In this document: positions 1 through 64,000 of the stretch, one piece after another
Position numbering within the stretch: the stretch's first letter is position 1
How the letters are laid out: each line of letters starts with the position of its first letter
NCBI GenBank assembly: GCA_026692865.1
Contig: JAPLNI010000025.1
Location: 186,001 to 250,000, forward strand
Reading direction: 5' to 3'
Source: Planctomycetota bacterium
Lineage (GTDB): Bacteria; Planctomycetota; Planctomycetia; Pirellulales; Pirellulaceae
DNA length: 64,000 bases
The notes under the pieces: model-generated
Told to the model about the DNA's origin: nothing
Seen by the model: the letters and a program-made list of their open reading frames with translations, nothing else
The model's database searches: none
Translations under genes and position numbers: made by a program

Positions 1-95
1 TCCTTGAGGAAGAGAAGAAGCCTTCGGTTTGCTTCTTGCCGAAAATGGATGCATTGGAATTAGGTCTGCCTATCGGATCTTTTGCTTCATTCTAG
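1..95 (+). CDS. C-terminal end of an unidentified protein (partial)
   Basis: The reading frame entering from the left edge (first full codon at base 3) stays open and ends at the TAG at 93-95. The tail contains KKPSVCFLPKMDALELGLPIG and looks like ordinary protein rather than random translation. It lies 56 bases before the NRPS-like gene on the same strand and could be the preceding member of that operon. The family cannot be recognised from 30 residues. It could also be chance open frame. Confidence 0.4.
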   Translation, partial: LEEEKKPSVCFLPKMDALELGLPIGSFASF

Positions 96-151
96 GCAAA
101 CTACCGCGTCTAACTTAACATTCAGAAGCTTCGACAAGCGATGGGCTTTTC

Positions 152-2893
152 ATGCTTAGTTGTTCGGAAAACGAAATTTCATCTACAGAACAAATCGGCA
201 CCTACGCGAGTTACTTTGAGAGGCAAGTTCTCAAAACTCCAAACTCAGTAGCCATCGAATTCGAAGGCAACCAGTGGACCTACGCCGATACCAATTCTCA
301 AGCGAACCAAATTGCTCGGTTTTTGCTGAAGCATGGATTCCAGCACGATGACCGTGTCGGTATCTGTATGGATCGATCCGCGACGGCAATTATAACTATG
401 CTTGGCATCCTCAAGTCGGGTTGCGCATTTGTTCCTCTTGACCCCGAATTCCCGAAAGACCGACTCGCTTTTATCGTTGACGACGCTTCGATTCAACTGA
501 TCTTTTGCGATTCGGCTTATCGTGATTTGTATGATGTTTCGGGCACAAATGCACCTCGGTTTATCGATCCCTTAGATACGCAACTTCGCGATCATGAGAC
601 GGAAGATCTCGACGCAGACATTCCCGATACGTCCCTTGCCTACGTGATGTATACATCGGGCTCTACTGGAAAACCCAAGGGAGTTCAAATCGAGCATCGT
701 TCGTTAACAACATACTGCTTGGCAGATGTCGAACTTTATCAACTGAGGTCCGATGATCGGACGCTCCAATTTTCTACGCTCAATTTTGACATTGCGATTG
801 AAGAGATATTCCCTCCGTTGATGGTGGGAAGCGCCGTGGTCGTCCGGCCTCGTGAGCGTGCTGAAGTGTTTAATGAACTGTCGCACTTGGTTGAATCCAA
901 TGCGATTACTGCTCTTCATATTGCAACCGCTTACTGGAATGAATGGGTTGATTTGCTGGTCGCTTCCGAGTCCTCGGTCCCGAGCACTTTGCGACTGGTT
1001 ATTGCAACAGGCGAAAAGATATCGGTTGAACATTATCGAAGGTGGAAGCAACACTGCAACCATGAAGTCTTGTGGTGCAACGCTTATGGCCCGACAGAAA
1101 CAACAGTGACTTGCACAGCATTTGTTCCGGATCGCGACTGGGACGCTCTGCAAATGCCAATCGGAAAGCCTCTTCTTCATTATTCAGCCCATATCCTTAA
1201 CGATCATAACAAAACCGTTGCACCGGGAGAAACAGGGCAATTATTCATAAGCGGGCCGGCACTTGCACGCGGTTATCTCAATCGGCCAGATCGGAATGAG
1301 CAGGCGTTCATCCATGTGCTACTCGACGGTGACACGGAGCCGACGCGACTATATCGCACGGGCGATTTAGCAAGATGGCTTCCTTCGGGAGATATCGAGT
1401 TCTCTGGTCGAGTCGATCATCAAATGAAGATAGGTTCTTATCGGATCGAGCCCGGTGAGATTGAAGCCGTGTTGTCGCAATGTGAAGCCGTTCGAGAGTC
1501 GCTGGTCATTGGTGCTGAGCGAGAAGGGCAAAAGTTTCTCGCGGCGTACGTAGTACTGAATCAACCTAACTATTCAGCTTTTGAGCTGGCTAGTTATCTA
1601 CGAGGCAGATTGCCCGTTTACATGGTTCCGTCCCGTTACATTTTCTTGGATTCCTTGCCAAAAACGATCAATGGAAAGATCGATCGAGTAGCCCTCCCGC
1701 CTGCCGAAACAGGCGAAATACCAAGGGAAAACTCCTACCGAGAAGCCGAGACCGAGCTCGAGCGAAGCCTATCTGCGATCTGGTCCAGTGTTTTAAACAT
1801 ACCTTGTGTAGGACGCGATGACGATTTTTTCCAGCTCGGAGGAAGCTCACTCTTGGTGACTCGTGTCATTGCACAGATGGCAGGAAAGCTCGATTGCGCG
1901 ATCCCGGTCAGAGACTTCTTCGCGAATCCAACCATCGCCAGTTTAAGCCGACACCTTGCGTCCATCAGCGGAAAAACTTCTTCCGAAATCAAGGATCAAG
2001 ATTGCGATAGCCTCCGTGAGCAGCATGAGCAATCGCTCAAGCTCCGAAGTAAGCTACCTAGAATCCAACCCGTCTCAATTCCAAATCGCGGCGATACACT
2101 TGCTGCGATCTTTTATCCGGCAGTCCATAACGGAGTTGCTCATCAAAATCACTGCCTTGTGATATGCAATGCTTATGGGCATGAGCATACACGATCGGCA
2201 CGAAACCTTCAGCAGCTTGCGATTCAACTTTCGCAAGCGGGATTAAACGTTCTTCGATTCGAATACGCGGGAACTGGAAACTCTTCGGGCGGTAATGATC
2301 GGATATCAGTGGATCTTTGGCGCAGCAATATCATTGCCGCTGTTGAGTATGCTCGTAACATTGCATACAACGCAACACATGAAGCTGTAAAGAAATCGGA
2401 AGTACATGACTCGAGTAGTCCAACTACAGTGTCTGTCCTCGGGGTGCGTTTAGGTGCAAGCTTGATTGGGACTACTCCATTGACCAATATTGACCGAGTC
2501 ATTCTTTGGGATCCGATTGTCGAAGGCGATCGCTATCTTGCGCTACTGAAAAAGCATCATAAGTACGAGCTCAGCAGCCTAACCAGGTACTTGAATTATC
2601 GCAGTGCCCAACCTGAACAACTCATTGGATACGAATGCCCCAATGCGTTCCAGGAATCACTGGCCTCAATCCATCTCTGGAAGCAAACGAAGATTGAAGC
2701 TCGACAGTACTGGGTTCTTTCATCTCAAGACTATTCTGAACTAGTGTCCACCGAATCACTTCCTCTCCTCTGGAAACATCAACCTTGTACCGATGAAATC
2801 TACTGGGACAAGCATGGCTTCACGGGTCGTGCATTTTCATCGCCTCAGGTTTCACAAGTGATTCAATCCATACTCACAAAGGGAACACGATGA
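152..2893 (+). CDS. NRPS-like protein: adenylation domain, carrier domain and C-terminal alpha/beta-hydrolase domain
   Basis: The 913-residue protein starts with an adenylation domain (about residues 20-515). Visible cores are YTSGSTGKPKG (167-177), NAYGPTE (310-316), YRTGDLARW (401-409) and the A10 motif with the acyl-adenylate lysine K509. Asp213 in the A4 core (NFDIAIEE) sits where the amine-binding Asp of amino-acid-activating domains lies, which suggests an amino acid substrate. A carrier domain follows (about 535-605) with LGGSSL and the phosphopantetheine serine near 566. Residues about 640-913 form an alpha/beta-hydrolase-like domain (RFEYAGTGNSSG, 702-713) that resembles the hydrolase 2 proteins of exosortase-A loci. 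No condensation domain is present. The stop overlaps the next start (ATGA), so the two genes are translationally linked. Product unknown. Confidence 0.85.
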   Translation: MLSCSENEISSTEQIGTYASYFERQVLKTPNSVAIEFEGNQWTYADTNSQANQIARFLLKHGFQHDDRVGICMDRSATAIITMLGILKSGCAFVPLDPEFPKDRLAFIVDDASIQLIFCDSAYRDLYDVSGTNAPRFIDPLDTQLRDHETEDLDADIPDTSLAYVMYTSGSTGKPKGVQIEHRSLTTYCLADVELYQLRSDDRTLQFSTLNFDIAIEEIFPPLMVGSAVVVRPRERAEVFNELSHLVESNAITALHIATAYWNEWVDLLVASESSVPSTLRLVIATGEKISVEHYRRWKQHCNHEVLWCNAYGPTETTVTCTAFVPDRDWDALQMPIGKPLLHYSAHILNDHNKTVAPGETGQLFISGPALARGYLNRPDRNEQAFIHVLLDGDTEPTRLYRTGDLARWLPSGDIEFSGRVDHQMKIGSYRIEPGEIEAVLSQCEAVRESLVIGAEREGQKFLAAYVVLNQPNYSAFELASYLRGRLPVYMVPSRYIFLDSLPKTINGKIDRVALPPAETGEIPRENSYREAETELERSLSAIWSSVLNIPCVGRDDDFFQLGGSSLLVTRVIAQMAGKLDCAIPVRDFFANPTIASLSRHLASISGKTSSEIKDQDCDSLREQHEQSLKLRSKLPRIQPVSIPNRGDTLAAIFYPAVHNGVAHQNHCLVICNAYGHEHTRSARNLQQLAIQLSQAGLNVLRFEYAGTGNSSGGNDRISVDLWRSNIIAAVEYARNIAYNATHEAVKKSEVHDSSSPTTVSVLGVRLGASLIGTTPLTNIDRVILWDPIVEGDRYLALLKKHHKYELSSLTRYLNYRSAQPEQLIGYECPNAFQESLASIHLWKQTKIEARQYWVLSSQDYSELVSTESLPLLWKHQPCTDEIYWDKHGFTGRAFSSPQVSQVIQSILTKGTR

Positions 2894-3852
2894 TCGAAAC
2901 ACATCATGTCTTTGGTAACTACGAGAATCTCTACGGTATTCACTCTAAATCGAATGTTGGATCGTGCGATAACGCTTCCGCAGCGATACCCAAGACAGCC
3001 GTTTTAATGCTAACCGCAGGCATGCTCAGCAGCGTCGGTCCATCGCGATTGCATGTCGAGCTGGCAAAGTCGCTCTCGCAGCGTGGACTGGCTTCGTTCC
3101 GATTTGATCTTTCGGGCATTGGTGAAAGTCTTGCTGTTGGTAGTCCCGGTTCGTCGCAAAAGAGAGCTGCAAGGGAAGTGCAACAAGCAATGGATCTTCT
3201 AGAGCTTGAGTACGGATATGATCGCTTTATGCTTTTCGGTTTATGCTCGGGAGCCGACGATGCGATTGTCACTGCACTTGAAGACCCTCGCATCGTTTGC
3301 GCGTCGTTAATGGATGGCTGCGGCTATCGCACGAATCGCCATTACGCCGGTTTACTTTTGCGTAAGTACTTCCCCAAACTGCTCAGCTTCCGCAAGTGGC
3401 AGGATTACCTCAGCGGTCTCTTATCCAAGTCCAAGGTCGCTTCATCGACGATGCCCCAAGGATTGGATATCCGCGAATTTCCAAGCCAGGAGCAAGCGTT
3501 ACGCGAAATTACAACGTTGATCGATCGAGGGGTAAAGCTGAGATTCACATATACTAGTGGTGTCATCGACTACTACAGTTATGAAAAGCAGTTCTACGAC
3601 ATGTTTCCATCGTTCAAGAATCGTGCGGAAATTGCAGTGTCCTATCATCCGCAGTGGGACCATACAGTCATGCTTCGTGAAGATCGCCATCAGTTGATAG
3701 AGAACGTCACCCAATGGTTCACAACAAAAGCCGCGACAATCGAATCAGAAACAACACCATCCAATACGCGTGACGACAAAGTGGTCTGTTCTGGCGGAAG
3801 AAGCTCTCAAGCATCTGAACTATCAAGCTACACCAGCGTTTATCAAAATTAA
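2890..3852 (+). CDS. alpha/beta-hydrolase family protein (exosortase-A hydrolase-1-like)
   Basis: A 320-residue alpha/beta hydrolase that overlaps the NRPS-like gene by four bases. After the oxyanion-region strand (LTAGMLSSVG) comes RFDLSGIGES (71-80) and a normal nucleophile elbow GLCSGA with Ser120. A late histidine in HPQWDHTVM is a candidate triad member. The shape (aliphatic strand, SVGPSRLHVELAKSLSQRG, then FDLSGIGES) resembles the hydrolase 1 proteins accompanying exosortase-A systems, but that match is from memory of the family. It may act as a thioesterase or acyltransferase on the carrier-bound intermediate made by the upstream protein; this is inference. No signal peptide is evident. 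Confidence 0.75.
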   Translation: MIETHHVFGNYENLYGIHSKSNVGSCDNASAAIPKTAVLMLTAGMLSSVGPSRLHVELAKSLSQRGLASFRFDLSGIGESLAVGSPGSSQKRAAREVQQAMDLLELEYGYDRFMLFGLCSGADDAIVTALEDPRIVCASLMDGCGYRTNRHYAGLLLRKYFPKLLSFRKWQDYLSGLLSKSKVASSTMPQGLDIREFPSQEQALREITTLIDRGVKLRFTYTSGVIDYYSYEKQFYDMFPSFKNRAEIAVSYHPQWDHTVMLREDRHQLIENVTQWFTTKAATIESETTPSNTRDDKVVCSGGRSSQASELSSYTSVYQN

Positions 3853-3912
3853 ATAGACTGCTTCCGAATTTCGAGACACGCATACTTCATCTGGTCAAAG
3901 CAATAGAATCCA

Positions 3913-4623
3913 ATGCAATCGAGCACCATTGGCACACATATCACTTTGCTGGGTTGTCCTGCGACGGCTGAATTAGTTCATACGCCTATCGATCCGTCTT
4001 TAATGCAACGATGGGCATCTTGGTTGACAAGCGACGAGAAAAGTCGCTTTGCAAATTATCGACGTCGCGAAGATCAACAACTCTTCGTCGCTCGACATGG
4101 TCTTGCTCGGGAATGTCTCGCAAACCAACTCTCGCTTACCCCTGAGTCGATTCGTTTGGTGAGCCTGCCTTCAGGGAAGCTTGGCTGGAATGCGCATGAT
4201 CTTGGCTATGAACAAACCTTGATCGACTTTAGTGTTTCACGAGCGACAGGAGTGGCTGCAGCTGCGGTATGCAAAACGTATCTCGTTGGTATTGATGTCG
4301 AGCGAATTTGCTTGCTACCCGAAATTAAAACTCTAGCGACTCAGAATTTACACCCAGTCGAATTGAAGTACTGGCAACAGCTGCCCGAAGCAACTCGACT
4401 GCACGCTTACTATCGATTGTGGGTGGTGAAAGAAGCGTACGCAAAAGCTTTGGGAGTCGGACTGACGCTACCACCTTGCGATATTCTTGCAAACGAAGCG
4501 ATGAACAATAATCGAGGTATTGTCCGAAGCGATATGTATTCGGCCCCTACTAACGAGGCCGAGTTCTGGTTGACGCGAGTCAGTACCGACAAGGTCCTTG
4601 CGGTCGTCGTTCTCAAGCGTTGA
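3913..4623 (+). CDS. 4'-phosphopantetheinyl transferase, Sfp type
   Basis: A 236-residue Sfp-type phosphopantetheinyl transferase, the usual length for the class. It moves the phosphopantetheine arm of coenzyme A onto a carrier-domain serine. Metal and catalytic residues are visible in GIDVER (Asp128, Glu130) and WVVKEAYAKALG (Lys173, Glu174). The upstream FNLSHS-like motif is changed to DFSVSRATG, so the usual histidine is Arg. It follows the NRPS-like/hydrolase pair by 60 bases on the same strand and most simply activates that carrier domain; it could also serve the fatty-acid carrier at 59.4 kb, since no AcpS is seen in this window. Confidence 0.85.
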   Translation: MQSSTIGTHITLLGCPATAELVHTPIDPSLMQRWASWLTSDEKSRFANYRRREDQQLFVARHGLARECLANQLSLTPESIRLVSLPSGKLGWNAHDLGYEQTLIDFSVSRATGVAAAAVCKTYLVGIDVERICLLPEIKTLATQNLHPVELKYWQQLPEATRLHAYYRLWVVKEAYAKALGVGLTLPPCDILANEAMNNNRGIVRSDMYSAPTNEAEFWLTRVSTDKVLAVVVLKR

Positions 4624-4637
4624 GCAAACGTGCGATG

Positions 4638-5399
4638 CTAACGACCAGTTCGTAGTCGATCTCCAAGCATATTATCTAAGTCCGCTTCGGCATAGATCTT
4701 TGCAATGGTGGTCTCGATGTCGTATTCGACTCGTCGAAAAAAAACTTTGTTTTCGTCCGTGTCGAGAATTGTGTAGCAAGATCTGGAATCTTCATCGCGA
4801 GGCTGACCAACACTACCAACGTTGATCATCAGCTTCTCTCGCCCCAGTGGATGCTCGTAATTGCAGTCCGCTGGCTCAATGAACTCAAGCTCCGTTGTAA
4901 ACACGCCAGGCATATGGGTGTGCCCTTGGAAACAATACTGCGAAATACGATCAAACATGGAGTTCATTTTCGATCGGTCGTAGACGGTTTCGGGAAACAC
5001 GTACTCGTTCGTTGGGTCACGAGGCGATCCATGCACGTATAAAAACTTTTCCTCCGAATGTTGTTTCGGAAGTTCGCTCAAAAAGTCCCATCTCTTGTTA
5101 ATGGCTTGCTGACGACCTGTGGACGGGTCATCCAAGCGATCTCGAGTCCAATAAATTGCTTTCAGAGCGACTGGATTGAATCCATCTGGGTCAAATAATG
5201 CAGCCTGGTCGTGGTTTCCCAGAATGGTCAGCTTGCACTTCTTCATCACCAGATCGAGGCATTCACAAGGATTGGGGCCGTAACCGACGATATCCCCCAA
5301 GCAAATGATTTGATCCACTTTTTGGGACGCTATATCGACCAGGACCGCATTCAGCGCTTCGAGGTTGCCGTGAATATCGCTGATGAGTGCCTGTCTCAC
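4638..5399 (-). CDS. metallophosphoesterase (YfcE/calcineurin-like superfamily)
   Basis: A 253-residue calcineurin-like phosphoesterase. The dinuclear metal site is visible as SDIHGN near the N-terminus, GDIVGYGPNP, GNHDQA, and a late GHTHMPG. It belongs to the YfcE-like group of cytosolic phosphodiesterases or protein phosphatases whose substrates are usually undefined. The start is a GTG at 5397-5399, directly upstream of RQALISDIHGN, so no residues of the first metal motif are lost. It converges with the phosphopantetheinyl transferase gene, with only 14 bases between the stops. Confidence 0.85.
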   Translation of the reverse strand: MRQALISDIHGNLEALNAVLVDIASQKVDQIICLGDIVGYGPNPCECLDLVMKKCKLTILGNHDQAALFDPDGFNPVALKAIYWTRDRLDDPSTGRQQAINKRWDFLSELPKQHSEEKFLYVHGSPRDPTNEYVFPETVYDRSKMNSMFDRISQYCFQGHTHMPGVFTTELEFIEPADCNYEHPLGREKLMINVGSVGQPRDEDSRSCYTILDTDENKVFFRRVEYDIETTIAKIYAEADLDNMLGDRLRTGR

Positions 5400-5602
5400 T
5401 GATGGCTCCGATAGTGTGGGTGGGTGGCGAGTAGGTTAAGGATACACTTCAAAAACGACTACCCAGCTTCCGGACAGCATTTCGACTGACAGTTTTCGCA
5501 GGTTTTGCTAGAACTATCGTCCCAATTCAGCCAAAACGCCGATGCAATTTTGGTTTTTCGAAAGTCTGCCCCCGTAAGAATCGTCGCGAAACTTAAAATC
5601 TC

Positions 5603-6364
5603 ATGATACTTGGTTTGGAGACTAGTGGTAGGTCTGGCTCGGCCTCGCTCGGTTTTCCGGGTGGGGATGTTATTTCCAGCTTTACGCCCGCAGGAGAAGG
5701 GTCTGCCCGAATGCTTGCCCCAGCGGTCTCTGAGCTCCTTCGGCAATCCAAAGTGCAGACATCAGACCTCAGGGCGGTCGCAGTTACGATTGGACCGGGC
5801 TCTTTCACCGGGCTTCGCGTTGGCGTTGCTATGGCAAAGGCAATGGCATTCGGCCTTCGAATACCCACGATTGGTGTCGACACGTTGGAAGTCCTAGCGG
5901 TTGATTTCGAACGCTCTTTACAACACTCGGAGGTGAGTCAACGTGTCGAGTTTTGGACAGCGCTGGACGCGTATCGCGGTGAGTTTTTTGTTGCCAAATG
6001 GTTGCTATCACTTACTACAATTGAGGACTCGTCCAAGCCTTGGACGTCTGTGCCTGGCAGTCCAATCTGTTTGTTTCCTTCCCAGATTTTGCCTCAGAAA
6101 TCGTGGTACGAATTAGCTGCCAACGATTCTTCAGAGACTTTTGTCGTCGGTTCCGGAGCTACAAAATTGCTCGCAAACGCATCCGCTTATATTAGGAACT
6201 TCAAGACTTTTCCTAACTTTGCCCCAACCGCATCCAGCGTGATCTCTCTGGGAAATCGGATGCTAAGCGAGGGCAAGGCAACATCCCCGATTGATTTGAT
6301 GCCCGTTTATCTGCGAGGAAGTGCAGCAGAAGAAAAAAAGCTGGCAACAAAAACACCTCCGTAA
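5603..6364 (+). CDS. tsaB: tRNA threonylcarbamoyladenosine biosynthesis protein TsaB
   Basis: A 253-residue TsaB, the non-catalytic partner of TsaD in making t6A at position 37 of ANN-decoding tRNAs. The ASKHA fold is recognisable from the N-terminal ILGLETSGRSGSASL and the family signature GPGSFTGLRVGVAMAKAMA. Length matches the family (about 230-250). It stands alone here; tsaD is at 15433-16461 on the other strand, and no tsaE or tsaC is in the window. Confidence 0.92.
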   Translation: MILGLETSGRSGSASLGFPGGDVISSFTPAGEGSARMLAPAVSELLRQSKVQTSDLRAVAVTIGPGSFTGLRVGVAMAKAMAFGLRIPTIGVDTLEVLAVDFERSLQHSEVSQRVEFWTALDAYRGEFFVAKWLLSLTTIEDSSKPWTSVPGSPICLFPSQILPQKSWYELAANDSSETFVVGSGATKLLANASAYIRNFKTFPNFAPTASSVISLGNRMLSEGKATSPIDLMPVYLRGSAAEEKKLATKTPP

Positions 6365-6478
6365 TTCTCGCGGTGACCGGCGATTGAAAAAGCGGATCAT
6401 TAAGCCCAAGCGGTTCGGTATACACGCAGTGCGATTGGGACGCACGCATGAGAACGACTCGTTAACCAGATATTCTTA

Positions 6479-6590
6479 CTGAGCCGTTGGCGCTGGCCGC
6501 GTTAGAAGAACTAACCAACCGATTGCGCAGGAACGTCCAACGACTCGGCTAGCGATAGCGGCTTAATTTGTGGAGCGTGTATAATCCGCG
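6479..6590. repeat. composite intergenic repeat: element end plus 58-bp repeat unit
   Basis: Bases 6479-6498 (CTGAGCCGTTGGCGCTGGCC) resemble the ends of the elements flanking purC. From 6536 a unit begins TCCAACGACTCGGCTA, with TTAATTTG 27 bases later and ATAATCCG 45 bases after the start. The same words at the same spacings occur at 35935-35993. It sits between the convergent tsaB and receiver-like genes. Confidence 0.6.
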
Positions 6591-6647
6591 TCGGCGACGA
6601 GTCGACAACACGCAGCTGACGCCCCAAATCTTCGCGGCGTACTTGGC

Positions 6648-7613
6648 TTACTGATTTCGAACGTCCGCGAAATTTCGAAGACTGCTAACCAAGCCACTCA
6701 TTCGACAAGGCTTTCCGGCGACGATGTTTGCACCCGATTCGAGTGCGGCTTGGGCGGCTTGCCACTGGGGAAAACCGAAAAAAGTGGCAATCACCGCTCC
6801 AGGACAACGCTTACGGAGCGTCGCAACTAGCTTCAAAAGCCCATCTTGCGTGTCACGTATGCCGCTCAGGATTGCAGACTGATTTGAATCAATATCCACC
6901 AGCACATAATTAAACTCGGACTCGGGAATGGCATCGAAGTCGATCAATGCGATCGAATGAATGCCATATTGTTGCAACAGCTCGCCCCACATCCGCCGTA
7001 ACTCTGGGTTGTCCGAGCAAATGAGAGCCGACTCGAATGGAAGCGCGCCAGGTATTTTTACATCCCAAAGAATTGGCGATTGGCTTTGCGTTTTCAACTC
7101 GGGCAAAAGCAAATCATACAATTCGTACCAGTAAAAAACCCAATTCCCCGGCGGCAGCGGTTGCGTTCTTTTGTGACCAATCCACCACTGGCCAAGAATG
7201 CAATGCATGGCGCAATCTGGTAAACCGCTCTTAAACTTCGCGATGACTTCCGCGACAGGATCATTTCGGAGCAGCGAAGACACCAAAACGCGAGTGGGAA
7301 ATTGGGAACTTGAAAGGTGTTTATCACGAGATCTACGCTCTAGATACTGCGAGATTTGAATTGGTACTTCGCTCGATTGCGTGACAACCAAAGCATCTAA
7401 CGGGAAGTGGAACTCAAGGCGTGTTCGCACCCAATCCAACTCGGACTCAGCTTTTTGGTCTTTTTCTATGTCTTCGGATGCGAAGCTAATCCATAGTAAA
7501 CGCTCTTCCTGGACTACATCTAACACTGGGGCAAGCGACGAACTGGTAGTCGAATCAAGTATCGAATCGGGAGTCGGCTTGGGCGTCAGAGGACTTTTCC
7601 GCGCTCTTTTCAT
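6648..7613 (-). CDS. hypothetical protein with C-terminal receiver-like domain
   Basis: A 321-residue protein. The first 200 residues are not recognised; the extreme N-terminus is basic and low in complexity (KRARKSPLTPKPTPDS). From about residue 205 the order of elements fits a response-regulator receiver: ALICSDNPELRRMW, then YVLVDIDS with a candidate phospho-acceptor Asp, then strand VIATFFG, and GKPCRMSGL with the conserved lysine. There is no DNA-binding domain after it. It may be an input or adaptor protein of a two-component pathway. It stands alone on the minus strand, with no kinase next to it. Confidence 0.6.
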   Translation of the reverse strand: MKRARKSPLTPKPTPDSILDSTTSSSLAPVLDVVQEERLLWISFASEDIEKDQKAESELDWVRTRLEFHFPLDALVVTQSSEVPIQISQYLERRSRDKHLSSSQFPTRVLVSSLLRNDPVAEVIAKFKSGLPDCAMHCILGQWWIGHKRTQPLPPGNWVFYWYELYDLLLPELKTQSQSPILWDVKIPGALPFESALICSDNPELRRMWGELLQQYGIHSIALIDFDAIPESEFNYVLVDIDSNQSAILSGIRDTQDGLLKLVATLRKRCPGAVIATFFGFPQWQAAQAALESGANIVAGKPCRMSGLVSSLRNFADVRNQ

Positions 7614-8265
7614 GCTGTCTGCCGTTGCTTTTCAAATGCAAAACCACTCTACAGAGTAGATTCAATGACGCGAAATTCGAAACTTCACTTACAAAAACCC
7701 CCACTCCGGGTGCGACAAAATGTACTTTTCTTTAAAATACAGTGCCTAAAAACTACGCACACGTTTCATCAATCTCTCCATCGAAGGACCGATTCCTTTA
7801 TCGAAAACCACTCCTAAGAGGGGGTTTGCAGGTACGAAAAGCTCCACCGTCGTTGCGTCAAAAGGTCCTATAGGGCGGTAACTTCTGACGATTAGCGGTT
7901 TTTTGCGTTCGCGAATGCTAGCATTTCCGGCATTTTCTGATCTTCACCGCTACCGACCGATTCGATGACGTCGATAGCTAGCGCTGGCGTGCATATTTGA
8001 GTTGTGGATCAAATTTATGGTTTTATACTCTTGGGCCTGTTTTGAAATTGTCACTTAGTTTTACCCAAACCACTCAGCTTACCCAAGCCGTGGTAGTCAG
8101 TCTTTTACCCTTTGTCGAACACCTTTGTGAATCGGGCTAAGACTAATTGACACAAGAGAGCACTCTTTATGCACAATCGCGCAAGGATGCGATGGAAGGA
8201 AAGCGAAATGAGTTCGCGGCATCGAGTGGTGAAATTGATTGTCCCCGAACGGAAAGGTGTCCACG
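7614..8265. other. intergenic region without recognised gene
   Basis: About 650 bases lie between the divergently read receiver-like and thioredoxin genes, so both promoters should be here. A 48-codon frame starting with ATG at 8169 overlaps the thioredoxin start in another frame and has no clear support. No RNA gene or repeat family member was recognised. Confidence 0.4.
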
Positions 8266-8703
8266 ATGTTGCAGATAGCTTCAGTTTTGCTGTTTGCGGT
8301 TTTAGCGTCCGCTAGTGCGGAGCGACCGAGTTACGAAGTTGCTTACCAACAAGCCAGTGCAGAAAATAAACCGCTTCTTGTGATTGTGGGGGCCGATTGG
8401 TGTGCCGCCTGTAAATTGCTCAAGTCACAAACCATCGAGCCGATGGAATCGAACGGAAAACTAGAAGACGTCGTGGTGACCGTGGTTGATAAAGATGCCC
8501 GGCCCGAGTTGGCCCAGCAGTTGATGCAGGGCTCGACACTTCCTCAATTGGTTGTGTTTGCCAAAGCTGAGAGTGGATGGAAAAAATTCTCTCTTCAAGG
8601 AATCCAAAGCGAAGGTCGGGTCAAAGAGTTGATTGAACGCGCGTCGGAAGGTCGCATGCAATTGCGATCCAGAAACGACAGCGGGAGACTGCTCAGCCGG
8701 TAA
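8266..8703 (+). CDS. secreted thioredoxin-family protein
   Basis: A small thioredoxin-like protein with the redox motif WCAACK. The chosen ATG at 8266 gives an immediate signal peptide (LQIASVLLFAVLASASA) and has GGAAAGG about ten bases upstream; an in-frame TTG at 8239 would add nine residues before the signal. The mature part has the usual beta-alpha-beta start (YEVAYQQASAENKPLLVIVGADWC) and a Pro of the TLPQL type as the cis-proline. It probably works outside the cytoplasmic membrane in thiol exchange. No cytochrome-maturation or Dsb genes adjoin it. Confidence 0.8.
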   Translation: MLQIASVLLFAVLASASAERPSYEVAYQQASAENKPLLVIVGADWCAACKLLKSQTIEPMESNGKLEDVVVTVVDKDARPELAQQLMQGSTLPQLVVFAKAESGWKKFSLQGIQSEGRVKELIERASEGRMQLRSRNDSGRLLSR

Positions 8704-8730
8704 TTCGATAATTCAAGATTCGTTTAACAC

Positions 8731-8880
8731 GTAGTCGAGTCTCTCCGAGAGAGCAGGCTACGTGAGATCGGTTACGTGTTGGAAGTAGGTGTCGTAAGAC
8801 ATCTGAAGACTTCAGGCTGTACGGTTTTTTCCTGTCGAAAACTGAATTCTAACGAATTCAGCTACCCAAAACGAAGACTG
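8731..8880. repeat. hairpin repeat family, copy A (inverted orientation)
   Basis: Three hairpins in a row: GTAG...CTCTCCGAGAG...CTAC (8731-8761), AGGTGTCGTAAGACATCT (8787-8804) and CTGAATTCTAACGAATTCAG (8842-8861) followed by GCTAC. On the opposite strand the order and flanks match copies B, D and E, including a TCCAG...CGTTTT...GGTAGC lead-in (about 8862-8880). Confidence 0.75.
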
Positions 8881-8912
8881 GATTGAGCTATATAAAGTTC
8901 AATCGCGCCACG

Positions 8913-10397
8913 TTAATCCTCGGTCAAAGCAGCCACAAGCTCTTGATCGTCCGCAGGATTGATGGTTCGAAGCACGACAACGATTTGATCGTCGACGACA
9001 AGGCATTCCAAAGGAACGGCTCGTTTTGCAAGTTGTTTTTGCCATTCACTTGCTGTTCGATTGGCGGAATGAATAATCAAACAAAACGAGTCAAGCTTAG
9101 TAGATTCCCAAAGGCTAGGTCCAACGGAAATGCAGCGAAGTTCAGTCCGAATCGATTGAATGGTTGAGACTCCCTCCAACTGAACAGTGAGCTTTTTTGC
9201 ACGGTGTTCTAAGTTGGCAATACTAGTGGAGGCAATTTGTCCAATGGGTGAATCGCTCCAAGAATCCAGATTTGAGCAGTTGTCTACGGCCGCCGAAAGT
9301 CCGATTTGCGTCGCAGTCGAAGCCTTCAAACCCAGGCGATCGGCAATTGATTGAAGAGCCGAGATTACCTCTGATTTGCCGACTATGATCCCACATACCG
9401 GTCCGCCGAGCCAACCATTTCCTGAACAAATTACCACATCAACTCCAGCATCTAGCAACGCACGCACGCTAGGCGTTTGATGCAAATGAGTCTTTGCAAG
9501 AGAGACCTTTTCCGACTGCGTAGGATCAATGGTCTCCGTCGCGGGAACGACGAAACTTTGCAACATCGAAGTCATCGCGAGTACTGCTTTGGGGACTGAT
9601 TGATTGTGTCCAATGGCGTTGCTTGAGTTTAAATGAGCTTCATCGGCGATAGCAGCGACTCGAAAAATCCCACCGGCTCCCTGAGCTATAGCTTTTGAAA
9701 AATCGGAGTCTTGGCAAGCATTGCTCGCACCGGCTTCGATTACTCCGGAAGTGTTCATGCTTTTAAGTAATTCCAAAACGTCACAGTCGCTCGGCAATCG
9801 CACACATTCCCTTCGAGCGATCGCCCATGGCTTGGGATTTCGTTGGGAGGAATCGCATTGAGTCGAATCGTTTTTTTGCGACGAATCTGTTCCGCTGTGC
9901 ATCGACTTTTCCGATAGCCAAGCGGACAACAACATGATTGCCGATTCGATATTGGTGGTGACTAAGGAAGCTTGAGCTCCTGTTTGATCGCGTAACTTAC
10001 TGTCGAGCGAATCGGACAGCCCTTCAGCTAAACAAAAGCCGCTATGGACCATCGAGACTGCGGTCACCATGTCTGCCGAGGCTGGTGCAGCGATCCATTT
10101 GGACGAGAAAATTTCACCCGTTCCGTTCAACGCTTGCTTCAACGGGACAACCGATGCTGATTGAAAGCGATTGGTTAGCGAATCGAACCACCATTTGGCT
10201 TGACGGATAGCTTGTTGAATGTCTTTCGGTGGGAATGACTTTTGTGTCGAAGCGTTACCAGATTCGCTCCCTTTCCCTCGAATCTGTTCGACAACCTCTT
10301 TCAACACGCTGGCGATTTTGTCTTGATTAGCCAAATCGAGTATCGGTTTTAGACGGTCAGCCGGAAGAAGATCCTTAAGTATGTTGGGAATTCGCAT
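8913..10397 (-). CDS. SelA-like protein lacking the PLP-binding lysine
   Basis: A 494-residue relative of L-seryl-tRNA(Sec) selenium transferase. The N-terminal helical part (IPNILKDLLPADRLKPILDLA) fits SelA, as does the order ALNGTGEIFSSKWIA, then IEAGASNACQDSDFSKAI, then CSGNGWLGGPVCGIIVGK. In SelA the last motif is SGDKLLGGPQAGII with the PLP lysine; here Asp-Lys is replaced by Asn-Gly (about residues 327-328). The protein therefore should not work as an ordinary PLP enzyme. Cys and Ser are frequent. ATG at 10397 (AAGAAAG upstream) is preferred over the TTG at 10415. No selB or tRNA-Sec is in the window. Function unknown; probably a structural or regulatory paralogue. Confidence 0.65.
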   Translation of the reverse strand: MRIPNILKDLLPADRLKPILDLANQDKIASVLKEVVEQIRGKGSESGNASTQKSFPPKDIQQAIRQAKWWFDSLTNRFQSASVVPLKQALNGTGEIFSSKWIAAPASADMVTAVSMVHSGFCLAEGLSDSLDSKLRDQTGAQASLVTTNIESAIMLLSAWLSEKSMHSGTDSSQKNDSTQCDSSQRNPKPWAIARRECVRLPSDCDVLELLKSMNTSGVIEAGASNACQDSDFSKAIAQGAGGIFRVAAIADEAHLNSSNAIGHNQSVPKAVLAMTSMLQSFVVPATETIDPTQSEKVSLAKTHLHQTPSVRALLDAGVDVVICSGNGWLGGPVCGIIVGKSEVISALQSIADRLGLKASTATQIGLSAAVDNCSNLDSWSDSPIGQIASTSIANLEHRAKKLTVQLEGVSTIQSIRTELRCISVGPSLWESTKLDSFCLIIHSANRTASEWQKQLAKRAVPLECLVVDDQIVVVLRTINPADDQELVAALTED

Positions 10398-10533
10398 GTG
10401 ACGACTTTCTTGCAATCAGTTGGAACTGTTGAACGGCTTGAAGCGGGTTGAGTGAGGATTGAGGCACAAGGAATCCGTCACGACAAACGTCGATTTCCTT
10501 TGGCTTTGAATATCGCTCGTGAAAGTCCAAAGG

Positions 10534-11508
10534 CTACCAAACGATTTCATTTCGAACGGGGGTACTATAGTGTTGATCCAAAGACTGAAGCTTTTGGATA
10601 GCGTCCTCGGGAAGTTGAGTTGGAATCTTAATTTGCAATTCAATGTAAAGGTCACCTGCTGTTCCGCTCGCGCTGCGAACGCCTTGTCCTTTTACTCGCA
10701 AGCGTTTTCCGCTTTGGCTACCGGGAGGGATAGTCAGGGTGACCGTTCCGCCTGGAGTGAGGACGTCGACCTTAGCACCCGCAGCAGCTTCTCCCACGGT
10801 AATCGGAAGTTTCAGTTCCAAGTCATTTCCGTTCAGCTTAAAGCAAGGGTGAGGAGCAATGTGGATCAACAGCAGAAGGTCACCCGCTTGACCGCCTCGG
10901 CTGTGCCCCTGCCCCCGGAGTCGAATCTTCTTTCCTTCTTGAACACCGGCGGGAACTTTCACTCTCAACGATTCAACAACACCGCCGCGATCCAATTTGA
11001 TCTCAGCATCGCCCCCCAAAACGGCCGTCGCTAAAGGAACAGTGATCGCAGCTTCCATGTCTTCGCGGCGATTGAATCCTTTTCGAGCACGTCCTTCGGG
11101 GGCTCCGGCACGCGCAGCACCTGGACCGCCGCCGGTGAACTGCCGAAAGAGGTCCCCTAGATCGACTCCACCAGTCCCAAAAGCATCGCCATAATCGAAA
11201 CCGCCAGAACCGGTTCCATCCGCTCTGCCGCCACCAAATGGATTGCCACCGGGGAACGGTCCTCGACCACCCGGTCCACTACCCATCTTTTCGTAGTCGT
11301 GGCCGAACTGATCGTACATTTTCCGCTTCTCAGGCTCGTTCAAGCAATCGTAGGCGGCCTGAATCTCCTGGAAACGCTGTTTAGCTGTCTTGTCGTCGGG
11401 ATTCAGGTCTGGGTGGTGCTTTCGCGCCAGCTTGCGATATGCTTTAACGATCTCCTCGGACGAGGCACTGCGGCTTACGCCGAGCGTTTTATAAAAATCT
11501 TCTGCCAT
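10534..11508 (-). CDS. DnaJ/CbpA-type co-chaperone
   Basis: A 324-residue J-domain protein. The J domain comes first (DFYKTLGVSRSASSEEIVKAY) with the HPD motif in RKHHPDLNPDD, followed by a Gly/Phe-rich linker (GGRGPFPGGNPFGGG) and the two C-terminal beta domains that bind substrate. The CxxCxGxG zinc repeats of true DnaJ are missing, so it is a class II (CbpA-like) co-chaperone that stimulates DnaK ATPase. The ATG at 11508 gives the family N-terminus MAEDFYKTLG; an upstream in-frame ATG at 11541 would add eleven residues. Confidence 0.9.
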   Translation of the reverse strand: MAEDFYKTLGVSRSASSEEIVKAYRKLARKHHPDLNPDDKTAKQRFQEIQAAYDCLNEPEKRKMYDQFGHDYEKMGSGPGGRGPFPGGNPFGGGRADGTGSGGFDYGDAFGTGGVDLGDLFRQFTGGGPGAARAGAPEGRARKGFNRREDMEAAITVPLATAVLGGDAEIKLDRGGVVESLRVKVPAGVQEGKKIRLRGQGHSRGGQAGDLLLLIHIAPHPCFKLNGNDLELKLPITVGEAAAGAKVDVLTPGGTVTLTIPPGSQSGKRLRVKGQGVRSASGTAGDLYIELQIKIPTQLPEDAIQKLQSLDQHYSTPVRNEIVW

Positions 11509-11544
11509 TGCGATCTCGTACATTTGCGGATGGTCTAACAACTG

Positions 11545-13329
11545 ATGCTCGAATTCTACAACTACCGCCCAGCCCGCAAATGCCTATCCCCCTGCACAAT
11601 TGCGAATGTTCCAGAAAACCCCTTATCCGTACCGTTGCGAGCGATCTTTCTCTTTTCGCTTGTGGTTCTCCTAGGCGTCACGTCGCCCAGCTCCAAAGCC
11701 AGCGCCCAAACCAAAGTCACAGTAGATATACTCGACAAAGTCACCGGCGACCGTGTTCCGGCGCGGGTCGAATACACGCAGCCACCAGGCCGTGGGCCCA
11801 AACCAAGAAAAAATTTAACCGCTGGTCGATACATCTTGTTCGACCGAGACAATCTTTTGTCGCCTGGGCCCGGCAGCTACGAGTTTACAGTTCGACGGGG
11901 GCCCGAGTTCCAAGATGTCAAAGGGGGATTTGCAGTCGAACGCAATGCGGTTGATTCCTTCGAAGTTGTTGTACCCCACAAGACCCCAATGCGTCTTTTC
12001 GGGTGGTACAGTGGCGACCTCTCCTGTGTGCTGCCGCCAAGCGAAGTTCAACGCTGGATGGCGGCCGAAAGTTTGGACATCGCAGCCACAACTGCCTCCG
12101 GACCGACTGAACCAATTGGTGCAAAATCGGCTGCAAATGCCCGCAACAAAACGAGTTCCATTGCGGCGGATAACGACCCCACAAAATCCGGTCGCCCTCT
12201 GCGACCCTCTTCGACTCCCCTCAACGCAAAAGGCGAACCAGATTGGACCAACACCGCCTCGCCCGCACCACTGACTCATGTCGTTTCCGGATCAAAACAA
12301 ATAGATGCACCGGAGTTTGGTGGGATACTGATTCACCATTATTCAAACTCACCAGAAGCTGTTTCGGTCTCTAATTCTATCGAAACGGAAGCAAAAGCAG
12401 CCACCGAGTCGACTACCTACGATTGGCTTCGTCAACTTGAAAAGCCAACCCCAGATTCAAAGGAAGGTGCGAAAGAAGATTTAGCTATTCATATCGAACT
12501 CACCCGCCCGTGGGAGCTCCACGTTCCTCTATTGCTGGCTACCGATAACGTCGATTCGATACAACTTCTTTCGCACCACTTAAAGCCGCTTAAAGCTTTG
12601 CCGCTATCACCTTCGATCCGCAACCCGGATGGATTACGATTCAAAGGAAAGAAAGGGCTAGGCCGTTTATCTGAACACATTTATTGGCAAATGTTAGAAT
12701 CCGGATTAAGAATTCCCCTTACAGCCGGAAGCGGATTCAATCCCGTAGGTGATACAACGATGGGATACAATCGCGTCTATGTGTTCCTTGAACAAAGCAT
12801 GACTCCAGATCCTCAGGCGTGGTGGCAGCAAGTCCGCAACGGTGCGACGCTCGTTACAAACGGCCCGCTGATGGTTCCAAGTGTGAATGGTATGCCTCCA
12901 GGAAGTACTCAAGTTGGATATCGCGGCCAACCCATTCCTCTTGATATTGAGTTGGATTTAACTGTCCGAGACCCAGTCGAGTACTTGGAAGTCATTTTCA
13001 ATGGGCAATCGCTCTATCAAGCGAGACTGGAAGATCATGCTCGACGAGGCTCGTTTCCGCCGCTGGCGATTTCTGAAAGCGGATGGCTTCTGATACGTGT
13101 CGTGACGGAGCACGAAGAGTCGTATCGAATGACGACTACCTCGCCCTACTATTTTGAATTTGAAAACAAAAGAGTATCTCAAAAAGCCGTTCGCTTCTTT
13201 CAAGATTGGCTCCACGAATCGGAAGCGAGCATTCGACGTGATCCAGAACAAACCAAGCATTTACAATCGCTTCTAGGCACTGCCACCGATTTTTGGGCCA
13301 GTCAATTGAAACTCGCTACTGTAGAATAA
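11545..13329 (+). CDS. secreted CehA/McbA-like protein with degenerate metal site
   Basis: A 594-residue protein with a hydrophobic export segment (RAIFLFSLVVLLGVTS, about residues 32-47); the true start may be a TTG at 11635. An N-terminal beta-rich part (VTVDILDKVTGDRVPARVEY) precedes FGWYSGDLSCVLPPSEVQRWMAAE (about 152-175 in two pieces). In CehA/McbA-type PHP metallohydrolases this place reads GWYSGDLHxHR; both His are absent. A later part (LTAGSGFNPVGDTTMGYNRVYV) and RNGATLVTNGP also fit that family. It is probably exported and non-hydrolytic by this mechanism. No partner is evident from neighbours. Confidence 0.6.
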   Translation: MLEFYNYRPARKCLSPCTIANVPENPLSVPLRAIFLFSLVVLLGVTSPSSKASAQTKVTVDILDKVTGDRVPARVEYTQPPGRGPKPRKNLTAGRYILFDRDNLLSPGPGSYEFTVRRGPEFQDVKGGFAVERNAVDSFEVVVPHKTPMRLFGWYSGDLSCVLPPSEVQRWMAAESLDIAATTASGPTEPIGAKSAANARNKTSSIAADNDPTKSGRPLRPSSTPLNAKGEPDWTNTASPAPLTHVVSGSKQIDAPEFGGILIHHYSNSPEAVSVSNSIETEAKAATESTTYDWLRQLEKPTPDSKEGAKEDLAIHIELTRPWELHVPLLLATDNVDSIQLLSHHLKPLKALPLSPSIRNPDGLRFKGKKGLGRLSEHIYWQMLESGLRIPLTAGSGFNPVGDTTMGYNRVYVFLEQSMTPDPQAWWQQVRNGATLVTNGPLMVPSVNGMPPGSTQVGYRGQPIPLDIELDLTVRDPVEYLEVIFNGQSLYQARLEDHARRGSFPPLAISESGWLLIRVVTEHEESYRMTTTSPYYFEFENKRVSQKAVRFFQDWLHESEASIRRDPEQTKHLQSLLGTATDFWASQLKLATVE

Positions 13330-13399
13330 ATCTGTACGAAGATTGCTTCGTAGTTACCTAATGATGTGAGAACCGCCGTAGATCGCGAATTGAACAACC

Positions 13400-14374
13400 A
13401 TGTTTGAACGCAAAAGTTTGAAGTGGCCCATCGCGCTTGCTGTCACGATGATTGTGCTGCTGGTTTCGCTGATGATCGGTTGGGTGCTGCTGAATATCTT
13501 TGGTTGGCAGCGAGGTGAACTATCTACCAGTCTCTACTGGATTTTGATAAGTGCCGGGTCAGCGATGTTTACATGCGTTGTTGTCGGCGTTGTCTTGTAC
13601 CTGATCCTTGCGATTCAACAAATCAATCTCAATCGACGACAAAGCAACTTCATTGATGCAGTAACCCACGAGTTGAAAAGCCCGATTGCTTCACTGAAAC
13701 TCTATCTTCAAACGTTGAACCGAAGACCTATCGAAGAACCCCAGCGACAGGACTTCTATAAGGCAATGCTTCAAGATGTTGAGCGACTGGATAAAGTCAT
13801 CACACAACTCTTGGATGTCGCTCGATTATCCCACCGTGCGGAGGAATCCAGCATAGATGCCTCCTCGGTACGCGTTGATGAACTTGTCAAACGAATCGTC
13901 GAAGAAGTACAGACGCGATACGCGACCGCAGAATCGGATTCGAATGAGCCTCAGCCTTTCCCAGTGATTTCGTTAGATCTAGAGCCTGTGATCATTCAAG
14001 GCATGACAGTCGACCTAGACATGCTCTTTCGAAACTTAATCGATAATGCCTTTAAGTACGGAGGCAAGCCGTGCAAGATCGACATATCTGTTCACTTCAA
14101 TTCAAAAACAAATCGTCTATCGGCCACAATAAGCGACAACGGAAACGGGATTCCACGTTCGATGCGGAGACGTATCTTTAACAGATTCTTTCGCATCGGT
14201 GACGAACTGGAACGAACCAAACCCGGGATTGGACTAGGGCTGTTTTTAGTTCGAAACGTGATCCGTCGATTGAAAGGGAGCATTGCTATCGTCGATATCC
14301 CCGGACACTCCGGGACACGATTCGAGATATCGCTTCCCAACGCGTCGAAAGTTACTTCCGAAGAAAACGCTTAG
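13400..14374 (+). CDS. membrane sensor histidine kinase
   Basis: A 324-residue kinase with two membrane helices (about 10-33 and 45-72) and a very short loop between, so there is no sizable periplasmic sensor. The dimerisation/phospho-acceptor helix contains AVTHELKSPIASLKLYL with His90. The ATP-binding domain shows the N box (NLIDNAFKYGG), G1 (SDNGNGIP) and G2 (GIGLGLFLVRNV). No response regulator gene adjoins, so the partner lies elsewhere. The short sensor loop suggests sensing within the membrane or through a partner. Confidence 0.88.
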   Translation: MFERKSLKWPIALAVTMIVLLVSLMIGWVLLNIFGWQRGELSTSLYWILISAGSAMFTCVVVGVVLYLILAIQQINLNRRQSNFIDAVTHELKSPIASLKLYLQTLNRRPIEEPQRQDFYKAMLQDVERLDKVITQLLDVARLSHRAEESSIDASSVRVDELVKRIVEEVQTRYATAESDSNEPQPFPVISLDLEPVIIQGMTVDLDMLFRNLIDNAFKYGGKPCKIDISVHFNSKTNRLSATISDNGNGIPRSMRRRIFNRFFRIGDELERTKPGIGLGLFLVRNVIRRLKGSIAIVDIPGHSGTRFEISLPNASKVTSEENA

Positions 14375-14412
14375 TTCAATTTGAATGTTGAGACGTATAG
14401 CGCAAGCAACGC

Positions 14413-15177
14413 TTAGTCCAACTTGATTGCTGCCGATTGCAACTGCACCGACAAACTGCTTGCGCTTCCGAGATCAAGAATCATAGTCACGTTGGGGTGC
14501 GTTTGGAGAATCGACGCTGGAACTTGAGGTGTCACCATTCCTTCGACGGAATTGAATACGGCCGTCGATTTTCTGCGATCAGGAACGCTACAGATGATTT
14601 TCTGACTCTGCATGATTTGATGAACGGTCATGCTCATAGCGCGACGAGGAACATGGTCTAGATGATCGAACCATCCTTCACCAACTTGTTGTCTACGCGA
14701 TGCATCATCTAATTCGACAATACGAAAGGCGTCTGTCGTCAGAAAGTCCGCTGGCGGATCATTGAATGCGAGGTGTCCATTTTCGCCGATACCTACTAAG
14801 GCGAGATCGACCGGGGCCGACCAAATCGTGTTGGCTGCCTGCTGACACATAAAATACGGCTCTTGGATACCATCCAAATACATAAACGATTTCAATGGAA
14901 CTCGGTCCACAAACCGTTTTTTCAAGTAACCACAAAAGGAAGCGGGATGATCAATACTCAAACCAATGTATTCATCCAAATGAAAGGCTTCGACACGACT
15001 CCAATCGATCCCTTGCTCGTTAATCAGCGCCTCAAGAACCTCGAACTGACTGGAACCGGTGGCCACTACTAATCTCGCAGTAGGCCTCTGCTGCAGTGCT
15101 GAGCGAAGCGTTTCACCAGCAACACGCCCAGCATAGGAGCCTAATCCAATTCGATCTTGAGCAATCACTAGTTCCAA
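14413..15177 (-). CDS. nagB: glucosamine-6-phosphate deaminase
   Basis: A 254-residue NagB-family enzyme that converts glucosamine-6-phosphate into fructose-6-phosphate and ammonia. Family motifs: VVATGSSQ (sugar-phosphate loop), AFHLDEYIGL (catalytic Asp region) and ALVGIGENGHLAFNDPP. The reading frame starts with a TTG at 15175-15177, with AGGGA about ten bases upstream; the start overlaps the end of a 66-codon frame, which would allow coupled translation. It opposes GlmS (33.5 kb) metabolically. Confidence 0.88.
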   Translation of the reverse strand: MELVIAQDRIGLGSYAGRVAGETLRSALQQRPTARLVVATGSSQFEVLEALINEQGIDWSRVEAFHLDEYIGLSIDHPASFCGYLKKRFVDRVPLKSFMYLDGIQEPYFMCQQAANTIWSAPVDLALVGIGENGHLAFNDPPADFLTTDAFRIVELDDASRRQQVGEGWFDHLDHVPRRAMSMTVHQIMQSQKIICSVPDRRKSTAVFNSVEGMVTPQVPASILQTHPNVTMILDLGSASSLSVQLQSAAIKLD

Positions 15178-15368
15178 TGTTCTGTTCCCTGTTGTAAGTA
15201 GTTGTCCAATAGAAATTGAGTTCGCGACGCAAATCGCGTCTGCTTCAACCCTACCCCCATGGTAGAATAGCTAATAACCAGAGGAACTTCGAGCCTTTCG
15301 CGGAAATACGCGTCAATTTGTACCGCAAACATCTGACCACGCGGAACGCTTAGTTGTTGCAAAGACAT
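15168..15368 (-). CDS. possible small protein upstream of nagB
   Basis: A 66-codon frame on the minus strand between tsaD and nagB. Its last ten bases overlap the nagB start, an arrangement common for coupled genes. The sequence (QMFAVQIDAYFRERLEVPLV) looks protein-like, but no family is recognised and the ribosome site before its ATG is poor. It may be spurious. Confidence 0.35.
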   Translation of the reverse strand: MSLQQLSVPRGQMFAVQIDAYFRERLEVPLVISYSTMGVGLKQTRFASRTQFLLDNYLQQGTEHWN

Positions 15369-15432
15369 CCTATAATTTCACTAATGGAGACATAGACGCT
15401 AGTGCATAACAAACAAGGCGACTCACAATACC

Positions 15433-16461
15433 TTAACGGTGCCTCACTAGTCCAGGATGAATATCCAAATCGAGAGAGTCTGATTGACTGGCTCGAATTT
15501 TTTCCCACGCCAAAGCCCCCATCACAGCGTTGTCGGTGCAGTACTCAGGCTTCGCGATAACCAGTTCGCGATCAATCGCATCCACAGCATTCTTCAGTTG
15601 TTGACGAAACACTTTGTTCGCAGCGACTCCACCTCCCAAGCACAATCGCTCGCAACCCGTATGCTTCAGAGCCAATATTGCTTTGGTAACCAAACAATCG
15701 ACTACGGCTTGTTGAAACGATGCAGCCAAATCACATCGGTACTGGGGTTCCAAATTGAGGCTTGTGAAGTCTTGTTTGCCTTCGGATACCAATCGATAAC
15801 GAACAGCCGTTTTGAGTCCGGAGAAACTAAAATCCATGCGTTTCGTGTCATCGATTAACGGTCGAGGAAACTGAAAGGTTTTAGGGTTCCCGCTTTCTGC
15901 TAACTTTGCCAGCCGGGGTCCACCAGGAAATGGAATACCGAGCATGACTGCAACCTTATCAAACGCCTCGCCAGCAGCGTCATCGATGGTCCCACCTAAC
16001 GGTATCCACTCTTGACTACTCTCACATCGATAAAGATGTGTATGGCCACCACTGACGACAAAACCAACGCAAGGAAAAATTGGCTCGCTTCGCCCTAACG
16101 AGCAAGCATACACATGGGCATGAAGATGGTTGACCGCCACTAACGGAAGATTCCAAGCGATCGAAAGTCCCTTCGCCGTAGAAAGCCCAACAAGTAGAGA
16201 ACCTGGCAAACCTGGCTGCGTAGCGACAGCGATTGCCGAAAGCTGGTCGGGGGTAATTCCCGAGTCAACCATTACACGGTCAATCACCGGAATGATGCGT
16301 TCCAGATGGGCTCGAGCCGCGATCTCGGGAACGACGCCTTCGTAGATGCGATGCAGTTCTTCCTGGCCGGCAACGCAATCGGCAAGTACTTTCCCATCCT
16401 CTGTGATGATTGCCGCAGCCGTTTCATCACAGGTCGACTCGATGGTGAGAAGGATTCGCAT
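15433..16461 (-). CDS. tsaD: tRNA N6-adenosine threonylcarbamoyltransferase TsaD
   Basis: A 342-residue TsaD (Kae1/Gcp family), the catalytic subunit that transfers threonylcarbamoyl to A37 of tRNA with TsaB. Iron-binding NHLHAHVYA and the ATP-site motifs SGGHTHLY and CLGGGVAANK are visible, and length is typical. It starts two bases after the stop of the preceding pilus-like gene, so it is the distal gene of the pilM transcription unit. That fixes an essential tRNA-modification gene to a pilus-type operon. Confidence 0.95.
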   Translation of the reverse strand: MRILLTIESTCDETAAAIITEDGKVLADCVAGQEELHRIYEGVVPEIAARAHLERIIPVIDRVMVDSGITPDQLSAIAVATQPGLPGSLLVGLSTAKGLSIAWNLPLVAVNHLHAHVYACSLGRSEPIFPCVGFVVSGGHTHLYRCESSQEWIPLGGTIDDAAGEAFDKVAVMLGIPFPGGPRLAKLAESGNPKTFQFPRPLIDDTKRMDFSFSGLKTAVRYRLVSEGKQDFTSLNLEPQYRCDLAASFQQAVVDCLVTKAILALKHTGCERLCLGGGVAANKVFRQQLKNAVDAIDRELVIAKPEYCTDNAVMGALAWEKIRASQSDSLDLDIHPGLVRHR

Positions 16462-16463
16462 CC

Positions 16464-18452
16464 TTACTTGTCCGAGTTCATACCAGGCATAGCTGGAGCT
16501 TTACTAGGCTTCGTCGCTTTCTCCATCGCCTCCATCTCATCAGCGAAGCTATACATTCGATAGTCCTCGAGATCGGCAAACTCTCCGGAAATCACTAGGT
16601 CTCCGGTTCGTGGATCATAGGCAACAACTTCGCCTGCGGATGGGAGTGGATCTTTGTCGTGTTTCTCGGGGCGATTCTGAGCAGCCAGAGCTTGACCACC
16701 ACGAAGATCAGCGATCGTGACTGGGTTTCGGTAGCCAAACCCAGTGAATTGCTTGATGATTTTCATTACGGGATGAATGACATCGCTGCCACCCTCGACA
16801 GGTGGTCCGGAAAGAACCATCCCTCGTTCAGCAATCACTCCTTTAGGAACCATCAATCCCATCTTGGTGTCCCACTCTCCATAAACAAGTTTCGCCTTCA
16901 CTCCAGTTACAGTCACATCGACGCCACTAGCGAACAATTCCGTAGGCGGTCGAAGCGATGTCAATGCAGAAGCATCACTCCAAGGTGAAACAAGTTTGCT
17001 GTTTCTAACAAGTAATTTTTTACCTGGCGCGAGCTTTTGAACTTCGGCGCGGTTTGCCTCCTCTAGCTGCTGAACCCGTGCGACTGTCTCTGGTTTCATG
17101 GAGGCTGTGTTGACTTTAAGACTTTCTAAACGCGGAAAGTTTGGATCTTCAACAACAAGCCGAATTCGATAACGATAGATGCGGTTCAGTTGAACTCCAA
17201 AATCGAAGAACCTAATTAACTTGTGTGTGCTGTAGACAGGAATCTTGGGAGTCGCTGCCGCAACCATTGCCGTTTCTTCCGGTGTCATCAGCGGCGCTAC
17301 TCGGAAGCCCCCGGATCCTTCTCCTTCCATGGAACTCTCATAATTCGATCCTTCCGTACTTTTCTCTTCCATCATGCTACCTTCTGTGCCTCCTTCACCG
17401 CTGCCCATAAAAACCTGGAAGACCTTGACTTTTGGAATCAATTCGTGGGAAGCCAACGGAGCATAGTCGGCTAACAAAACTGGAGGAATTGGCATCGCGA
17501 GAATGTCCTTTTCCAAATAGTTTTCAACAGCAATTTCTTTTGCCTCACCGGCCCAGTAGTCGAGCATTTTCAATTGGCCAGCCGTGCTGCACTCCGGCGC
17601 ATCTTTCCACTGATCTTCTGCTGGGTCTTGGAAAGGTGAATCGGTTACGTCGGCACGTTGAACTTGAAAGCCGACATAATTTGGCGAATCACGGTTGGGC
17701 ATATAACCGGCAGCTAGCTCGAATTCACGCTTATAGTTGGAAAGCAATTGCTGATGATCAACGACAGCGGTGACGGCGTTAAACCCAACGACTTTTGGAA
17801 TAACTTTCCACTCTTTGGGCTTGGGCTTTCTATTCTTCGAAAGCTCTGCATTTGGGCCCAGTGGGCTATAGCCCTTGTCATATTTTGGATCGAGTTTCCT
17901 TTCGACAGTGCTCACAGCGGCAGGCTTGGCACGACCACGCCGGCGATCTTCGCTGACCGGGGGGGCGTTTGGGAGATCGTCGGCGGGTGCTGGGCGAAGA
18001 TTCGATACGGCGATTACACCGAAGAAGCTTTTCACTTCGATATCAAATGGTGAGACAATTTCCGGATCGCCCCGCTTCCCACCTTTTTGTAGATCCTTGT
18101 TGTCTAGCCGCCCGATCGAATAAGGTTCGGCGGTGGTCGGCTTTCGTGACGTCTCGGACTTGGTGGCAAACCTAGCGGTTACCAATCGCCCTGGTTCAGA
18201 TTGAACAAGGTTGGTCCAGTGATTCTCTCCAACGATCTTATTGCGTGCCCCGACAGACTGCTCCTTCAAACTTTCCGGGGTCTTCGTAGCGGATTCAAAG
18301 GAGTTACCGGAGAAACCTTGATAGACAAGCCAACCTGAAGCTCCAACAAACAGCGCCAGGATCATCTTTTCACAATGGTCGAGCAGAAACTGCTTGGCAT
18401 TGAATGGTTCCTTGGCACTCTTTTTGGGGCTTGATTTTCCGATGCCAAACAT
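16464..18452 (-). CDS. hypothetical membrane-anchored protein of the pilM operon
   Basis: A 662-residue protein with one N-terminal membrane helix (MILALFVGASGWLVYQGF, about 32-49) after a short basic cytoplasmic tail, and a long extracytoplasmic part. A Ser/Glu/Gly-rich stretch (GEGGTEGSMMEEKSTEGSNY) divides the protein at its middle, and a P/R/K-rich stretch lies before it. No family is recognised. Position after a PilM-PilN-like protein and a second single-pass protein suggests it is part of the inner-membrane alignment complex of a type IV pilus or type II secretion-like machine, possibly in the place of PilP; this is inference from order only. Confidence 0.7.
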   Translation of the reverse strand: MFGIGKSSPKKSAKEPFNAKQFLLDHCEKMILALFVGASGWLVYQGFSGNSFESATKTPESLKEQSVGARNKIVGENHWTNLVQSEPGRLVTARFATKSETSRKPTTAEPYSIGRLDNKDLQKGGKRGDPEIVSPFDIEVKSFFGVIAVSNLRPAPADDLPNAPPVSEDRRRGRAKPAAVSTVERKLDPKYDKGYSPLGPNAELSKNRKPKPKEWKVIPKVVGFNAVTAVVDHQQLLSNYKREFELAAGYMPNRDSPNYVGFQVQRADVTDSPFQDPAEDQWKDAPECSTAGQLKMLDYWAGEAKEIAVENYLEKDILAMPIPPVLLADYAPLASHELIPKVKVFQVFMGSGEGGTEGSMMEEKSTEGSNYESSMEGEGSGGFRVAPLMTPEETAMVAAATPKIPVYSTHKLIRFFDFGVQLNRIYRYRIRLVVEDPNFPRLESLKVNTASMKPETVARVQQLEEANRAEVQKLAPGKKLLVRNSKLVSPWSDASALTSLRPPTELFASGVDVTVTGVKAKLVYGEWDTKMGLMVPKGVIAERGMVLSGPPVEGGSDVIHPVMKIIKQFTGFGYRNPVTIADLRGGQALAAQNRPEKHDKDPLPSAGEVVAYDPRTGDLVISGEFADLEDYRMYSFADEMEAMEKATKPSKAPAMPGMNSDK

Positions 18453-18517
18453 AATTTTAAACCTTAAAGAGACATATCTATTTGCAAATCGACAAGAATG
18501 AAATCATTACTCGCCAG

Positions 18518-20221
18518 TCACCCTAACAAATAACCTGTACAAGTGTGGGCATTGCCAATCGATCGTCCACCATTGTCAAATTGAGAAAGTAAATTCCATT
18601 TCCCTCCAGTCATGCTTACTTCGGGACTGTTCGCCGGCGCGTTGCCCTCAGCAGGAACTGGTACCGCTGGTGGAACCGCAGCAGGTTGTGCGGGAACAGA
18701 TGGTACGCTAGCGGGCGGAACTGCAACGGCAGCAGGGGCAGACGCGCCTTCTACTGTCGTATCGAGCTCGGTTTCTGCCTTAACTTTGTCCAAACCAAGT
18801 TTCTGAATATCGACGGGATTGAACAAGTAAACGATACCATAAACTTCAACGGGAACATCGCCGGTCTTCGTGTCAGAATTTGCATCAAAGGCACCTGCAC
18901 TGCCACCGTAAGGATCTGTTGGTGCAGCAGTAGATTCTCCGCCTCCGCCTCCAGAGTCGCCCCCATCAATGCCCCCGCCCGCGCCCCCCGCAAATCCACC
19001 GTAACTAGCGGATGCTCCAGCAGCACTTTCCTTACCATTCACTCTAACTTGTTTGACCTCGATCAGCAGTGAGTTATTCCCACATTCTGAAATCAGCGAG
19101 GCTATTTTAGTTGGATCCATTTTGACTCGAAACTGAACTGGAATTCTTTTTGCAACCGCGAAGAGAGCGTCAGCCGGAGCCGAGCTTTTCATGGCTGATC
19201 TCAATCTTGAAGCAGGCACAGGCTTGTAATCGCTGTCCACGTATCGCCCGTCGGCAGGATCCGGACGCATTGGAACCCCAACGCCTCCACCACCGTAGGG
19301 TGAACCACCAGGAAGAGGAGTCGCGGCACCGTATGGATTCGCTGCAACGGCAGATCCCGCTAACAAGGCATCTGCTCCGAGTACTTCCCCCGAGTCTGCT
19401 CGGGTAGCTTTACCCAAACGAATCCATTCAATCTGCTTGATCGGTGCCTGAAAGTTTTCTCGAGCATCACCATTGGTTCGTTTGATCACTTGCAAGACGC
19501 CATCGAGAACCCAAAGATCCTCTTGCGTGTAACAAATTTCCAGTGTGCTCGGTGGATTGGTTGGATCGTACCAAGGAACAATTTCCTTCTGAATCGTGCG
19601 TTGCGATGCAGTCTCCCAAGTTACTAGCGGTGCGGTCGGCACTGGAACGCCAGGAGCAATCCCAGCGACGGCCCCATAAACTGACTCCCCTCCGCCGTAG
19701 CCTCCTCCAGTTGAACTCAAGGACGCAGTCCAATTCGCACCTACAATCTTTGCGATCTTGGGGAAAACGTTTTTCACGTAGTCGCGGTAGACTTCTCGCT
19801 CCGTTAAGTCCAAGGGGTCAGGCTTTGGGGGATTTGAGTATTCCAAGAAGAATTCGATTGGTCGGAATTGATTTAACTTCTTAAGAGTTTCTGCTGTTCC
19901 AACGTCCTCAGGCCAAACCATGATGCCCCGCTGTCGGTTGTATTGCGACTCCCATGCCGACTTGACATCGCCAGTCATCAGCCCAACAGACTTCTTCATC
20001 TCTTCGTCAGAAAAGTCATTTGGGTGAGTGGAAACCTCTCCATTCAACGAGCTGACGTTTCGATACTTTCCTTCAACCGTGCCGATTCGAGAGACGACCT
20101 CCTGATCAATCGCCTGACGCGAGACGTAGAAAGTTCCGAAAGACGCCGATGCGATCACGACCATCAAGATCCAAAAATGGAACTTAACGACCCTCGCCCA
20201 AAAAACTTTTAACTGATCCAT
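18518..20221 (-). CDS. hypothetical single-pass membrane protein, PilO-like by position
   Basis: A 567-residue protein with an N-terminal membrane helix (FHFWILMVVIASASFGTFYV, about 14-33) followed by a long extracytoplasmic part. The topology and the place directly after the pilM/pilN fusion fit PilO, though the protein is much longer than PilO (about 200). It has a Gly/Ser-rich section around residues 395-440 and a Pro/Ala/Val-rich segment near the C-terminus, both likely flexible. A GGAATGAT sequence precedes the ATG. Sequence homology with PilO is not established. Confidence 0.7.
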   Translation of the reverse strand: MDQLKVFWARVVKFHFWILMVVIASASFGTFYVSRQAIDQEVVSRIGTVEGKYRNVSSLNGEVSTHPNDFSDEEMKKSVGLMTGDVKSAWESQYNRQRGIMVWPEDVGTAETLKKLNQFRPIEFFLEYSNPPKPDPLDLTEREVYRDYVKNVFPKIAKIVGANWTASLSSTGGGYGGGESVYGAVAGIAPGVPVPTAPLVTWETASQRTIQKEIVPWYDPTNPPSTLEICYTQEDLWVLDGVLQVIKRTNGDARENFQAPIKQIEWIRLGKATRADSGEVLGADALLAGSAVAANPYGAATPLPGGSPYGGGGVGVPMRPDPADGRYVDSDYKPVPASRLRSAMKSSAPADALFAVAKRIPVQFRVKMDPTKIASLISECGNNSLLIEVKQVRVNGKESAAGASASYGGFAGGAGGGIDGGDSGGGGGESTAAPTDPYGGSAGAFDANSDTKTGDVPVEVYGIVYLFNPVDIQKLGLDKVKAETELDTTVEGASAPAAVAVPPASVPSVPAQPAAVPPAVPVPAEGNAPANSPEVSMTGGKWNLLSQFDNGGRSIGNAHTCTGYLLG

Positions 20222-20384
20222 GAAATCATTCCTTTAAATCGATCCGGACGCAATCGTAACCGTTTCGGTACGCTTGCACCGGAGTTTGAGTTTTCTTTAA
20301 TCTGTTGAGTATCAAAAAGTCTCTGGTGTCACGAAACCTTGTTTGAACTCACAAGCCAGCAAAAATCGAAAGCCAGGAACCATT

Positions 20385-22604
20385 TCAGTCAAAGGATCCG
20401 CCTGAAACTTGCGGTGCGGCTGCCGACTGAACACTTGCGACGCGTCTAGGTGGAATTGCAAATTTGTCATAGTTTTTTTGTTCTCGCCACCACGTTCTGT
20501 CGGCAACCGTCTTCTCTTGCCAAACAAACTGCACCGTAAAGTAACAAATAGGTGCTTCAAAATCGAAAGGAACTTCGTTCCCATCCTCGTCCTTTAATGC
20601 AATACCGGCGGGAACTGCCGCTGATGAACCGCCGCCACCTTCCACGTCTCCAGATCTAACCGGCATTGCGCCTCCAACCAGTCGCTCATAAACCGGATTC
20701 ACGATGCGATTTTGGAGTTTGAGTTCTGGCGTTTTTACCAGTAGCGGGTAGGAGATTCCCATTTCTTTCAGGCTGTACTCTGTTAACTGTCCATCCGTCC
20801 CAGGAACCATTACCGTCCCGTTCTCAAGCCTTTCAATCAAAAACTTTCGGATGTGGTCCGTTCCACCAGTGCCTCTTTTGTCTTCGCCATTGAAAAAGTG
20901 GTAACCGTCAATTTGTACCAACCACCCCGAATCTTTGGGGCCAGTTGGTGGTAACGGAGCGGGCGGTACTGGTTGACCAGGAGCAACATTTGCAATTGGG
21001 ACCGCGGTGCCAACTAGCTTGATTCGGTTCTGAGTTTCTTCCAAGTATTTAGCGAGAAACGTTGCTGACCATTTTGAAAGGTCTTTGATGTAAACCGAGT
21101 CGACTTTCGTAACGTGAAAATCCATTCGATCTTTGTAAGGAAGCTCTTGAGCCGACTTTCCAACGAGTTCAGGATCTCGTCCGAGACTGGAAAAAATCGT
21201 TTTCATCAGTTCAAGCCATATCAATCGCCGATCGCCGTTGGACGAGACTTGCTCGCCAATCTCGGTAAGCAATGCGAGCCGCGTCTTTTGCTCTGTATCT
21301 TTTTCTTTATGCTGTGCACTTACGGCCATGACGTCGGCTACCGAACGCTCTGCTTCGGACCAACGATCCGGCGCGACAGTTGCAAACGCTCCATAGACTG
21401 ATGCAAAGTTGGCAACCATGCCCAACAGGAGAACCGAAAGAGCAGCAATTGCCCAAGGCTTCTTTGATCGCACAAGCCGCTCGACGACAATTTCTTGCGG
21501 CAGCAAATTCGTCTTCATCGGTCCTTGCGAGAGCAATTGCAGACAGAGCCCATAAACAACACCAAAGCCCGCCTGGTTTTCTTTGAACGCCGGTTGACCT
21601 GTTACTTCAGAGCCGCTGAGACGCTCGAACTTCTCAAGCAAGAGTACGTCCATACCAAGATTCTTATTGAGGTATGGCTGCAAGCCGGGAAGCTTTGCGG
21701 TGTTACCCAGCAACGTTAGATTCTCGATCTCAGAACGTTTGTTCAAGCTCTTGAAAAACCCAACCGAACGCTGAATCTCCGTAACAAGATCATTAAACAC
21801 AGGTCGCATTGCCTGGAAGATAAGCTTGGGATCGTCGGCTTGCATAACGTTTCGCTTTAGATGTTCGGCCTTTGCAAAGGTTAGCTTCAAGTCCTTCACC
21901 AACTGACGCGTGAAGTGGTTGCCACCAATCGGAATGCTCCGTTGCCAAACGCGAAATCCGTTAGTAACGATCAAATCTGAAGCATCCGTTCCCATGGAGA
22001 GAACTACCGATGAAGCCGGAGGCTCTTCAGCATCAAAAAGATCATTAGCCAACCGTTCCGAAAAACGGTCATAGGCGATCATGTTATAAGCAGCCATCGG
22101 GGCAAGCTGAATCACATCGACATCGATACCAGCCGCGGAGAAGGGTTTTAAAGCTCGAAAAACGGCTTCCTTTTTCATTGCGAAAAGACCGACTTCGCTT
22201 TCCAGAGCGTAGCCGTCCTCGATGTTGGAACCCGCCATCTGCTGGAAGTCCCAAATCACGTCGTTCAGATCAAACGGGATCTGTTGCTTGGCTTCGTACT
22301 TGACAATGTCCGGGATCTTTTTAATTTCGACGGGTGGTGGCTTGAAGAACTTTGCAAGACCGCTCTGACCAGGAATACTGATCGCGACTTTTGCACCACG
22401 CAGATCATTGCGAGACATAAACTGTTCGATTGCGTCCGCAATCAACTTTTCAGGTTCCGCTTCAGGCTGGCTGAGGATTTTCGGATATTCGACAAAATCG
22501 AACATATCGGCTACGACATCGCCACCCTCAAGATGACAGCGAAGTGCTTTCAACGAGCTCTGGCCGATTTCCATCCCCCAGACGTGATTTAATTTTTTAG
22601 CCAT
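20385..22604 (-). CDS. pilM: PilM-like ATPase fused to a PilN-like membrane domain
   Basis: A 739-residue protein. Residues 1-365 are PilM: GMEIGQSSLKAL, VAISIPGQS, the KYEAKQQIPFDL motif (102-113), and the actin-fold ends SVVLSMGTDASDL and LTLLGNTAKLPGL. In normal pili a separate PilN tail (INLLP) binds PilM; here TNLLPQEIVVERLVRSKK (365-382) continues straight into a membrane helix (383-405) and a long extracytoplasmic segment, so PilM and PilN are one chain. The gene heads a minus-strand run with two single-pass proteins and tsaD. Inner-membrane alignment complex of a type IV pilus or type II secretion-like machine. The pilus motors and pilins are not in the window. Confidence 0.85.
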   Translation of the reverse strand: MAKKLNHVWGMEIGQSSLKALRCHLEGGDVVADMFDFVEYPKILSQPEAEPEKLIADAIEQFMSRNDLRGAKVAISIPGQSGLAKFFKPPPVEIKKIPDIVKYEAKQQIPFDLNDVIWDFQQMAGSNIEDGYALESEVGLFAMKKEAVFRALKPFSAAGIDVDVIQLAPMAAYNMIAYDRFSERLANDLFDAEEPPASSVVLSMGTDASDLIVTNGFRVWQRSIPIGGNHFTRQLVKDLKLTFAKAEHLKRNVMQADDPKLIFQAMRPVFNDLVTEIQRSVGFFKSLNKRSEIENLTLLGNTAKLPGLQPYLNKNLGMDVLLLEKFERLSGSEVTGQPAFKENQAGFGVVYGLCLQLLSQGPMKTNLLPQEIVVERLVRSKKPWAIAALSVLLLGMVANFASVYGAFATVAPDRWSEAERSVADVMAVSAQHKEKDTEQKTRLALLTEIGEQVSSNGDRRLIWLELMKTIFSSLGRDPELVGKSAQELPYKDRMDFHVTKVDSVYIKDLSKWSATFLAKYLEETQNRIKLVGTAVPIANVAPGQPVPPAPLPPTGPKDSGWLVQIDGYHFFNGEDKRGTGGTDHIRKFLIERLENGTVMVPGTDGQLTEYSLKEMGISYPLLVKTPELKLQNRIVNPVYERLVGGAMPVRSGDVEGGGGSSAAVPAGIALKDEDGNEVPFDFEAPICYFTVQFVWQEKTVADRTWWREQKNYDKFAIPPRRVASVQSAAAPQVSGGSFD

Positions 22605-22618
22605 ACCGATTTCGCGAC

Positions 22619-22657
22619 GAGAGTTTTTGAAGAGAGTTTTTGAAGAGAGTTTTTAAA
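22619..22657. repeat. 13-base tandem repeat, three copies
   Basis: GAGAGTTTTTGAA occurs twice, followed by GAGAGTTTTTAAA, directly upstream of the pilM start and inside its probable promoter or leader. Confidence 0.85.
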
Positions 22658-22774
22658 GATAAGAGTATTCTGGAGCGAGCTAGACCAGCATGATAATCAT
22701 AATCAATCTATAGTTTATCCCTGGCAACGCTAAGCTGTCAAATTTTCCAAAAGAAATCCACTAATGGAGCCTTC

Positions 22775-25700
22775 ATGGCCTTCAATCGCCTTATTGCAGT
22801 CTTGCCTTGCTACTCGCTCGAGGACATCACCAAGGACCTTCGCGACCCTCAAATAGCTGAATTCCACGCAGCCTGGACAGTTTTGTGGCACCCTTGGATA
22901 CTCGCCAATTCAACAGGTATTCCCGAGTGGAAAAGATCCGACGGCTCCTCATTGGATGTCGAACAAGCCCTTGTTTTAGTCCCCTCGACAGCCTCTTCAC
23001 CGGTGGACGCCCCGGTTATGGAGCGAATGATTGTGCAGAATTGCACGATTGCAACGGCCAATGAATCACGAGCGACATCGCTCAGCAGCGTCTTTTCCGC
23101 CATCGACGAAAACAATTCCAAGGATTCCGAATCCGTTCCTGTGAATCAGCTACAGGCTCTTGAGACATTTATTGAACTGCCCCTACCGGTCGCAACTCCT
23201 CCTCTAATCGATCTGCACGGCCAACCACGAACAACGATCCGAGTCGAAGATTTCTACGCACTTGGACTGGTAACATTACTTGTCCAAGCACTCACTCGAA
23301 AGATTCATTACAGCAGCAATCTGGACGTGGTCCTCTTTGGAGAACAAGTCCGCACCGCGTCGCAAGCGTTTTTGAACCGCGATCCTCTTGAGTGCGAGCG
23401 GTGGCTTCAATCTTGCTTCGACCAACTCTCCCAAGAACGAGATCGTTACTTCTCTCAATCCGCTCATTTGGTCGACCTTACGCTGTTGGCTAAGACAACA
23501 CTCCAAGGTTCGCTCGATCGACAACTTTCTGCACAGCATCCACAGAACGTACTGGCCTCACCCGCGATCGTGGAAAGACTCAGTCAAACCAACGCGAGCG
23601 CGTTGCAAGTGCTCATCCAAGCCATCGCATCGGGACGCATCGCAATTGCTGGTGGTTCCGCAAACGAAGACAGTTTCGCTTCGTCTTCACAAGATAAAAC
23701 TGAAAGTCATTCAGCGAACGATGCTCCTATCGACTACGCACGCCAAGCACAGTCCACTCTCTATCGGCGAATTCATGATGCTCGTCAAAGCTATCTTCGA
23801 TTCGGAATAAATCCGCCAGAAGTATTTGCTCAGATGGAGCCAGGTATCCCTTGGGATTTCCCGACCTTTCTTACTAACGTTGGCTACAAAGCTGCCCTGC
23901 TTCACGCATTCACAGACGCTGACTACCCCGTTCCCACGCAATCGAAAATTGCATGGGAATCCTCCGACGGCAAGACGATCGACACGATCGCAAGTGGTTT
24001 CGTAGACGCATCGCTACCGCGCTCTGTCTTCAGCATCATATCCGATCTTGGAAAACAATTTGATTATCACCAGATACCAACGTTGGTCTTCGCACATTGG
24101 CCAGACCGATGCTGCGACGCGTTTCAAGATATCATAACTGCCGCACGGCGAACGTCAGCTTTGGGGCAATGGACAACTCTTACGAATTACTTCGAATCAA
24201 CCGGAAGTCCCTATTCCAATCAAAAGTTTACCGCCTCTCAATTCGCTCTACCCATCCAAAAAAGTCGCACTGAATTTCAACGCACTGCAACCTGGCAAAG
24301 TGCAATCCAGGTAAAGCGTGTTCAGCTTGAATCGACTCAGAACCTTGCCGTTGTCATCGATTTGATTCTTCGAGGCAAAACAACGTTCTCTGAGGAAGCA
24401 ACCAAGATGGCCACAGAAGTCGATCAGCAGGAGCTACTAACGCGATTTTCAAGCGATGAAGTACCCGCCGACACCTCTTCGCAAAGCGTTACTGTCCTGA
24501 AAGAAAAAGTTGGAACTGCGATCGCAAACTCCATTCCTCGCAACCCAAAAATCTCCGGCGCATCATCTGGTTTTTTAGTGCTTAATCCCCAATCGGGACC
24601 GCAACGAGTTTATCTAGCATCGATGAAACACACTCTCGACTCAACTGACTCGCAACGAATCTACGCCATCCACTCGCACGCAGCAGGAACCGACATGGTC
24701 GTCGACCTTCCACCGATGGGCGTATTGCAACTTTCATCACCTGATAAGTCGGCTGCAAGCCCCACACGCGCCAAGAACCCACTCGCGCAAGGTCCGCTGA
24801 TCGGTTCGAGTAGTTGGCTCCTTGCGAACGAATTTATCGAATGTCAAATCGACCCCAAGAGTGGTTACCTCCGCAGTTTGATGGTAGCCCGCAAACGAGG
24901 TGGCAAGCTGAGCGGAATGCCTGCGATCGCGATTGATAAACCAAGCCTCACCGCAGCGTCTCAGTACGCAACCCCATCCAAAGTTAGCAACCAGTACGTC
25001 TTTAACTCGCCTCTTCGCGCAACAATCATCAGTCGTGGCGAACTTGCTCACGAAGGAAAACGCTACGGGACATTTACCGCTGAATACACACTCTGGCGAG
25101 GTGCTCGACATGCAGACATATCTGTCAGCTATACTCTCGACAGCGGACTGGCTACTTCCGAAAGCGATTCTCTATGGAATCTCGCGCCCGTATGGAGAAC
25201 GGCGTGGCCTAGCCCCACAACAACCATCTCAACATGGATTCATGGTGCAAAGACGAAAGCACAAGCAGCCAAGTCGGATGGGCATCAGTTTTATGCTCCA
25301 GACCTCATTGAACTGGATGACGCCGAACATCGACTTTACATAACATCAGGCTGTTCCCCGATCCATCGCCGAGTCGACTCACTGTTTTTGGAAACGCTTG
25401 TCCCGATGATAGATTCGCGAACGGGCTCTCATTCATTTCGATTAGGCATGGACTGGCCAAGACCTTATCAAACGTTCCTCGAATCACTTGACGAACCGTG
25501 GATGGTAGCGGATGACCTGGGGACATTTCAGTCGGGTGGAAGCTTGTGGATGGTTCAAGTCAACCAACCCAACGTGCGGCTTGCATGCCAGAAGCTTCTA
25601 CACGACAGCAACTCCAAACCCAATGGTATACGTCTGATGATTCAAGAGACCCACGGCAAGTCCATCAAGAGCAAACTGTCTTTCTACCGAGATGCACTTG

Positions 25701-25825
25701 TTGCAACTAAAGTTCAAATTGATGGCACCGCTATCGAATCGCTCGAAATCCATTCAGGCGAGGTCACTCTCCCAGTCACCGCCAACGAATGTGGATTTGT
25801 GGATATTGGCTTTACCACAAATTAA
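22775..25825 (+). CDS. GH38-like (alpha-mannosidase-type) protein
   Basis: A 1016-residue protein without a signal peptide. The middle region (FGINPPEVFAQMEPGIPWDFP, FLTNVGYKAALLHAFTDADYP) and the C-terminal beta region (EFIECQIDPKSGYLRSLM, then RGELAHEGKRYGTFTAEYTL) follow the layout of GH38-type enzymes. The N-terminal part (LIAVLPCYSLEDITKDLRDP) lacks the HxD metal motif expected at the start of an active GH38 domain, so activity is uncertain. It reads away from pilM, sharing the upstream region. It might act on glycans or glycosides in the cytoplasm. Family assignment is moderate. Confidence 0.5.
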   Translation: MAFNRLIAVLPCYSLEDITKDLRDPQIAEFHAAWTVLWHPWILANSTGIPEWKRSDGSSLDVEQALVLVPSTASSPVDAPVMERMIVQNCTIATANESRATSLSSVFSAIDENNSKDSESVPVNQLQALETFIELPLPVATPPLIDLHGQPRTTIRVEDFYALGLVTLLVQALTRKIHYSSNLDVVLFGEQVRTASQAFLNRDPLECERWLQSCFDQLSQERDRYFSQSAHLVDLTLLAKTTLQGSLDRQLSAQHPQNVLASPAIVERLSQTNASALQVLIQAIASGRIAIAGGSANEDSFASSSQDKTESHSANDAPIDYARQAQSTLYRRIHDARQSYLRFGINPPEVFAQMEPGIPWDFPTFLTNVGYKAALLHAFTDADYPVPTQSKIAWESSDGKTIDTIASGFVDASLPRSVFSIISDLGKQFDYHQIPTLVFAHWPDRCCDAFQDIITAARRTSALGQWTTLTNYFESTGSPYSNQKFTASQFALPIQKSRTEFQRTATWQSAIQVKRVQLESTQNLAVVIDLILRGKTTFSEEATKMATEVDQQELLTRFSSDEVPADTSSQSVTVLKEKVGTAIANSIPRNPKISGASSGFLVLNPQSGPQRVYLASMKHTLDSTDSQRIYAIHSHAAGTDMVVDLPPMGVLQLSSPDKSAASPTRAKNPLAQGPLIGSSSWLLANEFIECQIDPKSGYLRSLMVARKRGGKLSGMPAIAIDKPSLTAASQYATPSKVSNQYVFNSPLRATIISRGELAHEGKRYGTFTAEYTLWRGARHADISVSYTLDSGLATSESDSLWNLAPVWRTAWPSPTTTISTWIHGAKTKAQAAKSDGHQFYAPDLIELDDAEHRLYITSGCSPIHRRVDSLFLETLVPMIDSRTGSHSFRLGMDWPRPYQTFLESLDEPWMVADDLGTFQSGGSLWMVQVNQPNVRLACQKLLHDSNSKPNGIRLMIQETHGKSIKSKLSFYRDALVATKVQIDGTAIESLEIHSGEVTLPVTANECGFVDIGFTTN

Positions 25826-26197
25826 GCATGGATTCCGAGCTCGTCGTGGCGAGTACCAAAATCAGCCCTCCACCATTGCTTTCCTGGTCAAAAAACAACG
25901 CAGAGTCGAATTTATATGGCGAGGGATATAATGCTGAGACGTCCCTCTAGTGCCTCAGGCTCAATTCAGGAAAAAATTGTGTGAAGAGCGTTTTAATCCG
26001 CCACCTTGAAGCTTGCGATTAGTGCTTTGTCCAGATTGAAAATTGTCCAACTCAATAATTGGTGTAGCTGAATTCGTCAGAATTCAGATGTCGATGAAAA
26101 CAATGGCAACAGCTGATGTTTTCAGATGTCGTAAGACATCTACTACGAGCACAAATACCGTTTTTCATCTGGACGAAGCACTAGCCAGAAATCTCAA
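25826..26197. other. intergenic region with repeat copy B
   Basis: This 372-base gap between two convergent genes consists largely of the MITE-like element at 26017-26186; nothing else is recognised. Confidence 0.6.
26017..26186. repeat. MITE-like element, copy B, with terminal inverted repeats
   Basis: The left end TAGTGCTTTGTCCAGATTG (26020-26038) and the right end CATCTGGACGAAGCACTA (26166-26183) are inverted copies with one mismatch over 17 bases. Inside are the hairpins CTGAATTCGTCAGAATTCAG (26068-26087) and AGATGTCGTAAGACATCT (26124-26141). No protein is encoded. Confidence 0.8.
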
Positions 26198-27019
26198 CTA
26201 ATGAGCTGTCCAGCCAGCGTCGACTGTTAAAAGGCTGCCGGTGGTATAGCTGCTGGCGGGGCTCGCGAGATAGATGGCGGCGCCTTGGATTTCCTTCAGC
26301 TCACCCCAACGCTTCATGGCGGTCAAACCGAGAATCTGCTGTTTCGCCTGCTCGGAATTGGCGATAGGAAGATTGATCTCAGTCAAAAAAGGCCCCGGAC
26401 AAATCGCGTTGCAAGTAATCCCGTGTGGAGCAAGCTCTAGCCCCAGCGTTCGCGTCATTTGAACGATGGCTCCTTTGCTGCTCGCGTACGAACTTCTATC
26501 GGGCAGCCCGACCACGCCCAAAGCACTCGAAATGTTGATGATTCGACCGTATCCAGCTTGCTTCATCGACGGAACGACTGCTTTACACGCATTCCAAGTT
26601 CCGTAGACATTTGTTTTCATGACTTGATCAAATTGATCGTGAGTCAAAACCTCGATGGGAGCTCGAATGTTGATTCCTGCGCTGTTGAGCAGGATATCAA
26701 TTTTGCCCCATCGATTCATGGCAAAAGCCACCGCGCGCTCGAGCGAATCCGGCTCCGTCACGTCTGCCTCAAATCCCAAGGCATCGACTGAGAATTTTTC
26801 CGCGACCGCTTTCGCTGCGGCGGTACACTCGGCTTCGTGACGACTCAGCAGTAGCAACGACGCTCCCGCAGAAGCGAGTCCTGCTGACATGGCCAAACCG
26901 AGTCCCTTGGATCCGCCCGTGACGACAGCCACATGCCCAGGCATCTGGAATTGTTGAATCCCGGGCAGTTCAGATATCCCCAGATCAGAAAGCCCCAGTA
27001 TGCCGTGCGAGCCACTCAT
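26198..27019 (-). CDS. short-chain dehydrogenase/reductase
   Basis: A classical SDR of about 273 residues. The NAD(P)-binding motif is TGGSKGLGLA, followed by the NSAGIN motif, the catalytic Ser in ISSA, and YASSKGA with Tyr and Lys. The C-terminal part (NAICPGPFLTEIN, YTTGSLLTVDAGW) fits gluconate 5-dehydrogenase or similar sugar/polyol reductases; the substrate cannot be told. ATG at 27019 is preferred over the TTG at 27037. It follows infA on the same strand with a short gap and could be co-transcribed. Confidence 0.88.
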   Translation of the reverse strand: MSGSHGILGLSDLGISELPGIQQFQMPGHVAVVTGGSKGLGLAMSAGLASAGASLLLLSRHEAECTAAAKAVAEKFSVDALGFEADVTEPDSLERAVAFAMNRWGKIDILLNSAGINIRAPIEVLTHDQFDQVMKTNVYGTWNACKAVVPSMKQAGYGRIINISSALGVVGLPDRSSYASSKGAIVQMTRTLGLELAPHGITCNAICPGPFLTEINLPIANSEQAKQQILGLTAMKRWGELKEIQGAAIYLASPASSYTTGSLLTVDAGWTAH

Positions 27020-27066
27020 CGGACACTCAGTTCGCAAAAGTGTAGATTAATTATTAGTGCAGATTT

Positions 27067-27288
27067 TTATCGCTCGCGGAATACGATCCGACCTTTGGTC
27101 AGGTCGTACGGAGAAAGCTCCACTCGCACCTTGTCACCTGGGACGATTCGAATAAAATTCTTTCGCATTTTTCCTGCGACGTGTGCGAGAACCTCATCTC
27201 CCGTTTCTAATTGCACTTTGAAACGAGTGTTGGCCAGGGCTGACATGACAGTCCCGTCCACTTCGAATGCCTCTTCGTTTTTTGCCAT
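27067..27288 (-). CDS. infA: translation initiation factor IF-1
   Basis: A 73-residue S1-fold protein matching IF-1 over its length: [20 protein letters not shown], then [20 protein letters not shown] and [10 protein letters not shown]. It binds the A site of the 30S subunit during initiation. It is not in a ribosomal protein operon here; its neighbours are an SDR gene downstream and a divergent methyltransferase gene upstream. Confidence 0.97.
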
Positions 27289-27424
27289 AAATTGCTTACT
27301 CGGCGATTTTCTTGGATCGATTTGCAGGTCGCCGTATCAAACTGATGGCTCCCGGGGTGAATTAACTGAATAGAATTATTAGTTATACTACTTCTCCCAC
27401 AACTTCGTCTATTGGAATTATTCT

Positions 27425-28582
27425 TTGTCGCTCCCTGTATCCGAACCAATCCCACCGTCATCTTCGCCTTCCCAGCCGGCTGCAGGGCCGCCTGCCCCGC
27501 AGTCTGCGTCTATTGATTCGGGACCGAAAACGGATGCGTCTCCATTTTTTTTCGTCTGCTGCCAGGAAGGAGCCGAACAAGCCGTAAAAGAGGCTCTATG
27601 CGGGCCGGAAAAGCCGTTTCGCATGGCTTTTTCGCGTCCTGGCTTCCTAACGATGAAGTCCGAGTTCAGCGTTCCAGTGTGGTCCCCTGCCGTTCCTGAG
27701 AACCAATTCGTCCGATGCAGCGGGCACGCACTTGGGAGCGTTCAAGGTGAATCGGCTGACTTATTGATCGACGAGATCCTTGGAAAGTATGCATCAATCG
27801 GGTGGGAAAATCTTCATATTTGGCAGCGAGATATCGCCGTTCCTGGTTGGAATAACTTCGAACCGGGCCGGTCAGCTCTGGCGAAATTGGTCGCAGATCA
27901 GTTTTCGCAGCGACTGCAGGCTACCTCGGATGCTCGCTTTGGCCGAATAAATCAAATCGCCAATTGGAACGAACGTGTGCTGGACATCGTCCTGATCGAG
28001 CCTAACTACTGGTGGGTCGGAACGCACGTTGCAGACAAGATCCATCGCCGCTGGCCTGGTGGCGTTTTTATGATAGATCCTCCCGAAGACATGATCAGTC
28101 GAGCGTACCTCAAGATCGCCGAAGCCATGGCTTGGAGCCAACTGCCATTCCAACGCGGCGATGCGATTGTCGAAATCGGTAGCTCACCCGGTGGAGCCTG
28201 CCAGTACATGCTCGATCAAGGCTACAAAGTCACCGGAGTCGACCCGGCAGAGATGGCCCCAAGCGTCGCCGCTCACCCCGCCTTCGAACACATTCGCGCG
28301 CGGAGCCTTCAAGTCAAAAGAAAAGTTTTCAGCAAGTTTCGTTGGTTGGTATGCGATGCGAACGTCGCTCCCAACTACACGCTCGACACCGTCGAAGGAA
28401 TCGTGACCTACCCGTCGACAGCGATCGAAGGACTCTTGCTCACGATCAAACTTTCGGAATGGTCCAAGGCCGCAGAGGTGAATAGCCACTTGGAACGCGT
28501 TGCTAGTTGGGGCTACACCCACACCATGGCACGCCAACTTTCTTATAATCGTCGAGAGTATTGCATCGCAGCATGGAAGTAA
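27425..28582 (+). CDS. RlmM-like 23S rRNA 2'-O-methyltransferase
   Basis: A 385-residue methyltransferase. After a Pro/Ser-rich lead (about residues 1-38) comes FFFVCCQEGAEQAVKEAL and a THUMP-like part, then the SAM-binding motif IVEIGSSPGGACQYML (about 243-258) and GVDPAEM. This layout fits RlmM (2'-O-methylation of C2498 in 23S rRNA, E. coli numbering). It starts with TTG at 27425, with GGAA six bases before it; the first ATG lies far inside the N-terminal domain. The Pro-rich lead is an addition to the family. Divergent from infA. Confidence 0.78.
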   Translation: MSLPVSEPIPPSSSPSQPAAGPPAPQSASIDSGPKTDASPFFFVCCQEGAEQAVKEALCGPEKPFRMAFSRPGFLTMKSEFSVPVWSPAVPENQFVRCSGHALGSVQGESADLLIDEILGKYASIGWENLHIWQRDIAVPGWNNFEPGRSALAKLVADQFSQRLQATSDARFGRINQIANWNERVLDIVLIEPNYWWVGTHVADKIHRRWPGGVFMIDPPEDMISRAYLKIAEAMAWSQLPFQRGDAIVEIGSSPGGACQYMLDQGYKVTGVDPAEMAPSVAAHPAFEHIRARSLQVKRKVFSKFRWLVCDANVAPNYTLDTVEGIVTYPSTAIEGLLLTIKLSEWSKAAEVNSHLERVASWGYTHTMARQLSYNRREYCIAAWK

Positions 28583-28709
28583 CCCCGCGTTAGCGAGACT
28601 TTCCTGTCTCCGCATCCGTCCATTACCCGGTCTGGTAAATCCTGATCCGGTGGCGTCAGCCAACGGGCACTCACTTTCGGGGCTTTAGAATTTTAGAATA
28701 ATGAACGCT

Positions 28710-28773
28710 GAACAAGGAATGTCGAATAACGAAATATCATATGATTTCTTTCGAAATTCGACATTCCTTGTTC
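28710..28773. repeat. long inverted repeat
   Basis: GAACAAGGAATGTCGAAT (28710-28727) is exactly complementary to ATTCGACATTCCTTGTTC (28756-28773); the inner part (AACGAAA...TTTCGAA) continues the pairing. Related TTCGATATTCGATATT follows. It lies between two genes read in the same direction, with no U run. Confidence 0.85.
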
Positions 28774-28868
28774 GATATTCGATATTGCCGAGCGGATCCT
28801 TTCTGGGATTCGCCCGGTAGGCGAACCCTACTTATGTAACTTCCTCTCCCTTAACGGATTTATGAATC

Positions 28869-29885
28869 ATGTCACGCCTCATTTTATCTCTAGGAATCAT
28901 TTCTATGATCACCTTCGGAGCGACTCACGCTCAAACATCACCACCTATTCGATCGTTGGGCAAGATCGAGATCTTCGACCCAGCACTTGAGTCGCTAGTC
29001 GATCCAACAACGCCGATTGAGATTCTTGCCGATGGATTCACATGGACCGAAGGACCTTGTTGGATTGGAAGTGCAGCAGACGGACATCTTTTGTTTTCGG
29101 ACATCCCTCGCAATAGCATCTTCAAATGGAAAGCCTCCGAGGGAATTACACTGTTTATGAATCCGTCCGGCTACACCGGCGTGACGTACTACGGACTAGA
29201 ACCCGGGAGCAACGGTTTGTTATTGGATTCCAAAGGCCAATTGGTCATGTGCGAACATGGTGATCGACGCGTCAGCGTGTTGACTCCGAGCGGTGGCAAA
29301 CGAACGCTCGCCGACAACTACCAAGGCAAACGACTCAACAGCCCCAACGATGGTGCTCTTCATAGCAGTGGAGACATCTACTTCACCGACCCACCGTATG
29401 GACTTCCCGCACGTGAGAAAGATCCCCGACGCGAGCTGGATCATTTCGGAGTCTATCGCGTCAAGCAAGATTCGAATGAAGTAACCCTACTAACTACCGA
29501 ACTACAAAGACCCAATGGAATAGCATTCTCACCCGATTACAAAACTCTCTACGTCGCACAAAGCGATCCGAAACAAGCCATCTGGAAGGCTTTTGACGTG
29601 ACAGCAGATGGCTTACTCGCGAATAGTCGAGTGTTCCATGACGCGACGGCCTCCGTTGGAAAGCTGCCCGGTCTACCCGACGGCATGTCAGTCGATTCGC
29701 TCGGAAATCTTTGGGCAAGTGGCCCTGGTGGGATCTATGTCATGACTCCACAAGGAAAAGTTCTTGGAAGACTGACCACCGGAGAAAAGACAAGCAACTG
29801 CACCTTCGGCGAAGATGGTAGATCACTTTTCATCACAGCCGACAGCTACCTTTGCCGAATCAAGCTAAAGGTAAAAGGACTTTAG
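28869..29885 (+). CDS. secreted SMP-30/gluconolactonase-family protein
   Basis: A 338-residue six-bladed beta-propeller of the SMP-30 family. It has a signal peptide (LILSLGIISMITFGATHA), then FTWTEGPCW with a metal-binding Glu, LNSPNDG with the metal-site Asn, and FTDPPYG. A second metal-site element is PDGMSVDSLGNLW. Such enzymes hydrolyse sugar lactones; export suggests action on material in the periplasm. It stands alone, in tail-to-tail arrangement with the glycosyltransferase gene. Confidence 0.88.
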   Translation: MSRLILSLGIISMITFGATHAQTSPPIRSLGKIEIFDPALESLVDPTTPIEILADGFTWTEGPCWIGSAADGHLLFSDIPRNSIFKWKASEGITLFMNPSGYTGVTYYGLEPGSNGLLLDSKGQLVMCEHGDRRVSVLTPSGGKRTLADNYQGKRLNSPNDGALHSSGDIYFTDPPYGLPAREKDPRRELDHFGVYRVKQDSNEVTLLTTELQRPNGIAFSPDYKTLYVAQSDPKQAIWKAFDVTADGLLANSRVFHDATASVGKLPGLPDGMSVDSLGNLWASGPGGIYVMTPQGKVLGRLTTGEKTSNCTFGEDGRSLFITADSYLCRIKLKVKGL

Positions 29886-29931
29886 GTTCGTTCTGAGCAC
29901 GAACGGTGGATCCTTAAGAACTAACCCGCGT

Positions 29932-30999
29932 TTAACTCCGATGAGCGATTGATTGGATGGCCGACATGACTCGGTCCAATGAGAGTTGCTTTACACACTG
30001 ATACTGCTGGCTGACGAGTTGGAGAGGACACTTATCCTTCCAACATGGATGGCATGCGACAGTCGGTTCGATAGCGACTTCCGGTTCGTTGAAGGTTACC
30101 GTCCAACGTGGATCGGTCGCGCCATAAACCGTAATTACTGGTCGGTCTAATGCAACCGCCATATGACGAATTCCGCTATCAGTTGTTACCACGATCGCCG
30201 CGCGTTCGAGAATTGCTTGACTGAGCCCCAGGGGAAGATCTTTCCAATCGCTCATCGATTGAACTCGTCGATTAGCGACAGCAGCGACGATCCTAGCTGG
30301 TTGTTCGCGTTCGGCGGGACCTCCATGAAGCAAAACTTGAAACTGTGTTTCTTCGACGATGCGTTGACACAGCTTTTGAAGAATGTCTTCCGGAACAAGT
30401 CTTCCAATGCTCGACGCAGCGTTGTTATTAATGACAAGCGTCGGAGTTGAATCGACAAATCCGATGGACCGAAAGAAATCAGTAGCTTGCTTGAAGTAAA
30501 CTTCTGGCGTATGAAGTCCCATGCGGAAATCGGTGATCGATTGTCCTGTGAATGCTTCAATGACCTTCGAGTAGTATTGGATGGCAGGTACCGGTAACAG
30601 TTCCCCATTCCGGCGTTCGACTGCGATGCGATCCGTCAGTAACCATCCGCGTCCATCGCGGTTGTACCCGATGCGACGTGGCGAACCGGAAAGAGCAGCC
30701 ATTGCAGCCGTTCCGAGGGAGTTCGTCAGCAACAAAATCGCGTCAAACTTCTCTCGTCGTAGAGCGACTACCAAGCTGCGACGATTCAGTAATGGAGGCT
30801 TCGCTTTCGCTTTGTAAACAAGATAGCGATCAACCCAGGGTTTCTTTGGGGGCTGATCTTGTAGCACCATCCTTGCAACCGGTCGCCCTATCGCGACGAT
30901 CTCGGTTCCACTGGGACAATTCTGTCGAAGCGATCGCAGTGCGGGTATGGCCATGCAAACATCGCCAACCCAGTTCGGTAGAAAGACTCCAAGTTTCAT
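29932..30999 (-). CDS. glycosyltransferase family 9 (ADP-heptose:LPS heptosyltransferase-like)
   Basis: A 355-residue GT9 protein with the typical start FLPNWVGDVCMAIPALRSL, ALSGSPRRIGY, and the nucleotide-sugar region TTDSGIRHMAVALDRPVITVYGATDP. The C-terminal cysteine-containing CHPCWKDKCPL is also usual for this family. It probably adds a heptose to the lipid A core and fits WaaF-type enzymes. It starts eight bases after typA and is probably co-transcribed. Confidence 0.88.
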   Translation of the reverse strand: MKLGVFLPNWVGDVCMAIPALRSLRQNCPSGTEIVAIGRPVARMVLQDQPPKKPWVDRYLVYKAKAKPPLLNRRSLVVALRREKFDAILLLTNSLGTAAMAALSGSPRRIGYNRDGRGWLLTDRIAVERRNGELLPVPAIQYYSKVIEAFTGQSITDFRMGLHTPEVYFKQATDFFRSIGFVDSTPTLVINNNAASSIGRLVPEDILQKLCQRIVEETQFQVLLHGGPAEREQPARIVAAVANRRVQSMSDWKDLPLGLSQAILERAAIVVTTDSGIRHMAVALDRPVITVYGATDPRWTVTFNEPEVAIEPTVACHPCWKDKCPLQLVSQQYQCVKQLSLDRVMSAIQSIAHRS

Positions 31000-31007
31000 T
31001 GGCGAGC

Positions 31008-32831
31008 CTAGCCTACAAGCTGAGGCGACCTGCTTTGTCGCTTGCGTTCGTTTTCTCTTAGGAAGACTTTACGAAGTCGAATCGACGAAGGAGTGATTTC
31101 GACCAGTTCATCATCCTCGATGTATTCCAACGCGGCTTCCAAGAAAAGTTGTCGAGGTGGCTTGAGAATGATGTTCTCATCGCTACCTGCGGCTCGAATA
31201 TTGGTGAGCTTCTTCTCTTTCGTTGGGTTCACGACCAAGTCGTTATCGCGAGAGTTTTCGCCAACAATCATTCCTTCGTAAACGTCGTCACCAGGAGCGA
31301 CAAACATGTCCGCACGGTCTTGAAGAGCGAACAGAGCGAACGGAATGGCTTTACCTGGAACCATCGAAACCATCACACCGTTAGCTCGACGTGGAAGATC
31401 GGCTTCCATCGGACGGTAGCCTGAGAAGCGGTGGTGAATAATCGCAGTACCTTGAGTCGCATTGAGCATACGTGTTCGAATACCAATAAGTCCTCGAGCC
31501 GGAATCTCAAACCGAAGCAGTGTATATTCACCGCGAGGCGACATCTCTTCTAGCAGACCACGACGATTGCCAACAAGCTCCATGATCGGCCCCATCTTGT
31601 CAGAGGGAACTTCGACGGAAAGCGTTTCAAATGGCTCGTGAAGCTTGCCATCGACTTCTTTCAAAACAACACGAGGCTTGCTAACGGAAAGCTCAAAGCC
31701 TTCACGACGCATGGTTTCAATCAAGACTGAAAGGTGCAAAACGCCTCGACCAGCGACAGCGTACTGATCTGAGTTTTCAACTTGGCGAACACGCAATGCA
31801 ACGTTGCGTTCAAGTTCTTTTTCCAAACGCATTTTCAATTGGCGATTGGTTACGTACTTGCCATCGCGTCCTGCGAGCGGAGACGAGTTAATTGAAAAAA
31901 CCATCTCGAGCGTAGGTTCGTCCACCGTCAGTCGCGGTAAGGGTACGACTTCGCCACGACGACAAATCGTATCGCCAATCTCGATCTCTTCGAGCCCCGT
32001 AACAGCAACAATATCGCCAGCCTTTGCGTTCTCGATCTCAACACGACCAAGCTTATTAAATGCCTGCAACTGTGCAATCTGAGCGGGGGCAATCACATCG
32101 TTCTTCTTGGCAAGGTCGACTTGTTGATTCTTTGACATCGTCCCGGATTGAATTCGACCGATCGCGATTCTTCCGACATATTCAGACCAGTCGAGATTCG
32201 TGACCAACAACTGAAGCGGACCATCCGGTTCGACATCCGGTCCAGGAATTTTTTCAACCATCAAATCGAGCAATGGCTGCATGTCTTTTCCAGGAACTTT
32301 CCAATCGTGAGTCGCATAGCCTTGCTTGCCGGAAGTAAAGATCATGTCAAAGTTGTCCATGTACTTCTCACCGCCGAGTTCGACCAACAGCATGAGTGCT
32401 TCATCAATCACTTCGGCAACGCGAGCATCAGGGCGATCGATTTTGTTGATCACAATGATTGGCTTGACACCGACTTCGAGAGCCTTGCTGAGAACAAATC
32501 GCGTTTGTGGCATCGGACCTTCTGCTGCGTCCATCAATACCAAAGCGCCGTCAGCCATTCGAACAACGCGTTCGACTTCGCCGCCGAAATCCGCGTGACC
32601 CGGTGTATCGATCAAGTTGATTTTGATACCCTTGTAGTTCATCGCGATGTTCTTGGAGAGGATCGTAATCCCCCGCTCTCGTTCGAGATCGTTGCTGTCC
32701 AAGATGCACGCTTGCGTTAGCTCCGAGTCACGATATTGTCCGCTGTGTTTGAGCAAGCAGTCCACCATAGTCGTTTTACCATGGTCAACGTGGGCAATAA
32801 TGACAATGTTTCGAATGTCGTCGCGTCGCAT
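31008..32831 (-). CDS. typA: ribosome-associated GTPase BipA/TypA
   Basis: A 607-residue translational GTPase. The G1 loop AHVDHGKTT is at 13-21, followed by RERGITI (G2), DTPGHADF (G3) and NKIDRPDA (G4). The C-terminal half contains the EF-G-like domains III/V and the TypA-specific end with REPF-like PRANGVMVS and FVAPGDDVYEGMIVGE. Length and order match BipA, which helps 50S assembly and stress adaptation. Upstream of waaF-like gene. Confidence 0.97.
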   Translation of the reverse strand: MRRDDIRNIVIIAHVDHGKTTMVDCLLKHSGQYRDSELTQACILDSNDLERERGITILSKNIAMNYKGIKINLIDTPGHADFGGEVERVVRMADGALVLMDAAEGPMPQTRFVLSKALEVGVKPIIVINKIDRPDARVAEVIDEALMLLVELGGEKYMDNFDMIFTSGKQGYATHDWKVPGKDMQPLLDLMVEKIPGPDVEPDGPLQLLVTNLDWSEYVGRIAIGRIQSGTMSKNQQVDLAKKNDVIAPAQIAQLQAFNKLGRVEIENAKAGDIVAVTGLEEIEIGDTICRRGEVVPLPRLTVDEPTLEMVFSINSSPLAGRDGKYVTNRQLKMRLEKELERNVALRVRQVENSDQYAVAGRGVLHLSVLIETMRREGFELSVSKPRVVLKEVDGKLHEPFETLSVEVPSDKMGPIMELVGNRRGLLEEMSPRGEYTLLRFEIPARGLIGIRTRMLNATQGTAIIHHRFSGYRPMEADLPRRANGVMVSMVPGKAIPFALFALQDRADMFVAPGDDVYEGMIVGENSRDNDLVVNPTKEKKLTNIRAAGSDENIILKPPRQLFLEAALEYIEDDELVEITPSSIRLRKVFLRENERKRQSRSPQLVG

Positions 32832-33522
32832 AAATTCGTTCTTACAGAGCAGGGCCTTCGTCTAGCCAAGAACAAGAATCAATCCCTTGCTCGACTGGCG
32901 TTTTTCGATGAATACATTTAATTGTCGCAAAAATAGTGCATTTTCAGAAGACCTTTTCATGTGAATATCATTCTTGTGTGTCCTTCCGATAGACGACTAG
33001 GAGGGCCCGAGTGCGTTTCCCAAGCGTTTTGTTCCTGAGAGTCGCTTTAAGTGCCAGCTTGGAGACAATAGGCGACTTTCTGAAGAACCTAGTTCGAAAA
33101 AGATTTTGGGGGAGCGTTTTATCAAGAGATTGAAGTTCTGCTCTCTGGCGGTTGGCTTGGGTGAGTGGGCGGACGAGACAGTGGTCCTACAGCTACGGTC
33201 GGGCTAACTGTGCTGTTCGAGTTGGAAGTGGAGGCTGTCCCATGCAATCGCCCGATTTGAGAGTCCTGTTTTGTCACAATTTCACAAATTTCCTGGCTCC
33301 TGAACGTAGCGAGCTTGCCGAGGGTGGCTTTCTCAAGCTAAGGTTCCCTCGCAAGTGCTCTGCGAAAAGAGCGGGCGGACGGTTGTGAGCTGACTTATCC
33401 AAACTCATCCAAATTCGCCCAAAAGGCTCCCAAATTGACACTCGCGATGTTTGCAAAATTGAAAAAATGCATGCAAACGGCCCGAAAATTGCCCAAATCG
33501 ATACGATCGGACGGAAGAAAAC
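32832..33522. other. long intergenic region upstream of glmS
   Basis: A 690-base region between the divergent typA and glmS genes. Bases 33125-33400 are GC-richer and contain several complementary segments; a separate entry gives these. A 78-codon frame at 33152-33388 is not convincing. No tRNA, RNase P, SRP or tmRNA signature and no glmS ribozyme core were seen. Confidence 0.4.
33125..33400 (+). ncRNA. possible structured RNA or leader of glmS
   Basis: Complementary pairs include GGGCG (33157-33161) with CGCCC (33249-33253), GACAG with CTGTC enclosed by them, CGAGGG (33319-33324) with CCCTCG (33346-33351), and GCTCT/AGAGC around GCGAAA (33357-33372). Strand is assumed from glmS. No known RNA family fits, and the pairs could be chance. 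Confidence 0.2.
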
Positions 33523-35418
33523 ATGTGCGGAATTGTTGGATATGTCGGCGAAAAGGACGCGAGCCCCTTTCTCTTAACGGGTTTAAGGCGGCTGGAGTAT
33601 CGCGGCTACGACAGCGCCGGGGTTGTCACTCTGGAGGTTGGCGGGAATTTTCAACTGAAACGAGCGGTTGGGAGAATTGATCGCTTGGCAAGCGTGCTCC
33701 ACGCAGGGCCCGCCAAAGGATTCACCGGGATCGGTCACACTCGATGGGCGACGCATGGACCGGCGACTGTCGAAAACGCTCACCCACACTTGGGAGGACG
33801 CGGACAAGTCGCCATCGTCCACAACGGTGTGATCGAAAACTACGACGTGCTTAAGCAGACACTCGTCGAAAAGGGGTACATATTCCAGTCAGCGACCGAT
33901 ACCGAAGTCATCGCGCACTTGATCGCAGACTGCCTTAAGCGAAACGTCGAAGCACAGAAGTCCTCGGATGCGAAACTAAATAACGGAACGCCCGAAGGTG
34001 AAAATGCGATCTACCTTGAAGCAGTTCGCGAAGTCTTGCCGATGCTTCGAGGAACTTACGGATTGGTCGTTCTCTTCCGCGATCGTCCCGACTTACTGAT
34101 CGCCGCTCGGTGTGGCAGCCCCATGGTCATCGGCGTCGGCAAAGGCGAACAATTTGTCGCGAGCGATACTTCACCATTGATCGGATACACCGACCGTATA
34201 ATCTACATGGCTGATCATCAATTAGCCGTGATCACCAAAGACTCGATCCAAGTCCTCCACCGCGATCAAGGCCGTGTTCGACCAGACGTACGAGTCCTAG
34301 ATGATGCGGCGACAGATGTTTCCTCTGAAGGCTATCCGCATTACATGCTGAAGGAAATTTACGAGCAACCGCAGTCGCTGAGAAATGCGATGCGTGGTCG
34401 ACTCGATCGAGATAATGCGACAGCCAAATTCGGCGGCTTGAATCTCACTCCGACGCAACTGCGCAATGTCGATCGGATTATTCTGACCGGTTGTGGAACG
34501 TCATGGCACTCGGCTCTCGTAGGCGAGTATCTGATCGAAGAGCTTGGCGGCCTTCCGGTAGAGGTTGAGTACGCGAGCGAGCTTCGCTACCGGAACCCGC
34601 CCGTCGATAGAGACACTTTGATTTTCGGTATCACCCAAAGTGGCGAGACAGCCGACACCCTGGCCGCACTGCGCGAGATGAAACGAAAAGGCCACCACAC
34701 TCTTGCGATTTGTAATGTGATAGGAAGCAGTATTGCTCAAGCCGCCGACGGTGGCATTTACCTTCACGCGGGCCCCGAGATTGGTGTGGCTTCAACGAAA
34801 GCTTTCACCTCGCAACTCTGCGTCCTGTCGATGCTCGCGTTGTACTTTGGTCGATTGCGACACCTTAGTTACGAGGCTGGTCAGCGAATCATCGATCAAT
34901 TGGAAAATCTACCGAACCTTGTCGAAGCCGCTCTGGCTTGCGATGCAAAAGTACAAGTCGTCGCGGAGAAATACAAAGACGCGACCAACTTTTTGTATCT
35001 CGGTCGTAATTACAACTTCCCAACAGCGCTCGAAGGTGCCTTGAAGCTGAAAGAAATCAGCTACATCCATGCCGAGGGATATCCGGCAGCTGAAATGAAG
35101 CATGGTCCGATCGCACTCGTCGATGCGCATACTCCATCAGTTTTCTTGGTGTCGCAAAGCACCGTCTACGAAAAAGTCATGAGCAATCTCCAAGAGGTAA
35201 AGGCCCGTGGCGGACCGGTGATTGCGATCGTCGATAAAGTCGATCCGCAACTTGCTTCGCTAGCCGATGACATTATCGAAATACCAAGCGTTGAAGATTT
35301 CCTGCAGCCGATTGTCGCCTCAATTCCGCTTCAACTACTTGCTTATCACATCGCAGTGCGTCGAGGCTGCGACGTTGACAAACCACGAAACTTGGCGAAG
35401 AGTGTTACTGTCGAGTAA
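33523..35418 (+). CDS. glmS: glutamine-fructose-6-phosphate aminotransferase (isomerising)
   Basis: A 631-residue GlmS, first step of UDP-GlcNAc synthesis. The start is fixed by MCGIVGYVG, where Cys2 becomes the N-terminal nucleophile of the glutaminase domain. HTRWATHGP (glutamine site) and two SIS domains follow (LTGCGTSWHSALVGEYL, then LGRNYNFPTALEGALKLKE). The C-terminal KSVTVE is the typical GlmS end. GlmS ribozyme control is not supported by the upstream sequence. Confidence 0.97.
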   Translation: MCGIVGYVGEKDASPFLLTGLRRLEYRGYDSAGVVTLEVGGNFQLKRAVGRIDRLASVLHAGPAKGFTGIGHTRWATHGPATVENAHPHLGGRGQVAIVHNGVIENYDVLKQTLVEKGYIFQSATDTEVIAHLIADCLKRNVEAQKSSDAKLNNGTPEGENAIYLEAVREVLPMLRGTYGLVVLFRDRPDLLIAARCGSPMVIGVGKGEQFVASDTSPLIGYTDRIIYMADHQLAVITKDSIQVLHRDQGRVRPDVRVLDDAATDVSSEGYPHYMLKEIYEQPQSLRNAMRGRLDRDNATAKFGGLNLTPTQLRNVDRIILTGCGTSWHSALVGEYLIEELGGLPVEVEYASELRYRNPPVDRDTLIFGITQSGETADTLAALREMKRKGHHTLAICNVIGSSIAQAADGGIYLHAGPEIGVASTKAFTSQLCVLSMLALYFGRLRHLSYEAGQRIIDQLENLPNLVEAALACDAKVQVVAEKYKDATNFLYLGRNYNFPTALEGALKLKEISYIHAEGYPAAEMKHGPIALVDAHTPSVFLVSQSTVYEKVMSNLQEVKARGGPVIAIVDKVDPQLASLADDIIEIPSVEDFLQPIVASIPLQLLAYHIAVRRGCDVDKPRNLAKSVTVE

Positions 35419-35519
35419 CTCGCACTCGCGGAACCAACATTAATGATTTTCTTTGGTGATATGCCCCGCTTACATTGGTTCCGAAACGATAGATTTTATT
35501 TCCATGAAAAGGTTCTCTT

Positions 35520-35735
35520 ATGAGTGATCAACTCGGTTTGTCCTACAGCGCTCGAAAGGCATTGGTTGTCCATGTCGGTGAATCGGCTGGAAACGAAATT
35601 GCCAACTTAATCCAAAAAATGGCGATGCAGATTGAGGAACTCAAACGAAGCAAAGTTAGCGTTACTTCGGTTGTGCCGGGGCAAAAAAACAAAGATCGAT
35701 CGCCACTTCAATCGCTCGAAAACGAGACCTTTTAG
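35520..35735 (+). CDS. small hypothetical protein
   Basis: A 71-residue protein preceded by AAAAGG seven bases before the ATG. It is rich in Lys, Ser and Gln and has a helical middle (EIANLIQKMAMQIEELKRSK) that could form a short coiled coil. No family is recognised. It lies 100 bases after glmS on the same strand. Confidence 0.6.
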   Translation: MSDQLGLSYSARKALVVHVGESAGNEIANLIQKMAMQIEELKRSKVSVTSVVPGQKNKDRSPLQSLENETF

Positions 35736-35762
35736 TCTGGATTGCTAACATTGAGCCGTGGG

Positions 35763-35896
35763 GGCTAGTGCTTTGTTCAGATTATGTTTTAGGGTAGCTG
35801 GAGTCGCCAGACGTGAGCGCGTCGAAGAAAAACCGAACTCTGGCGAGTCCGGCTACCATTGCCAACCCTGATTTTGAATATTGACAAAGCACTGGC
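35763..35896. repeat. MITE-like element, copy C, with terminal inverted repeats
   Basis: Left end GGCTAGTGCTTTGTTCAG (35763-35780) and the inverted right end, read on the other strand as GGCCAGTGCTTTGTCAAT (up to 35896). Inside, GTAGCTGGAGTCGCCAGA (35794-35811) faces TCTGGCGAGTCCGGCTAC (35839-35856); these pair at 16 of 18 positions. Confidence 0.8.
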
Positions 35897-35934
35897 CGCG
35901 TTTGTGCGACTACCCACCCGCTTACACTGCAAAA

Positions 35935-35993
35935 TCCAACGACGCGGCTAATTCCGGCAGTTTAATTTGCCGGCTGCGAATAATGCGGGCTAG
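35935..35993. repeat. 58-bp repeat unit, second copy
   Basis: TCCAACGACGCGGCTA, TTAATTTG and ATAATGCG occur with the same spacings (27 and 45 bases from the start) as at 6536-6590. The second copy lies upstream of the hypothetical gene at 36043. Confidence 0.7.
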
Positions 35994-36042
35994 TCACCCT
36001 TCCTAGTTGACAGCAGCAATGGGTCTCGACTAGCCTCGCTTT

Positions 36043-36888
36043 ATGCGACTACCACGCGAAGAGTATATCGAGCAAGCTTATCTATTCCGCTTGCTTGGCG
36101 AACGACTAGGCCAAGGAATGCCTGTACAAGAACTTCTCGTACAGATGCAGCATGAACTGCTTGCGACTACTAAGCTGCCGATGGCAATCAGCTTTCTTGC
36201 GACAGAGCTCAAGCATCACGGGGTAATGGCGGATGGTCTTAAGCGACTGTCGCATTACTTTACTTCGTGGCAAGCGTTTCTGATTGAAGAATGCGAGTCG
36301 GATAGCGGGCGATTCGATCTCCCGATAGCTCTTAAAATCCTTCAAGCCGAAGCTGAGTATCGGAGCCGAAGCGAAAACCCACAAGGCGATTTTTTCTTTC
36401 AGTTTGAATCGATGTGCAGAAACCGTTTGAACTACGATCGCGGACTGAAAGCCATGTCGGGCGATTGTGTTTACGATGCTCAATGGGCCGAGTGGATTTT
36501 AATTGTTCGTCGGCAATTGGGCTTGGTAGATCTTGCTAATCTTATTTACGGTCGCAGCCAAGCCTTCGTCGAATATCGAGAACGGAGAATGGGTGACGAA
36601 AAAACGCCACTCCCGTACCCGATTCTCTTCGGTGACAAAGAGGGGCGTATCGCTTTTGCGAACAGACACAAAGACCCGCTTTTTCTTTTTGCCGCCATGC
36701 AACGGCACTTGGATTATCCTGTGGTTCCAAAGTATGAGAAGGCCGAGGAAACGCTGGAGCAAATCCCGCAATTGCAACGCCGACTCGAACGACTCGAGGC
36801 ACGCCTTAAGTTGATGGAGGAGGAGCAAAAACATCAGGGAATTGACTTAAGCAAGTTTTATGGCAAACCGCCCGATAGTAGCGTTTGA
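36043..36888 (+). CDS. hypothetical protein with C-terminal coiled coil
   Basis: A 281-residue soluble protein without a signal peptide. The main part is helical and has no recognised domain. Its C-terminus (EETLEQIPQLQRRLERLEAR) is a strong coiled coil of about 35 residues, followed by a short tail (DLSKFYGKPPD). The C-terminal residues suggest oligomerisation. It may be one of the conserved uncharacterised planctomycete proteins. Confidence 0.65.
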   Translation: MRLPREEYIEQAYLFRLLGERLGQGMPVQELLVQMQHELLATTKLPMAISFLATELKHHGVMADGLKRLSHYFTSWQAFLIEECESDSGRFDLPIALKILQAEAEYRSRSENPQGDFFFQFESMCRNRLNYDRGLKAMSGDCVYDAQWAEWILIVRRQLGLVDLANLIYGRSQAFVEYRERRMGDEKTPLPYPILFGDKEGRIAFANRHKDPLFLFAAMQRHLDYPVVPKYEKAEETLEQIPQLQRRLERLEARLKLMEEEQKHQGIDLSKFYGKPPDSSV

Positions 36889-37097
36889 TGGAACGCATCG
36901 GATTCACGGTTTACCGACCCGAGTTATCCCCGTACTCCCCACGACGGTCCAACTCGCGAGCTTTCCTTTGGCGTCTTGTTGCTCGCCCCCAATGCCGTAA
37001 TTCTCGGGCGGATAATAGTCGGTGCTCTTAAGGTCATCCGGTAAACGCGGTTTAACGAATTGCGATCCAACACCAACACGAGGCTGTGGATCTCGCC

Positions 37098-38042
37098 TTA
37101 CTCGCTTTGCTGGCCGGCGAACTTAAGGCCTCGGATGATGCTTTCCCGAACGGATGCGATGTCGACGGAGGTGATGACTTCGACATTCTTGCGTTGTCGA
37201 GCTGTCGGTCGATGATCGATAATCGTTGCACCGCGTGTTAATACTCCGACTTCTTCAACGTCGATGGTAGCTTCTTCTGTGACGAATAAGTGTGGTTCTA
37301 CCAAGACCATTAAAGCAACAGCAGCTTGAAGCGAGATCATTTCTTGAGCTCGTTGCTGTCGCATGGTCCGAAACAAGTGTGGAATCATCGAATGGAGAAG
37401 CTTACCGGCCCGAGTATATCGCGGTGGGAGTTGCTCGAGAAACTCCAAACCGAAGGCGACCTGTTGAGTGATCTGTAGCGGAACCAAAGTTTTAGTCGTC
37501 GCAGATTTAAAAATGGTCGCAGCAGCTGAAGGATCAAAGTGCATATTGAATTCGGCTGCCGCAGTCACATCACCGTATCCAACATCAGAGCCACCAACGA
37601 TGATCAATCGATCGACCATGCTGACCAAGCTTGGATCCCTTGCAAAAGCCTTTGCAATGCCAGTCATTGGTCCCAGGCAGAGTATCGAGATTTTCCCAGG
37701 CTCGGCTTTGAGCCGATCTGCGATGAGTTTGTCGCTCGGCATGATGTGTTGCCGCCCCACCGGCGAGAGACCAATATTGCCTAAGCCATCATCGCCGTGC
37801 AGGTCGCGACCATCGTTTACCGGTGCATCCTCGGGATCCGTTGCTTCTCCGAGTCGAGGATGTCTAGGCGGATCAAGCTGCTCGATGATTGCTTGCAGAT
37901 TTCGGGTGCTTCGAACTGCGTCCACCGTTCCCGAACAAGCCGTTGCGGCTACGACTTCTAATCTTGGATCAAACAAAGCGATCGCTAACGCAACCGCATC
38001 GTCAATACCGGGATCACAATCAATTATGAGTTTACGAGCCAT
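37098..38042 (-). CDS. inosine/uridine-preferring nucleoside hydrolase
   Basis: A 314-residue nucleoside hydrolase that cleaves the N-glycosidic bond of nucleosides. The calcium site is DCDPGIDDAVAL near the N-terminus, with a later NMHFDPSAA. Substrate preference cannot be told. It stands alone, reading away from trpD, and shares the upstream region with it. Confidence 0.92.
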   Translation of the reverse strand: MARKLIIDCDPGIDDAVALAIALFDPRLEVVAATACSGTVDAVRSTRNLQAIIEQLDPPRHPRLGEATDPEDAPVNDGRDLHGDDGLGNIGLSPVGRQHIMPSDKLIADRLKAEPGKISILCLGPMTGIAKAFARDPSLVSMVDRLIIVGGSDVGYGDVTAAAEFNMHFDPSAAATIFKSATTKTLVPLQITQQVAFGLEFLEQLPPRYTRAGKLLHSMIPHLFRTMRQQRAQEMISLQAAVALMVLVEPHLFVTEEATIDVEEVGVLTRGATIIDHRPTARQRKNVEVITSVDIASVRESIIRGLKFAGQQSE

Positions 38043-38274
38043 TCAGGAAGTCTTTTCAGGAAGTCGTATGGAACATTAGTGTTGGGAGAGGTCAGCTAGC
38101 AGGAGATTCAGTGGGCGAGTCTCAAAAAAAGGAAGCACAATCTATCGCCTCATTCGTGTCCCTTGCAAATTATGCGATAATCCATTTTGCTTATTCGAGG
38201 TATTAGTCTAAACGGTTTTCGCTTGCTCGTCGCGATGGGAAATCGATATCGATTCGTTTTAAAGAGGTATCGCT

Positions 38275-39291
38275 GTGTTTTTGGAGTGGATTGGTCAAGC
38301 AGAATCGGGTAAAGATCTTACCGCGATTGAGATGGAGGGGGCCATTACTGAAATGCTCGCCGGTCGAGCCGATGCAATGCTCACGGCAAGACTGCTTTTG
38401 GCGTTGCGAGCCAAAGGAGAGTCTGTTTCCGAGCTCATTGGAGCGGCTCTGGCGATGCGGAGAGCGATGACTCCTATCAAAACAAGCCGCACAAATCTTT
38501 TAGATACTTGCGGGACCGGCGGTGATGGGGCAAAGACTTTTAACATCTCGACAGCCGCTGCAATTATTGCTGCAGCAGCCGGGGCGACCGTCGCGAAGCA
38601 TGGTAATCGAAAAATCACCAGTGCGACCGGTTCGGCCGATGTACTTGCCGAGCTGGGGATAAAAATTGACGCTTCTCGCGAAATTGTAGAGCGTTGCATC
38701 GAGGAAGTCGGTATCGGATTTTGTTACGCTCCACTACTTCATCCTGCGATGAAGCATGTCTCGGAAGTTCGCCGTAGCCTGGGAGTTCCAACGTTGTTTA
38801 ATTATCTAGGTCCGCTTTGCAATCCAGCCGGCGCGTCCTACCAAGTGCTGGGTGTCGGCCGTGCTGATTTACAAGAAAAGATTGCTTCTGCCCTACTTCA
38901 GCTACCGATTCACGCGGCCATTGTCGTTCGAGGTGAAGATGGCTTGGATGAAGTAACACTCTCTTCCAATACGCAAGTCTTGCATATCCAAAACGGTTCC
39001 ATCGAAAGGCTTCAATGGAACCCTGGTTCGTTTGGCAAATCGCCTATCGCCATTGAATCGCTTTGCGTGGAATCGCCCAGTGAAAGTGCTGAAGTGATTC
39101 GTGAAATTCTTGCTGGTAAGCTCGGGCCGGCTCGAGATATTGTCGTTTGCAACGCGGCAGCTGGGCTTTGGCTTGCAGGGATCGAACAGAACCTCTTGGC
39201 CGCTGTCGAACGATGCGAGAAAGCAATCGATCGGGGAGATGCTGCAAAAACACTAACGCAACTAGCCGCACTTTCTTCGTCAGGTTCTTGA
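38275..39291 (+). CDS. trpD: anthranilate phosphoribosyltransferase
   Basis: A 338-residue TrpD that joins anthranilate and PRPP in tryptophan synthesis. PRPP motifs are DTCGTGGDGAKTFN (77-90) and KHGNRKITSATGSADVL; the later VRGEDGLDE metal motif is also present. The start is a GTG at 38275 with AGAGG about eight bases before it. No other trp gene is adjacent, as is common where trp genes are scattered. Confidence 0.96.
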   Translation: MFLEWIGQAESGKDLTAIEMEGAITEMLAGRADAMLTARLLLALRAKGESVSELIGAALAMRRAMTPIKTSRTNLLDTCGTGGDGAKTFNISTAAAIIAAAAGATVAKHGNRKITSATGSADVLAELGIKIDASREIVERCIEEVGIGFCYAPLLHPAMKHVSEVRRSLGVPTLFNYLGPLCNPAGASYQVLGVGRADLQEKIASALLQLPIHAAIVVRGEDGLDEVTLSSNTQVLHIQNGSIERLQWNPGSFGKSPIAIESLCVESPSESAEVIREILAGKLGPARDIVVCNAAAGLWLAGIEQNLLAAVERCEKAIDRGDAAKTLTQLAALSSSGS

Positions 39292-39535
39292 CAATTCTCG
39301 ATTATCGACGATGCCCACGAGCTTGGACTGCAGCGGTTGCGACGCAGTTGTTCTGATCACTTAACGTTCTTGCACACATAAATTTCGGCGATTGGCGACA
39401 AGTATCAGGTTTTTTACGATTTGCGGGGTTGGTCTGATAGAATTCCTCGCAGTAAATCCTTATTGTGTAAGGACGGTTTGTTCGGGCTTTGTCCCTTTGG
39501 TTCGGTTTTATTAGCACGGTAGTCCGGGGTTCACC

Positions 39536-40729
39536 ATGGATCGTCTTCGCATTCTTTCCAGTTTTGTTGCTCTGATGCTTTTAGTTTCCTGGGTCGCTCT
39601 TGCACACGCGGAGCCGAGTCCCAAATGGACCGACACCTCCGGGAAATTCTCGATCGTCGCCGAATTCGTTCAGGTCGATGGTGACATCGTGGTGCTCAGA
39701 AAAGCCGATGGGCAGGAAGTCCGAGTCCCCATGACCAAATTGAGCTCCCCAAGTCGCGTTCAAGCTCGCAAAGCAGCAAAAGCAATGGGAGCTAGTGGTG
39801 CTCCGTCTTCGGTAAGCGACACCGCATCGGTAACACCATCTGTCGCTGTGCCATTTCCTGAAGGAATGTCTTGCCAACAAACAGTTCAGTACTTAATCGA
39901 TGAATCTGCAAAAGGAAATCACCGAGTCCTCTTTGATAGTTTACCTACCAAACATCGCGGGGACTTAAGTGAGATTATGCAGTTAGCAGGTAAGCAACTT
40001 GACCCGAAGCTTTTTGCCGCCATCGAATCTTCTAGCGATCGAGTTGTCAAACTACTGAAGTCAAAGAAACAGTTGATTTTGGGATCGCAAATGCTCGCGC
40101 AGTTCAACACGTCGCAATACACCGGAGTTTATGACGCTGGAGTGAATATGCTGGATGCGGTGGTCGCAACGGAGATCATCAATCCGAAACGGTTGCAGTC
40201 AACCGATCCCGGTGATCTGCTCGGCCTGTATCTAAAAAAACTTACTCCGGCCAGCGAAAAACTTATGCAGGCCATGACCGAAGCTGGGATCGATACGCAG
40301 CAAGGAGGCATGACTAACTTGAAAGACATCAAGTTCACAGTCGAAGAAAAATCAAGTACCGAAGCGGTCGTCACGATTGATAACGCTGGGAAGAAACAAT
40401 CGAGCGATTGGGTCCAAATCGATGGGCGATGGGTGGCAAATGACTTGGTTAAAGAATGGGACACGACCATGCAAAAGGCTCGTGCGGGTATCAGCGGCCT
40501 AACGACTGAAAGTCAAACTCAAGCGATCGACCAAATGAAAATGTTCGACTCTCAATTCATCGCTAAGTTTGAAGCGGTTAAAACGCAGCAAGAGCTAGAC
40601 GCAATGATCTTACCGATGATGATGATGGCTGGACCGATGATGCAACAAATGGGCGGTGGTGGTATGCCAGGTGGTGGTATGCCTCCTCCAGCATTTGGAC
40701 CAGATCCGAATCTACCAGTTGAGCAATAG
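39536..40729 (+). CDS. secreted SHD1-domain protein
   Basis: A 397-residue protein with a signal peptide (LSSFVALMLLVSWVALAHA). Residues about 29-80 are an SHD1 domain (KWTDTSGKFSIVAEFVQVDG, then VVLRKADGQEVRVPMTKLS), a domain that is frequent in planctomycetes. The middle is helical and the C-terminus rich in Met, Gly and Pro (GGGGMPGGGMPPPAFG). Functions of bacterial SHD1 proteins are mostly unknown. It stands alone. Confidence 0.8.
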   Translation: MDRLRILSSFVALMLLVSWVALAHAEPSPKWTDTSGKFSIVAEFVQVDGDIVVLRKADGQEVRVPMTKLSSPSRVQARKAAKAMGASGAPSSVSDTASVTPSVAVPFPEGMSCQQTVQYLIDESAKGNHRVLFDSLPTKHRGDLSEIMQLAGKQLDPKLFAAIESSSDRVVKLLKSKKQLILGSQMLAQFNTSQYTGVYDAGVNMLDAVVATEIINPKRLQSTDPGDLLGLYLKKLTPASEKLMQAMTEAGIDTQQGGMTNLKDIKFTVEEKSSTEAVVTIDNAGKKQSSDWVQIDGRWVANDLVKEWDTTMQKARAGISGLTTESQTQAIDQMKMFDSQFIAKFEAVKTQQELDAMILPMMMMAGPMMQQMGGGGMPGGGMPPPAFGPDPNLPVEQ

Positions 40730-40835
40730 ATCATCCTTGCGGGTTTCCTTTGAATATTGAGTTATGCTTTTTACAATGATGAAGCATCTCATGCTTTGTA
40801 ACGCTCTGGATTTGACTCATGGTTGAACATGCGTT

Positions 40836-41561
40836 GTGGAAAGATTCTGTAGTCGAATGACCGCAATTGTCACTCTCCTTGTTATTGCGATCTTTTCACT
40901 TCTAGCAGTTCGTATCGCAACCACAGCACTCACCATGACCGGGTTGAACTCCGATACCGCAAGTTTTCAAAGTTATTCTGCCTTTTTCGGAGTTGGATTT
41001 ACGACTCGCGAAGCCGAATTGGTTGTGAATCATCCCGTTCGAAGACGAATCATTCGCGACTTGATTTTGGCTGGGAATATTGGGCTCACCTCGTCACTTG
41101 CCACTCTCGTGGCAACGATGATGCAGAGTCCTGATTCTGTGCATCCGCTTGTGGTGATTGGTCTCGTAACGGGTGGCATCGTATCCATCTTGTACGTGTC
41201 GAAAATCGGCTTTATCCGTCGCACGATGGACTATTGGATTCAACATTCATTGCAACGCGCAGGGCTGGTTAGGGCGATGGACTATGAACTGTTGCTTCGG
41301 ATAGAACGCGGCTACTGCGTTTCCGAGTACCTCGCGGATGGTACTTGCTCACTCGTTAATAAATCATTGCGAGAGTCGAGACCATGGGACCATGGTGTAG
41401 CCGTATTGGCGATTCGTCGGAACGAAGAGATATTGCCAGGGTTGCCGAAAGCTACCGATGTCATTCAAGCAAACGACGTTGTCACGCTCTATGGCGAAGA
41501 GCATGCAATTAAACGACTCCTCTCCGGTACTGAACTCAATCAAAAGGAACCCACGCCATGA
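40836..41561 (+). CDS. membrane protein with C-terminal TrkA-C-like domain
   Basis: A 241-residue protein with about three membrane segments (MTAIVTLLVIAIFSLLAVRIA, ILAGNIGLTSSLATLVATMM, VVIGLVTGGIVSILYVSKI in order). The C-terminal part (GVAVLAIRRNEEILPGLPKA, then DVVTLYGEEHAIKRL) resembles an RCK/TrkA-C domain. There is no pore domain, so it is not a potassium channel by itself. The GTG at 40836 or an ATG at 40857 may be the start. Its stop overlaps the next start (ATGA), so translation is probably coupled. Confidence 0.65.
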   Translation: MERFCSRMTAIVTLLVIAIFSLLAVRIATTALTMTGLNSDTASFQSYSAFFGVGFTTREAELVVNHPVRRRIIRDLILAGNIGLTSSLATLVATMMQSPDSVHPLVVIGLVTGGIVSILYVSKIGFIRRTMDYWIQHSLQRAGLVRAMDYELLLRIERGYCVSEYLADGTCSLVNKSLRESRPWDHGVAVLAIRRNEEILPGLPKATDVIQANDVVTLYGEEHAIKRLLSGTELNQKEPTP

Positions 41562-42832
41562 TTCAATTAAGAAATCCACAGTTACTCCCTGTTGCCTTGT
41601 TTGCGATCGTTTTTGCTTGGCAACCTAGTGCTTATCAAAGCCAAGCGGGCGAACCGTGGTCGGCAGATCCAGCGGTAGTCGCAAAGGTCTCGGCATCGCG
41701 GCCCGAGTTCATTTACGAAGAATCGCGGGTTCCAGCTTATACGCTCCCCAACCCGTTGAGTTTGAAAGGTGGGGGACAGATTGACAATGCAAAAGATTGG
41801 GACTCACTTCGACAAGAGACGATTGAAAAGTTTCGGTCCGAGGTCTACGGTCGGCGTCCCGATTTAAAGTATCAAGTTCGTTTCGAGCTGATCGAAGAAA
41901 AATCCGGTTTGTTCGGAATTGAAGCCAAAGGAAAATCCCTGCTAGTCATAATCACATCGGGTGCCGAGTCCTATTCCTTTCCTATGTGGGTTTTTCTGCC
42001 AGCGACAACTCACAAGCATCCGGCCGTTCTCCATATTAACAACCGAGAGTTTCCAAGTTTCGAAAAAGCTTCTACAGAGCCAGATGAATTTTGGCCTGTC
42101 AAAGATATTGTCGGGCGCGGATTTGTTGCTTGTGCTGTATCGACCGTTGCCATCGATCCTGATCGGGCAGATGGATTCTCGGATGGGATTCGTGGCTTCC
42201 TCCATCGAACTAGCGGCGCACAAGAGGCACCAAGTGATGATGCCTGGAAAGCGTTGTCTGCGTGGGGGTGGGGAGCGAGTCGTGCTTTGGATTATCTGTT
42301 GACGTGTAACGCGGTTGATCCAACTAAGATTGCGGTGATCGGGCACTCGCGAGCAGGCAAAGCCGCACTATGGGCTGCAGCGGAAGATACACGATTTGCA
42401 ATCGCTTGCAGCAATAACTCGGGATGTGGAGGAGCAGCTCTTTCGCGTCGAGCGTTTGGTGAAACAGTCGCTCGAATCACCAAGTCGTTTCCGCATTGGT
42501 TTTGTGATCGCTTTAGCAAGTACGCTGACCAAGAAGCCAGCTTACCCATCGACCAGCATCAGCTCTTCGCATTAATCGCTCCAAGACCAGTCTACGCGAC
42601 AAGTGCAAGCGATGATCTTTGGGCCGATCCACGTGGGGAATACTTGTCCATGGTAGCGGCGTCTCCTGTTTATCAATTGTTCAGCAAGACGGCGATGACA
42701 TATGCCGATATGCCGGCCCTCAATGAACCGCGAATCGCTGGAAAAATGGGTTACCACATTCGTCCAGGTGCACATGGATTAACACTTTATGACTGGACCC
42801 AATTCTTAGATTTTTGCGTCAAACAGTTTTAG
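41558..42832 (+). CDS. CE15-like glucuronoyl esterase
   Basis: A 424-residue alpha/beta-hydrolase with an N-terminal export signal (LLPVALFAIVFAWQPS). The nucleophile elbow GHSRAGKAA contains Ser264, matching GCSRxGKGA-type CE15 motifs; CSNNSGCGGAALSRR and FPHWFCDRFS are further CE15 features, and APRPVYATSASDDLWADP and a late PGAHGLTLYDW hold candidate triad residues. These enzymes cleave ester links between glucuronic acid and lignin. It probably acts in the periplasm on plant or algal polymers. Start overlaps the preceding gene. Confidence 0.8.
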   Translation: MIQLRNPQLLPVALFAIVFAWQPSAYQSQAGEPWSADPAVVAKVSASRPEFIYEESRVPAYTLPNPLSLKGGGQIDNAKDWDSLRQETIEKFRSEVYGRRPDLKYQVRFELIEEKSGLFGIEAKGKSLLVIITSGAESYSFPMWVFLPATTHKHPAVLHINNREFPSFEKASTEPDEFWPVKDIVGRGFVACAVSTVAIDPDRADGFSDGIRGFLHRTSGAQEAPSDDAWKALSAWGWGASRALDYLLTCNAVDPTKIAVIGHSRAGKAALWAAAEDTRFAIACSNNSGCGGAALSRRAFGETVARITKSFPHWFCDRFSKYADQEASLPIDQHQLFALIAPRPVYATSASDDLWADPRGEYLSMVAASPVYQLFSKTAMTYADMPALNEPRIAGKMGYHIRPGAHGLTLYDWTQFLDFCVKQF

Positions 42833-42975
42833 AAATTGGTTCGCGGGAAAAACATTGATGCGAAAGCATTCGGCATAAGCAAACCAATCCTCAGATGTGA
42901 TATTTCATCCTGGATATACGATCGCTCGGGACTTCGGACCCAAACTACGAAGGGTGTTTTCAGCCTACGGCGTGA

Positions 42976-43431
42976 CTAGCTGAGACGCACCCAAGCGTTA
43001 CTGAGATGGGACTTGGGTGGTGCGACGCGAGCGACTGCTAAGTGAGGCATCCAAAGCGTTTTTTCGACGGCATCCAGCAACGTTGGCGGCTCGAAAGTTC
43101 GCGGCAAGCAGTAAACGCCTCCGACCGAATTGAGTGGACCGATCCAATCAACGTTCGGATAGGACGCGATAAAGATGATCGGCACTCCTTCGGATAATGG
43201 TTTCGACCGGAGTTGCTTGGCATCTGCCAAGGCTTGGTCGAGCGAATCTCCGATTGAAAAAACGATCAGATCAAGCGGCAATTCCTCGATCGCTTGTAAG
43301 GCAACTTCAATATTTCGAGCCAAAAAACAACGGTAACCCTGCATATCGAGGATTGCTGCGAACCCAGTCAGCATCACAGGATCAGGTTCAACGACCAGAA
43401 TCATCGGCGGTTTGGTGACTTGGTTTTCCAT
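42976..43431 (-). CDS. stand-alone receiver-like protein lacking the phospho-acceptor Asp
   Basis: A 151-residue receiver fold with no output domain. The acidic pair is kept (ILVVEPD), but the phospho-acceptor position in LDLIVFSIG is Ser59 instead of Asp, and the lysine near the end is also lost (CLPRTFEPP). It should not be phosphorylated in the usual way and may act as a protein-binding module. It reads away from lysS. Confidence 0.75.
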   Translation of the reverse strand: MENQVTKPPMILVVEPDPVMLTGFAAILDMQGYRCFLARNIEVALQAIEELPLDLIVFSIGDSLDQALADAKQLRSKPLSEGVPIIFIASYPNVDWIGPLNSVGGVYCLPRTFEPPTLLDAVEKTLWMPHLAVARVAPPKSHLSNAWVRLS

Positions 43432-43620
43432 CGTTTTCCCTTACAATGCTCCCCCCTAACAAGAAAAGTCCGCTTAATGCCGTGCTTCCTTGCAACGAAG
43501 AAATCAGGCTAAAAAGTCGGCGAATGCAACGACAAATCACGGCAATGAGTTCGCGGCACGTAGTTTTTCCTGATAATTCATCACCCATCCGCAATTCCTT
43601 CTTTCGATCCAGGTTGGTCT

Positions 43621-45219
43621 ATGTCTGAACAAAATCCATCCCCATCAGTTGATCTCGGAGATCATCAGGCAGCACGACTGGAAAAACTCCGACGATTGGA
43701 AGCGATGGGAATCGATCCGTGGGGGCAGCGGTTTGACGACAGAATCCTCAATTCGGTCGTTCGCGAAATGGCGGACCAAATTCGGTACGTCACAGCCGCC
43801 GGGAAGACGCTGGTGCTACCGGATCTGGATACTACAACGCTTGTGGACGGGGTCGAAAAGCCGCTCGTAGATTATAAAGGCTGGAAGGCTGAGCAAGGCG
43901 AAGGCGAAGAAACCGGGCCGACAGTTCGTGTTGCCGGTCGGATTATGCTGATGCGACCGACCGGGAAGCTTGTCTTTCTTAAATTACGCGATTGGAGTGG
44001 CGATATCCAAGTTATGATTGGTAAGGGCCAGGTCGGTGACGATAACTTTGCAATTACCAAGCTTCTCGACTTTGGTGATTTGGTAGGAATTGATGGACGA
44101 TTGGGCCGAACGAACACCGGCGAGCTGACGGTGCATGCGACGAAGCTCCACTTCCTTACCAAGACTCTTGAGCCACCACCAGAGAAGCATGCTGGCCTGA
44201 CCGATCCCGAACTGCGTCAGCGCATGCGGTATGTGGATCTGACTTACAACACCGACTCGCTGGATACGTTTTACAAGCGAACGAAGATTATCCATTCGAT
44301 TCGTACTACGCTGGCCGGTCACGGGTTTTGGGAAGTCGAAGGGCCCACGCTTCACACGGTCGCAGGTGGAGCCGCAGCCAAGCCGTTCAACACCCATCAT
44401 AACGCACTCGACATGCCACTGTTTCTGCGAATTGCACTGGAGCTACACCTCAAGCGACTGCTAGTCGGAGGTATCGAACGAGTCTACGAAATGGGACGCG
44501 TTTATAGAAATGAAGGAGTTAGCCCTAAACACAACCCTGAGTTCACGATGATCGAACTTTACTGGGCGTACGCTAACTACGAAACGATGATGGATCTGAC
44601 CGAGCAGATTATCACCGATGGACTCAAAGCAACGGGCCAAGGCTACCAAGTCAAATGGGGCAATCTGGATATCGATTTCACTCCGCCGTTTCAACGTCGT
44701 ACCTATGACGAATTGTTTCAAGAGTGCACCAAGATCGACCCCAACGATGCAACCGCGATCGCTGCCTTTGCAAAGAAAATAGGTCTCGATCCAACAGGCA
44801 AACACCCTGACGTGGTCAAGAGCGAAGTCTTCGAAGAAAAAGTTGAAGACTCGCTGGTCGGACCAATTTTCGTTATCGATTACCCGTCGAGTTTATGTCC
44901 GCTTACCAAGCGTAAGACCGGTAAGCCCGAGGTTGCCGAACGCTTCGAATTGTTCATCCACGGTATGGAACTCGCAAACGCTTATACCGAGCTGAATGAT
45001 CCGCTGCTGCAAGAAGATCTATTCAAAACGCAACTCCAAGGAATGGAAGAAGATGACTCGATGGCCAAAATGGATACCGACTTCATACGCGCTTTGCGAC
45101 ATGGAATGCCGCCAGCAGGCGGGCTGGGAATCGGTATTGATCGTTTGATAATGTTGCTAACAAACTCCAAATCGATCCGAGACGTGATCCTTTTCCCGTT
45201 GCTGCGACACGAAACCTAA
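43621..45219 (+). CDS. lysS: lysyl-tRNA synthetase, class II
   Basis: A 532-residue class II lysyl-tRNA synthetase. The OB-fold anticodon domain (VRVAGRIMLMRPTGKLVFLK) is followed by the class II core: YEMGRVYRNEGVSPKHNPEF (motif 2 area) and GLGIGIDRLIMLL (motif 3). Length is slightly above the usual 500; an insertion of about 35 residues (AAGKTLVLPDLDTTTLVDGV) lies before the OB fold. Confidence 0.96.
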   Translation: MSEQNPSPSVDLGDHQAARLEKLRRLEAMGIDPWGQRFDDRILNSVVREMADQIRYVTAAGKTLVLPDLDTTTLVDGVEKPLVDYKGWKAEQGEGEETGPTVRVAGRIMLMRPTGKLVFLKLRDWSGDIQVMIGKGQVGDDNFAITKLLDFGDLVGIDGRLGRTNTGELTVHATKLHFLTKTLEPPPEKHAGLTDPELRQRMRYVDLTYNTDSLDTFYKRTKIIHSIRTTLAGHGFWEVEGPTLHTVAGGAAAKPFNTHHNALDMPLFLRIALELHLKRLLVGGIERVYEMGRVYRNEGVSPKHNPEFTMIELYWAYANYETMMDLTEQIITDGLKATGQGYQVKWGNLDIDFTPPFQRRTYDELFQECTKIDPNDATAIAAFAKKIGLDPTGKHPDVVKSEVFEEKVEDSLVGPIFVIDYPSSLCPLTKRKTGKPEVAERFELFIHGMELANAYTELNDPLLQEDLFKTQLQGMEEDDSMAKMDTDFIRALRHGMPPAGGLGIGIDRLIMLLTNSKSIRDVILFPLLRHET

Positions 45220-45322
45220 AGGACTCGAACACTCGCGGACATGGCAATGAGAACTATTTTGGTAGCAATCTAAACGACTTGTTGCCATGCATCGCGACGA
45301 CAATACAAACCGCAGGGCATCT

Positions 45323-45673
45323 ATGAAAACGAGTAACAAAACACTGATACCGCCTGTTGTTCTGATCACGATAGGGACCGGTTGGTTGCTAACTACGATC
45401 GGTATAGCCCCTGGAGTCGATTGGGTATGGAGCCTTGGGCTAGCCATCGCTGGTCTCTTGACTTTAGTCATCTGCCGCATCGACAAACTGTCTGTCGTGG
45501 TCGGTCCCTTTCTGATCCTTGCGAGCTGTCTTTCGCTGCTTCGTCAAACTGGCCGGCTTACAACGAACATCGAAATTCCTATTCTCGTCATACTCGCAGG
45601 CATTCTCATGTTCGTTGCCCGCATACCGTCAATACCAGCGCCGAATTGGATGGGTAAACAAAGCGATCTTTAG
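45323..45673 (+). CDS. small membrane protein (LiaF/LiaI-like topology)
   Basis: A protein of about 116 residues with four hydrophobic segments (PPVVLITIGTGWLLTTIGIA, WSLGLAIAGLLTLVICRI, LSVVVGPFLILASCLSLL, EIPILVILAGILMFVARI in part). This resembles the N-terminal membrane domain of LiaI/LiaF-type proteins. ATG at 45323 has AGGG upstream; the ATG at 45287 would add a polar lead. It ends three bases before the stop of the convergent permease gene. Confidence 0.55.
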   Translation: MKTSNKTLIPPVVLITIGTGWLLTTIGIAPGVDWVWSLGLAIAGLLTLVICRIDKLSVVVGPFLILASCLSLLRQTGRLTTNIEIPILVILAGILMFVARIPSIPAPNWMGKQSDL

Positions 45674-45676
45674 AAA

Positions 45677-47887
45677 TCAAGAGTCGGTATTCTCGACGTT
45701 TTTGATTTCGACCTTCTTTGTCATTACTTGAACCATCAAGATTCCCATTGCGAGACAGGCAAAACCTCCGGCCATCCAGATGATTGGCAGGTGCTTTTGG
45801 TTTTCAATTCCTAGGCCCCACTGGCGAAGTAGGTCTTCATAACGAGGCATGGTAAAAAGCAGTCCGTTATGAATCGCATGAACGATCATTCCGGGTATAA
45901 GCGATCCAGTCTTCCAAGCAATCCAGCCGATGATTATCCCGAGTGCGGTTGTTGGGAGAAAGCGTTCGATGGCAAGTAGGTTTGGTGCAACCGTATGAAA
46001 GAGTCCGAATAGAATCGCCGAGATAAGGATCGAAATCCAAGCGGCTTGTGCATTCTTAGAGCGACCGAGCATGCCTTGTAAAACAAATCCGCGGAAGAAC
46101 CACTCTTCGGCCATCGCAATCATTATCGCCATTGAGATCCACACGGTGAGCAACGGCAGTGATAGGAATTCAGTCTTCGCTTTTTCCAGGTTTGCTAACT
46201 TTTCAAAATCCAAAGAGGCAATTCCAAAAAGCTCCGAAATGATAAGTATCTCATGAGCAACTGTCCACATCGAAACCGAGATCAACAGAAGCCCAGGAAT
46301 AGCAAGCCACCATCGCGAAGCACCGCCGACAGGAAATGTTTTCGGAATACTGAGTTTACGCCAAAGGGCGAACAGAAGTGGAAGCATGCCAAACAGTAGC
46401 ACAGTGGCAGTCGCGTTCAACCAAACGCGCTGTTGCAAGCTGAGTTCGCTCAGGCTAGCCAGTAAGTGAATAGCGACGAAGTAGATCGGAAAAAAAAAGG
46501 CCAGATAGATAGTAAGGTGTTCAAGCGTTGGAAGGCGATTGAGTTGGGTCGGTGCGCGTAGCCAAGATCGCCATGAGACTTCAGAGTTTTGAGGCACCGC
46601 ATGCATTCCAAAAAGCTGCGAGGCAATCGCCATTGCAATGATCGCATAACAAATCGTTGTACTGACAGCGATAATGCCAGGGATGACTTCTAGGTTTCCC
46701 GCTAAGCACTCGCGGGCCATCAAAATCATGTTGATCAGTGGAATCGCGGCCATGGTTCCTGTTAGACGAACACTCGGTAAAAGGCTTAGAATCCCCGGCC
46801 CCATCGAAAGAATGATAACCGGTATCAAATAAGCTTGAGCTTCTTTAAAACTTTTTGCGACGGAACATAGAGCCAGAAGAATCGCGCTGAAAAAGGCCGC
46901 AAAAATAATCAGCAGCGGAAGAACGGCAATTACACTCCAAAGCGAAAATCCATGGCCCCCCAGCAGGACATCGGATAGACCACTAAAGCGAAGCGTTACA
47001 AACATGGCAGTGAGATTGGCTATCGCAGTAAGGACCGCCACGGTGAGAACGGCAACGTACTTGCTGAGCAAAAGTGCAAAGCGAGGAATCGGCGTTGCAA
47101 TCAAAGCTTCCATCGTACCACGTTCTCGTTCGCCAGCCGTTAAGTCAATCGCGGGATAAACCGCCCCAGTGATCGTCATTAGAACGAGCACCAACGGGAT
47201 CACAGAAGATAAACTGGAAGCAAGTGAATTTTCGCCCTCAATCGCCGTTGCAAGTATCTCGAACGGAGCACCTCGACTTAGCCCGTTGGCAATTCGAAGC
47301 TTGGAGGCTTCGTGCTCGTTGAGAGTTTGAAGCATCTTTCGTATTTCCGATAATGCGAACTCGCTTCGAGAATCATTCTCGCGATACCCGATCGAAAACA
47401 AATAGTTACTTAAACGAGTGTTACCTTGGCTCGTGTTGCTATCGTCATCGATTCGATCTGTGATACTAACTGTCACATCGACTTCGCCCGCTTCCAGCGT
47501 GTCCTTGAGAGGCTTCTCAACGATGATGGCATTCCAATCAACGGGTTGATTACCTGATTTCGATTTGAACGGGCTCTCAGCACCTAGGACTGCGTCGGAG
47601 TATCGAAACGGGCGATACGAGTCCGAAGCAGTGAGTGCTTGACTGCGATTGATAGCGTCTCCTAAAACATTCACGTTCCGTTCGCTCGACACACCGACAA
47701 TGATTGTTTCGCTTTTGTTGCTTGAAACCGAGTTCAATATCAGTCGTTGAAGCGCGAGACTCAACACTGGGTAAACGAGCAGCGGCATGAGAATTAGAGT
47801 AAAAATCGTGCGTCGATCACGAAGCGTTTCTCGCAACTCCTTGACGCACATCCTCCACAGCCGACCTGAAAGCACCAATTCAATCAT
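45677..47887 (-). CDS. ABC-2 permease fused to a CPBP (CAAX-type) intramembrane protease
   Basis: A 736-residue protein. The N-terminal half is an ABC-2/NatB-type permease: RETLRDRRTIFTLILMPLLV, a long extracytoplasmic loop, then DLTAGERERGTMEALIATPI and several membrane helices. The C-terminal 200 residues form a CPBP protease with EEWFFRGF (about 592-599) and FGLFHT (His near 630), both catalytic motifs. The two parts are in one frame without a gap. The start overlaps the stop of the ATPase gene (ATGA). The membrane protease might process an exported peptide or control the pump; that is inference. Confidence 0.9.
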   Translation of the reverse strand: MIELVLSGRLWRMCVKELRETLRDRRTIFTLILMPLLVYPVLSLALQRLILNSVSSNKSETIIVGVSSERNVNVLGDAINRSQALTASDSYRPFRYSDAVLGAESPFKSKSGNQPVDWNAIIVEKPLKDTLEAGEVDVTVSITDRIDDDSNTSQGNTRLSNYLFSIGYRENDSRSEFALSEIRKMLQTLNEHEASKLRIANGLSRGAPFEILATAIEGENSLASSLSSVIPLVLVLMTITGAVYPAIDLTAGERERGTMEALIATPIPRFALLLSKYVAVLTVAVLTAIANLTAMFVTLRFSGLSDVLLGGHGFSLWSVIAVLPLLIIFAAFFSAILLALCSVAKSFKEAQAYLIPVIILSMGPGILSLLPSVRLTGTMAAIPLINMILMARECLAGNLEVIPGIIAVSTTICYAIIAMAIASQLFGMHAVPQNSEVSWRSWLRAPTQLNRLPTLEHLTIYLAFFFPIYFVAIHLLASLSELSLQQRVWLNATATVLLFGMLPLLFALWRKLSIPKTFPVGGASRWWLAIPGLLLISVSMWTVAHEILIISELFGIASLDFEKLANLEKAKTEFLSLPLLTVWISMAIMIAMAEEWFFRGFVLQGMLGRSKNAQAAWISILISAILFGLFHTVAPNLLAIERFLPTTALGIIIGWIAWKTGSLIPGMIVHAIHNGLLFTMPRYEDLLRQWGLGIENQKHLPIIWMAGGFACLAMGILMVQVMTKKVEIKNVENTDS

Positions 47888-48645
47888 GCAGCACCACGCT
47901 GGTCTATCAAGTCAATAAACATGTCGACCAAGTGTTCCCTGCCAGTGGCTTCTTGAAGCCGCTGAAGTGTACCTTCGTAACGTATCTTTCCTTGGTGAAG
48001 CAGTCCAAAGCGGTCACAAACACGTTCGGCTTCATCTAAGCGGTGCGTCGATAGCAAGATGGCTTTGCCTCGTTGACGTAACAAGTCAATGAACTGAAAC
48101 ACGGTTCTGCTGCCAACCACATCTAGACCGCGAGTCGGTTCATCAAGAAGCATTACTGGCGGGTCGTGCATGAGTCCCCGAGCGAAGGTAACACGTTGCT
48201 TCTGGCCCGTGCTTAGAGTCGAACAACGTTGATTCAAAACCTTTTCGATATCGAGCAACTGAGCAAGTTCCGACAGTCGCGTCTTGGCTAGTGCTTGTGG
48301 GACCCCATAAAGATCCGCGAAATAGCTCAGCATCTCGTGGACGCTCAGCCACGGATACACGCCATCGTTGGTTGAGATCATCCCCAGCTTCGATAATACC
48401 GCTTCGGCTTGGTTCTTATGAGCCGATTGGCTGTCGGTTCTAGCACCATCCACTGTCGCGAAACCCGAGTCTGGCGACAAAAGCCCCATGACCATTCGCA
48501 GCGTTGTGGTTTTTCCCGCTCCATTGGGCCCTAAAAGCCCGTAAACTTCACCGGCCGATACAGTGAAAGATATTGCGTCAACCGCTTGGTTCACTTGCCC
48601 GTGTGTCGTCCGAAACGCCTTGCTCAACTCGGAAGCGACAATCAT
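47884..48645 (-). CDS. ABC transporter ATP-binding protein (NatA type)
   Basis: A 253-residue ABC ATPase with Walker A (GPNGAGKTTTL), signature (LSTGQKQR), Walker B (VMLLDEPTRGLD) and the H loop (LLSTHR). It energises the permease encoded next. The ATG at 48645 is used because the longer frame starts with a run of Leu. The family resembles NatA of Na+ exporters, but substrates cannot be told. Confidence 0.92.
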   Translation of the reverse strand: MIVASELSKAFRTTHGQVNQAVDAISFTVSAGEVYGLLGPNGAGKTTTLRMVMGLLSPDSGFATVDGARTDSQSAHKNQAEAVLSKLGMISTNDGVYPWLSVHEMLSYFADLYGVPQALAKTRLSELAQLLDIEKVLNQRCSTLSTGQKQRVTFARGLMHDPPVMLLDEPTRGLDVVGSRTVFQFIDLLRQRGKAILLSTHRLDEAERVCDRFGLLHQGKIRYEGTLQRLQEATGREHLVDMFIDLIDQRGAA

Positions 48646-49025
48646 AAGTAGCAGTAACAACAAGGAATAGAAAAATCTGTCCTAAGACTCTTTTGATTGT
48701 ACAATCGGAACACAAGCGTGTGTTGAGCCGAACAGCCGTAGAATTCACTTTAAACCGCTACCTTTGGAGCGCTCCGACTTGTCGGAGCTTTCGCAAATCA
48801 ATCGTCTGTCGATCCTTATCAATCGCGTTAAACCCAGCAAACCTCACTTCTCGCGAGCTTTCCCGTTTCGCTACATCGCTCGCCCCAAAGCTGTGCCGAG
48901 CCACAGCACTCCAAAGGCTGGAAAATTGGAGTTGCATAGTTCCTGGAAACCGGTAATATCAATGACTTATCTATAGGTCAGTGTATGTAAAGTTTTCGGC
49001 CCTTAGTGGTGATGTAAGGAAGTTT
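48646..49025. other. intergenic region before rpsO
   Basis: A 380-base region between the ABC operon and rpsO, read divergently. It contains the palindrome at 48771-48788 and the rpsO leader. No gene is seen. Confidence 0.4.
48771..48788. repeat. 8-bp palindrome
   Basis: GCTCCGACTTGTCGGAGC is perfectly self-complementary apart from the two-base loop, with GAGC just upstream. This type of unit is often repeated in planctomycete intergenic DNA, but only one copy is seen here. Confidence 0.8.
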
Positions 49026-49295
49026 ATGAGCTTAGCGACTGCAAGCAAGCAAGAAGTCATTCAGCAATTCCGTCAAACAGAAGTGGACAATGGTTCACCT
49101 GATGTCCAGATTGCAATGCTTACCCAGCGAATCAATATGCTAACTGGCCACATGCGAGGCCATTCAAAGGACTATTCCAGCCGTCGTGGTCTCCTGCGAA
49201 TGGTTAGCAAGCGCCGATCTCTTTTGGATTACGTGCGAAAGCATGATCCAAACAAGTACTTGGACCTGATCAGTCGCTTAGGAATTCGAAAATAG
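49026..49295 (+). CDS. rpsO: 30S ribosomal protein S15
   Basis: An 89-residue S15, the usual length: QFRQTEVDNGSPDVQIAMLT, then GHMRGHSKDYSSRRGLLRMV and RRSLLDYV. It binds 16S rRNA helix 22. The ATG at 49026 is preceded by TAAGGAAG, a good ribosome site. In many bacteria S15 controls its own translation, but no known leader structure was recognised. It is followed by pnp, the common rpsO-pnp order. Confidence 0.97.
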   Translation: MSLATASKQEVIQQFRQTEVDNGSPDVQIAMLTQRINMLTGHMRGHSKDYSSRRGLLRMVSKRRSLLDYVRKHDPNKYLDLISRLGIRK

Positions 49296-49715
49296 TTTGC
49301 AAACTTTATCGCCGTGTCCTCAGCACGGCGATAAGCATTTTAGTGAGTGTTTAGTTGCTTTCGAAAGAGTGCGAACGGCTGACTCGATCAAGTTTGGCGT
49401 TGTGGTACACGGTCGCATTGGGCGGCTGAGAAGGTTTGGTGTTGTAGATGTATTCGGAAGTGCTGGGCGAGATGTCTTTTGCACCACTTCTTCCGCGGTC
49501 GATGGGTAGAGCCGCATCTGTAAATGTTTGAGGACGTAGGAGTCCCTCTTTTGCGTTAGGCCTTCTTTCACATGTGTTGATGAGAAGGAAATCCCAGCTT
49601 CCCAAGTCGTGTTACTTTTGAGCTGATTCGCGTTCAAAGCGAAAAATGTAGTTGTTAATGATTGTTGTATTTATATGTTTGTTGTGTCCCTCTGTTAGAT
49701 GTAGGAAAGAGACGC
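49296..49715. other. rpsO-pnp spacer
   Basis: The 420-base spacer holds the hairpin at 49306-49334 and the pnp leader. Frames in it lack ribosome sites and are not supported. Confidence 0.45.
49306..49334 (+). terminator. hairpin after rpsO
   Basis: TTATCGCCGTG (49306-49316) is complementary to CACGGCGATAA (49324-49334) around a seven-base loop. Only a weak U run follows (CATTTTAG), so it could end or attenuate transcription, or act as an RNA processing site before pnp. Confidence 0.65.
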
Positions 49716-52037
49716 GTGAAGTATCGAGTAGAAAAGAAAATTGGTGAATCCATCCTCTCGTTCGAGACTGGCCAATTGGCAAAGCAAGCCAGTGCTTGCG
49801 TGATGGTTCAGTACGGCGAGACAATCGTTTTGAATGCCGCGGCAACAGGACCTTCGAGACCGGGAACAGATTTTTTCCCACTCACCTGCGATTATCGCGA
49901 ACGACTTGCCGCAGCCGGTAAGTTCCCTGGCGGTTTTTTGAAGCGTGAAAGCCGACCAACCACTAAAGAAACCCTCACCAGTCGTTTGATGGATCGCCCG
50001 ATTCGTCCGCTATTCCCAGAAGGCTTCTTCGACGAAGTACAGCTCCAATCGAGCGTTCTGAGCAGCGATATGCAAAACGATGGTGACGTCCTTGCGATGA
50101 ACGGTGCCGCTTGTGCGCTGCTCATCAGCAATCTTCCTTTCGACGGCCCCATCGCTTCGACACGAGTTGCTCGCGTCGATGGCAAGCTGATCGCCTTTCC
50201 AACTCAAGCCAACTTGGATGAATCCGATTTGGACATGATTGTTTCAGGCAATCTCAAGGAAGTCGTGATGATCGAAGGTTTCGCTCAGGAAATTCCTGAA
50301 GCAGAAATGATCGAAGCAATCCTGTTTGCACAAGGCATCATTCGTGAAGTGATCGCCCTGCAATTGGAACTTTTTGAAAAGATTAAACCAGTCAAGATCA
50401 CGTTCAAGGCACTCGACGATTCGGCGTTGATCGGCCAGTTGAGCGAACGCTATTACGATCGCTTCAAGGCTGCCAAGCAGACCGAGGGCAAGGCGGCTCG
50501 CAATGAAGCTTGCAATGAACTTCGTAAGGTAGCTCATGAAGAAATGATCCCTGACGCAGCCGCTGAAGGAGCCCTGACCAAGGACGTGTTCCATCGCGCT
50601 TGGCACTCGTTGGAAAACAAAGTCGTTCGCGATTTGATCCTTGCGGGCAATCGTGCTGATGGCCGTGACGCAACATCGCTTCGAGCCATTGAGTGCGAGG
50701 CAGACTTGCTTCCTCGTGTACACGGGTCAGCCTTGTTTCAACGTGGTGAAACCCAAGCGTTGGTTACGATCACTCTCGGCACAACCCGTGACGAGCAACG
50801 AGTGGATGGATTGCTGGATGAATTCAGCAAGAAGTTCATGCTCGACTATAACTTCCCATCGTTCTCGGTTGGCGAATGCCGTCCGATACGAGCTCCAGGA
50901 CGTCGGGAAATTGGTCACGGTGCATTGGCTGAGCGATCGCTCGAACCAGTTCTTCCCGATCCAGACGACTTCCCATACACGATCCGTGTTATCAGCGATA
51001 TCCTTGAAAGCAATGGTTCATCTTCGATGGCCAGCGTTTGCGGTGGATGCTTGGCTCTGATGGCCGCTGGTGTTCCCATCACCAATCCTGTTGCTGGTAT
51101 CAGCATTGGACTTATTCGTGAGAAGGATGGCCGCTATATCCTTTTGACAGACATTTTGGGCGATGAAGATCACCACGGTGACATGGACTTCAAGATCTCG
51201 GGAACGCAAAACGGGATTACGGGCATTCAGCTCGATTTGAAGATCGCCGGAATCAGTGAAGAAATCATTCGTGGCACTCTCAAGCAAGCTCGAGAAGCCC
51301 GTATGGAAATTCTTCGTAAGATGCTGACATGTATTCCACGACCTCGTTCGGAAACCAGCCGCTATGCGCCGCGATTGCTCCGAACCAAGATCGATCCAGA
51401 AAAGATCGGCATGTTGATCGGACCGGGCGGTAAGAACATCCGTTCGATCCAAGAAGATACCGGAGCGACAATCGACGTCGATGATGATGGAACCGTCACG
51501 GTAGCAAGCATGAATGCAGACTCGGCCAAGGAAGCTCTTGGTCGTGTTGAAGCTTGCACAGCTACTGTACAAATCGGCAAGATCTACGACGGCACCGTGA
51601 CGAGCATTCGTGACTTCGGTGCATTCGTCGAAATCCTTCCGGGTCGAGATGGTCTTTGCCACATTAGCGAACTATCCAGCGGATACGTTCAAAGCGTGGA
51701 TGCGATTTGCAAAGTCGGTGATGCAATGAAAGTCATTGTGATCGACATTGATGATCATGACCGCGTGAAGCTTTCGCGACGACGCGCTCTGGAAGAGCTC
51801 GGTATCGAAGACGAATTTGCTCAAGCTGAAGAAGTCGAAGAGTTCGATGAAAACGGCGAGCGCGTAGTTCGAGCCGAACGACCCGAGCGATCCGCTCCGG
51901 ACCGTGGTGGTGACCGCGGTGGATTCCGTAGCCGTGAAGGCAGCGGCGGAGGCGGTGGACGCGGCCGCAGCGGCGGCGGCGGTGGTGGACGTAGCGGTGG
52001 CGGCGGTGGACGCAGCGGTGGTGGCGGCCGACGATAA
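49716..52037 (+). CDS. pnp: polyribonucleotide nucleotidyltransferase (PNPase) with Gly/Arg-rich tail
   Basis: A 773-residue PNPase. Two RNase PH domains come first (ETGQLAKQASACVMVQYGE; later LVTITLGTTRDEQRVDGL), followed by the KH domain (IGMLIGPGGKNIRSIQEDTG) and the S1 domain (GTVTSIRDFGAFVEI). The GTG at 49716 has AGGAAAG before it; no other start fits the family N-terminus VKYRVEKKIG. After S1, about 45 residues are Gly/Arg/Ser-rich with RGG-like units (RGGDRGGFRSREGSGG), an extra RNA-binding tail. RNA decay enzyme; pairs with rpsO as in other bacteria. Confidence 0.97.
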   Translation: MKYRVEKKIGESILSFETGQLAKQASACVMVQYGETIVLNAAATGPSRPGTDFFPLTCDYRERLAAAGKFPGGFLKRESRPTTKETLTSRLMDRPIRPLFPEGFFDEVQLQSSVLSSDMQNDGDVLAMNGAACALLISNLPFDGPIASTRVARVDGKLIAFPTQANLDESDLDMIVSGNLKEVVMIEGFAQEIPEAEMIEAILFAQGIIREVIALQLELFEKIKPVKITFKALDDSALIGQLSERYYDRFKAAKQTEGKAARNEACNELRKVAHEEMIPDAAAEGALTKDVFHRAWHSLENKVVRDLILAGNRADGRDATSLRAIECEADLLPRVHGSALFQRGETQALVTITLGTTRDEQRVDGLLDEFSKKFMLDYNFPSFSVGECRPIRAPGRREIGHGALAERSLEPVLPDPDDFPYTIRVISDILESNGSSSMASVCGGCLALMAAGVPITNPVAGISIGLIREKDGRYILLTDILGDEDHHGDMDFKISGTQNGITGIQLDLKIAGISEEIIRGTLKQAREARMEILRKMLTCIPRPRSETSRYAPRLLRTKIDPEKIGMLIGPGGKNIRSIQEDTGATIDVDDDGTVTVASMNADSAKEALGRVEACTATVQIGKIYDGTVTSIRDFGAFVEILPGRDGLCHISELSSGYVQSVDAICKVGDAMKVIVIDIDDHDRVKLSRRRALEELGIEDEFAQAEEVEEFDENGERVVRAERPERSAPDRGGDRGGFRSREGSGGGGGRGRSGGGGGGRSGGGGGRSGGGGRR

Positions 52038-52101
52038 TCTAGTCGGTACTCCAATCGCTTAAATATAGTTTGTCAACTAGCTGCTTCATAGCAAATCTAA
52101 A

Positions 52102-52136
52102 GGTCGCCCTCAAAACAGGGCGGCCTTTTTCTTTTC
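52102..52136 (+). terminator. Rho-independent terminator of pnp
   Basis: GGTCGCCCT and AGGGCGGCC (about 52102-52125) form a GC-rich stem around CAAAAC, followed by TTTTTCTTTT. Confidence 0.9.
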
Positions 52137-52140
52137 ATAC

Positions 52141-52285
52141 AAACTTTGTTGAGTCTTGCCTTTTTTGGTAGCTGAATTCGTAAGAATTCAGACCCCGGTA
52201 GCAACATCGTTGAAAGCAATACGCTTCAGATGTCTCACGACATCTGCTACGAACCCTATCTTTTTTGTTTGAATAAGGCCTCAAT
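52141..52285. repeat. hairpin repeat family, copy D
   Basis: CTGAATTCGTAAGAATTCAG (52172-52191) after GGTAG, and CAGATGTCTCACGACATCTG (52227-52246) followed by CTACGA. Lead-in ACTTTGTTGAGTCTTG has some likeness to the end of copy B. Element ends are not certain. Confidence 0.7.
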
Positions 52286-52362
52286 AGCACGCCAAAAGTC
52301 TTCGTAAAAGCAATCCTAACGCACCATCGATTGTCGGTACAATAAGTCGACATAGTCGAGCA

Positions 52363-54036
52363 ATGATGATCCACAATTCCATTTTGTTTTTTGTCGTCAT
52401 AGCACCTCGATTCAATGGATTTCTCACGTCACAACAATTTGTTAAGTGGATGACAGTCATGCTCTCGTTAGCTCTCGTCGGCGAACTGATCCAGCTTCCA
52501 ATGCTTTTGCTATGTTCCGTTGGAGCTTTTTTTCAGGCTAGAGGTAAACACTCTTCGGGGCTGCTTCGAATTCAAGTTTTTGGGTTCATTGCCCTTTCAA
52601 GCGTAAGTGTTTCTTTGTTGATTGCGGCAGAACCAAAAACAAATGTTTCTGAAGGGGCATCGCGACCCGCTTTACAGGCGCCACTGGCCGACGCAGCTGA
52701 AGCGCGAAATTGGCTTTTGCTTACCAAGCTCCTTTCGCAAGACATGGACATCGATCAATCGCAAGCCGATGGCATGACAGCTTTGCACTGGGCCGTCTAT
52801 CACAACAACTCAGAAGCGGTTGCAAACTTGTTGCGTCGAAAGGCAAACGTCAATGCGGCGACTCGTTATCAAGTGACACCGCTTGCGATCGCTTGCACGC
52901 AAACGCAAACAAGCAGCCTAAAGTTGCTACTGGAAGCGGGGGCCGATGTTGAGTTTCGGTCGCCAGGTGGTGAGACTCCTTTGATGATTGCTTCTCGAAC
53001 TGGCAACGCGGAATCGGTTAAACAACTGTTGGCCTATAAGGTTTCTCATCAAGCTACCGATCGCAATGACCAAACGGCATTGATGTGGGCCGCATCAGCA
53101 GGAAACTTGGACGTCGTAGATGTGTTGTTACAGGCGGGAGTTGATCTTGATGCGGCAACTTCTTTTGGGCTTACCGCGATGATGTTTGCGGCTCGTGATG
53201 GTCGCATCGAAGTCGTGAGACGTTTAATCGCCGCAGGTGTCGACGTGAACGCTGTTATTGATTCCACGAAGAAAGGGGAGCGCGTAGCGCGAGACAAAAC
53301 TTCGGCATTGGTCTTTGCCGTTGAAAGCGGACACTACGAATTGGCGATGGAGTTAATTTCTGCAGGAGCCGATCCGAACGATCAGCGAAACGGATTCACT
53401 TGCTTGCACGTCGTCAGTTGGGTCCGCAAACCCAACAGTGGAGACGACGCCAACGGCGATCCGCCGCCGCGAGGGTCAGGCAACCTTTCTGATTTGGAGT
53501 TTGTTCGAGCCATCGTCGCCGCGGGAGCCGATGTGAACGCCAGACTCAAAAGTGGATTTGGAGGCCGAGCCATCCTGAACCCGCGCGGTGCTGCTCCGCT
53601 GCTCTATGCAGCCAGGACTGCAGACGTACCGCTCATGAAGGTCCTTGTTGAGCTTGGTGCTGATCCGCTAGTTCCCAATTCCGAAGGGACCACTCCGCTG
53701 ATGGCTGCCGCCGGTGTTGGTGTACGCGCCGTCAACGAAGAAGCTGGAACGGAGCCAGAAGTGGTTGAAGCGATCGACTACCTGGTGAGTCTTGGTGCCG
53801 ACGTGAACACAATCGACGAGAATCAAGAAACCGCCATTCATGGAGCAGCCTATCGCAACTTCCCAAGAGTCGTTGACCGACTTGCGTATCACGGAGCGGA
53901 CCCCAAGTCGTGGAACCACAAGAACAAATCGGGCTGGACTCCGATCATGATCGCCGAAGGTCAGCGCCCAGGGTCTTTCAAGCCATCGCCTGAAACGGTA
54001 GCAGCCCTCCGTGCGGCGATGACAGAACGGGAGTAG
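52363..54036 (+). CDS. exported ankyrin-repeat protein
   Basis: A 557-residue protein with about ten ankyrin repeats (clear examples: DGMTALHWAVYHNNSEAVAN, GETPLMIASRTGNAESVKQL, NQTALMWAASAGNLDVVDVL in near form). An export signal (FGFIALSSVSVSLLIAAEP, about 73-91) precedes the repeats; the 70 residues before that are hydrophobic and may not be translated. ATG at 52501 is an alternative start. A longer stretch in the middle (NSGDDANGDPPPRGSGNLSD) interrupts the repeats. A secreted protein-binding role is likely; partner unknown. Confidence 0.8.
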   Translation: MMIHNSILFFVVIAPRFNGFLTSQQFVKWMTVMLSLALVGELIQLPMLLLCSVGAFFQARGKHSSGLLRIQVFGFIALSSVSVSLLIAAEPKTNVSEGASRPALQAPLADAAEARNWLLLTKLLSQDMDIDQSQADGMTALHWAVYHNNSEAVANLLRRKANVNAATRYQVTPLAIACTQTQTSSLKLLLEAGADVEFRSPGGETPLMIASRTGNAESVKQLLAYKVSHQATDRNDQTALMWAASAGNLDVVDVLLQAGVDLDAATSFGLTAMMFAARDGRIEVVRRLIAAGVDVNAVIDSTKKGERVARDKTSALVFAVESGHYELAMELISAGADPNDQRNGFTCLHVVSWVRKPNSGDDANGDPPPRGSGNLSDLEFVRAIVAAGADVNARLKSGFGGRAILNPRGAAPLLYAARTADVPLMKVLVELGADPLVPNSEGTTPLMAAAGVGVRAVNEEAGTEPEVVEAIDYLVSLGADVNTIDENQETAIHGAAYRNFPRVVDRLAYHGADPKSWNHKNKSGWTPIMIAEGQRPGSFKPSPETVAALRAAMTERE

Positions 54037-54114
54037 ACAAGGAAAAATAGGGGGATAGAAGAGGGAAAAAGGATAGATGAGGAAAAGGGGCAAGACGTAA
54101 ATACAACCGTTTCG

Positions 54115-54241
54115 AATTGGCCAAAGGCCTCTGTCAACATAGCCAGGGGCAACGCCCCTGGACGATGTACCAAAGAGTATTTTTGGCTGAAGGCCATATT
54201 CAAATTCCTGAGAGCTCGATGTATATGGCCGTTGGCCAAGG
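54115..54241. repeat. multi-hairpin repeat
   Basis: It runs from TTGGCCAAAGGCC to GGCCGTTGGCCAA in inverted fashion. Within are CCAGGGGCAACGCCCCTGG (54143-54161), a 8-bp stem, and GGCCATAT (54192-54199) facing ATATGGCC (54223-54230). This type of unit is known from many bacterial genomes. No coding frame. Confidence 0.75.
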
Positions 54242-54326
54242 ATAATACACGCGAATTGGCACACGACAAAACCCATTCATTTCTATCGCTTTGTCATATC
54301 ACCCAATTGCATCTCTACACGAAAAA

Positions 54327-54350
54327 AGCCACCGGCAAGTACCGGTGGCT
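54327..54350 (-). terminator. bidirectional terminator between convergent genes
   Basis: AGCCACCGG and CCGGTGGCT form a 9-bp stem around CAAGTA, with AAAAAA before and TTTT after on the plus strand. It can end transcripts from either side; the A run gives a full U run on the minus strand, after the PEP-CTERM gene. Confidence 0.9.
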
Positions 54351-54379
54351 TTTATGACTTTTCATGTTGAGTGAATCGA

Positions 54380-55504
54380 CTAGCTAACTTGCTTGCGACA
54401 AGCCAATTGTCGTCGACGAGCAACGATACCAACTGCACCAAGCGTCACCAAAGCAATTGAGCTTGGCTCGGGAACGGCGCTAACGTTGAATGCTTGGATA
54501 CCGTTGTTTGTGTTCAGGGCGTAAAGTCGGAGTCCATCTGGACCCATTCCAAACGCAAGATCTCCAGTCGCGTTCGTGTTGGCGACGAAAGGGGTCACTA
54601 AGTTCTGCGAGCTCAGGAGTACAAGACTATTTAGATTTGTCGCATTGTATAGCCGAACAAGGCTGCTGTTCGTTTCCATGGTTGCTAGCAAGGGAATGCT
54701 TCCCGTGGTCGTAAAGGCCGGTACGTTTTCGTTTGTGTTCAACAGAGAGGAAGGCGAGAACGTCGTCAAAGGCGTGGAGATGGGTGTAACACCTTCTGCA
54801 TTGAGAGCTGCCGTGTAGAAAGTATTTCCCGTTTGCTTTCCGATCGCAGTGCTTGAGTCTACAAAGTCAAGACCCAATCGCAGGGCGCCTGCAGGTGGCG
54901 TGGGGGTTCCACTAAACGGATTTGCTGCCGTTTGAGTAAAACTAATTCCGTCTACGGTATCGAATACCGATATCCCTGAAGTTGTCGACCCGCTAGCAAT
55001 TATTCGAGTATCTGCACCACTGCCAGTGACTGCAAAAGAATCCCCAGTTCGTGGGAAGCCATTAACCGCAGAATAAGCTAAAGTCGGGACTGCCGTAGGA
55101 TTTGCCCATCGGTAGATGTGAAAATTCGATGTTGCATTAGACAGATTTGCCGCGTATATCGCACCGTCGTCAGCAACATCAATCATGTTGAGTGGAAAAG
55201 TTCCGCCTGGCGTACCTGTTATAAGGCCGGTCAAGTCAAGATTTCCCACGGATGCGCCGGAGCTTCCCTGAAAAATACGAGCGAAGTTGCCGCCATTACG
55301 ATCAACAACATAAACTTGGTCGGCTGCACCATTGTAAGCAACACCTCGTTGGACGTTGGAGCCTGCCAGTTGCGTTGTATCGGAAGGAGACAACCAACCA
55401 GTATCGCTGAAGCTCGTAAGAGGCGTCAGGATAAATTCCGCTCTCGTCGCGCTCGCAGACAGCGGCATCAGCGCCAGCAGAAACGCAAACATTTTTCTTT
55501 TCAT
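54380..55504 (-). CDS. PEP-CTERM sorting-signal protein
   Basis: A 374-residue secreted protein with a signal peptide (KMFAFLLALMPLSASA) and a C-terminal PEP-CTERM signal (VPEPSSIALVTLGAVGIVARRR). The middle is rich in Thr, Ser and Asn, with repeated short beta motifs (DQVYVVDRNGGNFARIFQG) suggesting a propeller-like fold. The signal directs processing by an exosortase; no exosortase is seen in the window. The hydrolase cluster at the left edge could belong to the same pathway, but the distance is 50 kb. Confidence 0.88.
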   Translation of the reverse strand: MKRKMFAFLLALMPLSASATRAEFILTPLTSFSDTGWLSPSDTTQLAGSNVQRGVAYNGAADQVYVVDRNGGNFARIFQGSSGASVGNLDLTGLITGTPGGTFPLNMIDVADDGAIYAANLSNATSNFHIYRWANPTAVPTLAYSAVNGFPRTGDSFAVTGSGADTRIIASGSTTSGISVFDTVDGISFTQTAANPFSGTPTPPAGALRLGLDFVDSSTAIGKQTGNTFYTAALNAEGVTPISTPLTTFSPSSLLNTNENVPAFTTTGSIPLLATMETNSSLVRLYNATNLNSLVLLSSQNLVTPFVANTNATGDLAFGMGPDGLRLYALNTNNGIQAFNVSAVPEPSSIALVTLGAVGIVARRRQLACRKQVS

Positions 55505-56030
55505 TTCGGATTACCTTTTCGTGAACAAAACAATGATGATTTTCTCGAGTATCCACCCGGATCGAAAAAATAGATATTTCAACGGAGAGACTTCCTGCGT
55601 TCGAGAGTAACTCGTCTGATTACTCGGCACAATCATAAAATTCAGCAGAAATTCACTAGTCTTCACGGGGCCCCATGAAGAATGGTTTTTTCATGAAAAA
55701 AGCTTCGCTTGGCAAGCGATTGCAAAGCCGCTATTCGGCCTTAATGGCTAGTAAGTCGCCTTTATTTTGCGCGATTTTTGTTACTAGCTGCTTGCCTTGA
55801 AAAGAATTTTTTGGATTTTTTTCTGACCGGGGAAGCGAAGCGGTTGTCTTGTCAAGCCCTGAGCCGATGGCGCTAGCCACGGGTGACACGCGGCGCTCAA
55901 AGCTGGCGTTGTTGGGCAAATTAGCGGGGGGAACCCGGAGCTAGCGCCCACGGCTCAGGATTTTCAGATTGATATGTTCGTGGGAAGGCCTTATTCGGGA
56001 ATTGGCGGGAGCTCGTTATGCTATGCAGGC
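55505..56030. other. intergenic region before purC
   Basis: The 526 bases contain the promoter side of the PEP-CTERM gene and the repeat at 55858-55960. A palindromic GGGGCCCC (about 55667-55674) and an A/T-rich stretch follow. No gene is supported. Confidence 0.45.
55858..55960. repeat. 103-bp element with inverted ends, left of purC
   Basis: Ends: CCTGAGCCGATGGCGCTAG (55858-55876) and, inverted, CTAGCGCCCACGGCTCAGG (about 55940-55958), matching at 17 of 19 positions. It is homologous over its whole length to the inverted copy at 56969-57070. Confidence 0.85.
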
Positions 56031-56921
56031 ATGAGCAAGCCTATTCTTGAAACTAATCTTCCTTTTCCGCGTCGGCAGGGGAAAGTTCGTGATTGTTACG
56101 ACCTCGGCGAGACACTTCTAATCGTAAGCACCGATCGCATTAGTGCTTTTGATTACATTCTGCCCAACGCGATTCCTGACAAGGGACGCATTCTTACTCA
56201 ATTGAGCAAATTCTGGTTCGAGGTACTTGGAATCGCGAACCATTTGATTTCGACGGAAGTGCCGGCGGAGATTGCCAAACTGGACCCGGATGGGCTCCTT
56301 GAGGGGCGAGTCATGGTGGTTCGGAAGGCGAAAGTTTTGCCTTTTGAATGTGTCGTGCGCGGTTACTTGGAAGGCTCGGGTTGGAAGGACTATCAGCAGA
56401 CGCAATCGGTGTGCGGGATTCCATTGCCGACCGGTCTGAAGCAGTGCGATCGATTGGTGGAATTGGCGGGTGGTCCAATCTTCACGCCCGCAACAAAAGA
56501 AGAATCGGGACACGACGAAAACGTTTCTTTCGAAAGAATGGCCGATGACTTGGGTTTGGAAACGGCCAATGAACTCAAAGCCAAGAGTCTTCTTGTGTAT
56601 CAACGAGGCTCGGAGATTGCTCGAGAAAAGGGGATTATTATTGCCGACACCAAATTCGAATGGGGGCGCTTTGGGGACGAAATCATCTTGATCGATGAAG
56701 TCCTGACGCCGGACAGTTCGCGGTTCTGGTCGCTCGACGACTACCAGCCTGGCCGATCGCAACATTCGTTCGACAAACAGTTTGTGCGGGAGTACCTGCT
56801 CAGTTCTTCTTGGGACCGCCAAAGTCCGCCACCGGCCTTGCCTGAGTCGATTGTGTCGAAGACTCGCGAGAAGTATGTCGAGGCCTATGAACGACTGAGC
56901 GGCCAAAAGTTTGGCTTCTAG
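56031..56921 (+). CDS. purC: phosphoribosylaminoimidazole-succinocarboxamide synthase
   Basis: A 296-residue SAICAR synthetase for purine synthesis. The ATP-grasp-like start is GKVRDCYDLGETLLIVSTDR, followed by ISAFDYILPNAIPDKG and the family motif ECVVRGYLEGSGWKDYQ; IDEVLTPDSSRFW is the later nucleotide-binding motif. ATG at 56031 fits the family; the frame extends upstream but those residues come from repeat-derived DNA. The gene is flanked by inverted copies of one repeat. Confidence 0.95.
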   Translation: MSKPILETNLPFPRRQGKVRDCYDLGETLLIVSTDRISAFDYILPNAIPDKGRILTQLSKFWFEVLGIANHLISTEVPAEIAKLDPDGLLEGRVMVVRKAKVLPFECVVRGYLEGSGWKDYQQTQSVCGIPLPTGLKQCDRLVELAGGPIFTPATKEESGHDENVSFERMADDLGLETANELKAKSLLVYQRGSEIAREKGIIIADTKFEWGRFGDEIILIDEVLTPDSSRFWSLDDYQPGRSQHSFDKQFVREYLLSSSWDRQSPPPALPESIVSKTREKYVEAYERLSGQKFGF

Positions 56922-56933
56922 CGAAGGCGACTA

Positions 56934-56968
56934 CTGAGCCGATGGCGCCAGTGTCGCAAACCTCAAGT
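56934..56968. repeat. partial repeat end next to purC
   Basis: CTGAGCCGATGGCGCCAG at 56934 is one end of the same element family, without a full partner. It directly precedes the full inverted copy. Confidence 0.7.
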
Positions 56969-57070
56969 CCTGAGCCGTGAGCGCTAGCTCCGGATTACCC
57001 CCGCTAATTTGTTCAACATGAAAAACTTTGATCGCCGCGCGTCACCCGTGGCTAGCGCCATCGGCTCAGG
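56969..57070. repeat. 102-bp element with inverted ends, right of purC
   Basis: Ends: CCTGAGCCGTGAGCGCTAG (56969-56987) and CTAGCGCCATCGGCTCAGG (57052-57070). Read on the minus strand it follows the left copy (55858-55960) closely, with a variable middle stretch of about 20 bases. Short frames through it have no independent support. Confidence 0.85.
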
Positions 57071-57262
57071 ACAAATGCCGATTTTCATTGGTCCAGGGCG
57101 AACGCGGACGGGACTTCGGTCCCATCCTACGTCGAAGTTTGCCTTGACAACTCCTGCTGTTACCCGTATTTTTCACCCTCCCAATTCTGACTAGCCTTAG
57201 TTGGCTTCCGACGGATTGGGTCCGACAGTTCGATTTTCCTTATTTGTTATTGAGTTCAGATC

Positions 57263-57445
57263 ATGGCAGTACCAAAGCGCCGTCACTCCAATTCGAGATC
57301 CGGCAAGCGACGTGCCCACCACCACAAAAAAGCGAAGCAATTAACTAACTGCCCACGATGCAGTCACAGCGTGCCAACCCATACCGTGTGCCCAAAGTGT
57401 GGTTTCTACATGGGTCGTGTGGTTGTTGAGACTTCAGCAGAATAG
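57263..57445 (+). CDS. rpmF: 50S ribosomal protein L32
   Basis: A 60-residue L32: AVPKRRHSNSRSGKRRAHHH and the zinc-ribbon cysteines CPRC and CPKC. Zinc-type variant. It heads the fabD-fabG-acpP-fabF run, as in many bacteria, although plsX and fabH that often lie between are missing here. Confidence 0.97.
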   Translation: MAVPKRRHSNSRSGKRRAHHHKKAKQLTNCPRCSHSVPTHTVCPKCGFYMGRVVVETSAE

Positions 57446-57453
57446 TTCCTGCC

Positions 57454-58380
57454 GTGTCGAAAATAGCACTGCTTTTCCCGGGTCAAGGCGCACAGAGTGT
57501 CGGTATGGGTGCCGGGATTGTTTCCCGCTGCGAAGCCGCTAAGCATCTTTTTAAGCAGGCTTCAGGGGTTCTCGGCTACGATCTTTTGGACCTTTGTGTT
57601 CAAGGTCCAGCGGACAAGCTGAATTTGACCAGCTACTCGCAGCCCGCTCTATTTGTTCATTCCGCTGCTGCTTTGATGGAATTGCGGCTTAAGGTGAATG
57701 AGGGTGGAGATCCCAATCCGGTGAATACTGCTGTTGCCGTCGCGGGCTTAAGTCTTGGCGAGTATAGCGCTCTCTACGCAGCCGGAGCGATTGCTTTTGA
57801 GGACGGAGTCAAGCTGGTTTCAGAACGTGGCGCCGCGATGCAAGATGCCGCAAGTTCGCAGCCAAGCGGGATGGCGAGCGTCTTGGGGTTGGAGCTCGAG
57901 CAAGTTCAAAAGCTTTGCGATGATGCTCGGCAAGACGGAGAGATTCTTCAAATCGCCAATTTGTTATGCCCAGGAAATACCGCCATTTCCGGCCATCAAA
58001 AATCGATCGAGGCAGCCGAAGCAATTGCGATCTCGATGGGAGCTATGAAGTACATACGGCTTCCCGTTGCGGGAGCCTTTCACACAAACATTATGACCCC
58101 GGCAGTGTCGAGATTGAAGGTGGCGATCAGCGATTGCCCGATGAATAACGCTAAGATTCCCCTTTACGCCAACGTCGATGCCGCGTCCCACACGGAAGCA
58201 TCCGAGTTCCGCGAGTTGCTGCCTCAACAGGTCGTTTCGCAAGTACGCTGGGAAGATTCCTTGCGAGCCATGTTGGCGGACGGCATTGAAGAGTTCTATG
58301 AGATTGGTGCCGGTCGCGTGTTGGCGGGTACGCTAAAACGAATCCATCGAAAGGCAGTTTGTCACTCGATTGGTGATTGA
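57454..58380 (+). CDS. fabD: malonyl-CoA:ACP transacylase
   Basis: A 308-residue FabD that loads malonyl on the acyl carrier protein. The glutamine near the start is in FPGQGAQSVGMG, the nucleophile is Ser100 in GLSLGEYSA (Leu in place of the common His before Ser), and GAFHTNIM holds the catalytic His. The start is GTG at 57454, eight bases after rpmF. Confidence 0.95.
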   Translation: MSKIALLFPGQGAQSVGMGAGIVSRCEAAKHLFKQASGVLGYDLLDLCVQGPADKLNLTSYSQPALFVHSAAALMELRLKVNEGGDPNPVNTAVAVAGLSLGEYSALYAAGAIAFEDGVKLVSERGAAMQDAASSQPSGMASVLGLELEQVQKLCDDARQDGEILQIANLLCPGNTAISGHQKSIEAAEAIAISMGAMKYIRLPVAGAFHTNIMTPAVSRLKVAISDCPMNNAKIPLYANVDAASHTEASEFRELLPQQVVSQVRWEDSLRAMLADGIEEFYEIGAGRVLAGTLKRIHRKAVCHSIGD

Positions 58381-58418
58381 TATTTAGTACCGCCTCTTTT
58401 TTGAAAGTCATCGAATAC

Positions 58419-59186
58419 ATGAGCAGTAACGATTTTGGGTTGTCGGCTCCACTGAATGGACAAATCGCTTTAGTCACCGGTGCTTCGCAGGGTTTGGGAG
58501 CCGCCGTCGCTTTAAGGCTAGGTCAGAACGGTGCAAAGGTCCTGTGCGTGGCTAGGAACGCCTCGAAGCTCTCCGAGACCGTTGCAGCCATCGAAGCTTC
58601 AGGTGGGACCGCCGAGGCCATCGCGTGCGACGTCACAGACCGAGCTGAGATCGAGAAGCTTTTCGAAAAAATCGAATCTCAATACGAAAAGCTAGACATT
58701 CTTGTCAATAATGCGGGAATCACTCGCGACACACTTCTGCCGATCATGAAGGACGAGCAGTGGGACGAAATCATTGCCGCGAATCTCACAAGCTGCTTCT
58801 TGTTTTGTCGAGCTGCTAGCAAGCTCATGATGCGAAAGCGTTTCGGACGAATCATCAACATGTCGAGCGTCTCGGGATTGATCGGCAACGCTGGTCAGAC
58901 GAACTATTCGGCGACCAAGGCGGGCATGATTGGCTTTACTCGTTCACTTTCCAAGGAATTAGCTAAGCGAAAGGTGACTGTCAACGCTGTAGCACCTGGC
59001 TTTATTGAAAGCGATATGACCAAAGCTCTGGGCGAAGACATCATGAAGGAAGTCAAGAATCGAATACCAGCCAATCGTCTCGGAACGGCGGACGATGTTG
59101 CCGCATGCGTGCTGTTTTTGGCTAGCCCAGCGGCAAGTTACGTCACCGGACAAGTGCTTACCGTCGACGGCGGCATGACAGGCTAA
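58419..59186 (+). CDS. fabG: 3-oxoacyl-ACP reductase
   Basis: A 255-residue SDR-type FabG: TGASQGLGAA (NADPH site), NNAGITRDTLL, MSSVSG with the catalytic Ser, and YSATKAGMIGF with Tyr and Lys; the end YVTGQVLTVDGGM is typical. ATG at 58419 gives the family start (MSSNDFGLSAPLNGQIALVT); the frame extends farther but with a TTG overlapping fabD. Confidence 0.95.
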   Translation: MSSNDFGLSAPLNGQIALVTGASQGLGAAVALRLGQNGAKVLCVARNASKLSETVAAIEASGGTAEAIACDVTDRAEIEKLFEKIESQYEKLDILVNNAGITRDTLLPIMKDEQWDEIIAANLTSCFLFCRAASKLMMRKRFGRIINMSSVSGLIGNAGQTNYSATKAGMIGFTRSLSKELAKRKVTVNAVAPGFIESDMTKALGEDIMKEVKNRIPANRLGTADDVAACVLFLASPAASYVTGQVLTVDGGMTG

Positions 59187-59301
59187 GCCCGGAAGATTGA
59201 AGATTTAGTCGGTTATTGCCAGTCTACCTGGCTTGACCAGTTTTGCTAACATAACGTATGTTCTCTGCCTGTTAATTAATTGTTATATCCACCTAGCCTT
59301 T

Positions 59302-59347
59302 GGAGGAGGGAATCATTATGAAGCTTCTTCCGTGTTTAAGTTTCTAG
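59302..59347 (+). promoter_or_regulatory. possible leader peptide upstream of acpP
   Basis: GGAGGAGGG (59302-59310) stands seven bases before ATG at 59318, which opens a ten-codon frame (MKLLPCLSF, stop at 59345-59347). The frame ends about 60 bases before the acpP ATG. A near-perfect ribosome site with such a short frame suggests a regulatory leader peptide or a ribosome binding site with another role; function unknown. Confidence 0.4.
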
Positions 59348-59407
59348 TTGGTGAATACCTAGTTTCAAATTTCTAAGTTCTGTTTTTACAAAAGGGTAAT
59401 CCCTGCT

Positions 59408-59647
59408 ATGGCAACCGTTGAGGAACGCGTCATTGATATCGTGGCCGAGCAACTTGGTGTCGAAAAGGACAAGATCAAGCGCGAGACACACTTCGTTAAT
59501 GACCTCGGAGCCGACTCGCTCGATACCGTTGAACTCGTCATGGAGTTAGAAGAAGAGTTCGACATTAGCATTCCCGAAGAAGCTGCGGACAAAATCCAAC
59601 GCGTCGGCGAAGCAATTGAGTACATCGAGAAGCACCAAAGTAACTAA
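59408..59647 (+). CDS. acpP: acyl carrier protein
   Basis: A 79-residue ACP with the phosphopantetheine site [10 protein letters not shown] (Ser37), and acidic helix II ([18 protein letters not shown]). The leader upstream carries a good ribosome site for a short frame; acpP itself has AAGGG about ten bases before the ATG. Confidence 0.97.
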
Positions 59648-59662
59648 GGTTAGAGATTCCGA

Positions 59663-60904
59663 ATGAGACGCCGTGTCGTCGTGACGGGCATGGGCTGCGT
59701 CACGCCCCTTGCTAACCAGGTAGATTTGCTCTGGGAACGCATCCTCGCTGGAAAAAGTGGAATTCACCCTCTTACGATTGTGGATACCACTCATCAGAAG
59801 GTGAAGTTCGGAGGCGACTGCGCGGACTTCGAGCCTGGCGATAGTGTCGAAGCCAAAGAGGTGAAGCGACTCGATCGTTTCGTGCTCTTTGCCATGCACG
59901 CTGCCAAACAGGCTGTGCTTCAAAGCGGAATTGATTTCTCGAAAGAAGACAGTTACCGATGCGGCGCGATTCTCGGCTCGGGTATCGGTGGTTTGAACGA
60001 AATTGAAGAGCAGATGTTTAGGCTCTTTAGTAAAGGTCCCGACCGCGTTAGTCCATTCACCATCCCCAAGATGATGCTCAACGCCGCTGGCGGGAACGTG
60101 GGGATCGCATACGGTCTTCGTGGCCCTAACTTTGCGGTTGCAACTGCGTGCGCTTCATCGAATAACGCGATGGGTGATGCTCTCAAGGCGATCCGCTACG
60201 ATGAAGCGGACGTGATGGTCACTGGGGCTTCGGAAGCTGCAATCACCGCGATCGGTGTTGCCGGTTTTTCAAACATGAAAGCTTTATCGACACGCAACGA
60301 TGCACCCGAGAAAGCTTCGCGACCCTTCGACGCAGACCGCGACGGCTTTGTGCTAAGCGAAGGATGTGGCGTCTTGGTATTCGAGGAACTCGAACACGCG
60401 AAAACTCGTGGGGCCAATATTTTAGCTGAGATTATTGGATACGGCGGCTCCTGCGATGCAGGGCACATCACGGCTCCGGATGCAGAAGGACGCGGAGCAA
60501 GTCGAGCAATGCTAAACGCACTACGAGATGCATCCGTCGATGCCAGTGCGGTCGACTATATCAACGCTCACGGCACCAGTACGCCGCTAGGTGACAAAGC
60601 CGAAACCATCGCAGTGAAGTCGGTCTTTGGAGAATCAGCCCGCAGAGTTGCAATATCCAGCACGAAAGGTGCCCTAGGACACGCGCTGGGTGCAAGCGGA
60701 AGTATCGAGTTGATTCTATCGATTCTTGCTTGCCAGAAGGGAGTTATTCCGCCTACGATCAATCTGGAAACTCCCGATCCAGATTGCGACCTGAATTATA
60801 CTCCGCTCGTTCCAGGTGAGCGTGCCGTGAATATCGCAATGAGCAACAGCTTCGGGTTCGGTGGTCACAACGCAACGATCATCTGTAATCGCTGGAATGG
60901 CTAG
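59663..60904 (+). CDS. fabF: 3-oxoacyl-ACP synthase II
   Basis: A 413-residue FabF condensing enzyme. The catalytic Cys163 is in ATACASSNNAMGDA, and the His residues are in NAHGTSTPLGD and KGALGHALGASGS; NSFGFGGHN is the end loop. It follows acpP by 15 bases, closing the fatty-acid cluster. Confidence 0.97.
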   Translation: MRRRVVVTGMGCVTPLANQVDLLWERILAGKSGIHPLTIVDTTHQKVKFGGDCADFEPGDSVEAKEVKRLDRFVLFAMHAAKQAVLQSGIDFSKEDSYRCGAILGSGIGGLNEIEEQMFRLFSKGPDRVSPFTIPKMMLNAAGGNVGIAYGLRGPNFAVATACASSNNAMGDALKAIRYDEADVMVTGASEAAITAIGVAGFSNMKALSTRNDAPEKASRPFDADRDGFVLSEGCGVLVFEELEHAKTRGANILAEIIGYGGSCDAGHITAPDAEGRGASRAMLNALRDASVDASAVDYINAHGTSTPLGDKAETIAVKSVFGESARRVAISSTKGALGHALGASGSIELILSILACQKGVIPPTINLETPDPDCDLNYTPLVPGERAVNIAMSNSFGFGGHNATIICNRWNG

Positions 60905-60908
60905 TCCG

Positions 60909-61030
60909 ATTCGTCCAGATTGCGTTTTCGGTAGCTGAATTCGTAAGAATTCAAGTGTTGATGGAGATGCCATGGGATAACGAAGTCAGCAGAAGTCTTT
61001 TGACTTCTGCGACGAGCTCATTTGGCTTTT
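60909..61030. repeat. hairpin repeat family, copy E, reaching into the sigma-factor gene
   Basis: TGAATTCGTAAGAATTCA (60936-60953) after GGTAGC, and GCAGAAGTCTTTTGACTTCTGC (60989-61010). The lead-in TTCGTCCAGATTGCGTTTTC matches copies A and B. The right side overlaps the 3' end of the minus-strand sigma gene (stop at 60986-60988). Confidence 0.8.
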
Positions 61031-61606
61031 CATTCGAATCAGATAGTCGGATTTATAGTTCGCAACTTTTTGCTCTGTAAGTCCGAGTTTCTCGGCGATT
61101 ACCTTGTTTGCTAATCGCGATACGAATAACAACTCGATGCACGCAAGCTTGACCCAATCTTGGTTTGATTTCCATTTCCGAATATCGGATGCGAGAAGTT
61201 GCGCAATCTTCTTCTCCTCGTCGCCCCTTCGTTCGCGGGAGCGATGAATACTACTGACCATCCGAGCGCGATCAGGGGATTCAATCGGAATCGCCTGAGA
61301 CGAAGTCTTTTGAAGTCTTCGTAAATGGTCGGTAATTTTGAAACCGCAGATCGCGAATAGATAACTCTCAATTGAGCGAGTCTCGTCAAAATGAGGCAAG
61401 CTGAGATGTAAACCAAGAAACGTATCTTGAACCATATCATCGACTGATGCTGTATCACTCAGCTTTCGCGAAACATACGCATGCAAGCGGCCTTCATACT
61501 TCGCAATAAGAAGTTCCCATGCTCGTTCGTCGCCATCTCGGATACGGCGAACGAGTAGTGTATCTGCTGACAGTAGCCTTGCGGAGAAATGGTCTGAAGT
61601 TGACAT
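60986..61606 (-). CDS. sigma-70 family RNA polymerase sigma factor, ECF-like
   Basis: A 206-residue sigma factor. Region 2 is clear: ELLIAKYEGRLHAYV, then SVDDMVQDTFLGL and SYLFAICGFKITDHLRR. Region 4 is LANKVIAEKLGLTEQKVANY. There is no anti-sigma gene beside it. It follows csrA by 18 bases. The last residues (KSQMSSSQKSKDFC) lie inside a repeat and were probably acquired from it. Confidence 0.85.
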   Translation of the reverse strand: MSTSDHFSARLLSADTLLVRRIRDGDERAWELLIAKYEGRLHAYVSRKLSDTASVDDMVQDTFLGLHLSLPHFDETRSIESYLFAICGFKITDHLRRLQKTSSQAIPIESPDRARMVSSIHRSRERRGDEEKKIAQLLASDIRKWKSNQDWVKLACIELLFVSRLANKVIAEKLGLTEQKVANYKSDYLIRMKSQMSSSQKSKDFC

Positions 61607-61624
61607 TCGAGAGAGCCCACTCCT

Positions 61625-61879
61625 TTAACCTACGTTTCGCTGCAGTGCTCGAATGGAGGATGTGAAATCCTTCATGCTGATGGCGGCTACACGTGATTTT
61701 CGTTCCGGTTTTGGAAGGGGCTTGTCTGAGTCGATTATCAATTCACCACGCATCACCTTCACATCCTTGGGGGCTTCAATTCCGATGGTGACCCGGTTTC
61801 CCACGACCTTGGAAATAACCAAAGTAATGTTCTCACCGATAACCAATCGTTCGCCTTCTTTTCGACTTAATACAAGCAT
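61625..61879 (-). CDS. csrA: carbon storage regulator CsrA
   Basis: An 84-residue CsrA; the core MLVLSRKEGERLVIGENITL and VTIGIEAPKDVKVMRGEL are as in E. coli, followed by a C-terminal addition of about 25 residues (RKSRVAAISMKDFTSSIRAL). It binds GGA-containing RNA and controls translation. The chosen ATG is at 61879, with AAGGAAG about seven bases upstream; GGA also occurs farther up the leader. It probably shares a transcript with the sigma gene. Confidence 0.96.
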   Translation of the reverse strand: MLVLSRKEGERLVIGENITLVISKVVGNRVTIGIEAPKDVKVMRGELIIDSDKPLPKPERKSRVAAISMKDFTSSIRALQRNVG

Positions 61880-62454
61880 TTTAGTACTTCCTTGATTGAT
61901 AGATCCATGTCCAAAACACTGGGACTCGTAGTCCATAGATAGCTAACCTGCTATCTCTCTCACTTAACCATCCATTCATTCTTTGCAGAACACACCGATG
62001 CAAAACCGGTGCCGATTATCTGTTTTTTAGGAATTATTAAAGTTTGACAGAATTGACATATCTTAGGTTCGCTAACAACCGCGATTCAGTTCAATCCGTT
62101 CAGTGATTTTCCAGGGAAAAACAAATATAATCGCTGGAATTACTCAAGTTCTGCCTCGCGCGGACGTTTCAGTGGTTTCAATAAGCTAGCAAAGTTGATT
62201 GCAATAATTGCAATGTGACTGAAAAAACTTCACCGTCATTGTGACAAGTTGATTGCCTCAAAGTGCGAAAAAATGTCTTGGCTTTGCTGCCTAGATCAGT
62301 TCCCTTTTATGACTTCGCGTGTTGGCTCTGCTGAGTAATTCTCAATTCACGATCCAGCACGATAAGCGTGTTGTTCTCGGTTACTCCAATTAAAGGTCAT
62401 TCATTTGACACCTCAGGTCACTCGTCGAATGATTTTTGAAATAAGATATGTCTG
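61880..62454. other. intergenic region between csrA and hemW
   Basis: A 575-base divergent region. It contains the csrA leader with GGA triplets (including AAGGAAG before the start), a short hairpin GATAGCTAACCTGCTATC (about 61937-61954) and an A/T-rich palindrome TTGCAATAATTGCAA (about 62198-62212). No gene or RNA family is recognised. Confidence 0.45.
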
Positions 62455-63612
62455 ATGGCAAACTCACTCAGCGATCTTCCTCTGCAGCCGAAGCCGACGG
62501 CGGCGTACTTGCACGTCCCGTTTTGTCATCGCCGATGCCCGTACTGTAGTTTTACCGTAGTTGCCGACCGACAAGACTGGATGGAACGTTACGTAAATGC
62601 TGTGACGGTTGAGCTAAGCCTCTTGAACACGGCTCGGCCCATGAACACCATTTTCATCGGGGGCGGAACGCCGACCTTACTGCCGCATGATCTCTTACAA
62701 AGGTTTCTTGATTCGATTGCTCATTGGCTTCCGATAGATACCGCTCGCGGCGAGTGGACGATTGAAGCAAATCCAAATGATGTTTCGGATGAGCTTTGCA
62801 AATTGCTACGTCAATCTGGCGTCAATCGGGTTAGTTTGGGCGGTCAATCGTTTCAGGATACAAAGCTGATTATGCTTGGTCGCGATCATCGCGGAGGGCA
62901 GCTTCAGCAGGCGATTCGAATCGCATCCCGGTGGTTCGATGAAGTCTCGGTCGATTTGATTTTTGGTGTTCCAGGCGAGACGATTGATCACTGGCGAAGC
63001 GATCTCGACTGCGCTGTCGAGCTACCAATCACCCATGTTTCAACCTACGGTTTGACTTATGAAAAGGGAGCTCGCTATTGGAGTCGATTGCAAAGAGGTG
63101 ACATTGTGGCTGTCTCCGAAGAAGTCGAATTGGAGATGTACACGACTGCAATCGAGAATTTAAGCCAGGCCGGATTCGAACACTATGAAGTCTCTAATTT
63201 CTCGCTGCCTGGATCTTCGTGTAGGCACAATGAAACGTATTGGAACGGCGAGCCTTGGTATGCATTTGGACCAGGGGCTGCGAGTTTTGTTGATGGTGTG
63301 CGACGCGTCAATCATCGAAGCACAGGGACCTATTTGAAGCGGATAGAATCCGGCGAGTCGCCAATCGCTGAAGAAGATGTTTTGGACTGGGAAACATGGA
63401 CTCGAGAACGATTTGTTTTTGGAATGCGAAAACGAAAAGGGGTCGGATGGGAATGTCTGGTGAACGTTGGAAAATGCGAAACGATCGAGACGATACAGCG
63501 TCAGATCAAACTGCACGTCCAAGATGGATGGCTTGAGTGGTGCGATGGTCACATAAAAATGACGACCAAAGCCTTGCCAGTCAGTGACGGCTTGTGGAAA
63601 GATTATCTGTAG
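62455..63612 (+). CDS. hemW: HemW-like radical SAM protein
   Basis: A 385-residue radical SAM protein of the HemN/HemW type. The iron-sulfur motif is PFCHRRCPYCSF, with IGGGTPTLLP and ANPNDVSDE (SAM binding) after it. It lacks the extra N-terminal part of HemN, so HemW, a heme chaperone, is more likely than a coproporphyrinogen oxidase. It is convergent with hisB. Confidence 0.9.
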   Translation: MANSLSDLPLQPKPTAAYLHVPFCHRRCPYCSFTVVADRQDWMERYVNAVTVELSLLNTARPMNTIFIGGGTPTLLPHDLLQRFLDSIAHWLPIDTARGEWTIEANPNDVSDELCKLLRQSGVNRVSLGGQSFQDTKLIMLGRDHRGGQLQQAIRIASRWFDEVSVDLIFGVPGETIDHWRSDLDCAVELPITHVSTYGLTYEKGARYWSRLQRGDIVAVSEEVELEMYTTAIENLSQAGFEHYEVSNFSLPGSSCRHNETYWNGEPWYAFGPGAASFVDGVRRVNHRSTGTYLKRIESGESPIAEEDVLDWETWTRERFVFGMRKRKGVGWECLVNVGKCETIETIQRQIKLHVQDGWLEWCDGHIKMTTKALPVSDGLWKDYL

Positions 63613-63670
63613 ACCGCCAAGCGGTAGTTCTCGGTAGGCAGATAATATTCAAGTCTGCGGAGTGGCGTGG

Positions 63671-64000
63671 CTAAGAGTTCAGGGTGCCCTTGCTGCTTGG
63701 GACGCCTGTTTGACGAGGGTCGACTTCGATGGCCAGACGTAGCGATCTTGCGACCGACTTGAAGATGGCCTCTGCAATATGGTGGCTGTTGCGACCGTAG
63801 TGCAAAAGTATGTGAAGATTGCAAAGCGCGTTTGCAGAAAATGCTTGCCAGAAATCTTCTATTAGCTCGGAATCAAAGTCGCCGATTTTCGGGGCGGGGA
63901 TTGGAGCTGTAAAAACGAGATAGTTTCTTCCCGAAAGATCTATTGCGGTAGTGACTAACGTTTCTTCCATCGGTAGGGTCAGGTGACCATATCGTCGGAT
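63671..64000 (-). CDS. hisB: imidazoleglycerol-phosphate dehydratase, C-terminal part (cut by window edge)
   Basis: The frame stays open to the right edge, so the gene starts outside. Visible parts: [15 protein letters not shown], then [25 protein letters not shown], and [15 protein letters not shown], which includes a metal-binding His pair. This is the C-terminal half of HisB (histidine synthesis). An ATG at 63970 exists but is inside the conserved MEETLV motif and should not be the start. Confidence 0.93.

Follow-up and report, generated by a model that had tools for sequence, protein, structure and literature searches.

Repeat copies in the window

The window, that is, the whole analysed stretch of 64,000 nucleotides (contig C25, positions 186001–250000), belongs to a genome of 5.55 Mb (G000). 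It carries five copies, A to E, of a hairpin-bearing repeat. Copy B is situated between an ORF in the forward direction (22775–25825) and an SDR gene in the reverse direction (26198–27037), copy A likewise lies between convergent ORFs, and copies A, B and E are all found between convergent genes. The features, in window coordinates, are as follows.

3889–3905, reverse strand: solitary remnant TATTGCTTTGACCAGAT resembling the terminal inverted repeat (TIR), without a REPIN; a decayed end from the TIR scan of the window
8785–8865, reverse strand: copy A, type-1 REPIN; TIR unconvincing (ends with 7 and 8 mismatches, near chance)
26020–26183, no strand assigned: copy B, IS630-type MITE of 164 bp (TA...TA) with a type-1 REPIN inside
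26020–26036, forward strand: left TIR of copy B, TAGTGCTTTGTCCAGAT, 0 mismatches (17/17)
26064–26146, forward strand: REPIN of copy B, GTAG-hairpin-spacer-hairpin-CTAC, DNA fold z −5.7
26167–26183, reverse strand: right TIR of copy B, 1 mismatch (16/17)
35766–35894, no strand assigned: copy C, IS630-type MITE of 129 bp with a type-2 REPIN (GTAGCTGGAGTCGCC...CTCTGGCGAGTCCGGCTAC)
35766–35782, forward strand: left TIR of copy C, 1 mismatch (16/17)
35794–35856, forward strand: type-2 REPIN of copy C, fold z −4.6
35878–35894, reverse strand: right TIR of copy C, 3 mismatches (14/17), TG in place of TA
52168–52250, forward strand: copy D (locus L044), type-1 REPIN; TIR not above chance
60931–61013, forward strand: copy E, type-1 REPIN; right TIR absent, decayed remnant of the left TIR at about 60902–60920

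The MITEs contain no coding frame. Copies B, C, D and E form stable single-strand folds (z from −4.6 to −6.2), and the fold of copy A is weaker (z −3.4). An Rfam search of the window gave no match, and a known structured RNA was rejected on this ground. An earlier note on this DNA had described B and C as having inverted ends and no coding frame; this description holds, with near-perfect ends of 17 bp, but the coordinates given there were 2–3 bp too wide on each side. The same note had credited copies A, D and E with the internal hairpins and part of the end sequence. The hairpins are indeed common to these three, but the end sequence is retained in E only, as the decayed left end, being near chance in A and not above chance in D. 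Since the REPIN family also exists without TIRs (see below), A and D are unsupported as members of the family defined by these ends.

Two other repeats are present in the window. A second dispersed palindromic repeat lies at 28697–28786 (arms AATAATGAACGCTGAACAAGGAATGTCGAATAACGAAA / TTTCGAAATTCGACATTCCTTGTTCG...); the sister genome G001 has about 50 matches to it. Inverted arms of 106 bp, 87% complementary, surround the SAICAR synthetase gene (55858–55963 and 56965–57070), and are possibly the borders of an invertible segment or a repeat pair.

Terminal inverted repeats and IS630 elements

The TIR TAGTGCTTTGTCCAGAT has five matches in the window with up to three mismatches, against 0.13 expected, and none of 100 shuffles reached five. 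In the whole genome, 45 matches with up to two mismatches were found, scattered across many contigs, and the reversed pattern, serving as a control, gave none. A chance origin of the ends was rejected by both the window shuffles and the reversed control. The MITE-like family with TIRs proposed in the earlier note is therefore real, and it has other copies beyond the window. The MITEs are 61–164 bp long. The internal hairpin GTAGCNGAATTCGTNAGAATTC is present in 142 genome copies (control 0), about three times the number of ends, which first suggested that core and ends are two separate things.

The same ends border IS630 genes. Remnants of IS630 orfA in the same genome start with TAGTGCTTTGTCCAGATTAAAAACTGGGGTT, and their left end is common with the MITEs over about 30 bp. 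TIRs at C57:139254, C57:185956 and C51:109734 border ORFs that encode the N-terminal region of a transposase of the IS630 type (MNKKHIVTLTDQQRETL...), and the transposase protein matches IS630 helix-turn-helix families. All three IS630 copies of the assembly are broken, one of them, 635 bp in length, retaining both ends; the family may be immobile in this genome, since no copy is unbroken. Relatives from the same family and order harbor full IS630 elements of about 1.2 kb, encoding orfA (wHTH) and orfB (DDE_3). The intact elements are 1239 bp long, with ends TAGTGCTTTGTCAGG related to the MITE ends and with CTAG flanks, and their orfB gives an NCBIfam IS630 match of 146 bits (cut-off 100). In these relatives, orfA and orfB overlap at the run AAAAAAAC (L124, 1900–1960), a slippery A-run and a likely frameshift site.

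The right end of a relative's IS, TAGTGCTTTGTCCAGATTAGATTTTTGGGTAG, encodes the terminal residues of orfB (LYPKI and the stop) and agrees with the MITE right end up to GTAG. In a Pirellula assembly (L088), the right end TAGTGCTTTGTCCAGATTAGATTTTTGGGTAGAG encodes the orfB terminus ...LKSLYPKI and the stop. The MITEs follow the IS right end to GGGTAG and the IS left end to about CTGGGGTT, retaining about 28–32 bp from each. Because both IS ends are matched, the MITEs look like internal deletion products that have kept the two ends. The shortest copy, L005, consists of 61 bp with perfect ends and no REPIN. That the elements are non-autonomous and share their ends with an IS, as the earlier note had suggested, is thus borne out, and the search of the genome for such an IS, which the note had advised, led to the three broken copies.

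Structure of the REPIN core

The type-1 body is 83 nt long and comprises two inverted REP palindromes, each tagged with GTAG. Ninety core copies were extracted and compared in register, and 57 of them align gap-free. The copies were selected by hairpin 1, which biases the conservation of that hairpin and leaves hairpin 2, the spacer and the TIRs unaffected. Hairpin 2 is located at +59 in 57 of the 90 copies and mostly within a few nucleotides of this position in the remainder. The GTAG columns, 5′ of the hairpin according to both pairing and fold, have a conservation of 0.95–0.98. Among the gap-free copies, conservation climbs sharply near GTAG and drops after CTAC, 83 nt further on, and the identity of hairpin 2 between copies is 0.78–0.85. 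The type-1 hairpins feature a common frame, GTAGC-stem-loop-stem, in which the stems are different but complementary, as in REPs.

Where IS630 ends are kept, they start 28 nt ahead of GTAG on one side and 18 nt past the core on the other. In fixed register, 25 of the 84 copies with a clear hairpin 2, copy D included, have no TIR above chance on either side; copy A stands outside this list. In the 14 of the 57 gap-free copies that are without ends, the TIR columns are at chance pairwise identity (0.27/0.25), and hairpin 2 and the spacer are kept at pairwise identities of 0.81 and 0.46, respectively.

REPINs and RAYTs in related genomes

Type-1 REPs were found in 29 of 241 genomes, representing 14 of the 68 genera of the family, with a maximum of 239 copies (G278). 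At the great majority of the 29 type-1 loci inspected outside the studied genome, the best TIR match is at chance, with 7–10 mismatches. Two genomes with 49 and 29 type-1 REPs (G010 and G021) contain no IS630 end of the TAGTGCTTTGTCCAGAT type at one mismatch or fewer. The internal hairpins, taken in the earlier note as part of the MITE, are instead a separate GTAG-tagged REPIN family existing without these ends both here and in many genomes. A REPIN with the type-1 spacer plan lies in another outer palindrome (TAGTGCCCAGGCACAATTTAA...) at L326 (G204:C197), possibly a related IS630 shell.

Other Pirellula assemblies have exactly the same end around different palindromic cores, namely type 2 (as in copy C), type 3 (CAATTGTCCTCAATTG) and type 4 (GAGCCGCAGGCGCTAGC). 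The GTAG in the IS right end (...TTTTTGGGTAG) is the exact starting point of the cores of types 1 and 2, and those of type 3 start further inside. In Pirellula Tobar2m-G36, the type-3 REP GTAGARCGATTGTCCTCAATCGYTT directly flanks an intact gene for a REP-type transposase of 232 aa, which matches NCBIfam REP_Tyr_transpos with an E-value of 7.5e-13, below the curated cut-off. Judging from the sequence, at least one of the core types goes with a REP-type (RAYT/TnpA_REP) HUH transposase. Among the REP loci read in this genome, eight consist of two type-3 REPs with a 3-nt spacer within IS630 TIRs, and 11 type-3 loci have no TIR, the spacer being 73 nt in most of them. Hence, the repeat belonging to this RAYT is found on its own as well as inside the IS630 shell. 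Four further loci of Tobar2m-G36 (L109, L120, L284 and L300) show IS630-type MITEs end to end, the edge CTAG of one apparently being the target for the next.

A search for RAYTs with type-1 or type-2 REPs at their flanks gave none in the studied genome, its sister or three Pirellula genomes, and so the independent RAYT mobility of these two types is proposed from their structure and distribution. The studied genome has five regions with Y1/RAYT-type transposases (L036–L040). Of these, flanking palindromes distinct to the region are visible at L036 and L038, those of the L038 RAYT gene being type-4-like REPs (palindrome CCCTGAGCCGATGGCGCTAGCCACGGG). These genes were considered as the source of the type-1 core and rejected, none of the five regions carrying such a core.

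Target sites and empty sites

Target preference was scored on 27 end pairs, a few of them being alternative pairings at the same locus; C precedes TA in 19 of the 27, and G follows TA in 19 as well. The preferred target, as read from these ends, is C-TA-G. A preference for CTAG is known for IS630. TA is found at both element ends, where a TA duplication and a terminal TA look alike in sequence.

Filled and empty sites were compared with the sister genome G001, a member of the same genus that is about 80–87% identical and has diverged intergenic DNA. For L030, the joined flanks align to G001 in one piece over the junction, and the element is absent there; this is the only site with a clean alignment across the empty junction. 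For L015, L028 and L025, the lengths are compatible with an empty site in G001, but the DNA is diverged. The alignments of L017 and L029 were not usable, and these loci lie outside the comparison. Copy C is absent from the orthologous interval of G001, which holds unrelated DNA, and the interval orthologous to copy B is at a rearrangement. Element/empty-site pairs, which the earlier note had advised looking for in related strains, thus occur, one of them clean.

The 61-bp shell L005 (1500–1561) is REPIN-free, and its orthologue (G001:C330:6400–7250, L265) is a full-size element that has decayed but contains a REPIN. This pair was rejected as proof that the REPIN was excised and is suggestive only, the ends of L005 being perfect and the sister orthologue decayed. 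The difference may reflect REPIN loss or replacement, and the shell is possibly a deletion product. Empty sites for REPINs alone were sought in the sister species as well, and no junction was clean enough to prove a REPIN-only insertion; the tests yielded two absences (L070 and L050) and three shared ancient copies (L189, L186 and L147).

Origin of the shelled REPINs

Ends identical to those of IS630 copies, nesting, a single REP family with and without the shell, varied cores and filled/empty sites can all be read from the DNA itself. Copies B and C are very probably IS630-derived MITEs with REPIN cargo, likely moved by IS630 in trans, and the REPINs would have spread shell-free too. In the proposed mechanism, the IS630 transposase of a full IS would act in trans on the shells, cutting at TA. 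The REPIN would be carried along, shell and REPIN most likely moving as one unit, and REPINs would also spread without shells, presumably by means of RAYT. The assignment of a transposase to each copy is an inference, as is the way in which the REPIN came to lie in a shell, either inserted by RAYT or left in place by an internal deletion around it. The start of type-1 and type-2 cores at GTAG would fit RAYT insertion at GTAG; type 3 breaks this rule.

The pattern might be attributed to a single MITE family, in which the hairpins are the MITE body and the TIR-free copies are old MITEs with decayed ends and selected hairpins (e.g., RNA terminators or stabilisers between convergent genes). The surroundings of copies A, B and E, the conservation of hairpins above that of spacers and the decay of the TIRs, which in many copies is continuous and at a fixed distance from the core, agree with this explanation. 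However, the spacer survives in TIR-free copies (identity to the consensus of 0.59, against 0.70) with the TIR at chance, which argues against simple ageing, as this would erase the spacer together with the ends. In three orthologous TIR-free pairs, moreover, the REPIN diverges roughly like the flanks (alignments counted by hand, small n), the loci inspected in other genera are REPs with TIR matches mostly at chance, and the shelled and shell-free forms in Tobar2m-G36 differ in the spacer. We consider a single MITE family unlikely. An ordinary REPIN/BIME family with outer repeats that are part of a longer, IS-unrelated palindrome has a precedent in the REP dimers described by Di Nocera and co-workers in long palindromes without an IS link (PMC3733652), yet identical outer ends bound IS630 transposase genes in the genome itself and full IS630 elements in relatives, and one 61-bp copy consists of the ends without a REPIN. 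This makes such an origin highly improbable.

The remaining alternative concerns the way in which the nesting arose. A minimal IS630 MITE could be a preferred landing site for REPINs; RAYT would insert them repeatedly and independently at the GTAG in the right end of the IS, and this would account for several REP types in one register. The exact start of type-1 and type-2 cores at this GTAG, the different cores held by similar shells and the empty shell L005 with its perfect ends point in this direction. On the other hand, the type-3 core starts further inside, the fixed register within a type fits one capture followed by IS630-driven amplification, and the orthologue of the empty shell contains a REPIN, so that this shell may be a deletion product. 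Repeated landing is possible, if rather doubtful. For REPINs carried as cargo of IS630-derived MITEs, the broader reading is that two unrelated systems meet on one element: REPINs (HUH/RAYT, single-strand chemistry) would be repeatedly packaged in IS630 ends (DDE chemistry), and could spread on a foreign transposase and outlive the loss of their own RAYT. We regard this as quite possible and put it forward tentatively.

Relation to known systems and significance

RUP of Streptococcus pneumoniae and Correia/NEMIS of Neisseria are IS630-derived MITEs for which mobilisation in trans has been proposed (PMC2817692). The elements described here are similarly short and non-coding, with inverted ends common with an IS630 element and a TA target (PMC2817692). 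Unlike RUP and Correia/NEMIS, they enclose a recognisable REPIN, which belongs to another mobile system, and the REPIN family inside the shell varies among related genomes. With REPINs mobilised by RAYT (TnpA_REP), the cores share the GTAG tag and hairpin, the inverted doublet, a near-fixed length, more than 100 copies and a mostly intergenic location; type 3 flanks a RAYT gene, and the structure is that by which REPINs are defined (PMC3116915; PMC3733652). In contrast to typical REPINs, about half of the copies here bear IS630 ends, and types 1 and 2 were found without a cognate RAYT.

The closest parallel is in Anabaena variabilis, where GTAG-15 dimers lie inside TATAGGA...TCCTATA palindromes that were not assigned to an IS (Di Nocera et al. 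2013, PMC3733652). In both cases, a longer palindrome encloses the REP dimers and is seldom or never met without them, but the palindrome in our case consists of IS630 ends, and empty shells, remnants of the IS and filled/empty sites accompany it. REP dimers in anonymous palindromes were thus already known, and what is new is that an IS630 shell surrounds REPIN cores of different kinds; a search of the open-access literature gave no report of REPINs enclosed by IS630 ends.

In other respects, the repeats of the studied genome are of an ordinary kind. The prevailing view is that REPINs rely on a RAYT that is present in single copy and inherited vertically. Enclosed in an IS630 shell, they would gain a second way to spread, and the abundance of REPINs where no RAYT is recognisable would be accounted for. 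It also offers a sequence-testable explanation for the earlier 'REP dimers inside palindromes', which had been left without a cause, and IS630-shelled REPINs would provide a naturally occurring case for telling the mobility of REPINs apart from that of MITEs.

Follow-up and report, generated by a model that had tools for sequence, protein, structure and literature searches.

How does the gene of a transcriptional regulator come to end inside a repeated palindrome? The question is raised by one locus in the window, a stretch of 64,000 nucleotides from a draft genome (5.55 Mb, 72 contigs) of a planctomycete of the Pirellulaceae, where an ECF-type sigma factor gene converges on fabF and its last codons lie within a hairpin. 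The genes at the locus are:

59663..60904, plus strand: fabF, convergent with the sigma gene (TIGR03150, 596 bits, above the cut-off).
60986..61606, minus strand: ECF-type sigma factor gene, 206 aa (TIGR02937 sigma70-ECF, 51.4 bits, above the cut-off; PF04542).
61625..61879, minus strand: csrA-like gene, upstream of the sigma gene (PF02599, 68.2 bits; below the NCBIfam csrA cut-offs).

The product of the sigma gene also exceeded the cut-off for Sigma70_r2 (PF04542). Its C-terminus, as predicted from the ORF (61606..60986, minus strand), ends ...MKSQMSSSQKSKDFC and is followed by a TGA stop codon. The gap between the two convergent genes was found to contain a REPIN, which matched a covariance model (R1) over model positions 1-83 of 83 with 70.3 bits and an E value of 2.6e-15; the model had been built from the 44 copies nearest the core pattern of the repeat, with the window copy excluded. 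The following parts were distinguished:

60901..60930, plus strand: left outer arm of an IS630-like MITE, from the CTAG that contains the fabF stop codon.
60931..61013, plus strand: REPIN (head-to-head GTAG-REP dimer), 83 nt, located with R1.
60931..60954, plus strand: left REP, with GTAG tag, stem CTGAATTC/GAATTCAA and loop GTAA; outermost pair broken.
60990..61013, minus strand: right REP, with the tag decayed to GTCG, the stem intact and the loop changed from GTAA to AAAA.
60989..61010, no strand assigned: hairpin GCAGAAGTCTTTTGACTTCTGC in the right half of the REPIN, with 9 paired bases and a 4-base loop.

The sigma ORF extends 28 nt into the right half of the REPIN, comprising eight full codons (SQKSKDFC), the TGA and one base of the next codon. 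An earlier note on this DNA had claimed that a repeat supplies the tail and the stop of the sigma factor and that the hairpin encodes SQKSKDFC-type residues, both of which agree with this reading frame. The repeat origin of the tail likewise stood, and the proposed length of about 15 codons did not: the repeat accounts for only 28 nt, as the right outer arm is absent and the match claimed further upstream, between GAAAAGCCAAATGAGCTCGT and GATGAAAAACGGTATTTGTG, is identical at 6 of 20 positions, a level reached by 39% of 18,280 20-mers of the window and attributable to chance. The left REP of the window copy differs from the left consensus at 2 positions over 25 nt and has an intact tag. The right REP differs from its consensus at 6 positions over 25 nt, two of which form a compensated stem pair that occurs in other copies too. 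The sequence GCAGAAGTCTTTTGACTTCTGC occurs once in the window (at up to 3 mismatches) and in none of 100 shuffles, and the hairpin region folds strongly on both strands (z -4.2 and -3.9). A search of 60700-62200 against Rfam gave no match up to E 5.

The REPIN belongs to a family with many members. With the sigma gene end as query, 41 places were recovered in the genome including the query itself (40 scored), the core pattern at up to 2 mismatches gave 121 matches (60 forward, 61 reverse) against 0 for the reversed control, and R1 identified at least 150 non-overlapping copies, counting that of the window. The consensus reads GTAG plus CTGAATTC-GTAA-GAATTCAG, a spacer, and CAGATGTC-TTAC-GACATCTG plus CTAC, with the stem-loops arranged head to head; the GTAG...CTAC tags and the two stems were seen in an alignment of 44 copies chosen for closeness to the core. 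The spacer between the two REPs is weakly conserved in sequence and almost fixed in length, 45 of 64 cores spanning exactly 83 nt (both strands, some copies read twice), and the core survey also contained 5 further left halves with no detectable right half. In both stems 96.9% of cells were paired, compared with 23-40% when the alignment was slid. The covariation score exceeded all 500 shuffles and rests on few pairs, as only 2 of 16 stem pairs changed on both sides, a count reached by 192 of the 500 shuffles. Copies are mainly intergenic: 134 of the 150 listed touch no called gene, and 58 lie between convergent genes compared with 27 between divergent ones (p 0.001), 60 between co-directional genes and 5 at contig or stretch edges, against a background of 13 convergent and 12 divergent among the called gene pairs of the window.

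With stricter filters R1 matched 12 of 60 genomes, including the genome of the window itself and that of the single same-genus relative (G001, 87% complete), which holds 75 copies (76 scored). A cognate RAYT gene was sought at the 5 Y1_Tnp loci of the draft genome, none of which carried the REP motif in roughly 1.5 kb of flanking sequence when up to 5 substitutions were allowed. The best Y1_Tnp (IS200-like) gene of the genome (L061:1222-1941) has ORFs at and beside it with recurring ARGNAPG and GALPLAM stretches, which suggests another repeat family. Elsewhere in the window, a palindrome of the sequence GTAGTCGAGTCTCTCCGAGAGAGCAGGCTAC adjoins another REPIN copy (8782-8865) within 8730-8865, and a 106-nt inverted repeat (55858-55963 and 56965-57070, 87% complementary, 1 kb apart) encloses an ORF called at 55974-56921.

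Many REPINs are enclosed in a longer element (about 145-166 nt, in most cases 150-152) whose ends are of the form CTAGTGCTTTGTCCAGATT...AATCTGGACAAAGCACTAG, and in full copies the outer arms start and finish with CTAG. CTAG was found at 25 of 61 left and 20 of 35 right ends, more often than any other word, although it was also part of the pattern used in the search. When arms were scored against a consensus compiled by hand from the copies seen, with the threshold set at 99% of control stretches, a left arm was detected in 93 of the 150 listed copies, a right arm in 78, both in 57 and neither in 36. The window copy has a left arm (local score 25, reached by 0 of 446 control stretches) and lacks the right one (score 10, matched by 87% of 444 control stretches), so that terminal inverted repeats at both ends are not present in this copy. 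The CTAG at the fabF end, where the left arm starts, is found in G001 as well (L067:331). A related transposase persists as a remnant of 637 nt (L129) that has HTH_32/HTH_29 domains and retains both ends, and a second truncated copy, with one end seen, lies near C57:185469-185957; a 109-aa N-terminal piece used as query returned these two places only. Judged from these ends and remnants, the anatomy of the family is that of an IS630-type element and its MITEs. The same IS630-like ends were also observed around different palindrome pairs (131 nt: L106, L117), around a single hairpin (L131) and in a bare 63-nt form with a short centre devoid of REPs (L110).

Age was considered as the cause of missing arms and rejected, since the REPs of armless copies are no lower in identity (0.922, n=36) than those of both-armed copies (0.898, n=57); this argument is only suggestive because all copies were found through their REPs. 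It suggests that the REPIN spreads or persists without arms.

A survey of gene ends in the 150 listed copies, based on gene calls from a home-made caller, identified seven copies that contain a gene 3' end, five that contain a 5' end, three located inside an ORF, and one that is internal to one ORF and contains the 5' end of another. Five of the seven 3' ends overlap the REPIN by exactly 4 nt, the GTAG tag supplying the TAG stop (genes with Pec_lyase, Lactonase, class I tRNA synthetase, Dockerin and DUF374 domains), and the sixth overlaps by 8 nt and stops at a TGA (PseudoU_synth_2 domain), so that all six have Pfam domains. The sigma gene is the seventh, and it alone reads into the hairpin, with its overlap of 28 nt. 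Three of the other gene ends were checked in G001 by eye, and two of them (tRNA synthetase and dockerin) share the REPIN and the TAG stop, which indicates that such gene ends can persist; for the dockerin gene the tag in G001 is ATAG, and the copy is among the R1 matches. The pectate-lyase-like gene of G001 ends with the TAG of GTAGC followed by an unrelated palindrome and no REPIN (L310:217-240). At all seven 3' ends the arm on the side of the gene is missing (sides read by eye). Little can be read into this pattern: where a gene extends up to the edge of the REPIN there is no space for an arm, and of the 150 copies 57 have no left arm and 72 no right arm in any case.

The same-genus comparison shows what the locus looks like with no such element in place. 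The sigma orthologue of G001 is 86% identical and ends ...KNQIAKGS, compared with ...KSQMSSSQKSKDFC in the window, and the 34 nt at 60986-61019 are all of the sigma 3' end that does not align to the G001 gene. A different tail in a relative lacking the element, which the earlier note had proposed to look for, was thus found in one genome. In the fabF-sigma gap of G001 there is no convincing REPIN copy (best R1 match 6.7 bits, E 1.4, with filters off); a 36-bit R1 match in L096, which appears to be a record of the same locus, is about 2 kb distant and flanks the sigma gene on its opposite side. The gap of G001 instead holds a different repeated palindrome of the AAGTCTCTCCGAGACTTG type (L067:362-433), which at up to 2 mismatches gave 36 matches in G001 and 9 in the genome of the window, the reversed control giving 1 and 0.

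The 3' end of the sigma gene lies in the right half of a REPIN, present in at least 150 copies in the genome, that is very probably a mobile element acquired in the convergent gap. The element would have arrived between fabF and the sigma gene once the lineage had separated from that of the sister species. Its left arm starts at the CTAG that contains the fabF stop codon. As the right arm is missing, the sigma coding sequence abuts the REPIN edge; the right arm and the then-existing sigma 3' end would have been lost or overwritten at this junction. The sigma gene may at first have stopped at the TAG of the GTAG tag, like the five other genes, and neutral point changes could later have shifted the stop into the hairpin. 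The hairpin is still paired and may give the transcripts of one convergent gene, or of both, an ordinary RNA structure at the 3' end, and the new tail of the sigma factor is probably without a specific function. We infer this order of events, there being only one same-genus genome for comparison.

An alternative course, which we consider unlikely, is that the element first landed downstream of an intact stop codon and that a point mutation or small indel then opened the ORF into the REPIN. Such a course would accord with the large majority of copies that touch no called gene (134 of 150), and a comparable extension, that of EnhC in Coxiella, is ascribed in the available part of its description to an indel that joined gene and element (PMC5896051). 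Against it, the IAKGS and TGA of the sister gene are unrecognisable in the stretch from the last alignable coding position to the edge of the REPIN.

Somewhat less likely again is that insertion inside the sigma gene itself removed an original conserved C-terminus. The abutting of the sigma gene on the REPIN and a tail unlike that of the sister would fit with this. The wider set of orthologues argues against it. Matches at 1e-10 were obtained in 89 of 98 genomes, own and G001 included, and the C-termini of 30 orthologues from outside the genus were compared, taken from the 28 best other matches with loci and from two further loci. All 30 orthologues have [FL]PE[LI], mostly as [VI]FPEL, in their last 35 residues (L068-L095, L097, L098), and it is absent from both genus members, the REPIN-less sister included. 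Moreover, the order csrA, sigma gene, convergent fabF was seen in the genus pair only and, by alignment score, at 0 of the 30 other loci (about 1.5 kb of flank each, 3 kb in two), so that the loss can predate the insertion. Since the motif is absent from both members and the gene order is restricted to them, the loss of the ancestral tail probably preceded the REPIN insertion or was independent of it, and probably took place when the sigma gene came to its present location. The claim that insertion replaced the original 3' end is accordingly unsupported: although the tail differs from that of the sister, the sister has no REPIN and lacks the conserved motif too. The present tail of the sigma factor comes from the REPIN, which is not necessarily what removed the ancestral one.

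The reading frame of the tail raises the question of selection. In the sigma frame the right REP has the consensus (C)G TAG CAG ATG TCG TAA GAC ATC TGA, with three stops, and the window copy reads TCG TCG CAG AAG TCA AAA GAC TTC TGC TGA; each of the three consensus stops (TAG, TAA and TGA) is mutated and the TGA that follows ends the sigma gene. Among the 150 right REPs, 79 retain all three stops in the tag frame and the window copy alone retains none. It would be conceivable, although improbable, that the REP was recruited, selection having opened the three stops for a useful tail that perhaps replaced the FPEL-type one: of the four changes other than the compensated stem pair, three abolish one stop apiece while the stem is kept, and no other of the seven gene ends reads into the hairpin. 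However, the single losses among the 150 copies (29, 30 and 28) predict, as the product of their frequencies, about 1.1 triple losses per 150 under independent decay, so that the triple loss is rare but not beyond drift and selection on it is unsupported. In addition, it was the open frame that drew attention to the case, and the tail is known from a single sequence. The narrower version, in which the REP became coding sequence after the genus had lost its FPEL-type tail and gave rise to a functional new C-terminus, is less probable still. That the hairpin is an ordinary bidirectional terminator which resembles the repeat by chance is scarcely credible despite its position between convergent genes and its strong fold (z -4.2 and -3.9), as the full-length R1 match (E 2.6e-15) refutes a chance likeness and no terminator-like site with a T run was found on either strand in 60600-61300.

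With acquisition of a mobile REPIN in the convergent gap as the preferred reading, the locus shows how the end of a regulator gene comes to be formed by an element that the same-genus genome lacks at this place. The commoner outcome is a stop at the GTAG tag, as in five of the seven gene ends in the element, and for the function of the sigma factor the genus-level loss of the FPEL-type tail may matter more than the repeat.

The repeated unit in the REPINs of Bertels and Rainey, dating from 2011, reportedly consists of two oppositely oriented REPs and a spacer. The present element is likewise a unit of two opposed REPs with a spacer, and differs in that no cognate RAYT gene was found beside this REP in the draft genome. 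In the titles and abstract openings of the literature surveyed, no description of this REPIN element was found.

In its overall form the element resembles the GTAG-tagged REPs, of which the consulted portion of Di Nocera et al. 2013 (PMC3733652) describes 24 families, some in Planctomycetes and several in R. baltica; flanking ORFs often stop at the TAG of the tag, and REPs are found at ORF ends. Likened by description, the two share the GTAG tag at the end of the stem, the head-to-head dimers, a location mostly between convergent or co-directional genes, and the use of the tag TAG as an ORF stop, with some copies ending coding regions. In contrast to what that portion describes, the sigma gene reads past a decayed tag and through the whole hairpin. 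The same text reports GTAG-15 dimers of A. variabilis inside long palindromes, the outer palindrome not having been found without REPs. Here, too, the REP dimer often lies within a longer outer inverted repeat, whereas the sequences are different and the arms have a 63-nt copy without a REPIN (L110).

The outer arms compare with IS630/Tc1-mariner elements and their MITEs in their CTAG ends and in the remnant with HTH domains that has the same ends. For this family, insertion at TA with duplication is documented in the accessible text on ISY100 (PMC2170065), and CTAG is given as the preferred IS630 target in a title cited there. Unlike IS630 MITEs, the present MITE encloses a REPIN, and many REPINs lack one or both arms.

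A close counterpart to the sigma tail is QMITE2 at the 3' end of EnhC in Coxiella burnetii, where, according to the part of the account available (PMC5896051), the MITE gives the last 33 residues with the stop directly downstream, and the 3' ends of other C. burnetii genes overlap elements by a few bases. In both cases an element at the 3' end supplies a C-terminus and overlaps of a few bases are seen elsewhere; the element is a different one, and in Coxiella, on that account, an indel separates two strains that share the insertion. The sigma gene is a new example of a known phenomenon, REP-supplied stops and a MITE-extended C-terminus being already in print, and the detail that distinguishes it is the read-through of all three REP stops.
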